Below, one piece after another: positions 1-44,598 of a stretch of 44,598 nt of DNA. Source of the DNA: Deltaproteobacteria bacterium 13_1_40CM_4_68_19 (GTDB lineage Bacteria > Myxococcota > Myxococcia > Myxococcales > 40CM-4-68-19); NCBI GenBank assembly GCA_001918155.1, contig MNFJ01000124.1:1-44598 (forward strand). Reading direction: 5' to 3'. Position 1 is the first letter of the stretch, and every line of letters starts with the position of its first letter. The position numbers and the translations under genes are program-made. The notes below the pieces were generated by a model. It searched no databases. It had not been told where the DNA came from and was given only the letters and a program-made list of their open reading frames with translations.

Positions 1-3000
1 CGTTCAGTGTCGACGTCTGCAGCGTCGCTCCCGACAGGTTGTTGACGGAGAGCCAGGAATTGACGAGCGTGATGGTCAGCGGGCTCCCGGCAACCGTGAC
101 GCCGCCAAACGCGAGCGTCGCGGTTGCGGTGACGTGCTTGCTCTCCGCAGTGGTCGAGGCGAGGGTTGCCTTGAACGTGCCATCGGCACCGGTAGTTCCG
201 CTAACAGGCAAACCGACGTTGCCCGTTCCGTCGACTGCGAGATTGACGGCGACGCCAGCGGTTGGAGACGGTCCGGTGAGAGCGGTGACGGTGAGCGTCG
301 CTTTCGCCGTGCCGTCCGCGAGCACAGTAGCGCGGTCTGTGGCGACCGTAACCACGGGTACGGCAACGAACGTAACGCTTGCTGGGCTGCCGGGGACGGG
401 CAGGACTATTCCCTCGAAGGAGGCCGTCGCGCTGACCGACTTCACTTCCGCGGTGGTGGAGGCGAGTTGGACTACGAAGTGTCCGTCCGGACCAGTCGCC
501 CCCGTGGGGAGAGCGGGCGCGAAGGTGTTGTTGCTGCCGGTCGCTGCGACAGTAACCTGCACTCCCGCGGTCGGCCCGCTGCCATCCGTCGCCTGAACGG
601 TGACCGTCGTCGTCGTCAACCCATCGGCGAGCACCATGGTCCGGTTGACGGCGAACGAGACCTCCGGCACGAAAGTGACGGTCGGGCGAGTGTTCAGCAC
701 GACCTCGGCAGGCCCCGGGTTCGCGGTTACCGTAATCGTCTTCGTCTGCGCCTTGGTCGTGGTCAGCTTGGTCTGGAAGACTCCATTCACGTCCGTGATG
801 CCCGTTGCGCCGGGGGTCAGGACGTTCGTGCTCCCGCTGACGTCCACCCGCACGGGAAGGGCGGCGATCGGGTTCCCAAACCTGTTGCGGATGGTGGAAG
901 TCACCGCGACGTTGTCCACGCCATTCGCAACGACGAGCGAGGGGTTGAGGGTCAGACCGATCGTCGATGTGCCCGGATCGGGCGGCGCGGCCGTGATGTT
1001 CACGAATGCGGGAGCCGAGGAAAGGCCGGTCGAGTCCGTCGCTACGACGCTGAACCTGTACGTACCGTCGATGTCGGGGAAGAAATGGGCAGCGCCCGTC
1101 GGATTCAGCAGGACGGCGTGGCTACCTTGGGGAAGCGAGAACACGCTCCAGGTGAAAGCAATGGAATCCGTGATCCCGCAGCTCGCGTCGTCGTCCGTCG
1201 CGCTGGCCGAAAGCGTCACGTCCTGTGTCGGTGCCGGAAAGGCCGGCGAATTCGAGGTGGCCACGATCACGGGGGCCGCCGACCCGCACGTCGCCACGTT
1301 GATGCTGGCGAATGCCGCAGCGCTCGATGTTCCGTTACTCGCGGTGGCAATGGCTTTGACGGTGTAAGCGGCCGGCTGGCTCGCGGTGAAATTGGTCGTC
1401 GGTCCCGAATCGAGCGACAGGCGGCTGGCCGGGGAAGGCGAGACGATGCTCCAGGCGAAGCTGAAGGTATCGTTGAAGCGCGCCGGGCACGCCGTCGGAT
1501 CGTTGTCGCTGCTGGTCGCCGTCGCAGTCAGCGCCACGGCGCGATTGCTGTTCGTGGCGATGGGCGAGCCCGGCGAGATGTTCACGGTCGGCGCGAACTG
1601 TCCGCATTGCGTGGTGGTCAGCGTTACGAATGCCTGCGCCGATACGTTGCCAAGGGCGTCGGCAACGACAACCGAAACCTGATAGCTCCCCACCACGTCC
1701 GGCGTGAGCAATGGCGAGGCGCTCGTCGCCAACGAAAGCGACGCCCCGCTTCCAGCAGGGCGAGAGACCAGGCTCCAGCTGAAGTGGAACGGCGTGATCG
1801 GAACCGTGCCGCACGCCGAGTTCGCGTCGGCCACTCCGACGGAGAACGCAACCCGATCGCCCGTGTTCACCACCGTCGGGCTGAAGGCCAGATTGCTCAG
1901 CGCCGGGGCAGCGGTCCCGCAGGTAGCCGCGCCCACCGTGACGGATTCCGGCGCGGACGTGAACCCGCCCTGGTCGCGCGCCAACAGCTCGGCTTGGTAG
2001 TCCCCGATCAGGTCGGGTGTGAACGTCGCCGTGGCGGTCGTGGACCCACTCAAGGTGGCGTTGCTTCCGGCGGGCCGGCTGACGAGCCTCCACTGGAACG
2101 CGATGACCGGGCTGGCGACGCAATTGTCCGTCACCGCGGGCGCCGTCAGCGCCTTGGCGTTGCCGATGATCGCGCTCGCCGGATTCGGGCTGAACGCCGC
2201 GATCTGCGGCGCGCAGGTCGCCGTCTGGACGACGACGCCCGCAGGCTCGGATGAGAGGCCGCGGGAATCGGTGGCGACGACAGTGAACGTGTAAGTCCCG
2301 GCCAGATCGACGGTGAGCGTCGGCGAAGGGGAAGTCGGATTCGAGAGCTGCGCCTGGCTGCCCGAAGGCGCCGAGCTGGGCGTCCAGGCGAAGCTGATCG
2401 TCTCCCCGAGGTTGCAACCCGCTGGATCGTTATCGATGTCGGTCGCCACGACCGAGAGCGTGACCGTCGTGCCCAGCGAGGGGAGGGCAGGCGTGCCGCG
2501 GGCGTTGACGATGCTCGGGGGGTTGTTACCGCAGTTGCTGACCGCGATGGTGAAGTCTTTGGGCACGCTCGAACGCCCGGTCGAGTCGGTGACGACCAGT
2601 CGCGCCACATAGTTCCCGGCCACGTCGGGCGTAAAGTTTGGTGTTTGCGATGTCACGCTGTTCAGCGTCGCCCGGCTCCCTGCGGGGAGCTCCAGCATGG
2701 TCCACTGAAAGGAGAGAGACTGATTGAGGTTGCAACCGGCGCCGTTGTCGGGATCGCTCACGACAGCTGCCAGCTGCACCGCGCTTCCGATCGACGGGTT
2801 TCCTGTCGATGTGGTGATGTCGCTCACTACCGGGGCTCTGGAGCCGCACGCTGACGCGGTCACTTTCACCGTGGCCTCGCCCTGCCGCAGGCTGTTGGAT
2901 ACCGTGACCCTCAACACGTAGTCGCCGGGCATGTCCGCCAGGAACGACGCCTGGGCGGACTCCGGATCCACGAGCTGTGCCTGGCTTCCCAGCGGCCTGC

Positions 3001-3205
3001 TCTCGAACGTCCAGAGGAACGTGATCAGCCGATTCTGCGGATCCGAGCTCGCGCTCGCGTCGAGCTGCACGAACGCGCCGGTATTGACGGTCTGATCGTT
3101 GCCGGCCACCGCGACTGGCAGACTGACGCTTCCTCCGCAGGCGAGCACCAGGAACGTCCCCAGGAGCGAAATCAGGCTACGGGTTGCCGATAGGTGCACT
3201 CGCAT
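1..3205 (-). CDS. PKD/Ig-like repeat surface lipoprotein (C-terminus beyond left edge)
   Basis: The frame is open from an ATG at 3205 to the left edge, at least 1068 residues. The N-terminus has a hydrophobic signal ending in a lipobox, LVLACGG, so it should be a lipid-anchored envelope or surface protein. Seven PKD-like beta-sandwich repeats of about 100 residues follow (roughly residues 31-735). Repeats 2-7 each start with a Cys (for example TCGSAAP) and carry a second Cys near mid-repeat (for example DPAGCNL), suggesting one disulfide per repeat. From about residue 740 there are at least three Big_1/invasin-like Ig domains marked by LADGTAKATLTV-type strands and GATGPDG-type turns. Such arrays usually act as stalks or adhesins. 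It starts 19 nt downstream of the PEGA protein on the same strand and is probably cotranscribed. No catalytic domain is visible in the part present. Confidence 0.85.
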   Translation of the reverse strand, partial: MRVHLSATRSLISLLGTFLVLACGGSVSLPVAVAGNDQTVNTGAFVQLDASASSDPQNRLITFLWTFESRPLGSQAQLVDPESAQASFLADMPGDYVLRVTVSNSLRQGEATVKVTASACGSRAPVVSDITTSTGNPSIGSAVQLAAVVSDPDNGAGCNLNQSLSFQWTMLELPAGSRATLNSVTSQTPNFTPDVAGNYVARLVVTDSTGRSSVPKDFTIAVSNCGNNPPSIVNARGTPALPSLGTTVTLSVVATDIDNDPAGCNLGETISFAWTPSSAPSGSQAQLSNPTSPSPTLTVDLAGTYTFTVVATDSRGLSSEPAGVVVQTATCAPQIAAFSPNPASAIIGNAKALTAPAVTDNCVASPVIAFQWRLVSRPAGSNATLSGSTTATATFTPDLIGDYQAELLARDQGGFTSAPESVTVGAATCGTAAPALSNLAFSPTVVNTGDRVAFSVGVADANSACGTVPITPFHFSWSLVSRPAGSGASLSLATSASPLLTPDVVGSYQVSVVVADALGNVSAQAFVTLTTTQCGQFAPTVNISPGSPIATNSNRAVALTATATSSDNDPTACPARFNDTFSFAWSIVSPSPASRLSLDSGPTTNFTASQPAAYTVKAIATASNGTSSAAAFASINVATCGSAAPVIVATSNSPAFPAPTQDVTLSASATDDDASCGITDSIAFTWSVFSLPQGSHAVLLNPTGAAHFFPDIDGTYRFSVVATDSTGLSSAPAFVNITAAPPDPGTSTIGLTLNPSLVVANGVDNVAVTSTIRNRFGNPIAALPVRVDVSGSTNVLTPGATGITDVNGVFQTKLTTTKAQTKTITVTANPGPAEVVLNTRPTVTFVPEVSFAVNRTMVLADGLTTTTVTVQATDGSGPTAGVQVTVAATGSNNTFAPALPTGATGPDGHFVVQLASTTAEVKSVSATASFEGIVLPVPGSPASVTFVAVPVVTVATDRATVLADGTAKATLTVTALTGPSPTAGVAVNLAVDGTGNVGLPVSGTTGADGTFKATLASTTAESKHVTATATLAFGGVTVAGSPLTITLVNSWLSVNNLSGATLQTSTLN

Positions 3206-3224
3206 GTTGCCCCCCTCGAACTGT

Positions 3225-6200
3225 CTAGAAAGACCTGCTGAACCCGAGTACTGCTCCGTGCCCGATTCGCCAGACGTGCTGGAACTCGATCGCGTCGCCG
3301 ACGTAGTCGGCCTCGACGGCGTATGCCGGGCTGATCCGGAACTGGAGACCGGCCCGGATGGACAGGGCCGAGACCGGGGAGAGGAATGCGTTCGGACCGC
3401 TGGAATCCTTGGTCAGGTTGTACGTGTACGAGCCCACCGTGCGGAGACTGAACGGCGGCATCGACCAGGAGGCGCGCAGCCCGGCGCTGGGACCGAGCAG
3501 GTCGAACGGAAAGCCCTCGTTCCGGGCGGTCAGGTAGTGCAAACCGCCCATCGGCGTCAGCTCCAGCCGGCCGTCCTGCACTAGCAGGGCGCCGAGGTCG
3601 TATCCGCCGGCAGCGGAGAAGTCGAAGCGGTTCTCATCCACCGTCACCCTCGACCCGGGCGGTCCGTTGAACGGCGCGTACTGCTGGTGGGACGTGCGCC
3701 AGTCGCCCGACACCGCCGCGAACCAGTTCTCGGCGAACCTTCGGGTTCCCTCGATGCCGATACGGCCGAGCACCAACGAGTCGGTGTACGACGCCTCGTG
3801 GCTCCTCTCGCCGCCGAGCAGCACGGTCACCGTCCAGGGTGTCGAGGTGCGCGATAGCGCGGTCGCCGGCGGCGTTGCGCCGGGCACGGGCCTCAGCGAG
3901 GTGGGAAGCCCGGACGGCGTCGGAGCGGTGCCCCCCGTCTGGAACGCCGCCTCGACGACCGGACCGGGTCGCGGTGGAAAGACCTCCACTCCCGCGGACA
4001 CCGCCGCGGGCGTCGGGTCGTCGATCACCACCGCGTGCGGCAGTTCCGGCGCTCCGCTGCGCGCGGGCCCGTTCTCGGCGTTGTCCCAGGCCTCGAGGTA
4101 GTAGGCGAATCCGTCGGTGACCGCGCGGGCGGGTACCTCGGCGCCGTAACGATCGCCGCCGACGCTCCCGAGCGGCTGGCACTCGAAGTCGCGGCCGTAC
4201 GCGTTTCGCCAGCACGCTTGCGCCGAGCCTACGCCGCTGCGGTCGTCGGTGATCTCCGCCAGGAGCTGCAGCGGCCGCCCACGCATCGCGCTGAGGACCG
4301 GTTGGTGACCCAGGCGCGGCGGTTCGGTGTCCTCTTCCGCCGCGGGCGCCTGGGCGACCGCCGCCGCCGGCGATGCCGCGAGCGAGGGGACGAGCCTCTT
4401 CTCGCAGGCGGCGAGCTGGATTCGCGCCTCCGCGATCAGCTCCTTCTGCTGCTTGCCGATGCGCTGTTTCTCGGCGGTGGTCAGGAACTCCCGGTACGTC
4501 GCTGCCGCCTCTTCGTACCGGCCCAGCTTGCGGCGCATCTGCGCGATGTTGAAGAGCAGGCGCGGATTGGCGCGGTACTGGTAGGCGGCGCGGTACCCGG
4601 ACAGCGCGCATTCCAGCTCGCCACGGACGGAGCACGCATGCGCCGCCGCGATCTGCGCCTCGTACAGCTCGTCGGAGGTCGGCGCCTGCTGCTTCTGCTG
4701 CCCGCCGCGCACGGGCGTCAGCACAACGGCGATGCGCAGCTCGAAATCGCGGTCGGTGGGAAGATTGGGGCGCGTCACGCGCGGCACGTAGCCGGCCAGC
4801 GCGAGCCTGACTTCGTGCGGCCCGGGCGTGGTCCGGATCTTGAGCGGGGTTGCTCCGACCAGCCTCTGGTCGAGGAAGATCTGCGCGCCGGCGGGGTCCG
4901 ACGACACCGCGATCAGGGGCGGTGCCTGGGACTGCGCGGTCTGCAGCGGGATGCGGACGGAGAGTCCCTGGCCGGCCTCCAGCGTCACCTGCTGCGCCAC
5001 CGTCTTGTATCCGTCGCTGGAAACCTCCAGCTGGTGCTCGCCAGGTTCGACTTCCGAGGTGAGGGGCGACTTGCCGAGCTCCTTGCCGTCGACGCGAACC
5101 GTCGCTGGCGGCTCGGTCTCCACGCGCAGGCGTGCGGGGCCGGCGCGCTGCAACGCGAAGGCGAGGTCGGTGTCGCGGTTGGGATGGATCTGGACCGTCC
5201 GCTCCTCCTTGACGAATCCGGCCCCCGAGACCGCCACGCTGTGCGCGCCCGGATTCGCTTCCGCGGACCAGGGCGTGACGCCGACCTGTGCCCCGTCCAC
5301 GGTCACGGCAGCGCCGGTTGGCGTGGAGGTGACCGTGAGGCGCGACCCGCTCCGGTCGCCGGCGGGCAGGTCGAGCCGGATGGACAGATCGCGATCTTTC
5401 GGCATGTCGAAGTCGGTGCCCACGTCGCGTCGGCCTTCGTGGCGCAGCACGAGCTGGTGGTATCCCTGGGGCAGCGCCACGATCAGCGGCGTGCGGCCAC
5501 GCTCCTTGTTGTCGACGAGCACGACGGCGCCGACCGGGTCCGACTCGACCGCGAGAGCGGGCGCCTTCGGCAGCGGAGGCAGCGCGAACGACAGGCTCGC
5601 GTCACGCCCCTCGCGGCCGAAGAGCGTTCGCTGCTGCCGCAGCCGGCCCTCCATCTCGACTGCCACGGTGTGCTCGCCGGGCGGCAGCGCGCCCTGATAC
5701 GGGGTGCGTCCGACGAGGGTGCCGTCGACCAGGACGTTCGCCTCGGACGGCTCACTGTGCACCGCCAGCGTCGCGGGGCCCCCCGCCTGGCGCGGCAGGT
5801 CCACCGCGAGATCCATCCTGCGGCCCTTGACCTCGATCTGTTGCTCCGAGCTCCGCCCGTCGGGACCGGTGATGGACAGTGTATGGCGCCCAGGCATCAG
5901 CCGGATGCGCAGCGGCGTGGTGCCAGCGTCCTGGTCGTCGATGCGAACGGAGGCGCCCGGCTCCTCCGTGCGAACGGTCACCGCGACAGGCTCGGGCGGG
6001 GGATCGAAGGCGATGCAAGAGATCGGCTGCCGCGGCGATCCGACGCGCGTGGCCCCTCCTTCGTCGTGCTGCGCCTCGATGAAGTATTCGAAGGACCCGT
6101 CGGAGAGGATGCTCGAGGGGAGCCGCGCTTCGAAACCCCGCTTGGGGCCGCGATCGCGCATCGTGAACGCTTCGTAGCGCTCGTTTCCCGATCTGCGTGC

Positions 6201-6461
6201 GAACACCAAGGGCGCAAACAGCCGCGAGGGGTCCTGCACCTGCGCCTTGATCACGACCGTCGCGCCACGCGCCGCCTTCTCGACCGGCGCGTGCGCGACC
6301 TTCCCGTTGCGCCCCGTCTCGGGTGGCGTGTCGGCTTTTGTCCCGACCGCTTCTTCGTTCACTGCGAGCAGGGCGCGTTGACGCCAATCGGAGATCGGAC
6401 GAGGGTCGGCGGCCGCGGAAGCGGCGAGCAGAGCGACGGCGAACAACATCGACTCCCCCAT
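3225..6461 (-). CDS. PEGA-repeat/TPR protein with C-terminal beta-barrel-like domain
   Basis: Large envelope protein of 1078 residues. From the ATG at 6461 it begins with a short signal-like hydrophobic stretch (LFAVALLAASAAADP). A second ATG at 6449, behind GGGGGAG, is an alternative start. A beta-rich domain (about 65-150) precedes six PEGA repeats (about 159-590), each with the pattern V.S.P.GA.V..DG...G.TP and then GEH.L.V. A TPR-like helical segment follows (about 595-690, with NPRLLFNIAQ and GRYEEAAATYREFL). Next comes an Ig-like domain (about 710-813), and the last 200 residues look like outer-membrane beta-strands ending in Phe. PEGA domains are typical of bacterial surface-layer and envelope proteins. 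The organisation suggests an outer-membrane scaffold working with the PKD lipoprotein encoded just downstream. No enzymatic motif is seen. Confidence 0.85.
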   Translation of the reverse strand: MGESMLFAVALLAASAAADPRPISDWRQRALLAVNEEAVGTKADTPPETGRNGKVAHAPVEKAARGATVVIKAQVQDPSRLFAPLVFARRSGNERYEAFTMRDRGPKRGFEARLPSSILSDGSFEYFIEAQHDEGGATRVGSPRQPISCIAFDPPPEPVAVTVRTEEPGASVRIDDQDAGTTPLRIRLMPGRHTLSITGPDGRSSEQQIEVKGRRMDLAVDLPRQAGGPATLAVHSEPSEANVLVDGTLVGRTPYQGALPPGEHTVAVEMEGRLRQQRTLFGREGRDASLSFALPPLPKAPALAVESDPVGAVVLVDNKERGRTPLIVALPQGYHQLVLRHEGRRDVGTDFDMPKDRDLSIRLDLPAGDRSGSRLTVTSTPTGAAVTVDGAQVGVTPWSAEANPGAHSVAVSGAGFVKEERTVQIHPNRDTDLAFALQRAGPARLRVETEPPATVRVDGKELGKSPLTSEVEPGEHQLEVSSDGYKTVAQQVTLEAGQGLSVRIPLQTAQSQAPPLIAVSSDPAGAQIFLDQRLVGATPLKIRTTPGPHEVRLALAGYVPRVTRPNLPTDRDFELRIAVVLTPVRGGQQKQQAPTSDELYEAQIAAAHACSVRGELECALSGYRAAYQYRANPRLLFNIAQMRRKLGRYEEAAATYREFLTTAEKQRIGKQQKELIAEARIQLAACEKRLVPSLAASPAAAVAQAPAAEEDTEPPRLGHQPVLSAMRGRPLQLLAEITDDRSGVGSAQACWRNAYGRDFECQPLGSVGGDRYGAEVPARAVTDGFAYYLEAWDNAENGPARSGAPELPHAVVIDDPTPAAVSAGVEVFPPRPGPVVEAAFQTGGTAPTPSGLPTSLRPVPGATPPATALSRTSTPWTVTVLLGGERSHEASYTDSLVLGRIGIEGTRRFAENWFAAVSGDWRTSHQQYAPFNGPPGSRVTVDENRFDFSAAGGYDLGALLVQDGRLELTPMGGLHYLTARNEGFPFDLLGPSAGLRASWSMPPFSLRTVGSYTYNLTKDSSGPNAFLSPVSALSIRAGLQFRISPAYAVEADYVGDAIEFQHVWRIGHGAVLGFSRSF

Positions 6462-6520
6462 CAACCGGACGCCGTGGGCTTGACCTGATCGCGCTGTCGG
6501 ACAGCCCCCTGGTCCGGTTG
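6462..6520 (-). promoter_or_regulatory. Inverted repeat in the 5' leader of the PEGA gene
   Basis: Perfect 9-bp arms, CAACCGGAC at 6462-6470 and GTCCGGTTG at 6512-6520, lie immediately upstream of the ATG at 6461. The spacer holds a nested GCTGTC/GACAGC hairpin and GGGCT/AGCCC arms. In the minus-strand transcript this would fold into a stem abutting the start codon, so it may control translation. It could also be a protein operator in the divergent region. Inferred from symmetry only. Confidence 0.35.
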
Positions 6521-6622
6521 GACGCTGCAGGAGGAGCGCGGCCCCCGGCCAATCGTCCAACGTGCGATCTACTTTGGAGCACAGGGTGATGACAAGTGCC
6601 GCACGGTCGCAGCCCGCCCTAC

Positions 6623-6630
6623 AAGGAGGT
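6623..6630 (+). promoter_or_regulatory. Strong Shine-Dalgarno sequence deciding the acyltransferase start
   Basis: AAGGAGGT is a full match to the anti-SD complement. It sits 6 nt before the GTG at 6637, which is in frame with the COG3146 acyltransferase. The next in-frame ATG, at 6685, has no comparable site, so the upstream GTG is preferred. Confidence 0.6.
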
Positions 6631-6636
6631 CCAGCG

Positions 6637-7848
6637 GTGTGTCACAATTGCGCCTGCGGCGGACGCACGCTAGGCAGGGACGTCATGCGTGCGCCGGATG
6701 TACGCGTTTTGACGACCGTAAACGAAGTGCGGCGCGCCGACTGGGACGCGCTGCTCTCGCCAGCATCTACGCCGTTCGTCCGCCACGCCTGGCTGCAGGC
6801 CCTGGAACGGTCCGGCTGCGCCGCCGCCCGGACGGGCTGGGATGCCCGCCATCTCACGCTCTGGCGCGGGACGAAGCTGATCGCCGCGTCTCCGGCGTAT
6901 GTGAAGGACGACAGCGACGGCGACTTCTCGCGCGACTGGGATCTCGCCGCTTCTCTCTCTCGCGGGCGCATCGGATACTACCCGAAGCTCGCGCTCACGG
7001 TGCCATTCACTCCCTGCACCGGCGAGCGCCTGCTGGTGGCGCCGGGAGAGGACCGCGCCGGTTGCGCCGAGCGCATCCTGCACGCGGCGCGCAAGCTCTG
7101 CGCCGACGAAGGCTACCCGACGTGGCAGGTGCTCTTCCCCGACGAGGCCGGCGCGCGCGAGCTCGAGCAGGCGGGGATGGCCCTGCGCGTCTCCTGGCAA
7201 TTCCACTGGAGGAACGAAGGGTATCGGTCGATGGCGGAGTTTCTCTCCCGCTTCAACTCCAAGCGCCGGCACATGCTGCGGCGGGAGATGGCTGCGGCCG
7301 CGGAGCAGGGCATCGAGATCCGGACCGTACGAGGGGAGGAACTGCGCCGCGATCCGGCAGGCTGGGCGAAGAAGGCGCACGCGCTGCACCGGAGCACAGT
7401 GGACAAGCTGATGTGGGGCCGCCGCTGGCTGAACGAGAAGTTCTATCTCTCCGCGTTCGCGGAGATGCCGGACGCCGTCGAAGTCGTCGGCGCGTTCCGC
7501 GGAGACAAGCTGATCGCCGGAGCGTTCAACGTCGCCTCACCGGCCCGGCTCTACGGCCGGTATTGGGGATGCTTCGAGGAGCATCCGTTCCTGCACTTCA
7601 ACGTCTGCTACTACCACTCCATCGCGGACTGCATCGCCCGCGGCCTCCAGATCTTCGAGGGCGGAGCCGGAGGCGAGCACAAGCTGGCGCGCGGTTTCCT
7701 TCCCGCCTTGACCTACTCGGCGCACGGATTCACCGACGCCAGGCTCGATCGGGCCGTCCGCGACCATCTCGCCCGCGAGACGCCGGCGCGCGCCGCGAGC
7801 ATCGAGCGCTCCCTGCGCGACTCGCCTATATTCAAGGCGGCCTCATGA
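6637..7848 (+). CDS. COG3146/DUF482 GNAT-fold N-acyltransferase (peptidogalycan biosynthesis family)
   Basis: Protein of 403 residues from the GTG at 6637, chosen for the strong upstream Shine-Dalgarno. A start at the ATG at 6685 (MRAPDVRVL) would give 387 residues. It carries the hallmarks of the DUF482/COG3146 family: SKRRHMLRREM, HRSTVDKLMWG, LYGRYWGCFEE, LHFNVCYYHSI and the C-terminal FEGGAGGEHKLARGF. The family has a FemX-like double GNAT fold and is predicted to transfer acyl or aminoacyl groups; its substrate is not established. The extended start adds an N-terminal CHNCACGG Cys cluster. The stop overlaps the clpS start by 4 nt (ATGA), implying translational coupling and possibly a shared role in N-terminal protein tagging or turnover (inference). 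Confidence 0.85.
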   Translation: MCHNCACGGRTLGRDVMRAPDVRVLTTVNEVRRADWDALLSPASTPFVRHAWLQALERSGCAAARTGWDARHLTLWRGTKLIAASPAYVKDDSDGDFSRDWDLAASLSRGRIGYYPKLALTVPFTPCTGERLLVAPGEDRAGCAERILHAARKLCADEGYPTWQVLFPDEAGARELEQAGMALRVSWQFHWRNEGYRSMAEFLSRFNSKRRHMLRREMAAAAEQGIEIRTVRGEELRRDPAGWAKKAHALHRSTVDKLMWGRRWLNEKFYLSAFAEMPDAVEVVGAFRGDKLIAGAFNVASPARLYGRYWGCFEEHPFLHFNVCYYHSIADCIARGLQIFEGGAGGEHKLARGFLPALTYSAHGFTDARLDRAVRDHLARETPARAASIERSLRDSPIFKAAS

Positions 7849-8183
7849 GCCCCTCGAAGAAGAAGCAAGGCGACGTCGGCCTCGCCGAGCCGAAGACCAA
7901 GGCGAAGCCCAAGCTCGACCGGCCGCGCCTCTACAAGGTGTTGCTGCACAACGACGACTACACCCCGATGGAGTTCGTGGTCCTCGTCCTGCGCGAAGTC
8001 TTCGCCAAGTCCGACGCCGACGCGACCGCGATCATGCTGCATGCGCACACGCACGGCATGGCGGTGGCGGGCGTCTACACCTTCGAGATCGCCGAGACCA
8101 AAGTCCAGCAGACGATGGCGCTCGCCGAAAAGGCGGCATTCCCGCTGCTGTGCACGATGGAGCCGGAAGACGCGCCCGGATGA
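7845..8183 (+). CDS. clpS: ClpS, adaptor of the ClpAP/ClpCP protease (N-degron recognition)
   Basis: Protein of 112 residues. After a basic, disordered N-terminal extension of about 27 residues comes the ClpS core: LYKVLLHNDDYTPMEFVV with the HNDD pocket residues, then a MLHAHTHGMAVAGVYT segment and the ETKV and FPLLCTMEPE end. ClpS binds destabilising N-terminal residues and hands substrates to the Clp ATPase. The gene is usually next to clpA; here it is instead ATGA-coupled on both sides, to a COG3146 acyltransferase upstream and an MFS transporter downstream. No Clp ATPase is in the window. Confidence 0.95.
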   Translation: MSPSKKKQGDVGLAEPKTKAKPKLDRPRLYKVLLHNDDYTPMEFVVLVLREVFAKSDADATAIMLHAHTHGMAVAGVYTFEIAETKVQQTMALAEKAAFPLLCTMEPEDAPG

Positions 8184-9334
8184 TCGCGCGGCTGCGCTGG
8201 CTCTACCTCCTCTATTACGCCGGCATCGGGACGTTCCTTTCGTACTTTGCGCCCTATCTGCGCGGCCTGGGCTTCTCCGGCGAGCAGATCGGAGCGGTGA
8301 CCTTCGCGCAGCAGGCCCTCGGCGCACCTGCCGCATTGATCTGGGGTGGGATCGCCGACCGGCTCGGCGCCCCAGCCCGGGCGCTGTCGGTCTGCACGGC
8401 CGGCATGCTCTTCGCGCTCTGCGGGCTGCCCTTCGCGCGGACGCCGTTGCAGGTCGGGATCGTGCTGGTCCTCTCCGCGGCGTTCTCCGGCGCCGTGGTG
8501 CCGCTGCTGGACGCGACCACCGTCGAAGCGGTGAAGCGCGCCGCAGGACACGCGTATGCGCGCACGCGCCTGTGGGGATCGATCGGCTTCGTGGTCACGG
8601 CGCAGGGGCTCGGGCTTCTGCTGGCGCTGCGCGGCGATCGCCCTGCCGACCGCGCGATGCCGGTTTCCTACCTGGTGTGTGTCGCCGGATATGCGCTGCT
8701 GGCGCAGACGCTGCCTCCGGTCCCCGCCCACCCCGAGCGACCGCACTGGCGGGACGCGGCCGTCCTGCTGCGCAACCGGCGGCTGCAGTTCGTGCTCGCG
8801 CTTTGCGCGATCCATTGGGCGGCTTGCGCTCCGTATCACCTGATGTTCGGGGTGCTGGTGCGCGACGCGGGCCTCTCCTCCGGGATCACCGGGGCGGGCC
8901 TGGCGATGGGCACGGTCGCCGAGGTGTTCGCCCTCCTCGCATTTCCCGCGCTGCTGGGCCGGTTCTCGCTGCGGATGCTCTTCGCCGCGGCGTTCGCCGG
9001 GACCTCGGTGCGTTGGGCGCTGGTCGCGCACGCGCCCGGCGCACCCGGGCTGATCGGGCTGCAGCTGCTGCACGCCTTGACCTTCGGGGTCTTCTGGGGC
9101 TGCGCGGTGGAGGCGATGCAGCGGACGGTTCCCGTGCGCCTGCGCGCGACGGGACAGGCCGTATTCTCGGCGGTGGTGTTCGGCGCGGGCAATGCGGTCG
9201 GATACGCGCTCTCGGGCGTCGGATACGATCGGTTCGGCAGCGCCGCGCCGCTGTACGCGTTCGCCGCCGTGCTCGAGCTGCTGCCGCTGCTCCTCCTGCT
9301 TCTCCCCCTTACTCCCGAGCACTCGAGTCCATAG
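8180..9334 (+). CDS. MFS transporter (MFS_1-like, HcaT/phenylpropionate-permease-like)
   Basis: Inner-membrane protein of 384 residues with about twelve hydrophobic segments. The start is the ATG at 8180, which overlaps the clpS stop by 4 nt (ATGA). The N-terminus (LYLLYYAGIGTFLSYFAPYL, then GLGFSGEQIGAV) and the loop WGGIADRLGAP are typical of the MFS_1-like/HcaT group. A second-half loop, RRTGTVR-type on the complementary reading and MQRTVPVRLRATGQA here, fits the same family. Substrate cannot be told from sequence. Translational coupling to clpS and the acyltransferase suggests a three-gene operon; a functional link is not evident. Confidence 0.88.
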   Translation: MIARLRWLYLLYYAGIGTFLSYFAPYLRGLGFSGEQIGAVTFAQQALGAPAALIWGGIADRLGAPARALSVCTAGMLFALCGLPFARTPLQVGIVLVLSAAFSGAVVPLLDATTVEAVKRAAGHAYARTRLWGSIGFVVTAQGLGLLLALRGDRPADRAMPVSYLVCVAGYALLAQTLPPVPAHPERPHWRDAAVLLRNRRLQFVLALCAIHWAACAPYHLMFGVLVRDAGLSSGITGAGLAMGTVAEVFALLAFPALLGRFSLRMLFAAAFAGTSVRWALVAHAPGAPGLIGLQLLHALTFGVFWGCAVEAMQRTVPVRLRATGQAVFSAVVFGAGNAVGYALSGVGYDRFGSAAPLYAFAAVLELLPLLLLLLPLTPEHSSP

Positions 9335-9386
9335 GTTGCGCGCCGGCAGGGAAAGTGCGTCGCTTCGGCGCGCAAGGAGATCTGGA

Positions 9387-9575
9387 ATGCCGAAATCCTG
9401 GAGCAACAAGCGCGAGAGGCAGTATGAGAAGATCAAACGGTCGGCGAGGAGCCGCGGCCGCAGCGCTGGCACCGCGAAGCGCATCGCCGCCGCAACCGTG
9501 AACAAGACCCGGCGGCGGAAGGGCGAAACGAAAGGCGGCAGCCGGGCGCGCAGGCGCGCCGGACGGCGCTCCTGA
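9387..9575 (+). CDS. Small basic protein, ‘plasmid stabilisation protein’-like (DUF7218-like)
   Basis: Protein of 62 residues with very high Arg/Lys content. The start is set by a clear AAGGAG at 9374-9379, 7 nt before the ATG. The pattern MPKSWSNKRERQYEKIK followed by AAATVNKTRRRKGE matches a widespread small-protein family often labelled plasmid stabilisation protein, although no toxin-antitoxin function is shown for it. Charge suggests nucleic-acid binding. It ends directly against a 14-bp palindrome. It lies 52 nt after the MFS gene and may be read with it or alone. Confidence 0.8.
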   Translation: MPKSWSNKRERQYEKIKRSARSRGRSAGTAKRIAAATVNKTRRRKGETKGGSRARRRAGRRS

Positions 9576-9589
9576 AGACTGTACAGTCT
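9576..9589. promoter_or_regulatory. Perfect 14-bp palindrome right after a stop codon
   Basis: AGACTGTACAGTCT is fully self-complementary and begins on the base after the TGA of the small basic protein. It could be an operator for a dimeric repressor acting on the outer-membrane protein gene downstream. It lacks a loop and a T-tract, so it is not a good terminator. Confidence 0.35.
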
Positions 9590-9607
9590 AAGAGCAACAG
9601 TCGCTAA

Positions 9608-9703
9608 GCCGCCTTCGGTGTCCGCGACTGAGCCGCCTTCGGCGTCCGCGACTGAGCCGCCTTCGGCGTCCGCGACTGAGCCGCCTTCGGTGGCCGCGAC
9701 TGT
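9608..9703. repeat. Four tandem copies of a 24-bp repeat
   Basis: Units at 9608-9631, 9632-9655, 9656-9679 and 9680-9703. The middle two are identical and the outer two differ by one to three bases. Each contains GCCGCCTTCGGCG, able to form a short CGCC/GGCG stem with a TTC loop, and ends in CCGCGACTGA. The array fills most of the 201-bp gap between the small basic protein and the outer-membrane protein gene. A further short hairpin, TCTCG-AAA-CGAGA, follows at 9703-9715. No convincing reading frame uses the array. Confidence 0.85.
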
Positions 9704-9776
9704 CTCGAAACGAGAGGCGTCGCCGACCCTGTGGTAACACTCCGGCGTGGCCGGACCGCCCGGAACGCCCCGCTGA

Positions 9777-11312
9777 ATGTTCGCTGCCCTGCTGCTCGCG
9801 CCGCTGCTCGTGTTCCACGGAAATGTGGCGCTGCTCGAGGACGTCTACCGCAGCGTGCTCGATCTGAACGGGAGCACCAAGGCCACGCCCGCGAGCGCCC
9901 GCATGGTCGCGGTGCGCCTCGCCAGCTTCCTGCATCGTGCCGGTTACGCGCTGGCGACGGTGCGCGCGCGCGCCGAAAGTGAGCAGATCATCGTCGACAT
10001 CGACGAAGGGCGCCTGGACAAGGTGATCTTCCTCGGGGGCGGCGCATTCGAGACGCTGCGCCTGCGGCTCGACCTGAACATCGAGCACGACGTCTTCAAC
10101 CAGCCGGACCTGGAGCGGCAGCTGCGCGCGCTCGGCCGCCGTCTCGGCCTGGGCGAGTTCGCGTACGAGATCGTCCCGGTGCCGACCGTCACCGTGACCA
10201 CGCCGCGGATCCAGCTCGACCAGATCGATCCGCTCGAGAAGATGTCGTTCGGCCTGGTCCGACCGGGTCGGCCCTACGAGCTGCACATCCTGGTGCAGCC
10301 CGGCAAGTTCCGTCCCGGCATCTCCCCCGAGCTGGAGATCGACTCGGTGGAAGGAGGGGCGATCGGGGCGACGTATCACTCGGGGCGCCTGTTTTTCCAG
10401 GATGATCGTTGGGAGCTGGGAGGTCGCATCGCCGGTGCGGTGCGCCATGAGCTGGACGGGGGCCAATCGACATTCGCTTTCACCCGCGCGCTCGGCGAGG
10501 TCCGCTACGACGCGCCCTCCATCACCGGCGTGCTGCGCCCCTCGCTGCGCGCGCGCGGCGAGCTGACGAATCGACAGCGTCCCGACCTGCGGCTCGAGAG
10601 CTTCATGTTCACGACGCTGGAGGGCGGGGTCCACATGGTCTTCGCTCCTACCGCGTACATCCGCACCTCGCTCGGCGGGGGCGTGGCGCGCCGCTTGCTG
10701 TTCTCGGTCGAGCCCGCCTCGGGCTCGATGTTCTCCTCCTCCTATGCGTTCGCGCACACGCGGCAGTATGCGGAAGCGGCATTCGAGTTGACGTTCGATC
10801 CGGATTCCATCCGGCGCGACCGGCATCATCTGCTCGGCTTCGATGCCCGCGTCTACGGGCCGCCGCACGAGGGGCAGCAGAGCGCGCTGCACCTGGCAGG
10901 CTGGTACGAGAAGATGTTTGCCTTCGGCTGGAACGAGCTCTGGGTCGAAACCCGCGGCATCTCGCGCACCGGGTTCATCCTCTTCCCCGAGGAGGCCTCG
11001 ATCGGGGGCAGCATCTTGCGGGGGCCCTTCGGCAACGAATACGCGCGCAAGTACGGCGGCCTGCAGCTCGAGTTCCGCTATTCACTGCTGCGCGATGCGT
11101 TCAAGCTCGGGATTTTCCACAACCTCGCCGGCTACGGCGCGATCGACCGCGTCACACAGAACGAGAAGCTCACGTTCGCCAACGCGGTCGGGCTCGGCCT
11201 GCACGCTTTGCTCATCGACGAGTTCCAGCTCGATGCCTGGTTCGGGGTCGGTTGGTCGACGAAGGGGTTGTTCGACCAGGGCGGCGCGCTGGCGATCCGG
11301 CAGGCTTTTTAA
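9777..11312 (+). CDS. Outer-membrane protein, Omp85/ShlB-like with one POTRA-like domain
   Basis: Protein of 511 residues. The in-frame TGA directly before the ATG fixes the earliest ATG. A short hydrophobic N-terminus (MFAALLLAPLLVF) is followed by a POTRA-like beta-alpha-alpha-beta-beta unit (about 40-110, including FLHRAGYALATV and IDEGRLDKVIFLG). Amphipathic strands then run to a terminal Phe (IRQAF), the usual signature of an outer-membrane beta-barrel recognised by BamA. Omp85 proteins insert or export proteins across the outer membrane; TpsB proteins have two POTRA domains and BamA five, so a single one is unusual. No partner substrate gene is adjacent. The stop overlaps the convergent DUF3014 gene's stop by 4 nt. 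Confidence 0.75.
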   Translation: MFAALLLAPLLVFHGNVALLEDVYRSVLDLNGSTKATPASARMVAVRLASFLHRAGYALATVRARAESEQIIVDIDEGRLDKVIFLGGGAFETLRLRLDLNIEHDVFNQPDLERQLRALGRRLGLGEFAYEIVPVPTVTVTTPRIQLDQIDPLEKMSFGLVRPGRPYELHILVQPGKFRPGISPELEIDSVEGGAIGATYHSGRLFFQDDRWELGGRIAGAVRHELDGGQSTFAFTRALGEVRYDAPSITGVLRPSLRARGELTNRQRPDLRLESFMFTTLEGGVHMVFAPTAYIRTSLGGGVARRLLFSVEPASGSMFSSSYAFAHTRQYAEAAFELTFDPDSIRRDRHHLLGFDARVYGPPHEGQQSALHLAGWYEKMFAFGWNELWVETRGISRTGFILFPEEASIGGSILRGPFGNEYARKYGGLQLEFRYSLLRDAFKLGIFHNLAGYGAIDRVTQNEKLTFANAVGLGLHALLIDEFQLDAWFGVGWSTKGLFDQGGALAIRQAF

Positions 11313-12025
11313 TGGGTAGCGACCCTCAGGTCGAGCGCGGCAGCGATCTCGCGCGCCTTGGTCTGGATCAGCCGCGTGTTGCGCGGTCCCATCCGGAGGA
11401 GCAGCTTCTCGACGGGCCCGAGCGCCTCGAGCTTCGCGTCCTCGTACGCGAAGTTCGCTCCCTTTGGCACCAGGCGCGGCGGCTTGTCGAGCACCGGCCC
11501 GTCGATGATCCGCTGCAGCGCCTTGGCGGCCACCTGATCGAAGCTGCGGTCCGGATACCCGAGCTTGTGATACGCGCTCTCCAGCAGAGGATGGATGTCG
11601 TGCACCACCTGCGCGGCGCCCTTGGCGTCGATCGACGCGATCACGTCGGCGATGCGATCGTACCGGGCGGAATTCAGCTTCTCCGTCTTCTGCGGCGCGA
11701 CCTTCACGAAGTCGACCTGCTTGCGCGGGTTCACGTCCTCGGCGACGTTGTCGACGATCACCACGAATCGGTCGAGCAGGTCTGACACGCCCAGCCACTG
11801 GGCCCACTCCGGCAACGAGGAGAGCGAACCGAGGTCCTTGCGCATCTGCGTGTCGCTCTTTCCCGGCGGCGGAAGGGGAGCGTCCGCAGGCTTGGCCGGT
11901 TCGGAGGGGGCCTGGGCGACGGCCGGCGGCTCCTCCGGAGTGCGGCGGAGGTACCAGATGGCGCCGGCGGCGATCGCGGCCGCCACGACGGCGAGCGGGA
12001 GCCAAGGCGAGCGCTTCTTTTCCAT
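11309..12025 (-). CDS. DUF3014-family membrane-anchored protein
   Basis: Protein of 238 residues. The start at 12025 gives MEKKRSPWLPL followed by a transmembrane helix (about 9-24), preceded by a GGGGAT ribosome-binding site. A Pro/Ala-rich linker (about 28-55) leads to a globular periplasmic domain with LPEWAQWLGVSDLLDRFVV, DNVAEDVNPR and the LLRMGPRNTRLIQ motif typical of DUF3014. Function is unknown; the family occurs mainly in Gram-negative bacteria. It follows the FAD oxidoreductase by 55 nt on the same strand and could be the last gene of that transcript, although it has no obvious biosynthetic role. Confidence 0.82.
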   Translation of the reverse strand: MEKKRSPWLPLAVVAAAIAAGAIWYLRRTPEEPPAVAQAPSEPAKPADAPLPPPGKSDTQMRKDLGSLSSLPEWAQWLGVSDLLDRFVVIVDNVAEDVNPRKQVDFVKVAPQKTEKLNSARYDRIADVIASIDAKGAAQVVHDIHPLLESAYHKLGYPDRSFDQVAAKALQRIIDGPVLDKPPRLVPKGANFAYEDAKLEALGPVEKLLLRMGPRNTRLIQTKAREIAAALDLRVATH

Positions 12026-12080
12026 GATCCCCAAACATTCGCATATCCGGGAGAATTTCGGTTGAGGATTCAACGCACCG

Positions 12081-13163
12081 TCAGGCCATCGCCACCAGGC
12101 GCACGAGAGCGCCGAACGCTCCGGGAATGGCGGATACCGACCGGAGCGCGGCACGCCGCAGCGCCGGCCTTCGGGAGAGCGCCACCAGCGCATGTGCGGG
12201 CAGCGCATACTGCAGCCACCGGGCGCGCAGCCGTTCGTCGTACCGGCGCAACGCCGGACCGAGATCGAGGGACAGATCGTCCGGCAGCGATTCCATCAGG
12301 ACGCTCGAAGCCGCGAACGCGAGGGAGAGCCCCTGCCCGGTGATGGCGTCGACGTATCCGGCGGCGTCCCCGACGAGCGCGAGCCGCTCCGCCCACCTCG
12401 CGCGCGCTCTCTGCAGCAGGGGTCCGGCCCCGCGCAGGTCGGAGTCGACGCTTGCGCCGGCGAGCCGCTCGCGCAGAGCGGGAAACGGAGCCAGCAGATC
12501 GTCGAAATCCCTCGCGCCATCGCGATCGTGCAGCAGCGCCACGTTGATGCTCCGGGGCCCGACCGGCGTCACGTACGCCTCGATCCGGGGCGCCCAGTAC
12601 ACCTCGACGAAATCCGTCCAGGGCGCGAGCGCGAAATGCCGTCGAATGCCGAAACGCATCGGCCCGCTGCCGTTCCCCGCATCGAGTCCAGCCGCCCGGC
12701 GGAGCGGCGAATGCAGCCCGTCGGCGGCGATCAAGAGCCGCGCGTCGAGGACGCCGGAATCGGTGCCCACTTCGACGGCGTCGAAGCGAGGATGCGTGGC
12801 CAGGACCGTTCCGCGCCGCAGATCGGCCCCCGCCGCGGTCGCCCGCTCCCGCAGGGCCTCCGCGAGGACGGTCCGACGGATCCCCATTCCAGGGCGGCCA
12901 CCGAACTGCCCCTCGAGGACGGTTCCGTCCTCCTCCAGGTAGCGGATGCCGCGCAGGGACGCGCTGCCGCCCTGCGGGATCCTCGCGCCCAGCCGCTCGA
13001 GCTCGTGCGCGCCGGCGGGCATCAGTCCCTCTCCGCAGGCCTTGTCGGGAACGGAGGCGCTGCGCTCGAGGAGCAAGGTGCGCAGCCCGCGTTCCGCGGA
13101 GCGGATGGCCGCGGCGAGGCCCGCCGGGCCGCCCCCGGCGATGACCACGTCCGTCATCACCAT
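12081..13163 (-). CDS. FAD-dependent oxidoreductase (geranylgeranyl reductase/aromatic hydroxylase type)
   Basis: Protein of 360 residues. The N-terminal Rossmann motif IAGGGPAGLAAAIRSAERG and the later GDAAGYVDAITGQG flavin motif place it in the p-hydroxybenzoate hydroxylase/geranylgeranyl reductase fold. DKACGEGLMP is characteristic of that group. The ATG at 13163 overlaps the end of the acyl-AMP ligase gene by 7 nt and has GAGG 5 nt upstream; an ATG at 13157 is the alternative. By analogy with the flavoprotein SrsC of Streptomyces srs clusters, it may hydroxylate or oxidise the phenolic product of the type III polyketide synthase (inference). Reduction of a lipid double bond is an alternative role. 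Confidence 0.87.
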   Translation of the reverse strand: MVMTDVVIAGGGPAGLAAAIRSAERGLRTLLLERSASVPDKACGEGLMPAGAHELERLGARIPQGGSASLRGIRYLEEDGTVLEGQFGGRPGMGIRRTVLAEALRERATAAGADLRRGTVLATHPRFDAVEVGTDSGVLDARLLIAADGLHSPLRRAAGLDAGNGSGPMRFGIRRHFALAPWTDFVEVYWAPRIEAYVTPVGPRSINVALLHDRDGARDFDDLLAPFPALRERLAGASVDSDLRGAGPLLQRARARWAERLALVGDAAGYVDAITGQGLSLAFAASSVLMESLPDDLSLDLGPALRRYDERLRARWLQYALPAHALVALSRRPALRRAALRSVSAIPGAFGALVRLVAMA

Positions 13164-14791
13164 TGCAGCCTCGCGAGCAGCGAGCGCGCGGTCTCCTTCG
13201 CTACGTGCAGCAGGGTGACGGGATCCGGAGGCCGCAGCTCGCCGGACTGCAGCTGGCGCAGCGCCTCGCCACGACGCAGCTTTCCGCTCGAAGTGCGCGG
13301 CAACGTCCCCGGCGCGAGCAGGTGGACCTCGTGGGGACGGATCCCCGTGCGCTCCGTCACGCGGGCGCGGATCTGCTCGGCGTCCGCGGCGTCGTCCGCC
13401 TCCACGAGCAGGGCCAGCTGCTCGCCTTCGGCCGTCGGGATGCCGACGGCCGCCGCGCACCCGGGGCGCACACCGGCGACGCCGTCGAGGGCTTCCTCGA
13501 ACTCCTGCGGCGAGTGGTTCGAGCCGCGCAGGATCACCACGTCCTTCGCGCGGCCCGAGACGAAGAGCTCGCCGTCCTGGAGGAAGCCGAGATCGCCCGT
13601 GTCCAGCCAGCCCTCGCGCAGCGTGGCGTCGGTCGCGGCGCGATTTCCGAAGTACTCGCGCATGACGGAAGGTCCGCGCACGAAGATCCGCCCTTCCCGC
13701 ACGTCCAGGTCGATGCCCGGGAGCGGCGCGCCGACCGAAGCCAGCTCGCGCGCCCCATGGGCTACGGTCCTGGGACCGCGGCCCGAGGGCGTGAACGTCA
13801 CCGCCAGGGACGCCTCCGACAGGCCGTAGACCGGCATCAGCGCCCGCGCGTCGAAGCCGTAGCTCGCAAACCGGTCCGAGAACCGGCGCAGCACCGCCGG
13901 AGCGACCGGCTCCGCTCCGTTCAGCGCGAACCGCCAGGAAGAGAGGTCGACGCCCTCCAGGTCGCGGTCGCGCACCCGGCGCAGGCACAGGCCATAGGCG
14001 AAGTTCGGGGCCACCGAGATCGTCGCGCGCTTGCGCGAGATCGCGCGCAACCAGATCGCGGGGCGGGCGAGGAAGAGCTCGGGAGGAATCAGCGTGAGCG
14101 GGCCGGGCCGGTCCACGGCGCACAGCAGGCAACCGATGAGCCCCATGTCGTGGTACAGCGGCAGCCAGGAAACGCCGGCCTGCGCGTCGTCGGTGGGTAC
14201 GATGGTCTCGATGGCCGCCACGTTCGCGAGCACGTTCGCGTGCGTCAGCGCGACCGGCTTCGGGTCCACCGTGGTCCCGCTGGAGAACTGGATCAGGAGC
14301 AGATCATCGGGTGCGGCGGGCGAGACCAGCGGCCGCGCATGCTGGAGCCGGCGAAGACCGAGCGGGGGCCGGGCCTCCGCGACGGCGACCCCGAGGAGCC
14401 GCGAGATGCGCGCGTCGCTGAGCACCAGGCGGGCACCGCAGGCGCGGATCATGCGCGCGGTCCGGCGGTGGAACTCGTCCATCCGCCCGAGGCGCAGGGG
14501 AGGGTAGAGCGGCACCGGGACCGCTCCGGCGAGCACGGCGCCGAAAAACGCGTCCATGAAGTCCGGTCCGGTGGGAAGGACGATCGCGACGCGGTCGCCG
14601 GGCGCGATCCCCTGCTCGCGCAGGCCTCCTGCCGCCCGTTGCGCGCGCTCGTACAGTTCGGCGAAGGAAAGGGGCGTCTCCCGTTCCTGCGCGTCGAGAA
14701 ACGTGAGCCCCCAACGCGACCGCGCCGCGTGCTCCAGGGCGGCGTGAAGCGTTTGGTGGCGCGGTGCAACCGCTGGACCGCCGGTCAACAC
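13157..14791 (-). CDS. Fatty acyl-AMP ligase (FAAL/FadD32-like)
   Basis: Adenylate-forming enzyme of 544 residues, expected to activate a fatty acid as acyl-AMP and pass it to the carrier protein encoded just upstream. Visible are the P-loop-like FSSGTTVDPKP (about 169-179), the WLPLYHDMGLIG motif (209-220) typical of FAALs, GWLDTGDLGF, and the C-terminal catalytic Lys in TSSGKLRR (K504). The GTG start at 14791 overlaps the acyl carrier protein gene by 7 nt. Whether it makes acyl-AMP only or can also make acyl-CoA depends on the FAAL-specific insertion, which cannot be judged confidently by eye. Context with a dedicated acyl carrier protein favours FAAL. Confidence 0.9.
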   Translation of the reverse strand: MLTGGPAVAPRHQTLHAALEHAARSRWGLTFLDAQERETPLSFAELYERAQRAAGGLREQGIAPGDRVAIVLPTGPDFMDAFFGAVLAGAVPVPLYPPLRLGRMDEFHRRTARMIRACGARLVLSDARISRLLGVAVAEARPPLGLRRLQHARPLVSPAAPDDLLLIQFSSGTTVDPKPVALTHANVLANVAAIETIVPTDDAQAGVSWLPLYHDMGLIGCLLCAVDRPGPLTLIPPELFLARPAIWLRAISRKRATISVAPNFAYGLCLRRVRDRDLEGVDLSSWRFALNGAEPVAPAVLRRFSDRFASYGFDARALMPVYGLSEASLAVTFTPSGRGPRTVAHGARELASVGAPLPGIDLDVREGRIFVRGPSVMREYFGNRAATDATLREGWLDTGDLGFLQDGELFVSGRAKDVVILRGSNHSPQEFEEALDGVAGVRPGCAAAVGIPTAEGEQLALLVEADDAADAEQIRARVTERTGIRPHEVHLLAPGTLPRTSSGKLRRGEALRQLQSGELRPPDPVTLLHVAKETARSLLARLQW

Positions 14792-15033
14792 GCGGCCGCC
14801 TCCTCGCGCCGGCGCAGCACGAGGGCAGCCAGCTCGGCGACGGTGTGGACGGCGACCGCGTCCTCCTCCTTCAAAGCCACCCGGAAGCGATCTTCCAGAC
14901 CGACCACCAGCGTGAGCAAGCCGACCGAATCGAGCTGGAGATCGCGAACCAGATCGTCGCCCGGCCGGACCGCGCGTTTCATGCCCAGCTCCTCGCGCAG
15001 GACGCGGCCGATCTCGCCGAGCACCTCATCCAT
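14785..15033 (-). CDS. Acyl carrier protein
   Basis: Acidic protein of 82 residues with the carrier motif LQLDSVGLLTLV; Ser36 is the expected phosphopantetheine attachment site. The ATG at 15033 overlaps the end of the methyltransferase gene by 8 nt, and its own end overlaps the acyl-AMP ligase start by 7 nt. The pairing implies that it receives a fatty acyl group from the ligase and delivers it to the type III polyketide synthase as starter. This parallels the FAAL/ACP loading pair of cyanobacterial cylindrocyclophane-type pathways (family knowledge). Confidence 0.92.
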   Translation of the reverse strand: MDEVLGEIGRVLREELGMKRAVRPGDDLVRDLQLDSVGLLTLVVGLEDRFRVALKEEDAVAVHTVAELAALVLRRREEAAAC

Positions 15034-15580
15034 GCGGAATGAACCTCGGGACGCCGGCGAATGCGCGCTCCCAGGTCGCCCCGAGCGCGCGTTCCTCCAC
15101 GCGGATGCGGATGCGCAGCAGCACCAGATTCAGCGCGGAGAAGACCACCGCGCAGATCCAGGCGCCGTGCAGGAGCGGAACGCACAGCATCTCGATCGCG
15201 ACCGCCACGTAGTTGGGATGCCGGACGAACCGATACGGACCAGCGCGGACCGGCGATTCGCCGGGAACCACGATCACGCGCACGTTCCAGCGCCATCCGA
15301 GCGTCGAGATCGCCGACCAGCGCAGCGCTTGCGCTCCGAGCGCTGCGGCCGCGCAGGCCCATCCCAGGGCGCCTGGGAATGGACGGCGCAGCAGCAGCAC
15401 CTCCGCCGCGCATGCGGGCAGGAACAGCGCGTGCATGGCCGCCATCCAACGGAAATGGGCCGCGCCGCTCTCGACGCCCGAATGCGCCAGCGCGATGCGC
15501 GCGTTCCTCCGGGACAGCAGCAGCTCCGCGATCCGCTCCCCGCCGAACAGCGCGAGAAATGCCAGGTACGCCGCTACCAT
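15026..15580 (-). CDS. Isoprenylcysteine carboxyl methyltransferase-family (SrsB-like) methyltransferase
   Basis: Membrane protein of 184 residues with four to five hydrophobic segments. It carries the ICMT/PEMT C-terminal signature GPYRFVRHPNYVAV and the downstream RVEERALGATW segment, which bind S-adenosylmethionine at the membrane. ICMT-family enzymes next to type III polyketide synthases (SrsB in Streptomyces) O-methylate alkylresorcinol-type products, and the same role is inferred here. The ATG at 15580 lies inside the last codons of the synthase gene (7-nt overlap), and its end overlaps the acyl carrier protein start by 8 nt. Confidence 0.88.
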   Translation of the reverse strand: MVAAYLAFLALFGGERIAELLLSRRNARIALAHSGVESGAAHFRWMAAMHALFLPACAAEVLLLRRPFPGALGWACAAAALGAQALRWSAISTLGWRWNVRVIVVPGESPVRAGPYRFVRHPNYVAVAIEMLCVPLLHGAWICAVVFSALNLVLLRIRIRVEERALGATWERAFAGVPRFIPHG

Positions 15581-16668
15581 TCGAGCAGCACCAGCTCCGA
15601 GCAGAAGCCGGGACCCATCGCCAGCAGCAGGCCGCGGTCGCCGGGACGCGCCTCGCCGGCAGCGAGGAGATCCGAGAGCACGAAGAGCACGGAAGCAGAA
15701 GAAAGGTTCCCGACGTTCTGCAGCGAGTCCCAGCTGCGCTGCATCGCGGAGCGCGGAATCTCCAGCGCCTCCTCGCATGCCTCGAGCACCTTCGGCCCGC
15801 CCGTGTGGCAGATGAAATGAGCGATGTCGCTCCGCTTCAGCTCCTGCGTTGCCAGGAAGGCATCGACGTCCGCGCGAAGCTTTTCCCGGACCAGCTGCGG
15901 GACGGCGGGCGAGAGCACAACCTTGAACCCGGAATCGACCACGTCCCATCCCATGACGCGCTCGCTGTCCGGGTAGAAGACGGAGCGCGTCGCGGCGATG
16001 CGCGGACCGTGGCCGCGCGCCCCGCCATCCAGCACCGCGGCGGCGGCGCCGTCGCCGAACAGCCCGCTGGCGATGATGTTCGGAATGGAGAGGTCCTCGC
16101 GCTGCAGGGTGAGCGAGCAGAGCTCGACGGCCAGCAACACGGCCACCTCGCCCGGGCCGCCGCGAAGGACGTCCGCGACGCGTGAAAGGCCCGCCGCACC
16201 CGCCACACAGCCGAGCCCGAAGATGGGGACGCGCTTCACGTCCGCGCGAAGGCCGAGGCGATCGACGAGCCGCGCGTCGATCGACGGCGTCGCGATGCCG
16301 GTGACGGTGACGAAATAGAGGTGGTCGACCTGCGCGGGCGTCACGTCCGCCGCGAGGAGGGCGCTCCGGACCGCCTCCGCCCCCAGATCGACCGCGGCCT
16401 CCGTCCAAGCGGCGTTGCGAGCGGCAAAGCTCCGCAGCTCGCGATACCGCTCCAGCGGCAGCGCCAGGTGCCGGCCTCCGACGCGCACCGCCCGGTGGAG
16501 TTGCTCCAGGCGCTCCAGGTTGAAATGCTTCTGACCCCACAGCTCACGAAACGCCGCGAGCAGCGTGTCCTGATCGGCGAAGTTCGGCGGCAAGGCCTGC
16601 GCGACCGAGAGGATGCGCGCCGTGGCCGCGCGACTTCCAGAGTCCTGGGCGTGAATCCGCTCGCGCAC
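15574..16668 (-). CDS. Type III polyketide synthase (chalcone/stilbene synthase family)
   Basis: Protein of 364 residues from a GTG at 16668. It has the full catalytic triad: Cys154 in FGLGCVAGAAG, His288 in FICHTGGPK and Asn321 in NVGNLSSAS, with spacing close to that of plant chalcone synthase. GLFGDGAAAAVL and the C-terminal MGPGFCSELVLLEW loop are also typical. The enzyme should extend a fatty acyl starter with malonyl-CoA and cyclise it to an alkylpyrone, alkylresorcinol or related phenolic lipid; which product cannot be told. It is the first gene of a five-gene overlapping operon with methyltransferase, carrier protein, acyl-AMP ligase and flavoenzyme. Confidence 0.93.
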   Translation of the reverse strand: MRERIHAQDSGSRAATARILSVAQALPPNFADQDTLLAAFRELWGQKHFNLERLEQLHRAVRVGGRHLALPLERYRELRSFAARNAAWTEAAVDLGAEAVRSALLAADVTPAQVDHLYFVTVTGIATPSIDARLVDRLGLRADVKRVPIFGLGCVAGAAGLSRVADVLRGGPGEVAVLLAVELCSLTLQREDLSIPNIIASGLFGDGAAAAVLDGGARGHGPRIAATRSVFYPDSERVMGWDVVDSGFKVVLSPAVPQLVREKLRADVDAFLATQELKRSDIAHFICHTGGPKVLEACEEALEIPRSAMQRSWDSLQNVGNLSSASVLFVLSDLLAAGEARPGDRGLLLAMGPGFCSELVLLEW

Positions 16669-16674
16669 GTACGT

Positions 16675-16679
16675 CCTCC
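16675..16679 (-). promoter_or_regulatory. Shine-Dalgarno site fixing the GTG start of the type III PKS
   Basis: GGAGG on the minus strand, 6 nt before the GTG at 16668. No ATG gives a protein of family length in this frame, so this site decides the start. Confidence 0.6.
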
Positions 16680-16780
16680 GCGCACCAGATGGCGCGGTGC
16701 GCAAGGGTAACTCGCCGATCGCCCGATCGCACACGAGACAAGGAATCAGCGACGTCGACGTTGACCGCGACGGCGACGGC

Positions 16781-17224
16781 TTATTCCCACAGCATCTGCT
16801 TGCCGGCCTTCGTGTTGACGACCGCGCGAAGCGCCGCGAGGTCGCTCTCCTCCGGCCGCCACTCGCGCAGGTGCGACAACCGTCGCATCGCGAACCGATG
16901 GCCGGCGGCGACCACCGAAGTCCCGGCATGGGGATGCGCCACGTGCGGCGTCTCGGAGCGCGCCAGCTTGGCGGTCTCGTGCCGGTGGTGCGGATCGACC
17001 CGGCCCTCGTCGTTCACGCGGATCTTCGAGAACCAGACGCGGGCGACCTGCGCCGGCTTCGCGCCGTGCAGCTCGAGCGACATCCCGATGCAGCGGACGA
17101 AGCCGTCCCCGTCGTGGCGGAGCGCGCGTTCGCCGGACAGGAAGCGCTGCATCCATGGATTGGAGATCCGGCGGATCGCTCCCGGGCCCGTGCGCTGGAA
17201 GAACCACAGCGTCCTGCGCGACAT
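16781..17224 (-). CDS. Hypothetical protein
   Basis: Protein of 147 residues from the ATG at 17224, preceded by GGGAGGAAC. It is not recognised. It is basic and Trp/His-rich, begins SRRTLWFFQRTGPGAIRR, contains a DPHHRHE segment, and is predicted soluble with no signal peptide. It lies 112 nt upstream of the type III polyketide synthase on the same strand and 55 nt downstream of the DUF488 gene. Cotranscription with either is possible but not shown. No catalytic motif could be assigned. Confidence 0.6.
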   Translation of the reverse strand: MSRRTLWFFQRTGPGAIRRISNPWMQRFLSGERALRHDGDGFVRCIGMSLELHGAKPAQVARVWFSKIRVNDEGRVDPHHRHETAKLARSETPHVAHPHAGTSVVAAGHRFAMRRLSHLREWRPEESDLAALRAVVNTKAGKQMLWE

Positions 17225-17279
17225 GTTCCTCCCGTAGCACGCGAGCGCGCGGCGCTCGCGAAAAGAGCGCAACCCCTGT

Positions 17280-17654
17280 TCAGCCAGCGACAGCGTTTTC
17301 GATCAGCTCGCGAAGCAGCGAGCGGTGGCAGTGTGCGTCATCCGCGCAGGCGCTGGAGCAGAGCAGCGTGATGGTCTCACCTGCGCGCACCCGCGCAGCG
17401 AGCTCCTCGATGCGCGCGCGCCGTCCCGCGATCTCCGCCAGGAAGCGCTCCCGGTATTCCTCCCACGGGATCGGGGGCCTGTTCTTCCCGTACACGTTCG
17501 CATGCAGCGCACGACTCGGCCCTAGATCCGGGTCCCATTCGTCCCACGTCTCCTCCGATTTGCGCACCCCACGGGGCCGGTAACGGCAGACCAGCAGGCG
17601 CAGGCCGTCTCCCGGCAACCTGCGATCGTTCCAGCGGCGGGTGCGGATCGGCAT
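17280..17654 (-). CDS. DUF488-family protein
   Basis: Protein of 124 residues. It matches the DUF488/YeaO pattern: an N-terminal basic strand (MPIRTRRWND), LLVCRYRPRGVRKSEETWDE, DLGPSRALHA, WEEYRERFLAEI with an acidic/helical stretch, then ITLLCSSACADDAHCHRSLL near the C-terminus. The Cys-containing final segment resembles the usual TLLY..D...NHA region. Function of the family is unknown. It is divergent from the receiver-like protein gene, with 96 bases between the start codons. Confidence 0.82.
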   Translation of the reverse strand: MPIRTRRWNDRRLPGDGLRLLVCRYRPRGVRKSEETWDEWDPDLGPSRALHANVYGKNRPPIPWEEYRERFLAEIAGRRARIEELAARVRAGETITLLCSSACADDAHCHRSLLRELIENAVAG

Positions 17655-17750
17655 TCCGTAGTGTTCTAGAGACCCGCACGCGTTTGCCGCAGCGAATGCA
17701 AATTTCTCAACGGTCGGGGCGTGGGGTAGGGTCGACTCACGAGGAGGAAT

Positions 17751-19811
17751 GTGCCCGCCCCCCGTCTGCTGGTCCTCGCAGATCCGAAGATGCTCCCCGC
17801 GCTCGCCGGCGGGCTCCGCGACGGCGGCAGGTTCGACGTCACCGCGGTGTCGCTCGCCGACGCCGCCGCGGCGCAGGCGGCCGCGGCTGGAACCGATGCC
17901 GTCGCGGTCTTCTATGGCGGTCCGGGGGCACCGCTGGCTGCCACGCTGCAGGCCGTCGCGCCGAAGTTTCGGGAGCGCGGTGGCCGCGTGGTGGCGGTGC
18001 TGCAGCGCGAGCAGGCCGGGCAGCGCGACGAGTGCTTTCGCGCTGGCGCCAGCGACCTTCTCTTCATGCCGACGCCGAAGGACCAGTTCGTCGAGCGGTT
18101 GGCGGCGTCCGTCGCGCTCGCGTTCGGTGCCGGGGATGGCGCTCCCGCGGCCGTCGCGGTGGCGACGCGCAGCGCTCAGACGCGCCTCGACCGCGCCACC
18201 GTGTCGACGGCCGGCATCGAATCGCCTTCGCAGCTTCCGTTGAAGGCTGGCGAGACGGTGCGCCTCTCGTGGGAGACGTTCCAGAGTTGGGGCCTCGTCG
18301 TTCGCGGCGGCCCCTCCGCCCAGATCCGGTTCGCCGGTCTCACCCCGGATGAGGAAGGGAAGATTCGCGAGTGGGTGAAGTCCGGAGCGCAGCAGCAGCC
18401 CGCGGCGGCCCCAGCCTCGCCGCCGCGTCCCGCTGCGCCGTCCCCATCGCCGCAGCGGCCGCCGGCGACGCCGGCGCAGGTCACTCCCGCGCCACAGCGT
18501 TCGACGTCGACGCCGCAGCCGGACTCCACGCCCGTGAGATCGCCGCCGGCTGCGCAACCCTCCATGGGGGCCCGCGCGGCGCCGGTCGCCGGACCGCCGC
18601 CGGGATTCATGGATCGCAAGCCCGCTCGCCCACAGGGACGCGCGGCGTCGGCCGGTCCGGACGTCTCGCCGGCCTCGAGCGCGGGTGCCGCGCGCGCCGC
18701 GCCTGCGCTGTCGCCGACGCCCCCTCAGTCGCCCGGGGCCCGGCCCGCACCGCAGTCATCGAACGGGGACGGCGGGCTTTCGACGCTCTTCGACGCCGAC
18801 GGGGCCACGCCGGCGCCGGCGACCAAGCCACCGTCCCCGGCCAAGCCACCGCCCCCGCCGCCCGGACCTCCCTGGCCGGTGCCGGTGGCCATCGATGTCT
18901 GCAAGACGGCCGCCATGCACCTGCTGCAGGGGAAAAATCCAGGGCGCGACATCCCCACCAACGTCACCGCATCTGCGCGCAAGCTGACGGCATTGCTCAG
19001 CCTGGGCGAGCGCGCCTCGATCGAGAAGAGCGGGATCGATTCGCATTTCGTCCACGCGCTCGGCGCGAGGATCGCGCTCGAGGTAGCGACCGCCGAGGGT
19101 ACGCGGCTCGCCTCGGCGAACGTCAGCCCCACGGTCGACGCCGAGGCGATGGCCAGCTTGACGAAGCTTGCCGATGAAGCCGCCGGCCGCCTGCAGAAAG
19201 AGGCGAACGCGGCCATCGGCAAGGGCGAGGTGGAGAACCTGCAGCTCGTCACGGCGGCCAGCGCGTCGCTGAGCCGCGATCTGCTCAACCTGAAGGAGAC
19301 CGGCGATCGGTTTCGCGGCTTCGGTGCCGCCCCGCGGCTCGGGGCCGGGGCGCTCGATCCCGACGTGGTGCTCCCCGGCCAGCCCTTCCGCCCGAAGCCC
19401 CTTTCGCAGCAACAGACGCTGGCGCCGGTCAAGCCGGAGCTGCGCGATTTCCACGGTCTCGACGAGCGGCCTGGCCGCGCAAAGGGCGTGTTTGCGGTGC
19501 TCCTGGTGGCCGCGTGCGTCGGACTCGCCGTCTATTCCTTCCATTTCGCGATCCCGCAGCACGTGGAGGTCCAGGCCAGCTCGGCAGGACCGGGCGTGCA
19601 GCGCATAGACATCACCGGTCCCGCGGCGGTGGTGACGATCGCGCCGCAATGGTTGACGGCGTCCGAGACGAATCTGCCGAAGCTCGTCCGGGTGCTGCGG
19701 GCGCGGCAGGTGACGAAGGCGGTGTTGATGCTTGCGAACGGGACGGCCGCCGGGATCGTCGACGTCGCTGCCGGCAAGGCGACCGGAATGCCGGTGCCGG
19801 CGCCGAATTAG
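17751..19811 (+). CDS. Degenerate receiver/PilZ-like membrane protein with long Pro-rich linker
   Basis: Protein of 686 residues from a GTG at 17751 behind GAGGAGG. Residues 1-125 have a response-regulator alternation of strands and helices, but the phosphoacceptor site reads DAVAVFYGG, with no Asp at the expected place. Residues about 140-215 resemble the end of a PilZ domain (VSTAGIES, VRLSW, IRFAGLTPDEE) without canonical RxxxR and DxSxxG residues. A Pro/Ala-rich linker (about 215-375) leads to a helical domain (about 380-525), one transmembrane helix (579-601) and a C-terminal domain of about 80 residues outside the membrane. It may be a phosphorylation-independent scaffold or signalling protein (inference). 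A hairpin terminator follows. Confidence 0.75.
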   Translation: MPAPRLLVLADPKMLPALAGGLRDGGRFDVTAVSLADAAAAQAAAAGTDAVAVFYGGPGAPLAATLQAVAPKFRERGGRVVAVLQREQAGQRDECFRAGASDLLFMPTPKDQFVERLAASVALAFGAGDGAPAAVAVATRSAQTRLDRATVSTAGIESPSQLPLKAGETVRLSWETFQSWGLVVRGGPSAQIRFAGLTPDEEGKIREWVKSGAQQQPAAAPASPPRPAAPSPSPQRPPATPAQVTPAPQRSTSTPQPDSTPVRSPPAAQPSMGARAAPVAGPPPGFMDRKPARPQGRAASAGPDVSPASSAGAARAAPALSPTPPQSPGARPAPQSSNGDGGLSTLFDADGATPAPATKPPSPAKPPPPPPGPPWPVPVAIDVCKTAAMHLLQGKNPGRDIPTNVTASARKLTALLSLGERASIEKSGIDSHFVHALGARIALEVATAEGTRLASANVSPTVDAEAMASLTKLADEAAGRLQKEANAAIGKGEVENLQLVTAASASLSRDLLNLKETGDRFRGFGAAPRLGAGALDPDVVLPGQPFRPKPLSQQQTLAPVKPELRDFHGLDERPGRAKGVFAVLLVAACVGLAVYSFHFAIPQHVEVQASSAGPGVQRIDITGPAAVVTIAPQWLTASETNLPKLVRVLRARQVTKAVLMLANGTAAGIVDVAAGKATGMPVPAPN

Positions 19812-19816
19812 CCGCT

Positions 19817-19836
19817 GCCGCACGAAGTGCGGCTTT
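19817..19836 (+). terminator. Probable intrinsic terminator after the receiver-like gene
   Basis: Perfect 7-bp stem GCCGCAC/GTGCGGC with a GAA loop, followed by TTT, beginning 6 nt after the stop codon. The T-run is short. It lies between convergent genes and might also stop the pilin transcript. Confidence 0.55.
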
Positions 19837-19913
19837 GCGGCCACGCTTGAGCGCGAACCCATGCCGGCTAGGTCATGAAATCTGTTCTAGCGGCTGGCGC
19901 CGAAGGGCCGGGC

Positions 19914-20453
19914 CTAGAATTCTGGGACCTCTACGACGTCGTAGGTCCCGCTGCCATGCAGCACTTCCGTATAGAGGTAGTTGCCGCTCAAGCCGGTCGC
20001 GCAGGTGATCGCGTCCGCTCCGAATCCAGGGAACGAGCCGCAGGCCTGCAGCGTCACGTCGTGTACCCTGCCGTCCGCGGCGGTCGCGCCCATCGTGTAC
20101 CAGTAACGCATGCGGATGGCGCCTTCCGGCGGGAATGGGAGATCGGTCCAGCCGCTCGCGTTCGTCACCCAAGGCGCGGACTCCCCTGGACGGATCGCGG
20201 AAGAGGGATTGATCGCGCTGACCGCCGAAGCATCGAGCGTCTGCGGGGTGGAGAAGGTCCCTTGGCTATCGTGCAGGTTCTTGAAGTACAGGCGGAACTT
20301 GCTCATGATGGCCTGCAGCTCGGAGCGGCGGCCCCGCGCCGTGATCCGCTGATATCCCGGGATCGCGATGCTCGAGAGGATCCCGATGAGCGCGACGACG
20401 ATCATCAGCTCGACCATCGTGAAACCGCGTGCCGGCCTGAACCTGCGTCCCAT
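19914..20453 (-). CDS. Type IV prepilin (PilA-like)
   Basis: Protein of 179 residues. A short basic leader (MGRRFRPARG) is followed by the class III prepilin signature FTMVELMIVVALIGI: cleavage is expected after the Gly, with Phe at +1 and Glu at +5. The rest forms the N-terminal helix and a soluble head with two Cys residues (CGSFPGFG and AITC) that could form a disulfide loop. It would be processed by PilD and assembled into a pilus or pseudopilus. No other pil genes are nearby. It begins 59 nt after the dinB stop on the same strand. No clear sigma-54 promoter was found. Confidence 0.9.
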   Translation of the reverse strand: MGRRFRPARGFTMVELMIVVALIGILSSIAIPGYQRITARGRRSELQAIMSKFRLYFKNLHDSQGTFSTPQTLDASAVSAINPSSAIRPGESAPWVTNASGWTDLPFPPEGAIRMRYWYTMGATAADGRVHDVTLQACGSFPGFGADAITCATGLSGNYLYTEVLHGSGTYDVVEVPEF

Positions 20454-20512
20454 GGTGCAATTGTGCGGTGCGAAACGCGCGCCGCGCAACATCCCCGATG
20501 GCCCACCCCGAC

Positions 20513-21667
20513 CTACTTCTTGCGCGCCTGCACCAGGTCGGCCGGCAAGACGGCGTCGGTGCCGAACTTTTCCGCGATCGCGTCGAGGGAGCGGTTCAGC
20601 CGCTCTCGCTTCTTCCTCTCGGCGTCGAACAGCCCCAGCTGGGGCGCGCCTGTGTGCAGGTCTCCGGCGTGCACGCCGGTCAGACGGACGGGGTAAGCTT
20701 CCACCTTACCGAGCAGCCGGACCGCGACGTGAAAGATCTCGGCGGAATCGTCGGTGGGCAGCGGCAGCGTCTCCTGACGAGTCACCACGCGGAAGTCGGC
20801 GTACTTGATCTTCAGATGGACCGAGCGCGCCTGCATGCCCGCCCTGCGCAGGCGGGCCCCCACCCGCAGCGCCTGCTCGTGGATGAACGGGAGCAGCTCT
20901 TCGCCTTCCAGATCGTCGTCGAACGTTTCCTCCGCGCCGATGCTCTTTGCCTCCACGTCCGGTTCAACGGCGCGCGGATCGATCCCGTTCGCCAGATCGT
21001 GCAGCCACGGCCCCATCGATCCGAGCTGCGCCTCCAGGTACGCCGGATCGGCGCGCGCCACGTCGCCCACCTTGCGCAGCCCGAGACGCTGCAGCTGTTC
21101 GTCGGTGCGCGGCCCGACGCCCCACAAGCGCGAAGCAGGCAGCGGGGCGAGGAACTCGCGCACCTGACCGCGCGGCACCTCGAGCAGCCCATCGGGCTTG
21201 CTCAGCTCGGAGGCGATCTTGGCGGCGAACTTCACCTCCGCGATCCCGACGCTGGCGGTGAGCTGCGTGCGCTGGCGGATGCGCGCCTTGATACCTTCGG
21301 CCTGCGCCCGCGGCGTCCCGAGCAGCGCCTGCGAGCGCGTCACGTCGAGGAAGGCTTCGTCGAGGGAGAGGCCCTCCACCTCGGGCGTGAAGGAATGGAA
21401 GATCTCGAAGACCTGATCGCTCACCGCGGAGTACTTCGCGAAGTCGGGCGGAACGACGATCAGCTGCGGGCAGAGCCGCAGCGCACGCGCCATCGGCATC
21501 GCCGAGCGGACGCCGAAGGGACGGGCCTCGTAGCTGGCCGCGCAGACCACGCCCCGCCGCGAGGCGCCTCCCACCGCCACTGCCTTGCCGCGCAGGCGCG
21601 GGTCGTCGCGCTGCTCGACGGACGCGTAGAACGCGTCCATGTCGACGTGCAGGATGGCCCGCTCCAT
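20513..21667 (-). CDS. dinB: DNA polymerase IV (Y-family translesion polymerase)
   Basis: Protein of 384 residues. It has the Y-family palm motifs HVDMDAFYASVEQRDDP at the N-terminus and LSLDEAFLDVT around residue 100, which supply the metal-binding acidic residues. The helix-hairpin-helix segment WGVGPRTDEQLQRLG and a little-finger domain follow. It bypasses damaged bases at low fidelity. The ATG at 21667 is preferred because DinB proteins begin directly before the HVDMDAFYA strand. The C-terminus has QLGLFD, a close match to the beta-clamp-binding consensus. It is divergent from the HDAC-fold gene across a 25-bp gap holding a symmetrical ATAGTA element; no LexA box was recognised. Confidence 0.93.
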   Translation of the reverse strand: MERAILHVDMDAFYASVEQRDDPRLRGKAVAVGGASRRGVVCAASYEARPFGVRSAMPMARALRLCPQLIVVPPDFAKYSAVSDQVFEIFHSFTPEVEGLSLDEAFLDVTRSQALLGTPRAQAEGIKARIRQRTQLTASVGIAEVKFAAKIASELSKPDGLLEVPRGQVREFLAPLPASRLWGVGPRTDEQLQRLGLRKVGDVARADPAYLEAQLGSMGPWLHDLANGIDPRAVEPDVEAKSIGAEETFDDDLEGEELLPFIHEQALRVGARLRRAGMQARSVHLKIKYADFRVVTRQETLPLPTDDSAEIFHVAVRLLGKVEAYPVRLTGVHAGDLHTGAPQLGLFDAERKKRERLNRSLDAIAEKFGTDAVLPADLVQARKK

Positions 21668-21673
21668 CGGCGC

Positions 21674-21686
21674 GGCATAGTATGCC
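21674..21686. promoter_or_regulatory. Symmetric GGCATA-G-TATGCC element between divergent dinB and HDAC genes
   Basis: Perfect 6-bp arms around one base fill half of the 25 bases separating the two start codons. The element contains TACTAT on the minus strand and TAGTAT on the plus strand, each placed where a -10 box would give a nearly leaderless transcript. It could be a shared operator or a bidirectional -10. No -35 box was identified. Confidence 0.4.
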
Positions 21687-21692
21687 CCCCGG

Positions 21693-23438
21693 ATGCTGGC
21701 GAGCATGGAAAACCGTGTGCGCCGCTGGCTCTACGGGCGCGATCTCGCCGTCTGGTATGCGCCCGAGTACCGCTGGCCGCTCAGCGCGCTCGAGGCGCGA
21801 ACCGGGTTCCAGACCCGCCGGGCGGCCTTCGCGCTCTGGTACCTGCTCGAGCGCCGCGCGCTCGGCCGGCGGAATCTCCGTCGACGCCGCCGTGCCGAGT
21901 ATCAGGAGCTGGCCCGCGTCCATACGCCCGAGCTGCTCGATTCCCTGGGGCGGCCGGACACGCTTGCGCGCGTATTCAGCGTCGACCCCTCCGACGTTCC
22001 GGTCGACGAGGTGATGAGCTCGGTGCGCCTGGTCTGCGGCGCCACCATCGCCGCCGCGCGCGAGATGCTCTCCGGCGCGGGCCCGCGAGAGGTCGGCCGG
22101 CGCGCGCTCAATCTTCTCGGCGGATTCCACCACGCGACCCCGGATGTGCCGGGCGGGTTCTGCCCGGTGAACGACGTGGCCATCGCGATCGCCGCGGTGC
22201 GCGCCGAGGGATTTCGCGGGCGCGTGCTGGTGCTCGATCTGGACGCCCATCCGCCCGACGGCACCGCGGCGTGCCTGGCTCGCGATCCGTCGTACTGGAT
22301 CGGATCGATCTCCGGATCGGACTGGGGGGCGATCCCCAACGCCGACGAGACCGTGCTGCCCGAGCGGGCCGGCGACGCGGAATATCTCGCGGCGCTCGAC
22401 GCGCTCCTCGAGCGCATGCCGCACGGGGAGCTGGCGTTCGTGCTCGCGGGAGGCGACGTGCTGGCCGGAGATCCGGTCGGCCAGCTCGGGCTTTCCCTCG
22501 AAGGGTGCCGGGAGCGCGACCTGCGCGTGGCGGACGCATTGGTTCGCGTGCCTTCGGTCTGGCTTCCTGCCGGCGGGTACACGCTCGACGCCTGGAAGGT
22601 GCTGGCCGGGACCGGTCTCGCGCTCGCGCTCAGGAGCCGGTCGCGGATCGCGCGCGACTACGATCCGCTGGTCGCCAGGTTCTCCGCCATCTCGCGCACG
22701 CTCGCTCCCCAGGACCTGGGCGAGGCGACGACGGAGATGGACGGCGTCGCCGAGCAGCTCGGAATCGCCACGCCGCGCCGGCGCCTGCTGCTCGGGTTCT
22801 ATAGCGCCGAGGGCCTGGAACACGCGCTGGAGCGGTACGGCATCCTCGGCGAGCTGCGGCGGATGGGGTACGGCCCGTTCCGCGTCGAGGTGCAGGACGA
22901 GGGAGTGGGGCAGAGCGCGAGGCTCCTCGACGTGCCGGGCGGGCAGGCCTTGATCGAGACCGTGTTCGAGCGCCGCGAGGTCGCCGGCGCGCAGATGCTC
23001 TACGTGCACTGGCTTGCGCTTCGCAACCCTCGCGCCCGGTTCTCGGACGAGCGCCCGCAACTACCCGGCCAGGACGTGCCGGGACTCGGGCTGGCGCGCG
23101 AGATGGCGGAGCTGCTCTCGCGGATGGCGGCGCGCCTTGGCCTGGAAGGGGTCGCGTTCCGGCCCTCGCCCTACCACCTGGCGTTCCGTGGGCGCGAGGT
23201 GATGCGCTTCGTCGACCCGGCGCGGCAGGGCCGCTTCGAGGCGCTGGTCGATCTGCTGAAGGACGTCCCTCTGGTCGACGCGACGCGGGCGGTGGCCGAA
23301 GGCCGCATCCGGCTGAACGGCGCGCCGTACTCCTGGGAGACCGACGAGATGGTGAGATGGCTCGAGCCACGCCCTGACGATCGCGCCGCGATCGACCAGG
23401 CGAAGGAGGCTTCTCACTTCACGATCGCTGGGGTGTAG
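21693..23438 (+). CDS. Histone-deacetylase-fold amidohydrolase with an uncharacterised C-terminal half
   Basis: Protein of 581 residues; an ATG at 21705 would shorten it by four. Residues about 1-320 are a class II/IV-like HDAC domain. It has the charge-relay pair in GGFHHATPD (H146, H147), zinc ligands in LDLDAHPPDG (D184, H186) and AGDPVGQL (D260), and the catalytic Tyr296 in PAGGYTLD. Zn-dependent deacetylation of acetyl-lysine, acetylpolyamine or a small amide is expected. Residues about 345-581 form a second region containing LPGQDVPGLGLAREM and FVDPARQGRFEAL that I do not recognise. The gene starts 25 bp from dinB, transcribed away from it. Confidence 0.85.
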   Translation: MLASMENRVRRWLYGRDLAVWYAPEYRWPLSALEARTGFQTRRAAFALWYLLERRALGRRNLRRRRRAEYQELARVHTPELLDSLGRPDTLARVFSVDPSDVPVDEVMSSVRLVCGATIAAAREMLSGAGPREVGRRALNLLGGFHHATPDVPGGFCPVNDVAIAIAAVRAEGFRGRVLVLDLDAHPPDGTAACLARDPSYWIGSISGSDWGAIPNADETVLPERAGDAEYLAALDALLERMPHGELAFVLAGGDVLAGDPVGQLGLSLEGCRERDLRVADALVRVPSVWLPAGGYTLDAWKVLAGTGLALALRSRSRIARDYDPLVARFSAISRTLAPQDLGEATTEMDGVAEQLGIATPRRRLLLGFYSAEGLEHALERYGILGELRRMGYGPFRVEVQDEGVGQSARLLDVPGGQALIETVFERREVAGAQMLYVHWLALRNPRARFSDERPQLPGQDVPGLGLAREMAELLSRMAARLGLEGVAFRPSPYHLAFRGREVMRFVDPARQGRFEALVDLLKDVPLVDATRAVAEGRIRLNGAPYSWETDEMVRWLEPRPDDRAAIDQAKEASHFTIAGV

Positions 23439-23445
23439 TCGACTG

Positions 23446-23485
23446 GCGTTGACGTCGACGTCGACGATCACGACAACGTCAACGC
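23446..23485. terminator. Long inverted repeat between convergent genes, probable bidirectional terminator
   Basis: Arms GCGTTGACGT (23446-23455) and ACGTCAACGC (23476-23485) are perfect over 10 bp around a 20-nt loop that itself holds CGACGTCG. It lies in the 54-bp gap between the convergent stops at 23438 and 23493. There is no T-tract, so termination is inferred from position and symmetry. Confidence 0.4.
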
Positions 23486-23492
23486 TGGGAGG

Positions 23493-24158
23493 CTACGCCA
23501 GGTCGATGCGCTGGATTGCGTGGTACGGCACGATCGTGAGCCGATCGCTGTCCAGCTTCAGCACGACCGAATATCCCGCTGCGTGGTGGTCCATCTGGAG
23601 GATGCGGCCGGCCACCGACTGCCCGCCGGAAAGGTGCAGCATCACCGGGCGCAGCTCGTCGGCAAGGGCCTTCAGGTTCAGCGTGTGCGCCCCCGTGGCC
23701 TCGATGCTGAATGCCACCGCCTCACGGTACAGCTCGTTCGTGGTGCGCAGGCGGGAGGCGACAATGCCTGCCATGTTGCGGAAGAACGCCGCCGCGATGT
23801 CCGGGTGCTCGCGCTGCACCTTGGCGAAGCTCTGCCGCGAAAGCACCAGGAATTCGCTGGCCTCGGTGGTACGCGCGGTGGCGCTGCGGCGCGCGCCGTC
23901 GATGAAGCTCATCTCGCCGATCACGTCGCCGGGCCCGAACGAGGCCAGCGACCGGTCGACGTCGCCGCGGATGTTCTTGAAGATGTCCACCCGGCCGCTC
24001 TGGACGATGAACAGCGAGTCGCCCGCGTCGTTCTCCCGGAACAGCTCCTCGCCGCCGACGAGATTGCGCTCCTCGCAGGCGTCGAGGACCACGTCGGCAT
24101 CCTCGGACGTGAGCTCGGCGAACAGGCGCCAGCGGTTCAGCTTGCCTTCGTCGGCCAC
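23493..24158 (-). CDS. Cyclic nucleotide-binding protein with Hfq/Sm-like C-terminal domain
   Basis: Protein of 221 residues. The GTG at 24158 is taken as start because the only upstream in-frame option is a TTG. Residues about 8-125 are a CAP-type cNMP-binding domain with the phosphate-binding cassette GDVIGEMSFIDGARRSATA (78-96). There is no winged-helix DNA-binding domain. Instead, after a helical segment, residues about 168-220 read like a small Sm fold: RPVMLHLSGGQSVAGRILQM followed by VVLKL and YHAIQRIDL, comparable to the PVSIYL...L.G.I and YKHAIS motifs of Hfq. Ligand-controlled RNA or protein binding is a hypothesis. It follows the ketopantoate reductase-family gene by 37 nt. Confidence 0.8.
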   Translation of the reverse strand: MADEGKLNRWRLFAELTSEDADVVLDACEERNLVGGEELFRENDAGDSLFIVQSGRVDIFKNIRGDVDRSLASFGPGDVIGEMSFIDGARRSATARTTEASEFLVLSRQSFAKVQREHPDIAAAFFRNMAGIVASRLRTTNELYREAVAFSIEATGAHTLNLKALADELRPVMLHLSGGQSVAGRILQMDHHAAGYSVVLKLDSDRLTIVPYHAIQRIDLA

Positions 24159-24195
24159 GCCTCGTGCATCGCATGGACCCCGAGAGGACCGCAAG

Positions 24196-25098
24196 TTATC
24201 CGGCGTGGAGCACGAGACCTGCGTAGATGGCGCGATGTGTGGGCACGGACAACCCGTGCTTCTGGGCGCGGCGGACGACGGCGCCGCTCAGCCAGGGCAG
24301 CTCGAGGCGGCGGCCGCGCATCACGTCCTGCGCCATCGAAGCGTACATCGCCGCGGGGAGTGTATCGACCGCCTCCAGAGCCTTCTCAGCGAACCCCTCG
24401 TCGAGCCGCGCGCCTTCGGCGCGGGCGACCGAGGCCGCTTCCCGCAGTGCGTCGAGCAGCATCTCCCGCGTCGCGGGATGGCCACGGACCTCGCCGATTG
24501 GCTTGCGCGTCAGCGCCGTCATGCCGCTGAAGGCGGTGAGGAAGGCGAACTTCTCCCAGGTGACACGGCGGATGTCTTCGCTGAGGACGGTCTCTACGCC
24601 CGCGGATCGGAAGGCATCGACTGCCGCTTGTAGCCGCGGCGTTCGCGAGCCGTCGAGCTCGCCCAGGGTGACGCGCTGCAGCCTGCCGGTGTGGGCGACG
24701 GTGCCGGGCTCTGCGATGACGGCGCCGATGTGGGTGACCCCGCCCAGCACGCGTTCGCGCCCGATCGCGCCGGCGAGGACCTCGTCCTTGTCGACGCCGT
24801 TCTGCAAGGATACGGCCGCCGCGCCGGGGACGCGCGCCACCGCCCGCGCCGCATCTTCCGTGTCCCACAGCTTCACCGCCACCACCACCAGATCCGCGGG
24901 GCCCGCCTGCGCCGGGTCGTCCACCACCCTCACGCGAAGCTCCGCATCTCCCAGTTCGCTGCGGATCCGCAGCCCGCTCTTGCGCATGGCCTCGGCGTGC
25001 GCGCCGCGCGCGACGAACGCCACCTGGTGCCCGGCCTGCTGCAGGCGCGCCCCGTAGTATCCGCCGACGCCACCGCTCCCCATCATCACGATCTTCAT
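24196..25098 (-). CDS. Ketopantoate reductase-family oxidoreductase
   Basis: Protein of 300 residues. The N-terminal NADP-binding motif MGSGGVGGYYGARLQQAGH, the KLWDT lysine region, LQNGVDKDEVL and WEKFAFLTAFSGMTALTRKP place it in the ApbA/PanE family (2-dehydropantoate 2-reductase, EC 1.1.1.169). The real substrate may differ, because the family includes many paralogues in which the usual Asn residues of the active-site helix are replaced, as here. If authentic, it makes pantoate for coenzyme A synthesis. It is divergent from the YfhO-like gene over a 45-bp gap filled by an inverted repeat. Confidence 0.85.
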   Translation of the reverse strand: MKIVMMGSGGVGGYYGARLQQAGHQVAFVARGAHAEAMRKSGLRIRSELGDAELRVRVVDDPAQAGPADLVVVAVKLWDTEDAARAVARVPGAAAVSLQNGVDKDEVLAGAIGRERVLGGVTHIGAVIAEPGTVAHTGRLQRVTLGELDGSRTPRLQAAVDAFRSAGVETVLSEDIRRVTWEKFAFLTAFSGMTALTRKPIGEVRGHPATREMLLDALREAASVARAEGARLDEGFAEKALEAVDTLPAAMYASMAQDVMRGRRLELPWLSGAVVRRAQKHGLSVPTHRAIYAGLVLHAG

Positions 25099-25102
25099 GG
25101 GC

Positions 25103-25140
25103 GATTGCTTGGATAACGCCCGTCTCCGTGGCAAGCAATC
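25103..25140. promoter_or_regulatory. 9-bp inverted repeat filling a divergent intergenic gap
   Basis: GATTGCTTG (25103-25111) and CAAGCAATC (25132-25140) are perfect arms 20 bases apart. They lie between the start codons at 25098 (minus) and 25144 (plus), 4 and 3 bases from each. It may be a shared operator, or a leader hairpin occluding one or both start codons. Confidence 0.5.
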
Positions 25141-25143
25141 ACG

Positions 25144-27393
25144 GTGCGACCCAGGCTGCTGGCCGGCGCCGTGGTGGCAGCGCTCTGCGCGCCCGTGCTC
25201 GATCCCGACGTCCAGCTCTTCTGGCGCGATACGCAGCGGTTCTTCTATCCGTTCAAGCTCGCCATCGCGGAGCGGTTGCGGCGGGGCGAGCTGCCGCTCT
25301 GGGATCCGTGGACGGAGTCGGGAGCCTCGGTCCTGGGCCAGCTCACCCCGGGGCTGTGGCACCCCGCGACGCTGCTCTATCTCGCGCTGCCGTTCCCGCT
25401 CGCCTTCAAGCTGAACCACCTCATCGCGCTGCCGCTGGCGGCGATGGGCGCTTTCCTGCTCGCGCGCCGGCTCGGAGCGCGACCGTGGGCGGCGTCGATC
25501 GCCGCCACCACCTGGTCGGGCTCCGGGTTCTTGTGCGCGATGGCGGCCAGCAACCTCCCGTTCGCGCTTGGCCACGCGACCCTTCCGCTCGCAGTCTGGG
25601 CGGTCCTTCGCTTCGTCGATGCGCCTTCCGCGCCGCGCCTGCTCGTCGCCGGCGCAGTGCTGGGGAGCTGCGGGCTCGCCGGCGAGCCGCAGAGCATGCT
25701 GCTCGCTGGGATCGTCGCCGGCGGCTGGGCGATGCTCGGTGCGGGGGCGCGTGCAGCGCCGCGGACTCTTGCGCGGCTGGCGCTGTGCGGCGCCTGCGGC
25801 GTCCTGCTGTCCGCACCCGCGACGCTCCCCGCCGCGGAACGCCTGCGTCTCGGCGATTCCCGCCGGCTGGAGCGCGCGGTGGGCGTCTTCGCGCTCGACG
25901 CCCGGCGTTTCCCCGGTCTCGCCTTGCCCTGGGCGTTCGATGATGCGCCCGAGCTCACCGGGCCGGGGGCCTCCGACACGCCGTACTCGGAGTACTTCTC
26001 CGGCGAGCCGCACGTCGCGTTCGCGGGTTCCATCGCCCTCGGCGTGCCGGTGCTGGTCCTGGCTGCGTTCGGCGGCCCCGGCCTTCTCGCGGGTGCGGCG
26101 CTGTTCCTGCTCGCTGCGCTGGGACCCGCGACTCCGATCGAATGGCTGGCGTCGCATCTCATCCCGGGTTTTGCGCTGTTCCGGTATCCCGAGAAGCTGG
26201 TCGGTCCCGCGACGCTGCTGATCGCTCTCGCGGCCGCCGCCGGAGCGCAGCGCGTGCTCGCCGGCGATCCTCGCGCGGCCCGGCGAGTGCTCGTGAGCTC
26301 CGGAGCGATCGCGGCCGTCCTGTTCGCGCTCCGGCTCGCGATCGCCTTCGGGCACGACCAGATGGCGGACTGGCTGGTGCAGCACGGGCGCGTGCACGCG
26401 GCCGCGACGGCGCCGCTCTTCGTTTCCGCGCTCTCCCGCGCGCTGCTGGTCGAGGCGCTGCTCGCGGCCGGGCTCGCGGCTGCCGCCGCCCTGCGGGAGA
26501 GGCGCGAGGCCGTCGCCGCGATGGTTTGCGCCGTCTCCGCCCTGGCCTGCGGGAGTGGACAGCTCGTCACCGCCCCTCGCGAGCTGCTCGAGTCGCGCCC
26601 GCCGCTCGCGGACTTGCTCGCCTCGCGGGCGGGCCCGAGCCCGTCCACCTGGCGCATCGAATCGGATACCGATCAGTCGCTGGTCCTGCCCGGGCTGGAC
26701 GCGCGGCTCCGCCGCGCCGCATGGAGCGCGCAGGTGCTCGCGCCTCGGATCAATGCGGTTCAGCGCATCGAATCCGCCTCGGGGTACGGGTCGCTCAACG
26801 ACGAAGCGTACGGGCTCGCGCAATCCGCGGCGCCGGCCGTGTTTCGCGCAGTCCTCGGCGTCCGATTCCGCGTCCGCATGCCGTGGGAGCCAGCGCCCGG
26901 ACCGGGATGGACGGAGGGTCCCTACGGGACCTGGATTCTCGAGCAAAAGACGCTCCCGCGCGCATTTCTCGTCTCGCGCGTGGTGCGCGCGGGGGCGCCG
27001 CTGCCGCTGCTGCGGGATCCCGGATTCGATCCGGTGCGCGCGGCCGTGACCGCCGGGCTCGGGTTCGACGAGGCCGGCCCTGCCGGTGAAGCGCAGCTCC
27101 AGCGCGATTCGCCCGAGCGGATGCGGATCGCGCTGCAGGCGCCCGGGCGGCGGCTGCTGGTCGTTTCGGAGCACTTCGATCCGGGCTGGCGCGCGCGCGT
27201 CGACGGGGCGCCCGCGCCGGTGCTGCGCGTCGATCTCTGCGCGCTCGGTGTGGAGGTGCAGGGGGGCGCCCGGGAGGTGGAGCTCCGGTTCCTGCCTCGC
27301 GGCCTGCTGGCGGGCGCGATCGCGTGCGCAGTGACGCTGGCGCTGCTCGGGGCGCTCAGCGTCCGTCGATATAGGTCTGCAGCTGCTCGATGA
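25144..27393 (+). CDS. YfhO-like polytopic membrane protein
   Basis: Protein of 749 residues from a GTG at 25144. It has about a dozen hydrophobic helices, a loop FWRDTQRFFYPFKLAIAERL with LPLWDPWTESGASVLG near the N-terminus, FRYPEKL in the middle, and a C-terminal soluble beta domain (about 620-715) before a final helix. The acidic first loop and overall layout fit the YfhO/GT-C family, which is linked to lipid-linked glycosyl transfer in other bacteria. The donor and acceptor are unknown here. The last 38 bases run antisense through the end of the CBS-domain gene. Confidence 0.7.
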   Translation: MRPRLLAGAVVAALCAPVLDPDVQLFWRDTQRFFYPFKLAIAERLRRGELPLWDPWTESGASVLGQLTPGLWHPATLLYLALPFPLAFKLNHLIALPLAAMGAFLLARRLGARPWAASIAATTWSGSGFLCAMAASNLPFALGHATLPLAVWAVLRFVDAPSAPRLLVAGAVLGSCGLAGEPQSMLLAGIVAGGWAMLGAGARAAPRTLARLALCGACGVLLSAPATLPAAERLRLGDSRRLERAVGVFALDARRFPGLALPWAFDDAPELTGPGASDTPYSEYFSGEPHVAFAGSIALGVPVLVLAAFGGPGLLAGAALFLLAALGPATPIEWLASHLIPGFALFRYPEKLVGPATLLIALAAAAGAQRVLAGDPRAARRVLVSSGAIAAVLFALRLAIAFGHDQMADWLVQHGRVHAAATAPLFVSALSRALLVEALLAAGLAAAAALRERREAVAAMVCAVSALACGSGQLVTAPRELLESRPPLADLLASRAGPSPSTWRIESDTDQSLVLPGLDARLRRAAWSAQVLAPRINAVQRIESASGYGSLNDEAYGLAQSAAPAVFRAVLGVRFRVRMPWEPAPGPGWTEGPYGTWILEQKTLPRAFLVSRVVRAGAPLPLLRDPGFDPVRAAVTAGLGFDEAGPAGEAQLQRDSPERMRIALQAPGRRLLVVSEHFDPGWRARVDGAPAPVLRVDLCALGVEVQGGAREVELRFLPRGLLAGAIACAVTLALLGALSVRRYRSAAAR

Positions 27394-27775
27394 GGAACTG
27401 CTTGTCGTCCAGCATCACCTGGATCACGTCGCGCATGGAGATGATGCCGACCACCCGCCCCGTCTCCTCGACCAGGAGGTGCCGGGTGTAGTTCGTCCGC
27501 ATCAGCTCGGCCGCCTCCGCTTCGCTGGTGGTTGGAGGAACGCGAGGAAGATCCGTGCGCATCGCTTCGCCGATGGGCATGGCGCCGTTGTCCCCGGCGG
27601 CGAGCACACGCGCGACCAGGTCGCGCTCGGTGATGATCCCGACCACGCGGCCTGCCTCGCGGACGGCAACCGAGCCGATCTTCTTGTCCCGCATCACCTT
27701 CGCCGCCTCGCGACAGGGCGTCAGCGCGTCGAGCGCCACGAGCACGTTGGTGACGTGCCTTTCGATGGTGGCCAT
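27356..27775 (-). CDS. Tandem CBS-domain protein
   Basis: Protein of 139 residues made of one CBS pair: the first domain around AAKVMRDKKIGSVAVREAGRV and ITERDLVARVL, the second around AAELMRTNYTRHLLV and ISMRDVIQVML. CBS pairs bind adenosine nucleotides such as AMP or ATP, and small stand-alone ones often regulate other proteins. No attached enzyme or channel is present. The ATG at 27775 lies 7 nt from a TACTAT element on the minus strand and has no Shine-Dalgarno, suggesting a leaderless transcript. Its 3' end overlaps the YfhO-like gene by 38 bp on the opposite strand. Confidence 0.92.
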   Translation of the reverse strand: MATIERHVTNVLVALDALTPCREAAKVMRDKKIGSVAVREAGRVVGIITERDLVARVLAAGDNGAMPIGEAMRTDLPRVPPTTSEAEAAELMRTNYTRHLLVEETGRVVGIISMRDVIQVMLDDKQFLIEQLQTYIDGR

Positions 27776-27797
27776 GTGACAATAGTACCTAAACTCC

Positions 27798-29624
27798 GTG
27801 GATCTCGAACAGCACCTCGACCGGCTCGGTGCGCTGCTGGACAGGGAGCGCGCCGCGGAGACGGAGCGCTTCGCGCAAGTCCCCTTCACGGAGCGGGTGC
27901 GGCGCGGGCTCGCGCTCCCGGATGTCGAAGCGATCGAGGAGTCCGGCCTCGCGGGTCGCTCCCTGGTGACGTACGCCCGCCCGGGCGGCAGCGAGCTGGC
28001 CGGGCAACAGCTTGGCGTCGGAGCCATCGTGCGCGTGATGCCGAAGCGCGAGGCGGCGGATGACGCCCCGACCGGCATCGTGGCCAGGCGCCAGCGCGCG
28101 CGCATCGGAATCGCTTTCGACGAGTCCCCGCCAGACTGGGCGACGGAGGGCCGCGTGGCGATCGAGCTGCTGCCGTCTTCGGCGACGTACGACCGGCTCG
28201 CAGGCGCCGTGCGGCGGATGCGCGACGCGCGACGCTGGCATCCTGTGGTTCGCGGTGAACCGCAGCGGTTCGAGGCGCGTCCCCGCGAGGCGCCCGGAAT
28301 CCAGCACCGGCTCAACGAGGAGCAACAGGCGGCGCTGGAGCAGGCCGAGCGCGCCAACGACCTGATGCTCGTGCACGGGCCGCCCGGGACCGGAAAGACC
28401 ACCGTTCTGGTGGAGCTGATCCGGCGAGCTGCCGCCAGGGGCGAGAAGGTCCTCGCCGCCGCCCCGTCGAATCTGGCGGTGGACAATCTCGTCGAGCGGC
28501 TGGTGGCGGCGGGCATCGACGCCGTCCGCGTCGGACATCCCGCCCGCGTCCTTCCCGGCGTGCTCGAGCACACTCTCGATCAGAAGACGCAGGCCCATCC
28601 GCAGGCGCAGATCGCGGCGGAGCTGGTGGACGAGGCGCTGCGGCTTCGGGCGGACACCCGCAAGCGCAAGCAGCGGCGCGGTCCGGGCCGATTCTCCGAG
28701 GCCCGCGCCCGGGAGCGGGAAGCGCGGCAGCTCCTCGCCGAGGCGAGGGAGCTGGAAGATCGCGCGGAGCTCTCGGTGCTGGAGAAGGCGCAGGTCGTGC
28801 TCGCGACGCTCACCGGAGTCGAGTCGCGTGCGCTGGAAGGGCGGCGGTTCGCGATCGCCGTGGTCGACGAGGCCACCCAGGCCGTCGAGCCCGCGGCTTA
28901 CCTCGCACTGCTGCGCGCGGATCGTGCGGTGCTGGCGGGAGATCATCTCCAGCTTCCGCCCACCGTGCTGGCGCCGGACGCGCAGGAGCTCTCGCTGTCC
29001 CTCTTCGAGCGGCTGGCGATGGCGCAGCCGAGCGCGATGGTGACGCTTCTCGAGCAACACCGCATGAACGAGCAGATCATGCGCTATCCCTCCGACGCGC
29101 TCTACGGCGGCAGGCTTCGCGCGCACCCGGCGGTCGCGCATCACGCGATCGACGGCTCCCCGCTGGAGCTGATCGACACCGCCGGCCGCGGGTTCGAGGA
29201 CGAGACGCCGCAGGAGAGCGACTCGAAGATGAACCAGGGCGAGGCGGAGCTGGTGGCGGCGGAGGTCCGCAAGCTGCTGACGAGGCTCCCGCCTCGGGAC
29301 ATCGCCGTGATCTCTCCATACGACGCGCAGGTGCAGAAGCTCCGGCAGCTGCTGCACGAGGTGGAGGAGCTGGAGATCGACACGGTGGACGGCTTCCAGG
29401 GCCGGGAGAAGGAGGCAGTGGTCGTCTCGCTGGTGCGCTCGAACCCGGCCGGCGAGCTGGGGTTCGTCGCCGACATCCGCCGGATCAACGTCGCCCTGAC
29501 GCGCGCGCGCAAGAAGCTGATCGTGGTGGGCGACAGCGCCACCATCGCCCGTCATCCGTTCCACGAAGGGCTGGTGAAGTACGCCGAGCGCGCCGGCGCC
29601 TGGCGGTCAGCGTGGGACCGATGA
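27798..29624 (+). CDS. SF1B helicase of the UPF1/IGHMBP2 type
   Basis: Protein of 608 residues from a GTG at 27798. All major helicase motifs are visible: Walker A HGPPGTGKTT (K200), Walker B VVDEATQA, GDHLQLPPTV, LLEQHRMNEQIM, TVDGFQGREKEAVVVS and INVALTRARKKL. The N-terminal 150 residues form a beta-barrel-like domain as in IGHMBP2 (SMUBP2), and an Arg/Glu-rich segment of about 70 residues interrupts the first RecA domain. Expected activity is ATP-driven 5'-3' unwinding of RNA or DNA; its cellular role in bacteria is not defined. The last 18 bases overlap the convergent M28 peptidase gene. Confidence 0.92.
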   Translation: MDLEQHLDRLGALLDRERAAETERFAQVPFTERVRRGLALPDVEAIEESGLAGRSLVTYARPGGSELAGQQLGVGAIVRVMPKREAADDAPTGIVARRQRARIGIAFDESPPDWATEGRVAIELLPSSATYDRLAGAVRRMRDARRWHPVVRGEPQRFEARPREAPGIQHRLNEEQQAALEQAERANDLMLVHGPPGTGKTTVLVELIRRAAARGEKVLAAAPSNLAVDNLVERLVAAGIDAVRVGHPARVLPGVLEHTLDQKTQAHPQAQIAAELVDEALRLRADTRKRKQRRGPGRFSEARAREREARQLLAEARELEDRAELSVLEKAQVVLATLTGVESRALEGRRFAIAVVDEATQAVEPAAYLALLRADRAVLAGDHLQLPPTVLAPDAQELSLSLFERLAMAQPSAMVTLLEQHRMNEQIMRYPSDALYGGRLRAHPAVAHHAIDGSPLELIDTAGRGFEDETPQESDSKMNQGEAELVAAEVRKLLTRLPPRDIAVISPYDAQVQKLRQLLHEVEELEIDTVDGFQGREKEAVVVSLVRSNPAGELGFVADIRRINVALTRARKKLIVVGDSATIARHPFHEGLVKYAERAGAWRSAWDR

Positions 29625-30539
29625 CGCCCAGGCTGCCATCCCGTCCACGATCCGCGCCATCCGCCCGTAGTCGAGCGTGTCGGGCGTGTCGCGCGCCGTG
29701 TGATAGCGCGGGTTCCGATACCAGGCCGTATCGGTGACCATGGCTGCGCGCGCGCCGTTGCGCCAGAAGCTCGAGTGATCGGAGTCGGCGATCCCGGGGA
29801 TCAGTTCGGGCGCATCGATCGACCGCGCGGCGGCGCCGTTCGCGAGCAGCGCGGACTTGACCGCGCGCACCAGCGGAACATCCTGGAGCCTTCCCACCAC
29901 GACGATGTAGTCGCCCCGCGACGGATAGAGCAGGCGCAGCGCCGCGAACGGGAACTGCTGCGTCTGGTCGAAGCAGCCGAGCATCTCCAGCGAGACCATG
30001 GCGCGGACGCCGCGGACGGATTCCGCGTGGGCGGCGCTGCCGAGCAGGCCGTACTCCTCGTTCGAGTAGAAGGCCAGGTCCACCCCGATGGCCAGCTGCG
30101 CGCCGCGCAGGATCCGCGCCAGCTCGAGCAGCGCCGCCGTGCCGCTCGCGTTGTCGTCCGCGCCGGGGTACGGACCGCGGACGTCGTAGTGCGCCCCGAT
30201 GACGATGCGGTCCTGGGTCTGCGGCCCGAGATGCACGACGAGGTTGCGGAAGCTCTCGCCGTTCGCCACATAGCGCTGCTCCTCGAGGCGCCGCTCGCCA
30301 TGGAATGGCGCGCCCCCGACGATCTGTCCGCGGATCCAATCCGCGGCGCGCGACTGCCCGGCTGCGTCGTTTCGCGGCCCGAGCGCGACCAGCGCATGTA
30401 CCAGGCCGCTCAGCCGCCCAGGGTCGGCGCGCGGGCCTCGCCAGGCGGGCCCCCGGCGGAAGACCGGTTGCACGACCGCTGCGACCAGGGCGGCCAGGGC
30501 GAATGCGACCAGCAGGGCGAGCGCGACCGCGATCTTCAC
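29607..30539 (-). CDS. M28-family zinc metallopeptidase
   Basis: Protein of 310 residues from a GTG at 30539. An N-terminal hydrophobic helix (residues 3-25) acts as signal or membrane anchor, so the catalytic domain is probably periplasmic. Zinc-ligand and catalytic motifs are present: IGAHYDVRGPYPGADDNASG (HxD and the bridging Asp), YSNEEYGLLGS (catalytic Glu pair), SLEMLGCF and a late His in NPRYHTARDTPD. M28 enzymes are mostly aminopeptidases. Substrate is unknown. The gene converges on the helicase gene (18-bp overlap) and is divergent from the molybdenum hydroxylase gene, with 96 bases between the start codons. Confidence 0.92.
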   Translation of the reverse strand: MKIAVALALLVAFALAALVAAVVQPVFRRGPAWRGPRADPGRLSGLVHALVALGPRNDAAGQSRAADWIRGQIVGGAPFHGERRLEEQRYVANGESFRNLVVHLGPQTQDRIVIGAHYDVRGPYPGADDNASGTAALLELARILRGAQLAIGVDLAFYSNEEYGLLGSAAHAESVRGVRAMVSLEMLGCFDQTQQFPFAALRLLYPSRGDYIVVVGRLQDVPLVRAVKSALLANGAAARSIDAPELIPGIADSDHSSFWRNGARAAMVTDTAWYRNPRYHTARDTPDTLDYGRMARIVDGMAAWASSVPR

Positions 30540-30635
30540 CGTGCCATCGCCAGCGCCTGGAAGATCGCCGCGGGCACGCCTTTCCCTTCCGCGCGCGGCG
30601 GGTGTATGCGATCCCGGCTTCGCGGAGGCGCGCGC

Positions 30636-33620
30636 ATGTCCGACGAGAGGAAGCTGAGCCGGCGCGGGTTTGTCAAGGGAACGGGACTCGCCGCCTCGGC
30701 GGCGGTGCTGCTGGAAGGGGCGGAAGGAAAGCAGCCGCGCGGGCGCGCGAAGAAGCTCGGACCCGGCGCCGTGGAGATCTCCCTGAAGGTGAACGGCGTG
30801 GATCGCCGCGTGTCGGTGGAGCCGCGCGCGACGCTCGCCTCGGTGTTGCGGGACCAGTTTCACCTGACCGGAACCAAGATCGGCTGCGATCGCGGCGCGT
30901 GCGGGGCCTGCACCGTGATGGTTGGAGAGTCGGCGGTGGCCTCCTGCCTGATGTTCGCGCTGGACGCGGTGGGAAGCCCGATCCTCACCATCGAGGGTCT
31001 GGCGAAGCGGGAGCAGCTGGCGCCGATCCAGGCTGCCTTCGTCGCGCACGATGCGCTGCAGTGCGGGTTCTGCACGCCCGGCATGGTGATGTCGTGTCAC
31101 GCTTTGCTGCAGCGCAGCCCGCATCCCAGCGAGGACGACGTGCGCAAGGCGGTGGCCGGGAACACCTGCCGATGCGGGACGTACCCCAAGGTGTTCGAGG
31201 CGGCGCTTGCCGCCGTCGCCACCGCGCCGGCCAAAGCGGGACCTGCGCAAGGCGATCTTCCCGCTGCGTTGGCGGCTTCCGGCGCAACAGCCTACGGCAA
31301 CACCTCGCCCGTCCAAGGGGGTACGGCCGAGACGGACGCCGCCAAGGCGCACGACAAGGGCGAGGGCGAGGCCTCCCGCATGTTCCAGGTCGGTCTGCCG
31401 GGGGCGCTGACGACGAAGGAGCGCAAGGTGCCGGCGTCCGAGCCACAGCCCTGGGACGGCCGGGCGCAGCTTCGCGTGATGGGACAGCGGGTGCCGCGCA
31501 TCGACGGGCCGGAGAAGGTGACCGGGCGCGCGCGGTACTGCTTCGACGTCCAGCTCCCCGGGATGCTGCACGCCGCGGTGGTGCGCAGCCCCCACGCGCA
31601 CGCGCGGATCGAACGCGTCGACGTGAGCGACGCCGAGAAGATGCCGGGCGTGCACGCGACGTACGTGGTCGAGCGTCTGCTCGGGCCAGCCGAGCTGAAG
31701 GTCAAGCCGGCAAATCCGGGGCCGTATCCCCGGATCCGATACGAAGGCGCTCCGGTCGCTGCCGTGGCAGCGGCCACGGCGGCGCAGGCGGAGGATGCTG
31801 CCCGCGCGATCCGAGTCGAGTACGAGGTGCTGCCGCACGTCGCCGACATCGACGATGCCCGCAAGGAGGGCGCGCCGGTCGTATTCGAGGGAGGGGTCGA
31901 GCAGAAGGGGACCGCGGGTGGCGGCGGGGCCGCGAAGGACGTACCGCAACGCGGGAACGTCCGCGGTCCGGTGGTGGGCGGAAATGACGCCGATGTGGAG
32001 AAGGCGCTCGCCGGCAGCGACGTCCGGATCGAGCAGGAATACCGGACTGAGGTGCAGACGCATTCGGCGATCGAGACCCATGGTGTCGTGGCCGACTGGC
32101 GCGACGACGGGGTGACCCTGTACGCGAGCACGCAAGGGATCCACAGCGTGCAGGACGAGATTGCGGCGTTGTTCAAGCTGCCGAAGAGCAAGGTGCGCGT
32201 GATCTGCGAGTTCACCGGAGGCGGCTTCGGCGCCAAGTTCGGCGCTGGCAACCACGGGGTGATCGCCTTGCACCTCTCGCGCAAGGCGAAGCGCCCGGTG
32301 CGCCTCTTCCTCGATCGCCGCGCCGAGCACCTGGCGGTCGGGAACCGGCCGAGCTCCATCCAGCGGCTGCGCCTCGGCGCCTCGACAGACGGCACGCTGC
32401 AGGCGATCGAGCTGAAGGCCTACGGGAGCGCCGGTTGCGCGGCAGGCGCGGGCTGCGCGGGTCCGGCCAAGAACCTCTATCCGGCGAAAGCCGTGCGCAC
32501 GGAGGAGAACGACGTCTTCCTGCACACGGGACCGGCGGCTGCCTTCCGCGCTCCCGGGCACCCGCAAGGGGCTTTCGCGCTGGAACAGGCGATCGACGAG
32601 CTGGCGGAGGCGCTGGGGATGGATCCGCTCGCGCTGCGCGATCGCAACGACGCCCATCCCGCCCGCCGCGAGGAGCGCCGGGTGGGCCGCGAGCGGTTCG
32701 GCTGGGACGAGCTGCGCAAGCGGCGCGACAAGGGCAGCCTCCGCCGAGGCATCGGCTTCGCGCAGGGGCTCTGGTACAACTTCGACGGCCCGCCAGCGAA
32801 CGCCGAGGTGCTGATCCACGACGACGGCAGCGTCGAGTGCCGCAGCGGCGTCGCCGACATCGGGGGCGGGATCCGGACCGCTTGCGCGCAGGTGGTCGCG
32901 GAGGTGCTCGGCGTCCAGCCGCAGGACGTGATCGTGCACATCGGAGACACGGCGCTGCCGGAAGGGCCGCCTTCCGGCGGCAGCATGACCACCCAGATGC
33001 TGACGCCGGCCGTGCGGCTGGCGGCGGAGCGCGCGAAAGCGGAGCTCTTCTCCGGCGGGGAGCGGGGCGACGTGCGCGCGGCCGCGAAGAGGATGGGGCG
33101 GACGGTGCGCGGGTTCGCCTCGCGCGTGCGCGACTACGCCGGCTGGCAGGACGGAGATCGGTACACTGCGACCATCGGGGGCGCCCAGTTCGTGGAGGTC
33201 GAGGCGGACATGGAGACTGGCATCGTGCGCGTGGTGCGCGCGCTGGCCGTCCATGACTGCGGCCGGCCGGTGAACCGGCTCGGGATCGAGTCGCAGATCA
33301 ACGGCGGCATCATCCAGGGCGTCTCGTACGCTCTGCACGAGCGCCGGCTGATCGACCGGGCCACCGGCAAGATGGTGAACGCCGACCTCGAGCAGTACCG
33401 CATCGCCGGCGCGAAGGATGTGCCGAGGATCGAGGCCATCGTGCTCGATCACTTCCGCGGCCGCAGCAGCACGGATGCGAGCGGGATCGGCGAACCCGCC
33501 ACCGTTCCCACCTGCGCGGCGATCGCGAACGCAGTGGCGCATGCCACCGGAGCGCGGGTGCGCAGCCTGCCGATCACGCCCGCGCGCGTCCTCGAGGCGC
33601 TCAAGGGGATGCGGTCATGA
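30636..33620 (+). CDS. Tat-exported molybdenum hydroxylase, fused [2Fe-2S] and Mo-cofactor subunits
   Basis: Protein of 994 residues; GGAGG lies 7 nt before the ATG at 30636. A twin-arginine signal (SRRGFVKGTGLAASAAVLL) points to periplasmic export. Residues about 46-195 are the two [2Fe-2S] domains with C84, C89, C92, C104 and C143, C146, C178, C180. After a linker of about 65 residues comes the xanthine dehydrogenase-family catalytic subunit from about 265, with TGGGFGAKFG, AFRAPGHPQGAFALEQA, PPSGGSMTTQM and GIGEPATVPT, where E953 is the expected base. The organisation is that of periplasmic aldehyde oxidoreductase PaoABC with PaoA and PaoC fused; substrate is unknown. It is ATGA-coupled to the FAD subunit. 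Confidence 0.9.
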   Translation: MSDERKLSRRGFVKGTGLAASAAVLLEGAEGKQPRGRAKKLGPGAVEISLKVNGVDRRVSVEPRATLASVLRDQFHLTGTKIGCDRGACGACTVMVGESAVASCLMFALDAVGSPILTIEGLAKREQLAPIQAAFVAHDALQCGFCTPGMVMSCHALLQRSPHPSEDDVRKAVAGNTCRCGTYPKVFEAALAAVATAPAKAGPAQGDLPAALAASGATAYGNTSPVQGGTAETDAAKAHDKGEGEASRMFQVGLPGALTTKERKVPASEPQPWDGRAQLRVMGQRVPRIDGPEKVTGRARYCFDVQLPGMLHAAVVRSPHAHARIERVDVSDAEKMPGVHATYVVERLLGPAELKVKPANPGPYPRIRYEGAPVAAVAAATAAQAEDAARAIRVEYEVLPHVADIDDARKEGAPVVFEGGVEQKGTAGGGGAAKDVPQRGNVRGPVVGGNDADVEKALAGSDVRIEQEYRTEVQTHSAIETHGVVADWRDDGVTLYASTQGIHSVQDEIAALFKLPKSKVRVICEFTGGGFGAKFGAGNHGVIALHLSRKAKRPVRLFLDRRAEHLAVGNRPSSIQRLRLGASTDGTLQAIELKAYGSAGCAAGAGCAGPAKNLYPAKAVRTEENDVFLHTGPAAAFRAPGHPQGAFALEQAIDELAEALGMDPLALRDRNDAHPARREERRVGRERFGWDELRKRRDKGSLRRGIGFAQGLWYNFDGPPANAEVLIHDDGSVECRSGVADIGGGIRTACAQVVAEVLGVQPQDVIVHIGDTALPEGPPSGGSMTTQMLTPAVRLAAERAKAELFSGGERGDVRAAAKRMGRTVRGFASRVRDYAGWQDGDRYTATIGGAQFVEVEADMETGIVRVVRALAVHDCGRPVNRLGIESQINGGIIQGVSYALHERRLIDRATGKMVNADLEQYRIAGAKDVPRIEAIVLDHFRGRSSTDASGIGEPATVPTCAAIANAVAHATGARVRSLPITPARVLEALKGMRS

Positions 33621-34567
33621 AAGCGTTCACCTGGATCGAGCCGGAGGATCTCGCGGCCGCGATGTCCGCGGGGGCGCAAGAGGGTGCGCTGTTCAAGGCC
33701 GGCGGGGTGGACGTCGGAGATCGGCTCAAGGAGCACCTCGACGAGCCGGCGACGCTGGTCAACATCCGCCGTTTGCGCGAGCTCGACTTCGTCCGCTCCG
33801 AAGGTGGCATGCTCAAGCTGGGACCGCTGGTCACGCTCGCAACGCTCGCTTCCGACGCGCGGATCCGGGAGCAGGCGCGGGCGCTCGCGGACGCCGCCGC
33901 CGCGGCGGCGACTCCGCAGATCCGCAACGCCGCGACGCTGGGCGGCAACCTGGCCCAGCGGCCGCGCTGCTGGTACTTCCGCAGGGAGGACTTCCGCTGC
34001 CGCCGCAAGGGCGGGAGCGAATGCTTCGCGATCGACGGGCAGAACGAGATGCACGCAGTCTTCGACAATGATCTCTGCGCGATCGTGCACCCGAGCGCCA
34101 CCGGTACCGCCCTCACCGCGCTCGGAGCGTCGCTGCTGCTGAGAGGACCGTCGGGAGAGCGCGCCGTTCCCGTCGAGGATTTCTTCGTCCGTCCCCAGGT
34201 GGATGTCACCCGCGAGAACGTGCTTCGGCCCGGCGAGCTGATCGTGGAGGTCCGCGTTCCCGCCGGGCGCAGATCGGGCTACGTGAAGCTGATGGAGAAA
34301 CAGTCGTTCGACTGGCCGCTGGCGGAGGCCGCCGTCGCGCTCGGCGATGATCCGCGCGTGGTGCTCGGCGCCGCCGCCCCCATTCCCTGGCGCGCCAGGG
34401 CGGCGGAGGCGCTGCTGCGCGGCAAGCGCGTAGACGATGCGCTCGCGGCGCAGGCAGCGGAGGCCGCCCTGCAGGGCGTCAAGCCGCTCCAGCACAACGG
34501 GTACAAAGTGCCAATCCTAAAAACCGCGGTCCGGCGGGCACTGCTCGCGGCGGGAGGTGCCGCGTGA
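33617..34567 (+). CDS. FAD-binding subunit of molybdenum hydroxylase with extra [4Fe-4S] site (PaoB-like)
   Basis: Protein of 316 residues with the CO-dehydrogenase medium-subunit fold: FAD-contact motifs at KAGGVDVGDRL and IRNAATLGGNLAQ, and LRPGELIVEVRVP further on. An insertion after the FAD motif supplies four Cys (C118, C128, C136, C154; for example PRCWYFR and GGSECFAID), matching the [4Fe-4S] loop known from PaoB and 4-hydroxybenzoyl-CoA reductase. It passes electrons between FeS centres and acceptor. There is no own signal peptide, so it probably crosses the membrane with the Tat-tagged partner. ATGA overlaps join it to the catalytic gene, and GTGA joins it to the next gene. Confidence 0.9.
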   Translation: MKAFTWIEPEDLAAAMSAGAQEGALFKAGGVDVGDRLKEHLDEPATLVNIRRLRELDFVRSEGGMLKLGPLVTLATLASDARIREQARALADAAAAAATPQIRNAATLGGNLAQRPRCWYFRREDFRCRRKGGSECFAIDGQNEMHAVFDNDLCAIVHPSATGTALTALGASLLLRGPSGERAVPVEDFFVRPQVDVTRENVLRPGELIVEVRVPAGRRSGYVKLMEKQSFDWPLAEAAVALGDDPRVVLGAAAPIPWRARAAEALLRGKRVDDALAAQAAEAALQGVKPLQHNGYKVPILKTAVRRALLAAGGAA

Positions 34568-34788
34568 ACGAGCACGAGCAGCTCTGCACTTACCTGCGCG
34601 CGAAGATCAGCGGCGCATCGCACAACGATCGGCGGGCGCTCTACGCCCTGCGCAACGAAGCGACCACGGTGTACTGGTGCCTGCTGACGATGTCGCCCGC
34701 CGGACCGGATGACGGCCTCGTGCACGCGAGCCGCTGCGGAGGCGGCCGCGCCTGCTGCGTACCCGCCCAGGATCCGGACGTCGCCTGA
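34564..34788 (+). CDS. Small Cys-containing protein coupled to the molybdenum hydroxylase
   Basis: Protein of 74 residues starting at a GTG that overlaps the FAD-subunit stop (GTGA). It is not recognised. The N-terminal half is helical and polar (EHEQLCTYLRAKISGAS), a central YWCLLTM follows, and the C-terminal third holds a CGGGRACC cluster. Five Cys in 74 residues could bind a metal or FeS cluster. Strict coupling suggests a function with the hydroxylase, for example as assembly factor or electron-transfer piece (inference). A chance reading frame is the alternative, but the stop is followed after only 3 nt by the next gene. Confidence 0.6.
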   Translation: MNEHEQLCTYLRAKISGASHNDRRALYALRNEATTVYWCLLTMSPAGPDDGLVHASRCGGGRACCVPAQDPDVA

Positions 34789-34791
34789 AGA

Positions 34792-35640
34792 GTGGACGCC
34801 GTGCAGCTCGAAGGAGTCGAGCACTTCGACGTGAAAGCGGGGGACGTGCGGCTGCATTGCGCCGCCATCGGTCCGCGGGACGGCCCCCTGGTGCTCCTGA
34901 TGCACGGTTTTCCCGAGTGCTGGCTCTCCTGGCGGTATCAGTTGCCGGCGCTCGCGGCCGCCGGCTTTCGCGCCGTCGCTCCCGACCTGCGCGGGTATGG
35001 CGGCTCCGACAAGCCGAGCGGTGTAGCCGCCTACCGCATCGAGCTCCTCGTACGCGATGCGTCGGAGCTGATCGCCGCGCTCGGACGCGATCGCGCCGAT
35101 GTAGTGGGACACGACTGGGGCGCGCACATCGCATGGCACCTCGCCATGTGGCATCCGCAGCGCGTGCGCAGGCTCGCGATCCTGAACGTGCCGCACCCAG
35201 CGCGGATGTGGCGCGGCCTGCGGACCCTGCGCCAATTGCGCAAGAGCTGGTACATGTTCTTCTTCCAGCTTCCGCTCCTGCCGGAGTGGCTCATGTCGCC
35301 GCGGCGATTGCGCAGAGCCCTCCGGTACACGCCGGCCCGCAGGGGCGCGTACGACGAGGCGGTCATCGAGGCCATCGTCGCTGCCGTGGGCGATCGCACC
35401 GCGCCGATCAACTACTATCGCGCGGCCGCGCGGTACCGGAGCCCGCCCTGGAAGCCCGTCGCGGCGGAGACGTTGGTGATCTGGGGGGAACGCGACCCGT
35501 GGCTCGGCGCCGAGCTGGCGGAACCGGATCCGCGCCGGGTACCGCGCGTGCGGGTGGAGCGGATCGCCGAAGCGTCTCACTGGGTACACGCGGACGCTCC
35601 CGGCCGCGTCAACGAGCTGCTGATTTCGTTTCTCGGATGA
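34792..35640 (+). CDS. Alpha/beta hydrolase, epoxide hydrolase-like
   Basis: Protein of 282 residues from a GTG at 34792 (a GTG at 34801 is possible). The epoxide hydrolase/haloalkane dehalogenase pattern is clear: oxyanion-hole motif HGFPECWLSWR, DLRGYGGSDKP, nucleophile Asp108 in GHDWGAHIAWH, and the catalytic His263 in ASHWVHADAPG. A cap domain lies between (about 140-225, with SWYMFFFQLPLLPEWL). The Asp nucleophile excludes a classical Ser esterase. It may act on an epoxide or halide related to the aldehyde-oxidising system encoded upstream (inference). It overlaps the next gene by 4 nt (ATGA). Confidence 0.9.
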   Translation: MDAVQLEGVEHFDVKAGDVRLHCAAIGPRDGPLVLLMHGFPECWLSWRYQLPALAAAGFRAVAPDLRGYGGSDKPSGVAAYRIELLVRDASELIAALGRDRADVVGHDWGAHIAWHLAMWHPQRVRRLAILNVPHPARMWRGLRTLRQLRKSWYMFFFQLPLLPEWLMSPRRLRRALRYTPARRGAYDEAVIEAIVAAVGDRTAPINYYRAAARYRSPPWKPVAAETLVIWGERDPWLGAELAEPDPRRVPRVRVERIAEASHWVHADAPGRVNELLISFLG

Positions 35641-35816
35641 GCGCCGAAGGCGCCTGGCAGTTGCAGAACATCCGCGAAGTACGTTCTAAACGAGTCGTGC
35701 GGGGGATCCTGAAGCGCGTGGTCAGCGAGCCGGGAGCGGATACCGCCGAAAGCTTCGCGCGGCGCGTCCGCCTCCTTGCCGCGACCTACGCCCACAACCC
35801 CTGGGTGCCGGGATGA
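35637..35816 (+). CDS. Small basic hypothetical protein
   Basis: Protein of 59 residues starting in the ATGA overlap with the hydrolase stop and ending in an ATGA overlap with the next gene. It is basic and probably helical (IREVRSKRVVRGILKRVV, then ESFARRVRLLAATYA). No family is recognised. The two 4-nt overlaps and the matching strand are the reason for calling it real. Function unknown. Confidence 0.55.
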   Translation: MSAEGAWQLQNIREVRSKRVVRGILKRVVSEPGADTAESFARRVRLLAATYAHNPWVPG

Positions 35817-36136
35817 GGCGGGCGCTCCTCGTGCTGCTGGCCGTGGTCCTCTTGTCGGGCTTCGCATTCGTGCGGGGTTGCTCCGGACCGCGGCCTCAGC
35901 TCGTCTCGGCGCGCATGCGCGGCCCGGTCGCGGAAGCGATCGTCCGGAACGCCAGCTTCGGCGAGGGTCAGATCGAGGTGGATTTCCGCCTGCGTCCCCG
36001 GGCGGGCGGCGCCCCGTTCCTGCACAGCGAGAGGGCGACGCTTCGTCCCCACGAGACCGCGCGCATCGAGGTCCGGATCGACGGCGCCCGCGGAGACGAG
36101 CAACTGGACGTCGAAGTGGACTACCCCCCGCGTTGA
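35813..36136 (+). CDS. Small exported or membrane-anchored hypothetical protein
   Basis: Protein of 107 residues. The N-terminus is a clear signal or anchor (MRRALLVLLAVVLLSGFAF) followed by VRGCSG, which might be a poor lipobox. The rest is a beta-rich domain (VSARMRGPVAEAIV, IEVDFRLRPR, RIEVRIDG) resembling a small Ig-like or FxLYD-type fold. It is ATGA-coupled to the upstream 59-residue gene and lies 20 nt before ligD. Not recognised. Confidence 0.65.
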   Translation: MRRALLVLLAVVLLSGFAFVRGCSGPRPQLVSARMRGPVAEAIVRNASFGEGQIEVDFRLRPRAGGAPFLHSERATLRPHETARIEVRIDGARGDEQLDVEVDYPPR

Positions 36137-36156
36137 CCCATGCCGACCGTACGCAC

Positions 36157-38673
36157 ATGGCGCGTGCACGCAAGTCGTCCGGCAAGCGCACGGCCGCACG
36201 GCCGCGAGGGACGGCCTTGACGCGGCGCCTGCCGGAGTACGAGGCGAAGCGCGACTTCGCGGTCACCCCGGAACCCGCCCCCGGCAAGGCCGCGCCGCAC
36301 CCCAAGCCGACGTTCGTCGTGCACAAGCACGACGCGACCCGGCTCCACTACGACGTGCGCCTGGAGATCGACGGCGCGCTCGCCTCGTGGTCGGTGCCCA
36401 AAGGACCGAGCTACGATCCGGCGGTCAAGCGGCTCGCCATCCAGACCGAGGATCATCCGCTGGAGTACGGCAGCTTCGAAGGGCGTATTCCGGACGGCGA
36501 ATACGGCGCTGGCGACTCGCTGATCTGGGACGCCGGCACCTGTGACTCGGTTCCACCGGGTCAGCTCTCGCAGCAGCGCAAGAAGGGCCACATCGTGGTC
36601 GAGTTCCACGGCAAGAAGCTGCGCGGGCAGTGGCACCTGGTGCGCACGGACGGCGGGGCGCCCGGCAAGGCACAATGGCTGATGTTCAAGGCCAAGGACG
36701 GAGCGGAGGACCCGTCGTACGACGTGATCGCGGAGCGCCCGGAATCGGTGGTCAGCGGGCGCGTGATCACGCGCGGTCCGGAGAGGAGCGGCAAGCTGCG
36801 GGCGCCCCGCGCCGCACCCGAGGCGATCCTGCCCGCCTACCTGCCTCCGATGCTGGCGACGCTCGTCGACGCCGTGCCCGCGGGGGAATGGCACGCCGAG
36901 GTGAAGTACGACGGCTACCGCGCGCTCTGCGCGCTGTCGAACGGCCGGGTGGCGATGTGGACGCGCAACGCCCTGGATCTCGCGGGAAGGTTCCCCCGCA
37001 TCGCGCAGGCGCTCGCGCGCATCGTGGTCGGCGATGCCGTGATCGATGGCGAGGTCTGCGTGCTCGATCCCCAAGGCGTGCCGCGTTTCGAGCTGATCCA
37101 GCAGGGCCGGACCGAGGAAGCAGTGCTCTTTGCCTTCGACCTGCTGCGGCTCGACGGCGAGGACCTGCGGGCGCACCCCCTGGAGGAGCGCCTCGATCTG
37201 CTGCGCAGCGTGCTCTCCAATGCGCCGCCGCAAGTCCAGCTCGCCGAGGAAGTGCGCGGCGACGTGGCGTCCGCGCTGGAGAAGGTGCGCGAGCGCGGGT
37301 TGGAAGGCCTGATCCTGAAGGCGCGCGGATCGGTGTACGAGAAGGGGCGCTCGCGCGAGTGGCTGAAGCTCAAAGCACAGGCGACGCAGGAGCTGGCGAT
37401 CGTCGGGTGGACTCCGGGGAAGGGGAACGCCAGAGGTTCGCTCGGTGCGCTGCTGCTCGCGGTGGCGGACGGGAAGGGCGGCTACGAGTTCGCGGGGAAG
37501 GTGGGGACCGGCTTCTCCTCCAAGCAGCGCGCCGAACTGCAGAAGCAGCTGGCGCAGGACGAGCGGCCAGACCCGCCGGCGCGCGGCGCTCCGAGGTTGC
37601 GCGATGCCCACTGGGTCGAGCCGCGCCTGGTCGCGCAGGTGCGCTTCACCGAGTGGACTTCGGACGGGAAGCTGCGCCATCCGGCGTTCCAAGGGATCCG
37701 CGCGGACAAGAAGCCGGAGGAATGCTTGCGGGAGAAGCCTGCGCCGGTGCCGCCGGCGCCAGCCGCGAAGGGTCGCGCCCGCAAGCCGGAGCCGGTCCCG
37801 GCACCCGATCAGCCGCAGAAGCTGACCAATCCGGATCGGCTCCTCTACCCGAAGGACGGGATCACCAAGGCGGACGTCGCTGCGTACTACGACGCCGTCG
37901 CGCCGGCGCTCCTGAACGGACTCAAGGACAGGCCGCTGACCCTGGTCCACTGGAACCAGGGCATCGAGAAGCCGAGCTGGTTCCAGCAGGACGTGGGCGC
38001 GATGGCGGAAGACTGGATGCGGATCGTGGAGACGCCGGCGCGCACGAAGAAGGGAAGCGTGCGGCACTTGATCGCGGACAGCCCCCGCGCGCTGCGGTGG
38101 CTGGCGCAGAACTCCGTCCTGGAGATCCACGCCTGGCACTCGCGCGCGCCGAACCTGACCCAGCCGGACTGGGTGGTGTTCGATCTCGATCCCGCCGAGG
38201 GCGAGACCATCGAGCAAGCCCTCGAGGTCGCCGCGGTGCTCCACGGGATGTTCGAGCGGCTCGGGCTCCCCAGCATCCCCAAGACCACGGGCAAGCGCGG
38301 GCTGCACATCCTCGTGCCGCTGGCGAAGGGGCACACGTACGAGGACGCGGAGTCGTTCGCGCTGCAGGTCGGCGAGACCGTGGCGAAGCAGCTGAAGAAC
38401 GTAACGCTGGAGCGCTCGCTGGCGAAGCGCCGCGGGCGCCTCTACTTCGACTGCATGCAGAACGCGTACGGAAAGACGGTGATCGCGCCGTATTCGCTGC
38501 GCGGGGTTGACGGCGCCCCTGTCTCCACGCCTTTGCGCTGGAGCGAGGTGGAGCCCGGGCTCGATCCGCGGCAGTTGAATTTGCAGACGATGCCGCAGCG
38601 GCTGCGCGAGTTGGGCGATCTGTTCGCTCCAGCGCTGACGCAAGGGGTGCGCCTGCCGCGCTACAAGCGGTGA
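36157..38673 (+). CDS. ligD: Multifunctional non-homologous end-joining DNA ligase LigD
   Basis: Protein of 838 residues with the domain order of Pseudomonas LigD. A basic N-terminal tail precedes the 3'-phosphoesterase domain (about 45-190, FVVHKHDATRLHYDVRLEID). The ATP-dependent ligase follows (about 220-510), with nucleotidyl Lys250 in EVKYDGYRA and LEGLILKARGSVYEKGRS. After a Pro/Ala/Lys linker comes the archaeo-eukaryotic primase-like polymerase domain (about 555-835), with metal-binding FDLDPAEG (D676, D678) and TGKRGLHILVPL. It repairs double-strand breaks together with Ku. No Ku gene is in the window. It follows small genes of the hydroxylase operon by 20 nt. Confidence 0.96.
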   Translation: MARARKSSGKRTAARPRGTALTRRLPEYEAKRDFAVTPEPAPGKAAPHPKPTFVVHKHDATRLHYDVRLEIDGALASWSVPKGPSYDPAVKRLAIQTEDHPLEYGSFEGRIPDGEYGAGDSLIWDAGTCDSVPPGQLSQQRKKGHIVVEFHGKKLRGQWHLVRTDGGAPGKAQWLMFKAKDGAEDPSYDVIAERPESVVSGRVITRGPERSGKLRAPRAAPEAILPAYLPPMLATLVDAVPAGEWHAEVKYDGYRALCALSNGRVAMWTRNALDLAGRFPRIAQALARIVVGDAVIDGEVCVLDPQGVPRFELIQQGRTEEAVLFAFDLLRLDGEDLRAHPLEERLDLLRSVLSNAPPQVQLAEEVRGDVASALEKVRERGLEGLILKARGSVYEKGRSREWLKLKAQATQELAIVGWTPGKGNARGSLGALLLAVADGKGGYEFAGKVGTGFSSKQRAELQKQLAQDERPDPPARGAPRLRDAHWVEPRLVAQVRFTEWTSDGKLRHPAFQGIRADKKPEECLREKPAPVPPAPAAKGRARKPEPVPAPDQPQKLTNPDRLLYPKDGITKADVAAYYDAVAPALLNGLKDRPLTLVHWNQGIEKPSWFQQDVGAMAEDWMRIVETPARTKKGSVRHLIADSPRALRWLAQNSVLEIHAWHSRAPNLTQPDWVVFDLDPAEGETIEQALEVAAVLHGMFERLGLPSIPKTTGKRGLHILVPLAKGHTYEDAESFALQVGETVAKQLKNVTLERSLAKRRGRLYFDCMQNAYGKTVIAPYSLRGVDGAPVSTPLRWSEVEPGLDPRQLNLQTMPQRLRELGDLFAPALTQGVRLPRYKR

Positions 38674-38685
38674 TAGTGTCGGCGG

Positions 38686-39066
38686 GTGCGGCTCCTCGCG
38701 CTAGCCCTGCTCCTGCTCGGCTGCGAAAAACCGTGTGCGTTGCTTTGCTCCAGCGATGGGGACTGCGGGCCCGGCGCGTACTGCTTGAACCAGTCCGCCT
38801 GCCTGCTCGATTGTCTGCGCTGCAACGGCGCGTGCGTGGAGAGCGTTACGAATTGCTCCGGGTGCGGCGTCGCCTGCCCCACCGGACAGAAGTGCTCGCG
38901 CGGGAGGTGCGCCGACGCCTGCGCGTCCGACCTGACCGATTGCGCCGGTTCCTGCTATGACTTGAAGACCGATCGGTATCACTGCGGCCGGTGCGATGCT
39001 CCGCCGTGCGCCCACGACGAGAACTGCGTCCAGGGCGTGTGCACCAAAGTCGATGTCTGCGGTTGA
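38686..39066 (+). CDS. Cys-rich lipoprotein
   Basis: Protein of 126 residues from a GTG at 38686. The signal peptide ends in a lipobox (ALLLLGC), so it should be lipidated. The mature part contains 23 Cys, close to one in five, in small spaced motifs (CSSDGDCGPGAYCLNQ, CSGCGVACPTGQKC, CGRCDAPPC) reminiscent of EGF-like or metallothionein-like knots common in myxobacterial surface lipoproteins. Partner and function unknown. It lies 12 nt downstream of ligD and 17 nt upstream of the aminotransferase, suggesting one transcript. Confidence 0.82.
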   Translation: MRLLALALLLLGCEKPCALLCSSDGDCGPGAYCLNQSACLLDCLRCNGACVESVTNCSGCGVACPTGQKCSRGRCADACASDLTDCAGSCYDLKTDRYHCGRCDAPPCAHDENCVQGVCTKVDVCG

Positions 39067-39083
39067 CGTGTTACGCTCACGCT

Positions 39084-40355
<1,272 letters not shown>

Positions 40356-40400
40356 CGGCTCCTCGCCGCTGCGCCGGAGGCGAGCAGAGGCGGGAACCTT

Positions 40401-40434
40401 CCTGCCCGCCCGGACTGAAGAGCGGTCGGGCAGG
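40401..40434 (+). terminator. Candidate terminator after the aminotransferase
   Basis: Perfect 8-bp arms CCTGCCCG and CGGGCAGG around an 18-nt loop, in the 163-bp gap before the next small gene. There is no T-tract. The rest of the gap is GC-rich and shows nothing else definite. Confidence 0.35.
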
Positions 40435-40518
40435 CGCCCGCCGCCGGTCTACCCCCGTGCGGCCCCTGCACCTTTCGTTCAACGCCTTACATTTTCCTCA
40501 GGCGCTTGGAGGGAGGAC

Positions 40519-40683
40519 ATGTTCTGCGTGGTCGCAGCATTGCTCGTCGCGGCGCCCCAGAACGTCCTCCCGGTTTGGGTGCAACCGGCGCTGCCGGCAT
40601 TGCCGCGACCGCGTCCGGCATCCTTTTCGACGATTTCGTCCTCACCGGGTCGGGAAGCGGACGATGAGGGCGTCCTGAACTGA
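40519..40683 (+). CDS. Small predicted secreted peptide
   Basis: Protein of 54 residues. A strong GGAGGGAGG ribosome-binding region directly precedes the ATG. The first 15 residues (MFCVVAALLVAAPQN) look like a short signal peptide, followed by a Pro-rich stretch (PALPALPRPRP) and an acidic end (READDEGVLN). Not recognised. The case rests on the ribosome site and the signal-like start; a chance frame cannot be excluded. Confidence 0.45.
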   Translation: MFCVVAALLVAAPQNVLPVWVQPALPALPRPRPASFSTISSSPGREADDEGVLN

Positions 40684-40739
40684 GCAAACTCCGCGGTGCG
40701 GAGCTTTGCGGATGCTGCAGCGTTCCCAGCTTGCCGCCG

Positions 40740-41150
40740 ATGAGACCTTGCGGGGCCTTTGCCGCCCTCTGCGCGGCGTTCGCCACCTAAGGTTGCGGTG
40801 CACCGCTCGGCGGGAGCGCGGACGCGGGGGATCAGAGCGATCTCACGTTGCCCTCGGCCAGTTACTCGACGCACGCGATCGCTGGCGGCGGTTACGTCGT
40901 CGGAGCGACCTACGAGATCGACAACGACGTTTCGCCCCCGGGCTGGACCCATGGTTCGCTCTGGGGAAGCGGCGACGACCGGCACTGGGAGAAGCTGCTC
41001 GACCTGGCCCGGTTCGACGCGCACGACGACGTCCGCACCGACGTGTACTGGGGCCTTCCCGGTGGGGAGCTGGTGGTGAACGTGCGCAACGCGGCCGGAT
41101 TCGGCCCTGGAGGAGTCGGATACCTGCTGCTGCGAACGACCCGCCACTGA
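40740..41150 (+). pseudogene. Lipoprotein gene interrupted by an in-frame TAA
   Basis: From the ATG at 40740 the frame encodes a signal-like start (MRPCGAFAALCAAFAT), then a TAA stop at 40788-40790. It continues in the same frame as GCGAPLGGSADAGDQSD and a well-formed beta-rich domain (GGGYVVGATYEIDND, WGSGDDRHWEKLLDLA, GGELVVNVRNAAGFG) to a stop at 41150. The Gly-Cys directly after the stop looks like the mature end of a lipobox. No ATG or GTG occurs between the stop and the domain; only a TTG at 40848 could start it (100 residues). It is either a nonsense mutation, a sequence error, or a shorter TTG-started gene. The domain is not recognised. Confidence 0.6.
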
Positions 41151-41154
41151 CAAT

Positions 41155-42096
41155 TCAGGGAGGCGTCACTTCGTTCACGGCCGTGGTCGGTCGCTCTCCG
41201 CGCAGAACGCGCTCGACCTGCTCGAGAGCGATGCGCGCCATGCTCTCGCGCGTCTGTTGCGTCGCGCTGCCGAGATGCGGCAGCAGCACCACGTCGTCGC
41301 GACCGAGCAGGCCCGGGTGTACCGCGGGCTCGTTCTCGAACACGTCCAGCGCCGCTCCGCCGAGATGGCCGGACTCCAGGGCCGCTACCAGCGCCGCCTC
41401 GTCGACGATGGGGCCGCGCGCGGTGTTCACCAGTAGCGACCCGCGCTTCATCCGCAGGAGCTCCGCGGGGCCGATCAGGTGCCTCGTCTGGGGCGTCAGG
41501 GGACAATGGATGGAGAGAATGTCGGCCTGCGGCAGCAGCTCGTCGAACGGCACTCCGCCGCCGCGCGCGTTGAACAGCACGCGCATCCCGAATCCCTCCG
41601 CGCGCCGCGCCACCGCGCGTCCGATGCGGCCATAACCGAGGATGCCCAGGGTGCGCTCCCGCAGGTCGCGCCCGAGGAGCATGGTCGGCGCCCAGCCGCG
41701 GAACTCGCCCGCCCGCACCATCCGCTCGCCTTCGCGCACGCGCCGCGCGAGCGCGAGGATCAGCGCCCAGGTCAGATCGGCCGTCGCGTCGGTGAGCACG
41801 TCCGGGGTATTGGTCACCCAGACGCCGCGGGCGGTGCAGGCCGGGACGTCGACGTTGTCGTATCCGACAGCGTGATTGGCGACGATGCGCAACCGCGGGG
41901 CGGCCTCGAGCAGCTCCTTGTCCACGCGGTCTCCCCCGACCGCCAGCAGCGCCGAGGCCTCGCGCACCCGCCGCAGCAGCTCGCTGCGCTGCACCGCCTC
42001 CTCCGAATCGTGCACGTCGATCTGGATGCCCGCTCCCAGGACGTTCTGGGGAGCGAGCACGAGCCTGCGGGTGATGAAGACGCGCGGCTTCTCCAC
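41155..42096 (-). CDS. D-2-hydroxyacid dehydrogenase (glyoxylate/hydroxypyruvate reductase-like)
   Basis: Protein of 313 residues from a GTG at 42096. The family hallmarks are complete: NAD-binding GILGYGRIGRAVARRA, substrate-binding VGYDNVD, the catalytic Arg in LVNTARGPIVDE, Glu in ALDVFENEP and His in LLPHLGSAT. It probably interconverts glyoxylate or hydroxypyruvate with glycolate or D-glycerate using NAD(P)H; related enzymes use other 2-oxo acids. Its stop is 4 nt from the stop of the convergent broken lipoprotein gene. It is divergent from the PEBP gene, with 59 bp between start codons. Confidence 0.92.
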   Translation of the reverse strand: MEKPRVFITRRLVLAPQNVLGAGIQIDVHDSEEAVQRSELLRRVREASALLAVGGDRVDKELLEAAPRLRIVANHAVGYDNVDVPACTARGVWVTNTPDVLTDATADLTWALILALARRVREGERMVRAGEFRGWAPTMLLGRDLRERTLGILGYGRIGRAVARRAEGFGMRVLFNARGGGVPFDELLPQADILSIHCPLTPQTRHLIGPAELLRMKRGSLLVNTARGPIVDEAALVAALESGHLGGAALDVFENEPAVHPGLLGRDDVVLLPHLGSATQQTRESMARIALEQVERVLRGERPTTAVNEVTPP

Positions 42097-42155
42097 CCGC
42101 CCTGTGTACCACGCTGGGTCTTGACGGGGCCGGGGCAGGGAGCAGAGTTGCGCGC

Positions 42156-42632
42156 ATGCTGACCATCCGCTCCCCCGCGTTCCCGCACGGCGGCGAGATC
42201 CCCCGGCTGCACACCTGTGAGGGAAAAGACGTTCCGCCGGCGCTCGAGTTCGCCGGTGCGCCGCAAGGCGCGAAGAGTCTCGCCCTGGTCGTTCACGATC
42301 CGGACGCGCCCGACCCGGCGGCGCCGCGAATGGACTACGTGCACTGGGTGCTCTACAACATCCCGCCGGACTGCAAGGGGCTTCCCCAAGGCGTCCAGGA
42401 ATCGGCGCTGCCGGAGGGCACGCTCCCAGGGGTGAACGACTGGAAGAAGACCGGCTACGGCGGCCCGTGTCCGCCCATCGGGCGGCACCGGTATTTCTTC
42501 GTGCTCAGCGCTCTCGACACCGCGCTCGACGATCTCGGCAAGCCCACGCGGCAGAAGCTCGAGCGCGCCTTCGCCGGCCACCTGCTGGCGAAAGCCGAGC
42601 TGATGGGCACGTACGAGAAAGGGCGGAAGTAG
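42156..42632 (+). CDS. YbhB/YbcL-family (PEBP, Raf kinase inhibitor-like) protein
   Basis: Protein of 158 residues. It shows the PEBP ligand-pocket motifs LVVHDPDAPDPAAPRMDYVH with WVLYNIPPD, and GGPCPPIGRHRYFFVLSALD. Bacterial PEBP proteins bind small anions or lipids at this pocket; their biological role is mostly unknown. There is no signal peptide, so it is cytoplasmic. The ATG at 42156 begins MLTIRSPAFPHGGEIP, the usual family start. Its stop faces that of the coiled-coil gene 18 bp away. Confidence 0.94.
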   Translation: MLTIRSPAFPHGGEIPRLHTCEGKDVPPALEFAGAPQGAKSLALVVHDPDAPDPAAPRMDYVHWVLYNIPPDCKGLPQGVQESALPEGTLPGVNDWKKTGYGGPCPPIGRHRYFFVLSALDTALDDLGKPTRQKLERAFAGHLLAKAELMGTYEKGRK

Positions 42633-42650
42633 AGCCTCGCCTTCAGGAGC

Positions 42651-43409
42651 TCAGGATCGGCCGCGCAGTTGCAAGAGCCGCGCGGCGGCGGCATCGGCCG
42701 CCTGACGGGATTCGTGCGCCTTCGCCTGCGCTTTCTCCGCCGCCTGCCGCGCCTGCGCCGAGACCCGTTCGAGCTGCTCCGCCAGGGCGGCCAGGCGGCG
42801 CGAGATCTGCTGCGCCCGCTGGACCTCCCGTTCGCGCAGTATCCGCTCGCGCTTCTCCGCGACGCGCCGTTTCTGCTCGTCGACCCGCGCCTCGAAACCC
42901 TGCCTGCGCTCCGCCGCCTTGGCAGCGACCGCGGCGGTTCCGGAGAGCAGCGCGCCGAACCCCGCGGGGGAAAGCTCGTGCTCGAGCGTGCCGGCGCGAA
43001 GCGCGTCCGGTTCCGCGGTGGCGGCGGTCTGGACGGTGTCCTGGATGCGCCGCTGCAACTCGAGTGTGAGCGCGGTCCCGGCATCGCGGGCCGCCTTGTC
43101 CGCCTCTCCCAGCAGCCGGCGCATCGTCTCGCGCTGCGCGTGCATGGCGTCGCGCAGCTCGTCGCTGCCGCCGCCGTGCAACTGGGCCTGCTGCGCCCGC
43201 TGCGATGCCTCGATCAACGCGTCGACGGCGCGCGAGTCGCGGCGGGCGAGCTGGTTGACGATCCAGAGCGCGGTGCTCGGACGGCGCAGCGCCGCGATGC
43301 GGCGCGCCTCCTCCGTCTGCCCCTCATCTCGCAGCTTGCGGACGAGCGCATCGCGGGCCTTCACGAACTGGTCCGGTGGGACCTCCGCCAGTGGGTTGCG
43401 GGGGCGCAT
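42651..43409 (-). CDS. Coiled-coil hypothetical protein
   Basis: Protein of 252 residues. The N-terminus (DQFVKARDALVRKLRDEG then LRRPSTALWIVNQLARRD) resembles a widespread uncharacterised family seen in Actinobacteria and other groups. The C-terminal 100 residues are a long Arg/Glu/Ala-rich coiled coil (KRRVAEKRERILREREVQ, then LAALAEQLERVSAQARQA). No catalytic motif, signal peptide or membrane segment is present. Function unknown. It follows the MBL-fold gene by 10 nt on the same strand and is probably cotranscribed. Confidence 0.8.
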   Translation of the reverse strand: MRPRNPLAEVPPDQFVKARDALVRKLRDEGQTEEARRIAALRRPSTALWIVNQLARRDSRAVDALIEASQRAQQAQLHGGGSDELRDAMHAQRETMRRLLGEADKAARDAGTALTLELQRRIQDTVQTAATAEPDALRAGTLEHELSPAGFGALLSGTAAVAAKAAERRQGFEARVDEQKRRVAEKRERILREREVQRAQQISRRLAALAEQLERVSAQARQAAEKAQAKAHESRQAADAAAARLLQLRGRS

Positions 43410-43419
43410 CGGCGCCAGC

Positions 43420-44349
43420 TTACGACAACGATGCGAGATCCAGCGTCTCGCCGTTGGCGGGAATGTGCAGCCGCTCGCGCGGGAGCCGGCGGCGATCCCA
43501 TTCGCTGACGAGCCGCTCTGGTGGCTCGTCGAGCGGCTCGTCCGTGAGCTTGAACGTGCCCCAGTGCATGGCCAGGAAGTGGCGCGCGCCGAGATCGATG
43601 AACGCCTGGATCGCCTGCTCGGGATTCATGTGCTGCTTCTCCATGAACCAGGCGGGATCGTAGGCGCCGATCGGCAGCAGCGCGGCATCGATGGCCGGAA
43701 AGCGGGCGCCGATCTGCGAGAATCCCTCGAAGTACGCGGTATCGCCGGCGTGGTAGATCCGCGAGCGCGACCCTTCGATGACGAAACCGCCCCAGAGCGT
43801 CTGGTTGACATCGAACAGGCCGCGGCGGCTCCAGTGCTGCGAGGGAACGTAGGTGATGCGGACGCTCTCCCCGATCCGCTCCGTCTCCCACCAGCCGAGC
43901 CCCCGGACCGGCAGCGGCAGCCCTTTCCCCAACCCGACGCCGGTCACCACTGGCGCGCCGGCCGCAAGCACGGAAGGGCGATCGTAGTGGTCGTAGTGAT
44001 TGTGGGTCACCAGCGTCCGGTCGATGCGCGGAAGCTGCGCGGGCTGCAGCGGCGCCGGAGCGTTGCGCCGGATCACGTACGAGATCCGCTCGCCGAACAC
44101 CGGATCGATGAGCAGCGAGGTCCCGTCGAGCTGCACGAGCCAGCTCGCATGGCCGAGCCAGGTGACACGGCCTGGCTCTCCGGCGGCAGGCGGGGTCCGC
44201 AGACGCTCGACGTCGGGAACCACCGACGGGACCGCGGCGCTGGCCGGACTCTTGCGGCGCCGTCCCATGATGCGGTCGAGCACGGCCCACCGGAACACCA
44301 TGGCCCCGGCGTTCGGGCCGCTGCCGTCGAGGTTCTTGAACCGGCTCAC
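43420..44349 (-). CDS. MBL-fold metal-dependent hydrolase, NAPE-PLD/UlaG-like
   Basis: Protein of 309 residues from a GTG at 44349, with GAGG 6 nt upstream. The metallo-beta-lactamase signature VTHNHYDHYD (HxHxDH) is present, followed by VPSQHWSRRG, the metal-bridging Asp in HAGDTAYF and the late His in LAMHWGTFKLTDEPLDEP. The last segment is typical of the N-acylphosphatidylethanolamine phospholipase D-like branch; phospholipid or cyclic-phosphate substrates are both possible. No signal peptide is evident. It starts 2 nt after the stop of the gene to its right and precedes the coiled-coil gene, giving a three-gene operon. Confidence 0.9.
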   Translation of the reverse strand: MSRFKNLDGSGPNAGAMVFRWAVLDRIMGRRRKSPASAAVPSVVPDVERLRTPPAAGEPGRVTWLGHASWLVQLDGTSLLIDPVFGERISYVIRRNAPAPLQPAQLPRIDRTLVTHNHYDHYDRPSVLAAGAPVVTGVGLGKGLPLPVRGLGWWETERIGESVRITYVPSQHWSRRGLFDVNQTLWGGFVIEGSRSRIYHAGDTAYFEGFSQIGARFPAIDAALLPIGAYDPAWFMEKQHMNPEQAIQAFIDLGARHFLAMHWGTFKLTDEPLDEPPERLVSEWDRRRLPRERLHIPANGETLDLASLS

Positions 44350-44351
44350 TG

Positions 44352-44598
44352 CTACCTCGGGGGCGCCCACGGCACTTCCCGATTCTTGCGCGCGGCTTCG
44401 TCGCCCAGCCGGGTCCAAGGCCCGCTCGCGACCGCGGGGCGGTGCAGCCATCCGGGCTCGGCGAAATCGCCTGCTCCGGCGCCTCCCGGGTCCGGGAGGA
44501 GACGGTTCACGAGAGCGGCGACGCGATCGACGAGGCCGGGCGCGATCCCATGCAAGAGGCGCATCGCCTTCGCCAGGATCCCGACGCTCACGTAGACC
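44352..44598 (-). CDS. C-terminal end of a probable short-chain dehydrogenase (5' end beyond right edge)
   Basis: The frame is open to the right edge; 81 residues and the stop are visible. The segment VYVSVGILAKAMRLLHGIAPGLVDRVAALVNRLLP is close to the C-terminal helix region of SDR-family oxidoreductases of the DltE type, and a short charged tail follows. The NAD-binding and catalytic parts are outside the window, so the assignment rests on this segment alone. Its stop lies 2 nt before the MBL-fold gene's start codon. Confidence 0.5.
   Translation of the reverse strand, partial: VYVSVGILAKAMRLLHGIAPGLVDRVAALVNRLLPDPGGAGAGDFAEPGWLHRPAVASGPWTRLGDEAARKNREVPWAPPR

Follow-up and report, generated by a model that had tools for sequence, protein, structure and literature searches.

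A cyclic-nucleotide-binding domain joined to a divergent Hfq/Sm-like domain as a possible regulator of PilT-class pilus ATPases

The window, by which we mean the whole analysed stretch of 44,598 nucleotides from the soil bacterium Deltaproteobacteria bacterium 13_1_40CM_4_68_19, carries a gene (23493..24158, minus strand) for a protein of 221 amino acids. In this protein a cyclic-nucleotide-binding (CNB) domain is followed by a helical linker and a C-terminal domain that profile tests and predicted strand order support as a divergent relative of Hfq/Sm proteins. As its relatives often lie next to genes for type IV pilus motors, we think it more likely that the protein lets a cyclic nucleotide control such a motor than that it regulates RNA. 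Our leading interpretation, which we favour without holding it firmly, is that the protein may be an Sm-like regulator that is gated by a cyclic nucleotide and acts on PilT-class ATPases of type IV pili. The combination is a new domain architecture built from known parts and not a new fold.

The gene starts with GTG at 24158 and stops at 23495-23493 on the minus strand. The GTG start is supported because the orthologues L013 and L025 have open frames of 221 codons that begin at the same first residue; an alternative start is the TTG at 24194. Full-length relatives range from <30% to 97% identity. Differences between the window ORF and L013 concentrate at the third codon position (17/16/72 at positions 1/2/3, and 9/6/28 for the Sm part alone), thus marking the ORF as a conserved coding sequence. 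The neighbouring genes in the window encode a ketopantoate reductase (24196-25110, minus strand), a histone-deacetylase-like protein (21693-23438, plus strand) with ~280 additional C-terminal residues that belong to no family, DNA polymerase IV (20513-21706, minus strand) and a prepilin-like protein (19914-20492, minus strand). The prepilin-like gene lies ~3 kb from the CNB-Sm gene, an arrangement that is conserved across the genus. Further away are a protein of 686 aa (17751-19811, plus strand), which has a long proline-rich middle and no Pfam match and is conserved in the genus, and a type III polyketide synthase of the chalcone synthase family (15574-16929, minus strand).

The CNB domain (residues 31-117; 23808..24068, minus strand) matches PF00027 with an E-value of 1.3e-20 and a score of 73.6 bits, well over the cut-off of 27.5, and its top PDB match is Thermus CRP (E 2.3e-19). 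The phosphate-binding cassette GEMSFIDGARRSA (residues 81-93, with E82 and R91; 23880..23918, minus strand) is conserved among 22 family ORFs, with G in 22/22, E in 21/22, R in 22/22 and S/T in 21/22. In CRP and PKA, the Glu and Arg of this cassette hold the cyclic phosphate. Since both are kept, binding of a cyclic nucleotide is likely, and conservation of the cassette across all 22 ORFs makes nucleotide gating of the protein plausible. The initial annotation had described a normal cNMP-binding domain that lacks a winged helix, and both parts of this description hold: besides the intact cassette and the strong PF00027 match, no helix-turn-helix or winged-helix Pfam family matches the protein at E<=10. 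The linker (residues 118-161; 23676..23807, minus strand) carries the family-conserved pattern RLR.TN..Y......IEATGA...LN and is helical in the AlphaFold2 (AF2) model, where helices span residues 119-139 and 144-147 and confidence is low beyond residue 134. A match elsewhere in the same genome (C109, residues 34-213) was set aside, as it is a CNB protein with a C-terminus unlike the Sm-like domain.

The assignment of residues 162-220 (23499..23675, minus strand) as Sm-like comes from the AF2 model, hhalign and searches of Pfam, NCBIfam and PDB profiles. With the isolated domain, the sole Pfam matches were Hfq (E 0.044) and an Hfq-related family (E 0.24), both under the curated cut-off; the Hfq model scores 13.7 bits on the window protein, against a cut-off of 27, and 15-20 bits on relatives. 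Comparison of a profile of 22 relatives with 32 Hfq sequences by hhalign gave a score of 23.2 (P 4.9e-4). None of 200 column-shuffled profiles reached this score (mean 10.7, sd 2.2, maximum 18.5), and the reversed profile scored 10.4. The claim of a C-terminus with an Hfq-like Sm layout is borne out by these values, and the relationship is distant since the hhalign probability is only 32%. Hfq and Hfq_rel_Cyano were the only NCBIfam families matched by several members (6/14 each). Weak Pfam matches among the 14 members were to Rof (7), Hfq_1 (6), Hfq (5) and PRC_RimM (3). Against the PDB, the family profile retrieved cyanobacterial Hfq first (3hfn, E 0.01) and then mostly Hfq and SmD1 chains; matches to DARPins were rejected as an artefact, being confined to columns 6-37, summed over repeats and drawn from one engineered family. 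At the place of the Hfq sequence YKHA, the family has a PYHA motif (residues 211-214; 23517..23528, minus strand), with P in 22/22, Y in 22/22, H in 21/22 and A in 20/22 ORFs.

In the AF2 model, which was built from 9 sequences, the Sm-like domain consists of a helix (162-168) and five strands (172-176, 181-190, 197-202, 207-211 and 215-220). We regard this model as supporting but not decisive for an Sm-like fold, because block pLDDT values over the strands are 51-81 and the CNB core is poorly modelled. Prediction of the C-terminus alone without an alignment gave a pLDDT of 45, and the full Sm topology was not seen. Foldseek was uninformative on the Sm part, because the PDB matches listed for the full model were all CNB structures and matches to viral models were weak and mostly to unnamed proteins.

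The fusion is kept at full length throughout the genus (7/7 searched genomes), and beyond the genus 16 non-redundant relatives share it, down to ~25-30% identity. These outside relatives belong to Myxococcota and to a second phylum, which we infer to be Desulfobacterota. In the phylum of the window, a full-length fusion is also found in another class (L041); the second phylum contributes L014-L016, L050-L063 and L163. The fusion is rare, with 8/195 genomes of the window phylum, 10/291 genomes of one class, and matches in 5/395 genomes of the second phylum, one of which is marginal and to a protein of another kind. Among the genomes searched, the Sm-like domain was seen only in fusion with a CNB domain.

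In part of the family, the genomic neighbours suggest a pilus motor as partner. In eight genomes of two phyla, a gene for an ATPase called PilT-type from its sequence (PF00437, T2SSE) adjoins the CNB-Sm gene on the same strand. It lies upstream in L010, L014, L015 and L016 and downstream in L124, L126 and L125; in L164 it is again directly beside the CNB-Sm gene. L164 was added after the pattern had been noticed, and the other seven cases preceded it. Only a few bases separate the two genes in L010 and L164. With 2-7 PilT-type ATPases per genome among some 4,000-5,000 genes, we estimate that adjacency by chance would occur at ~0.2% per locus; the eight cases represent only two or three gene orders. 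No PilT gene stands beside the CNB-Sm gene in the window species, in most of its genus or in the nine more distant members L123 and L127-L134. L010 has two close relatives, L011 and L013, in which the flanking genes are like its own but enclose no PilT, so that PilT was gained or lost there. The linked PilT proteins end in a C-terminal tail GF.GPW; as genomes without a nearby CNB-Sm copy also have this tail, a docking role for it is unproven.

Two alternative readings concern the C-terminal domain itself. That it is another small barrel, such as the PRC barrel of RimM, is improbable. PRC_RimM gave weak matches in 4/12 members in one search and 3/14 in another, equalled the Hfq match in one genome, and shares the pattern G....G...IP....ID with the family. 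In hhalign, however, the PRC_RimM score was 9.7 (P 0.33), below the shuffle mean and as high in 67/100 shuffles; RimM was also absent from the PDB matches and from the NCBIfam families matched. Moreover, a PRC barrel would need one more strand beyond the last residue of the protein, and a helix stands ahead of strand 1. Profile comparison and structure prediction, as the initial annotation had proposed for the C-terminus, thus favour Hfq over RimM, with the helix and five strands predicted at moderate confidence. It is likewise unlikely, if less so, that the protein is a nucleotide-gated RNA chaperone whose Sm-like ring binds RNA and replaces Hfq in a lineage that lacks it. Hfq supplies the nearest curated families, and none of 60 genomes of the order, one of which is the 75% complete window genome, has a canonical Hfq above the cut-off; at E<=0.1, the Hfq model matched only the Sm-like domain of this family there, in three species. 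But at the places of R16, R17, Y55, K56 and H57 (E. coli Hfq numbering), the window protein has A166, D167, P211, Y212 and H213. Over the 22 ORFs, the R16 place is occupied by A, I, S, G or V and the R17 place by D, E, T, S, A or N, never by Arg or Lys, and the K56 place is Tyr in 22/22, giving PYH instead of YKH. As the rim arginines and K56 of Hfq are not kept, RNA binding by the Sm-like domain is not supported. The protein is also not a simple or general Hfq substitute, because L014-L016 carry canonical Hfq as well as the CNB-Sm protein and most Hfq-less genomes of the window order have neither. The proposal of a post-transcriptional RNA regulator is thus not supported, since these Hfq residues are missing and the recurrent genomic partner is a PilT-type ATPase and not an RNA gene. 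Canonical Hfq occurs in 56/58 genomes of the order to which L014 belongs. At L045 (G197:C135:18686-18865), a genome with a normal hfq elsewhere has an additional, divergent Hfq-like gene whose reading frame contains a TAA, and further divergent second copies are present in G899 and G879.

A different partner is conceivable but somewhat doubtful: the protein might, under nucleotide control, be an adaptor that serves some other machine of the envelope or of cell polarity, with the PilT adjacency as one of several uses. This would fit the lipid-transport genes MlaC, MMPL and MlaA, a conserved set, beside the CNB-Sm gene in L128, L129 and L131, and the genes for a bactofilin and an M99 cell-shape peptidase directly upstream of it in L134 (8786-10730, minus strand). 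The prepilin-like gene near the window copy speaks in its favour as well. Against it, PilT alone recurs across different gene orders and phyla.

In the reading that we prefer, regulation of a PilT-class ATPase, the CNB domain would bind a cyclic mononucleotide, probably cAMP. The helical linker, which likely dimerises like the C-helix of CRP, would relay the change to the divergent Sm-like barrel, and the barrel would act through protein-protein contact. We regard a PilT-class ATPase, a hexamer of the type IV pilus, as the most likely target; the cyclic nucleotide would then govern how active this ATPase is or whether it is recruited. The ligand, the oligomeric state, the contact with the ATPase and the direction of the effect are all inferred. 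It is possible, and we suggest it only tentatively, that the family is a new class of cyclic-nucleotide effector, in which an Sm-like barrel without RNA binding serves as an output domain that grips pilus ATPase hexamers and places retraction under direct cAMP control, without transcription. There are precedents for such a role: cyanobacterial Hfq, which is probably no RNA binder, attaches to a C-terminal extension of PilB and is required for assembling pili (PMC12288463, PMC8092324), and the Sm-like protein Rof inhibits the Rho hexamer (PMC11018626). If the proposal is true, then together with Hfq-PilB and Rof-Rho it would hint that Sm-like barrels are generally used as regulators of hexameric ATPases. 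For Myxococcota and Desulfobacterota, it would also offer a testable direct path from a cyclic nucleotide to the pilus motor.

Sm-like proteins are chiefly known for forming rings that bind RNA, and a fusion to a CNB sensor departs from that; our literature search found no paper on such a CNB-Sm/Hfq fusion, and the libraries searched contained no curated model of one. Canonical Hfq (PF17209, TIGR02383) shares the helix with five strands, the patterns PV..L..G....G.I and HAI..I and the conserved Gly and His. Unlike it, the window protein falls under every curated cut-off, lacks R16/R17, Y55 and K56 and is fused to a CNB domain. CRP/FNR regulators have in common with it the CNB domain, the intact cassette and the long C-helix, but the window protein has the Sm-like domain in place of their helix-turn-helix. 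Rof/YaeO (PF07073) is Sm-like, is weakly matched by half of the members (7/14) and binds a hexameric ATPase, Rho (PMC11018626), yet it has no sensor domain and its target differs from the one proposed here. Cyanobacterial Hfq (Ssr3341/Asl2047; NF047718) has an Sm-like barrel too and supplies the top PDB match of the family profile. This Hfq works via a type IV pilus ATPase, PilB, whereas the proposed partner here is PilT, and it is a stand-alone ring protein of ~70 aa without the CNB domain to which the window protein is fused.
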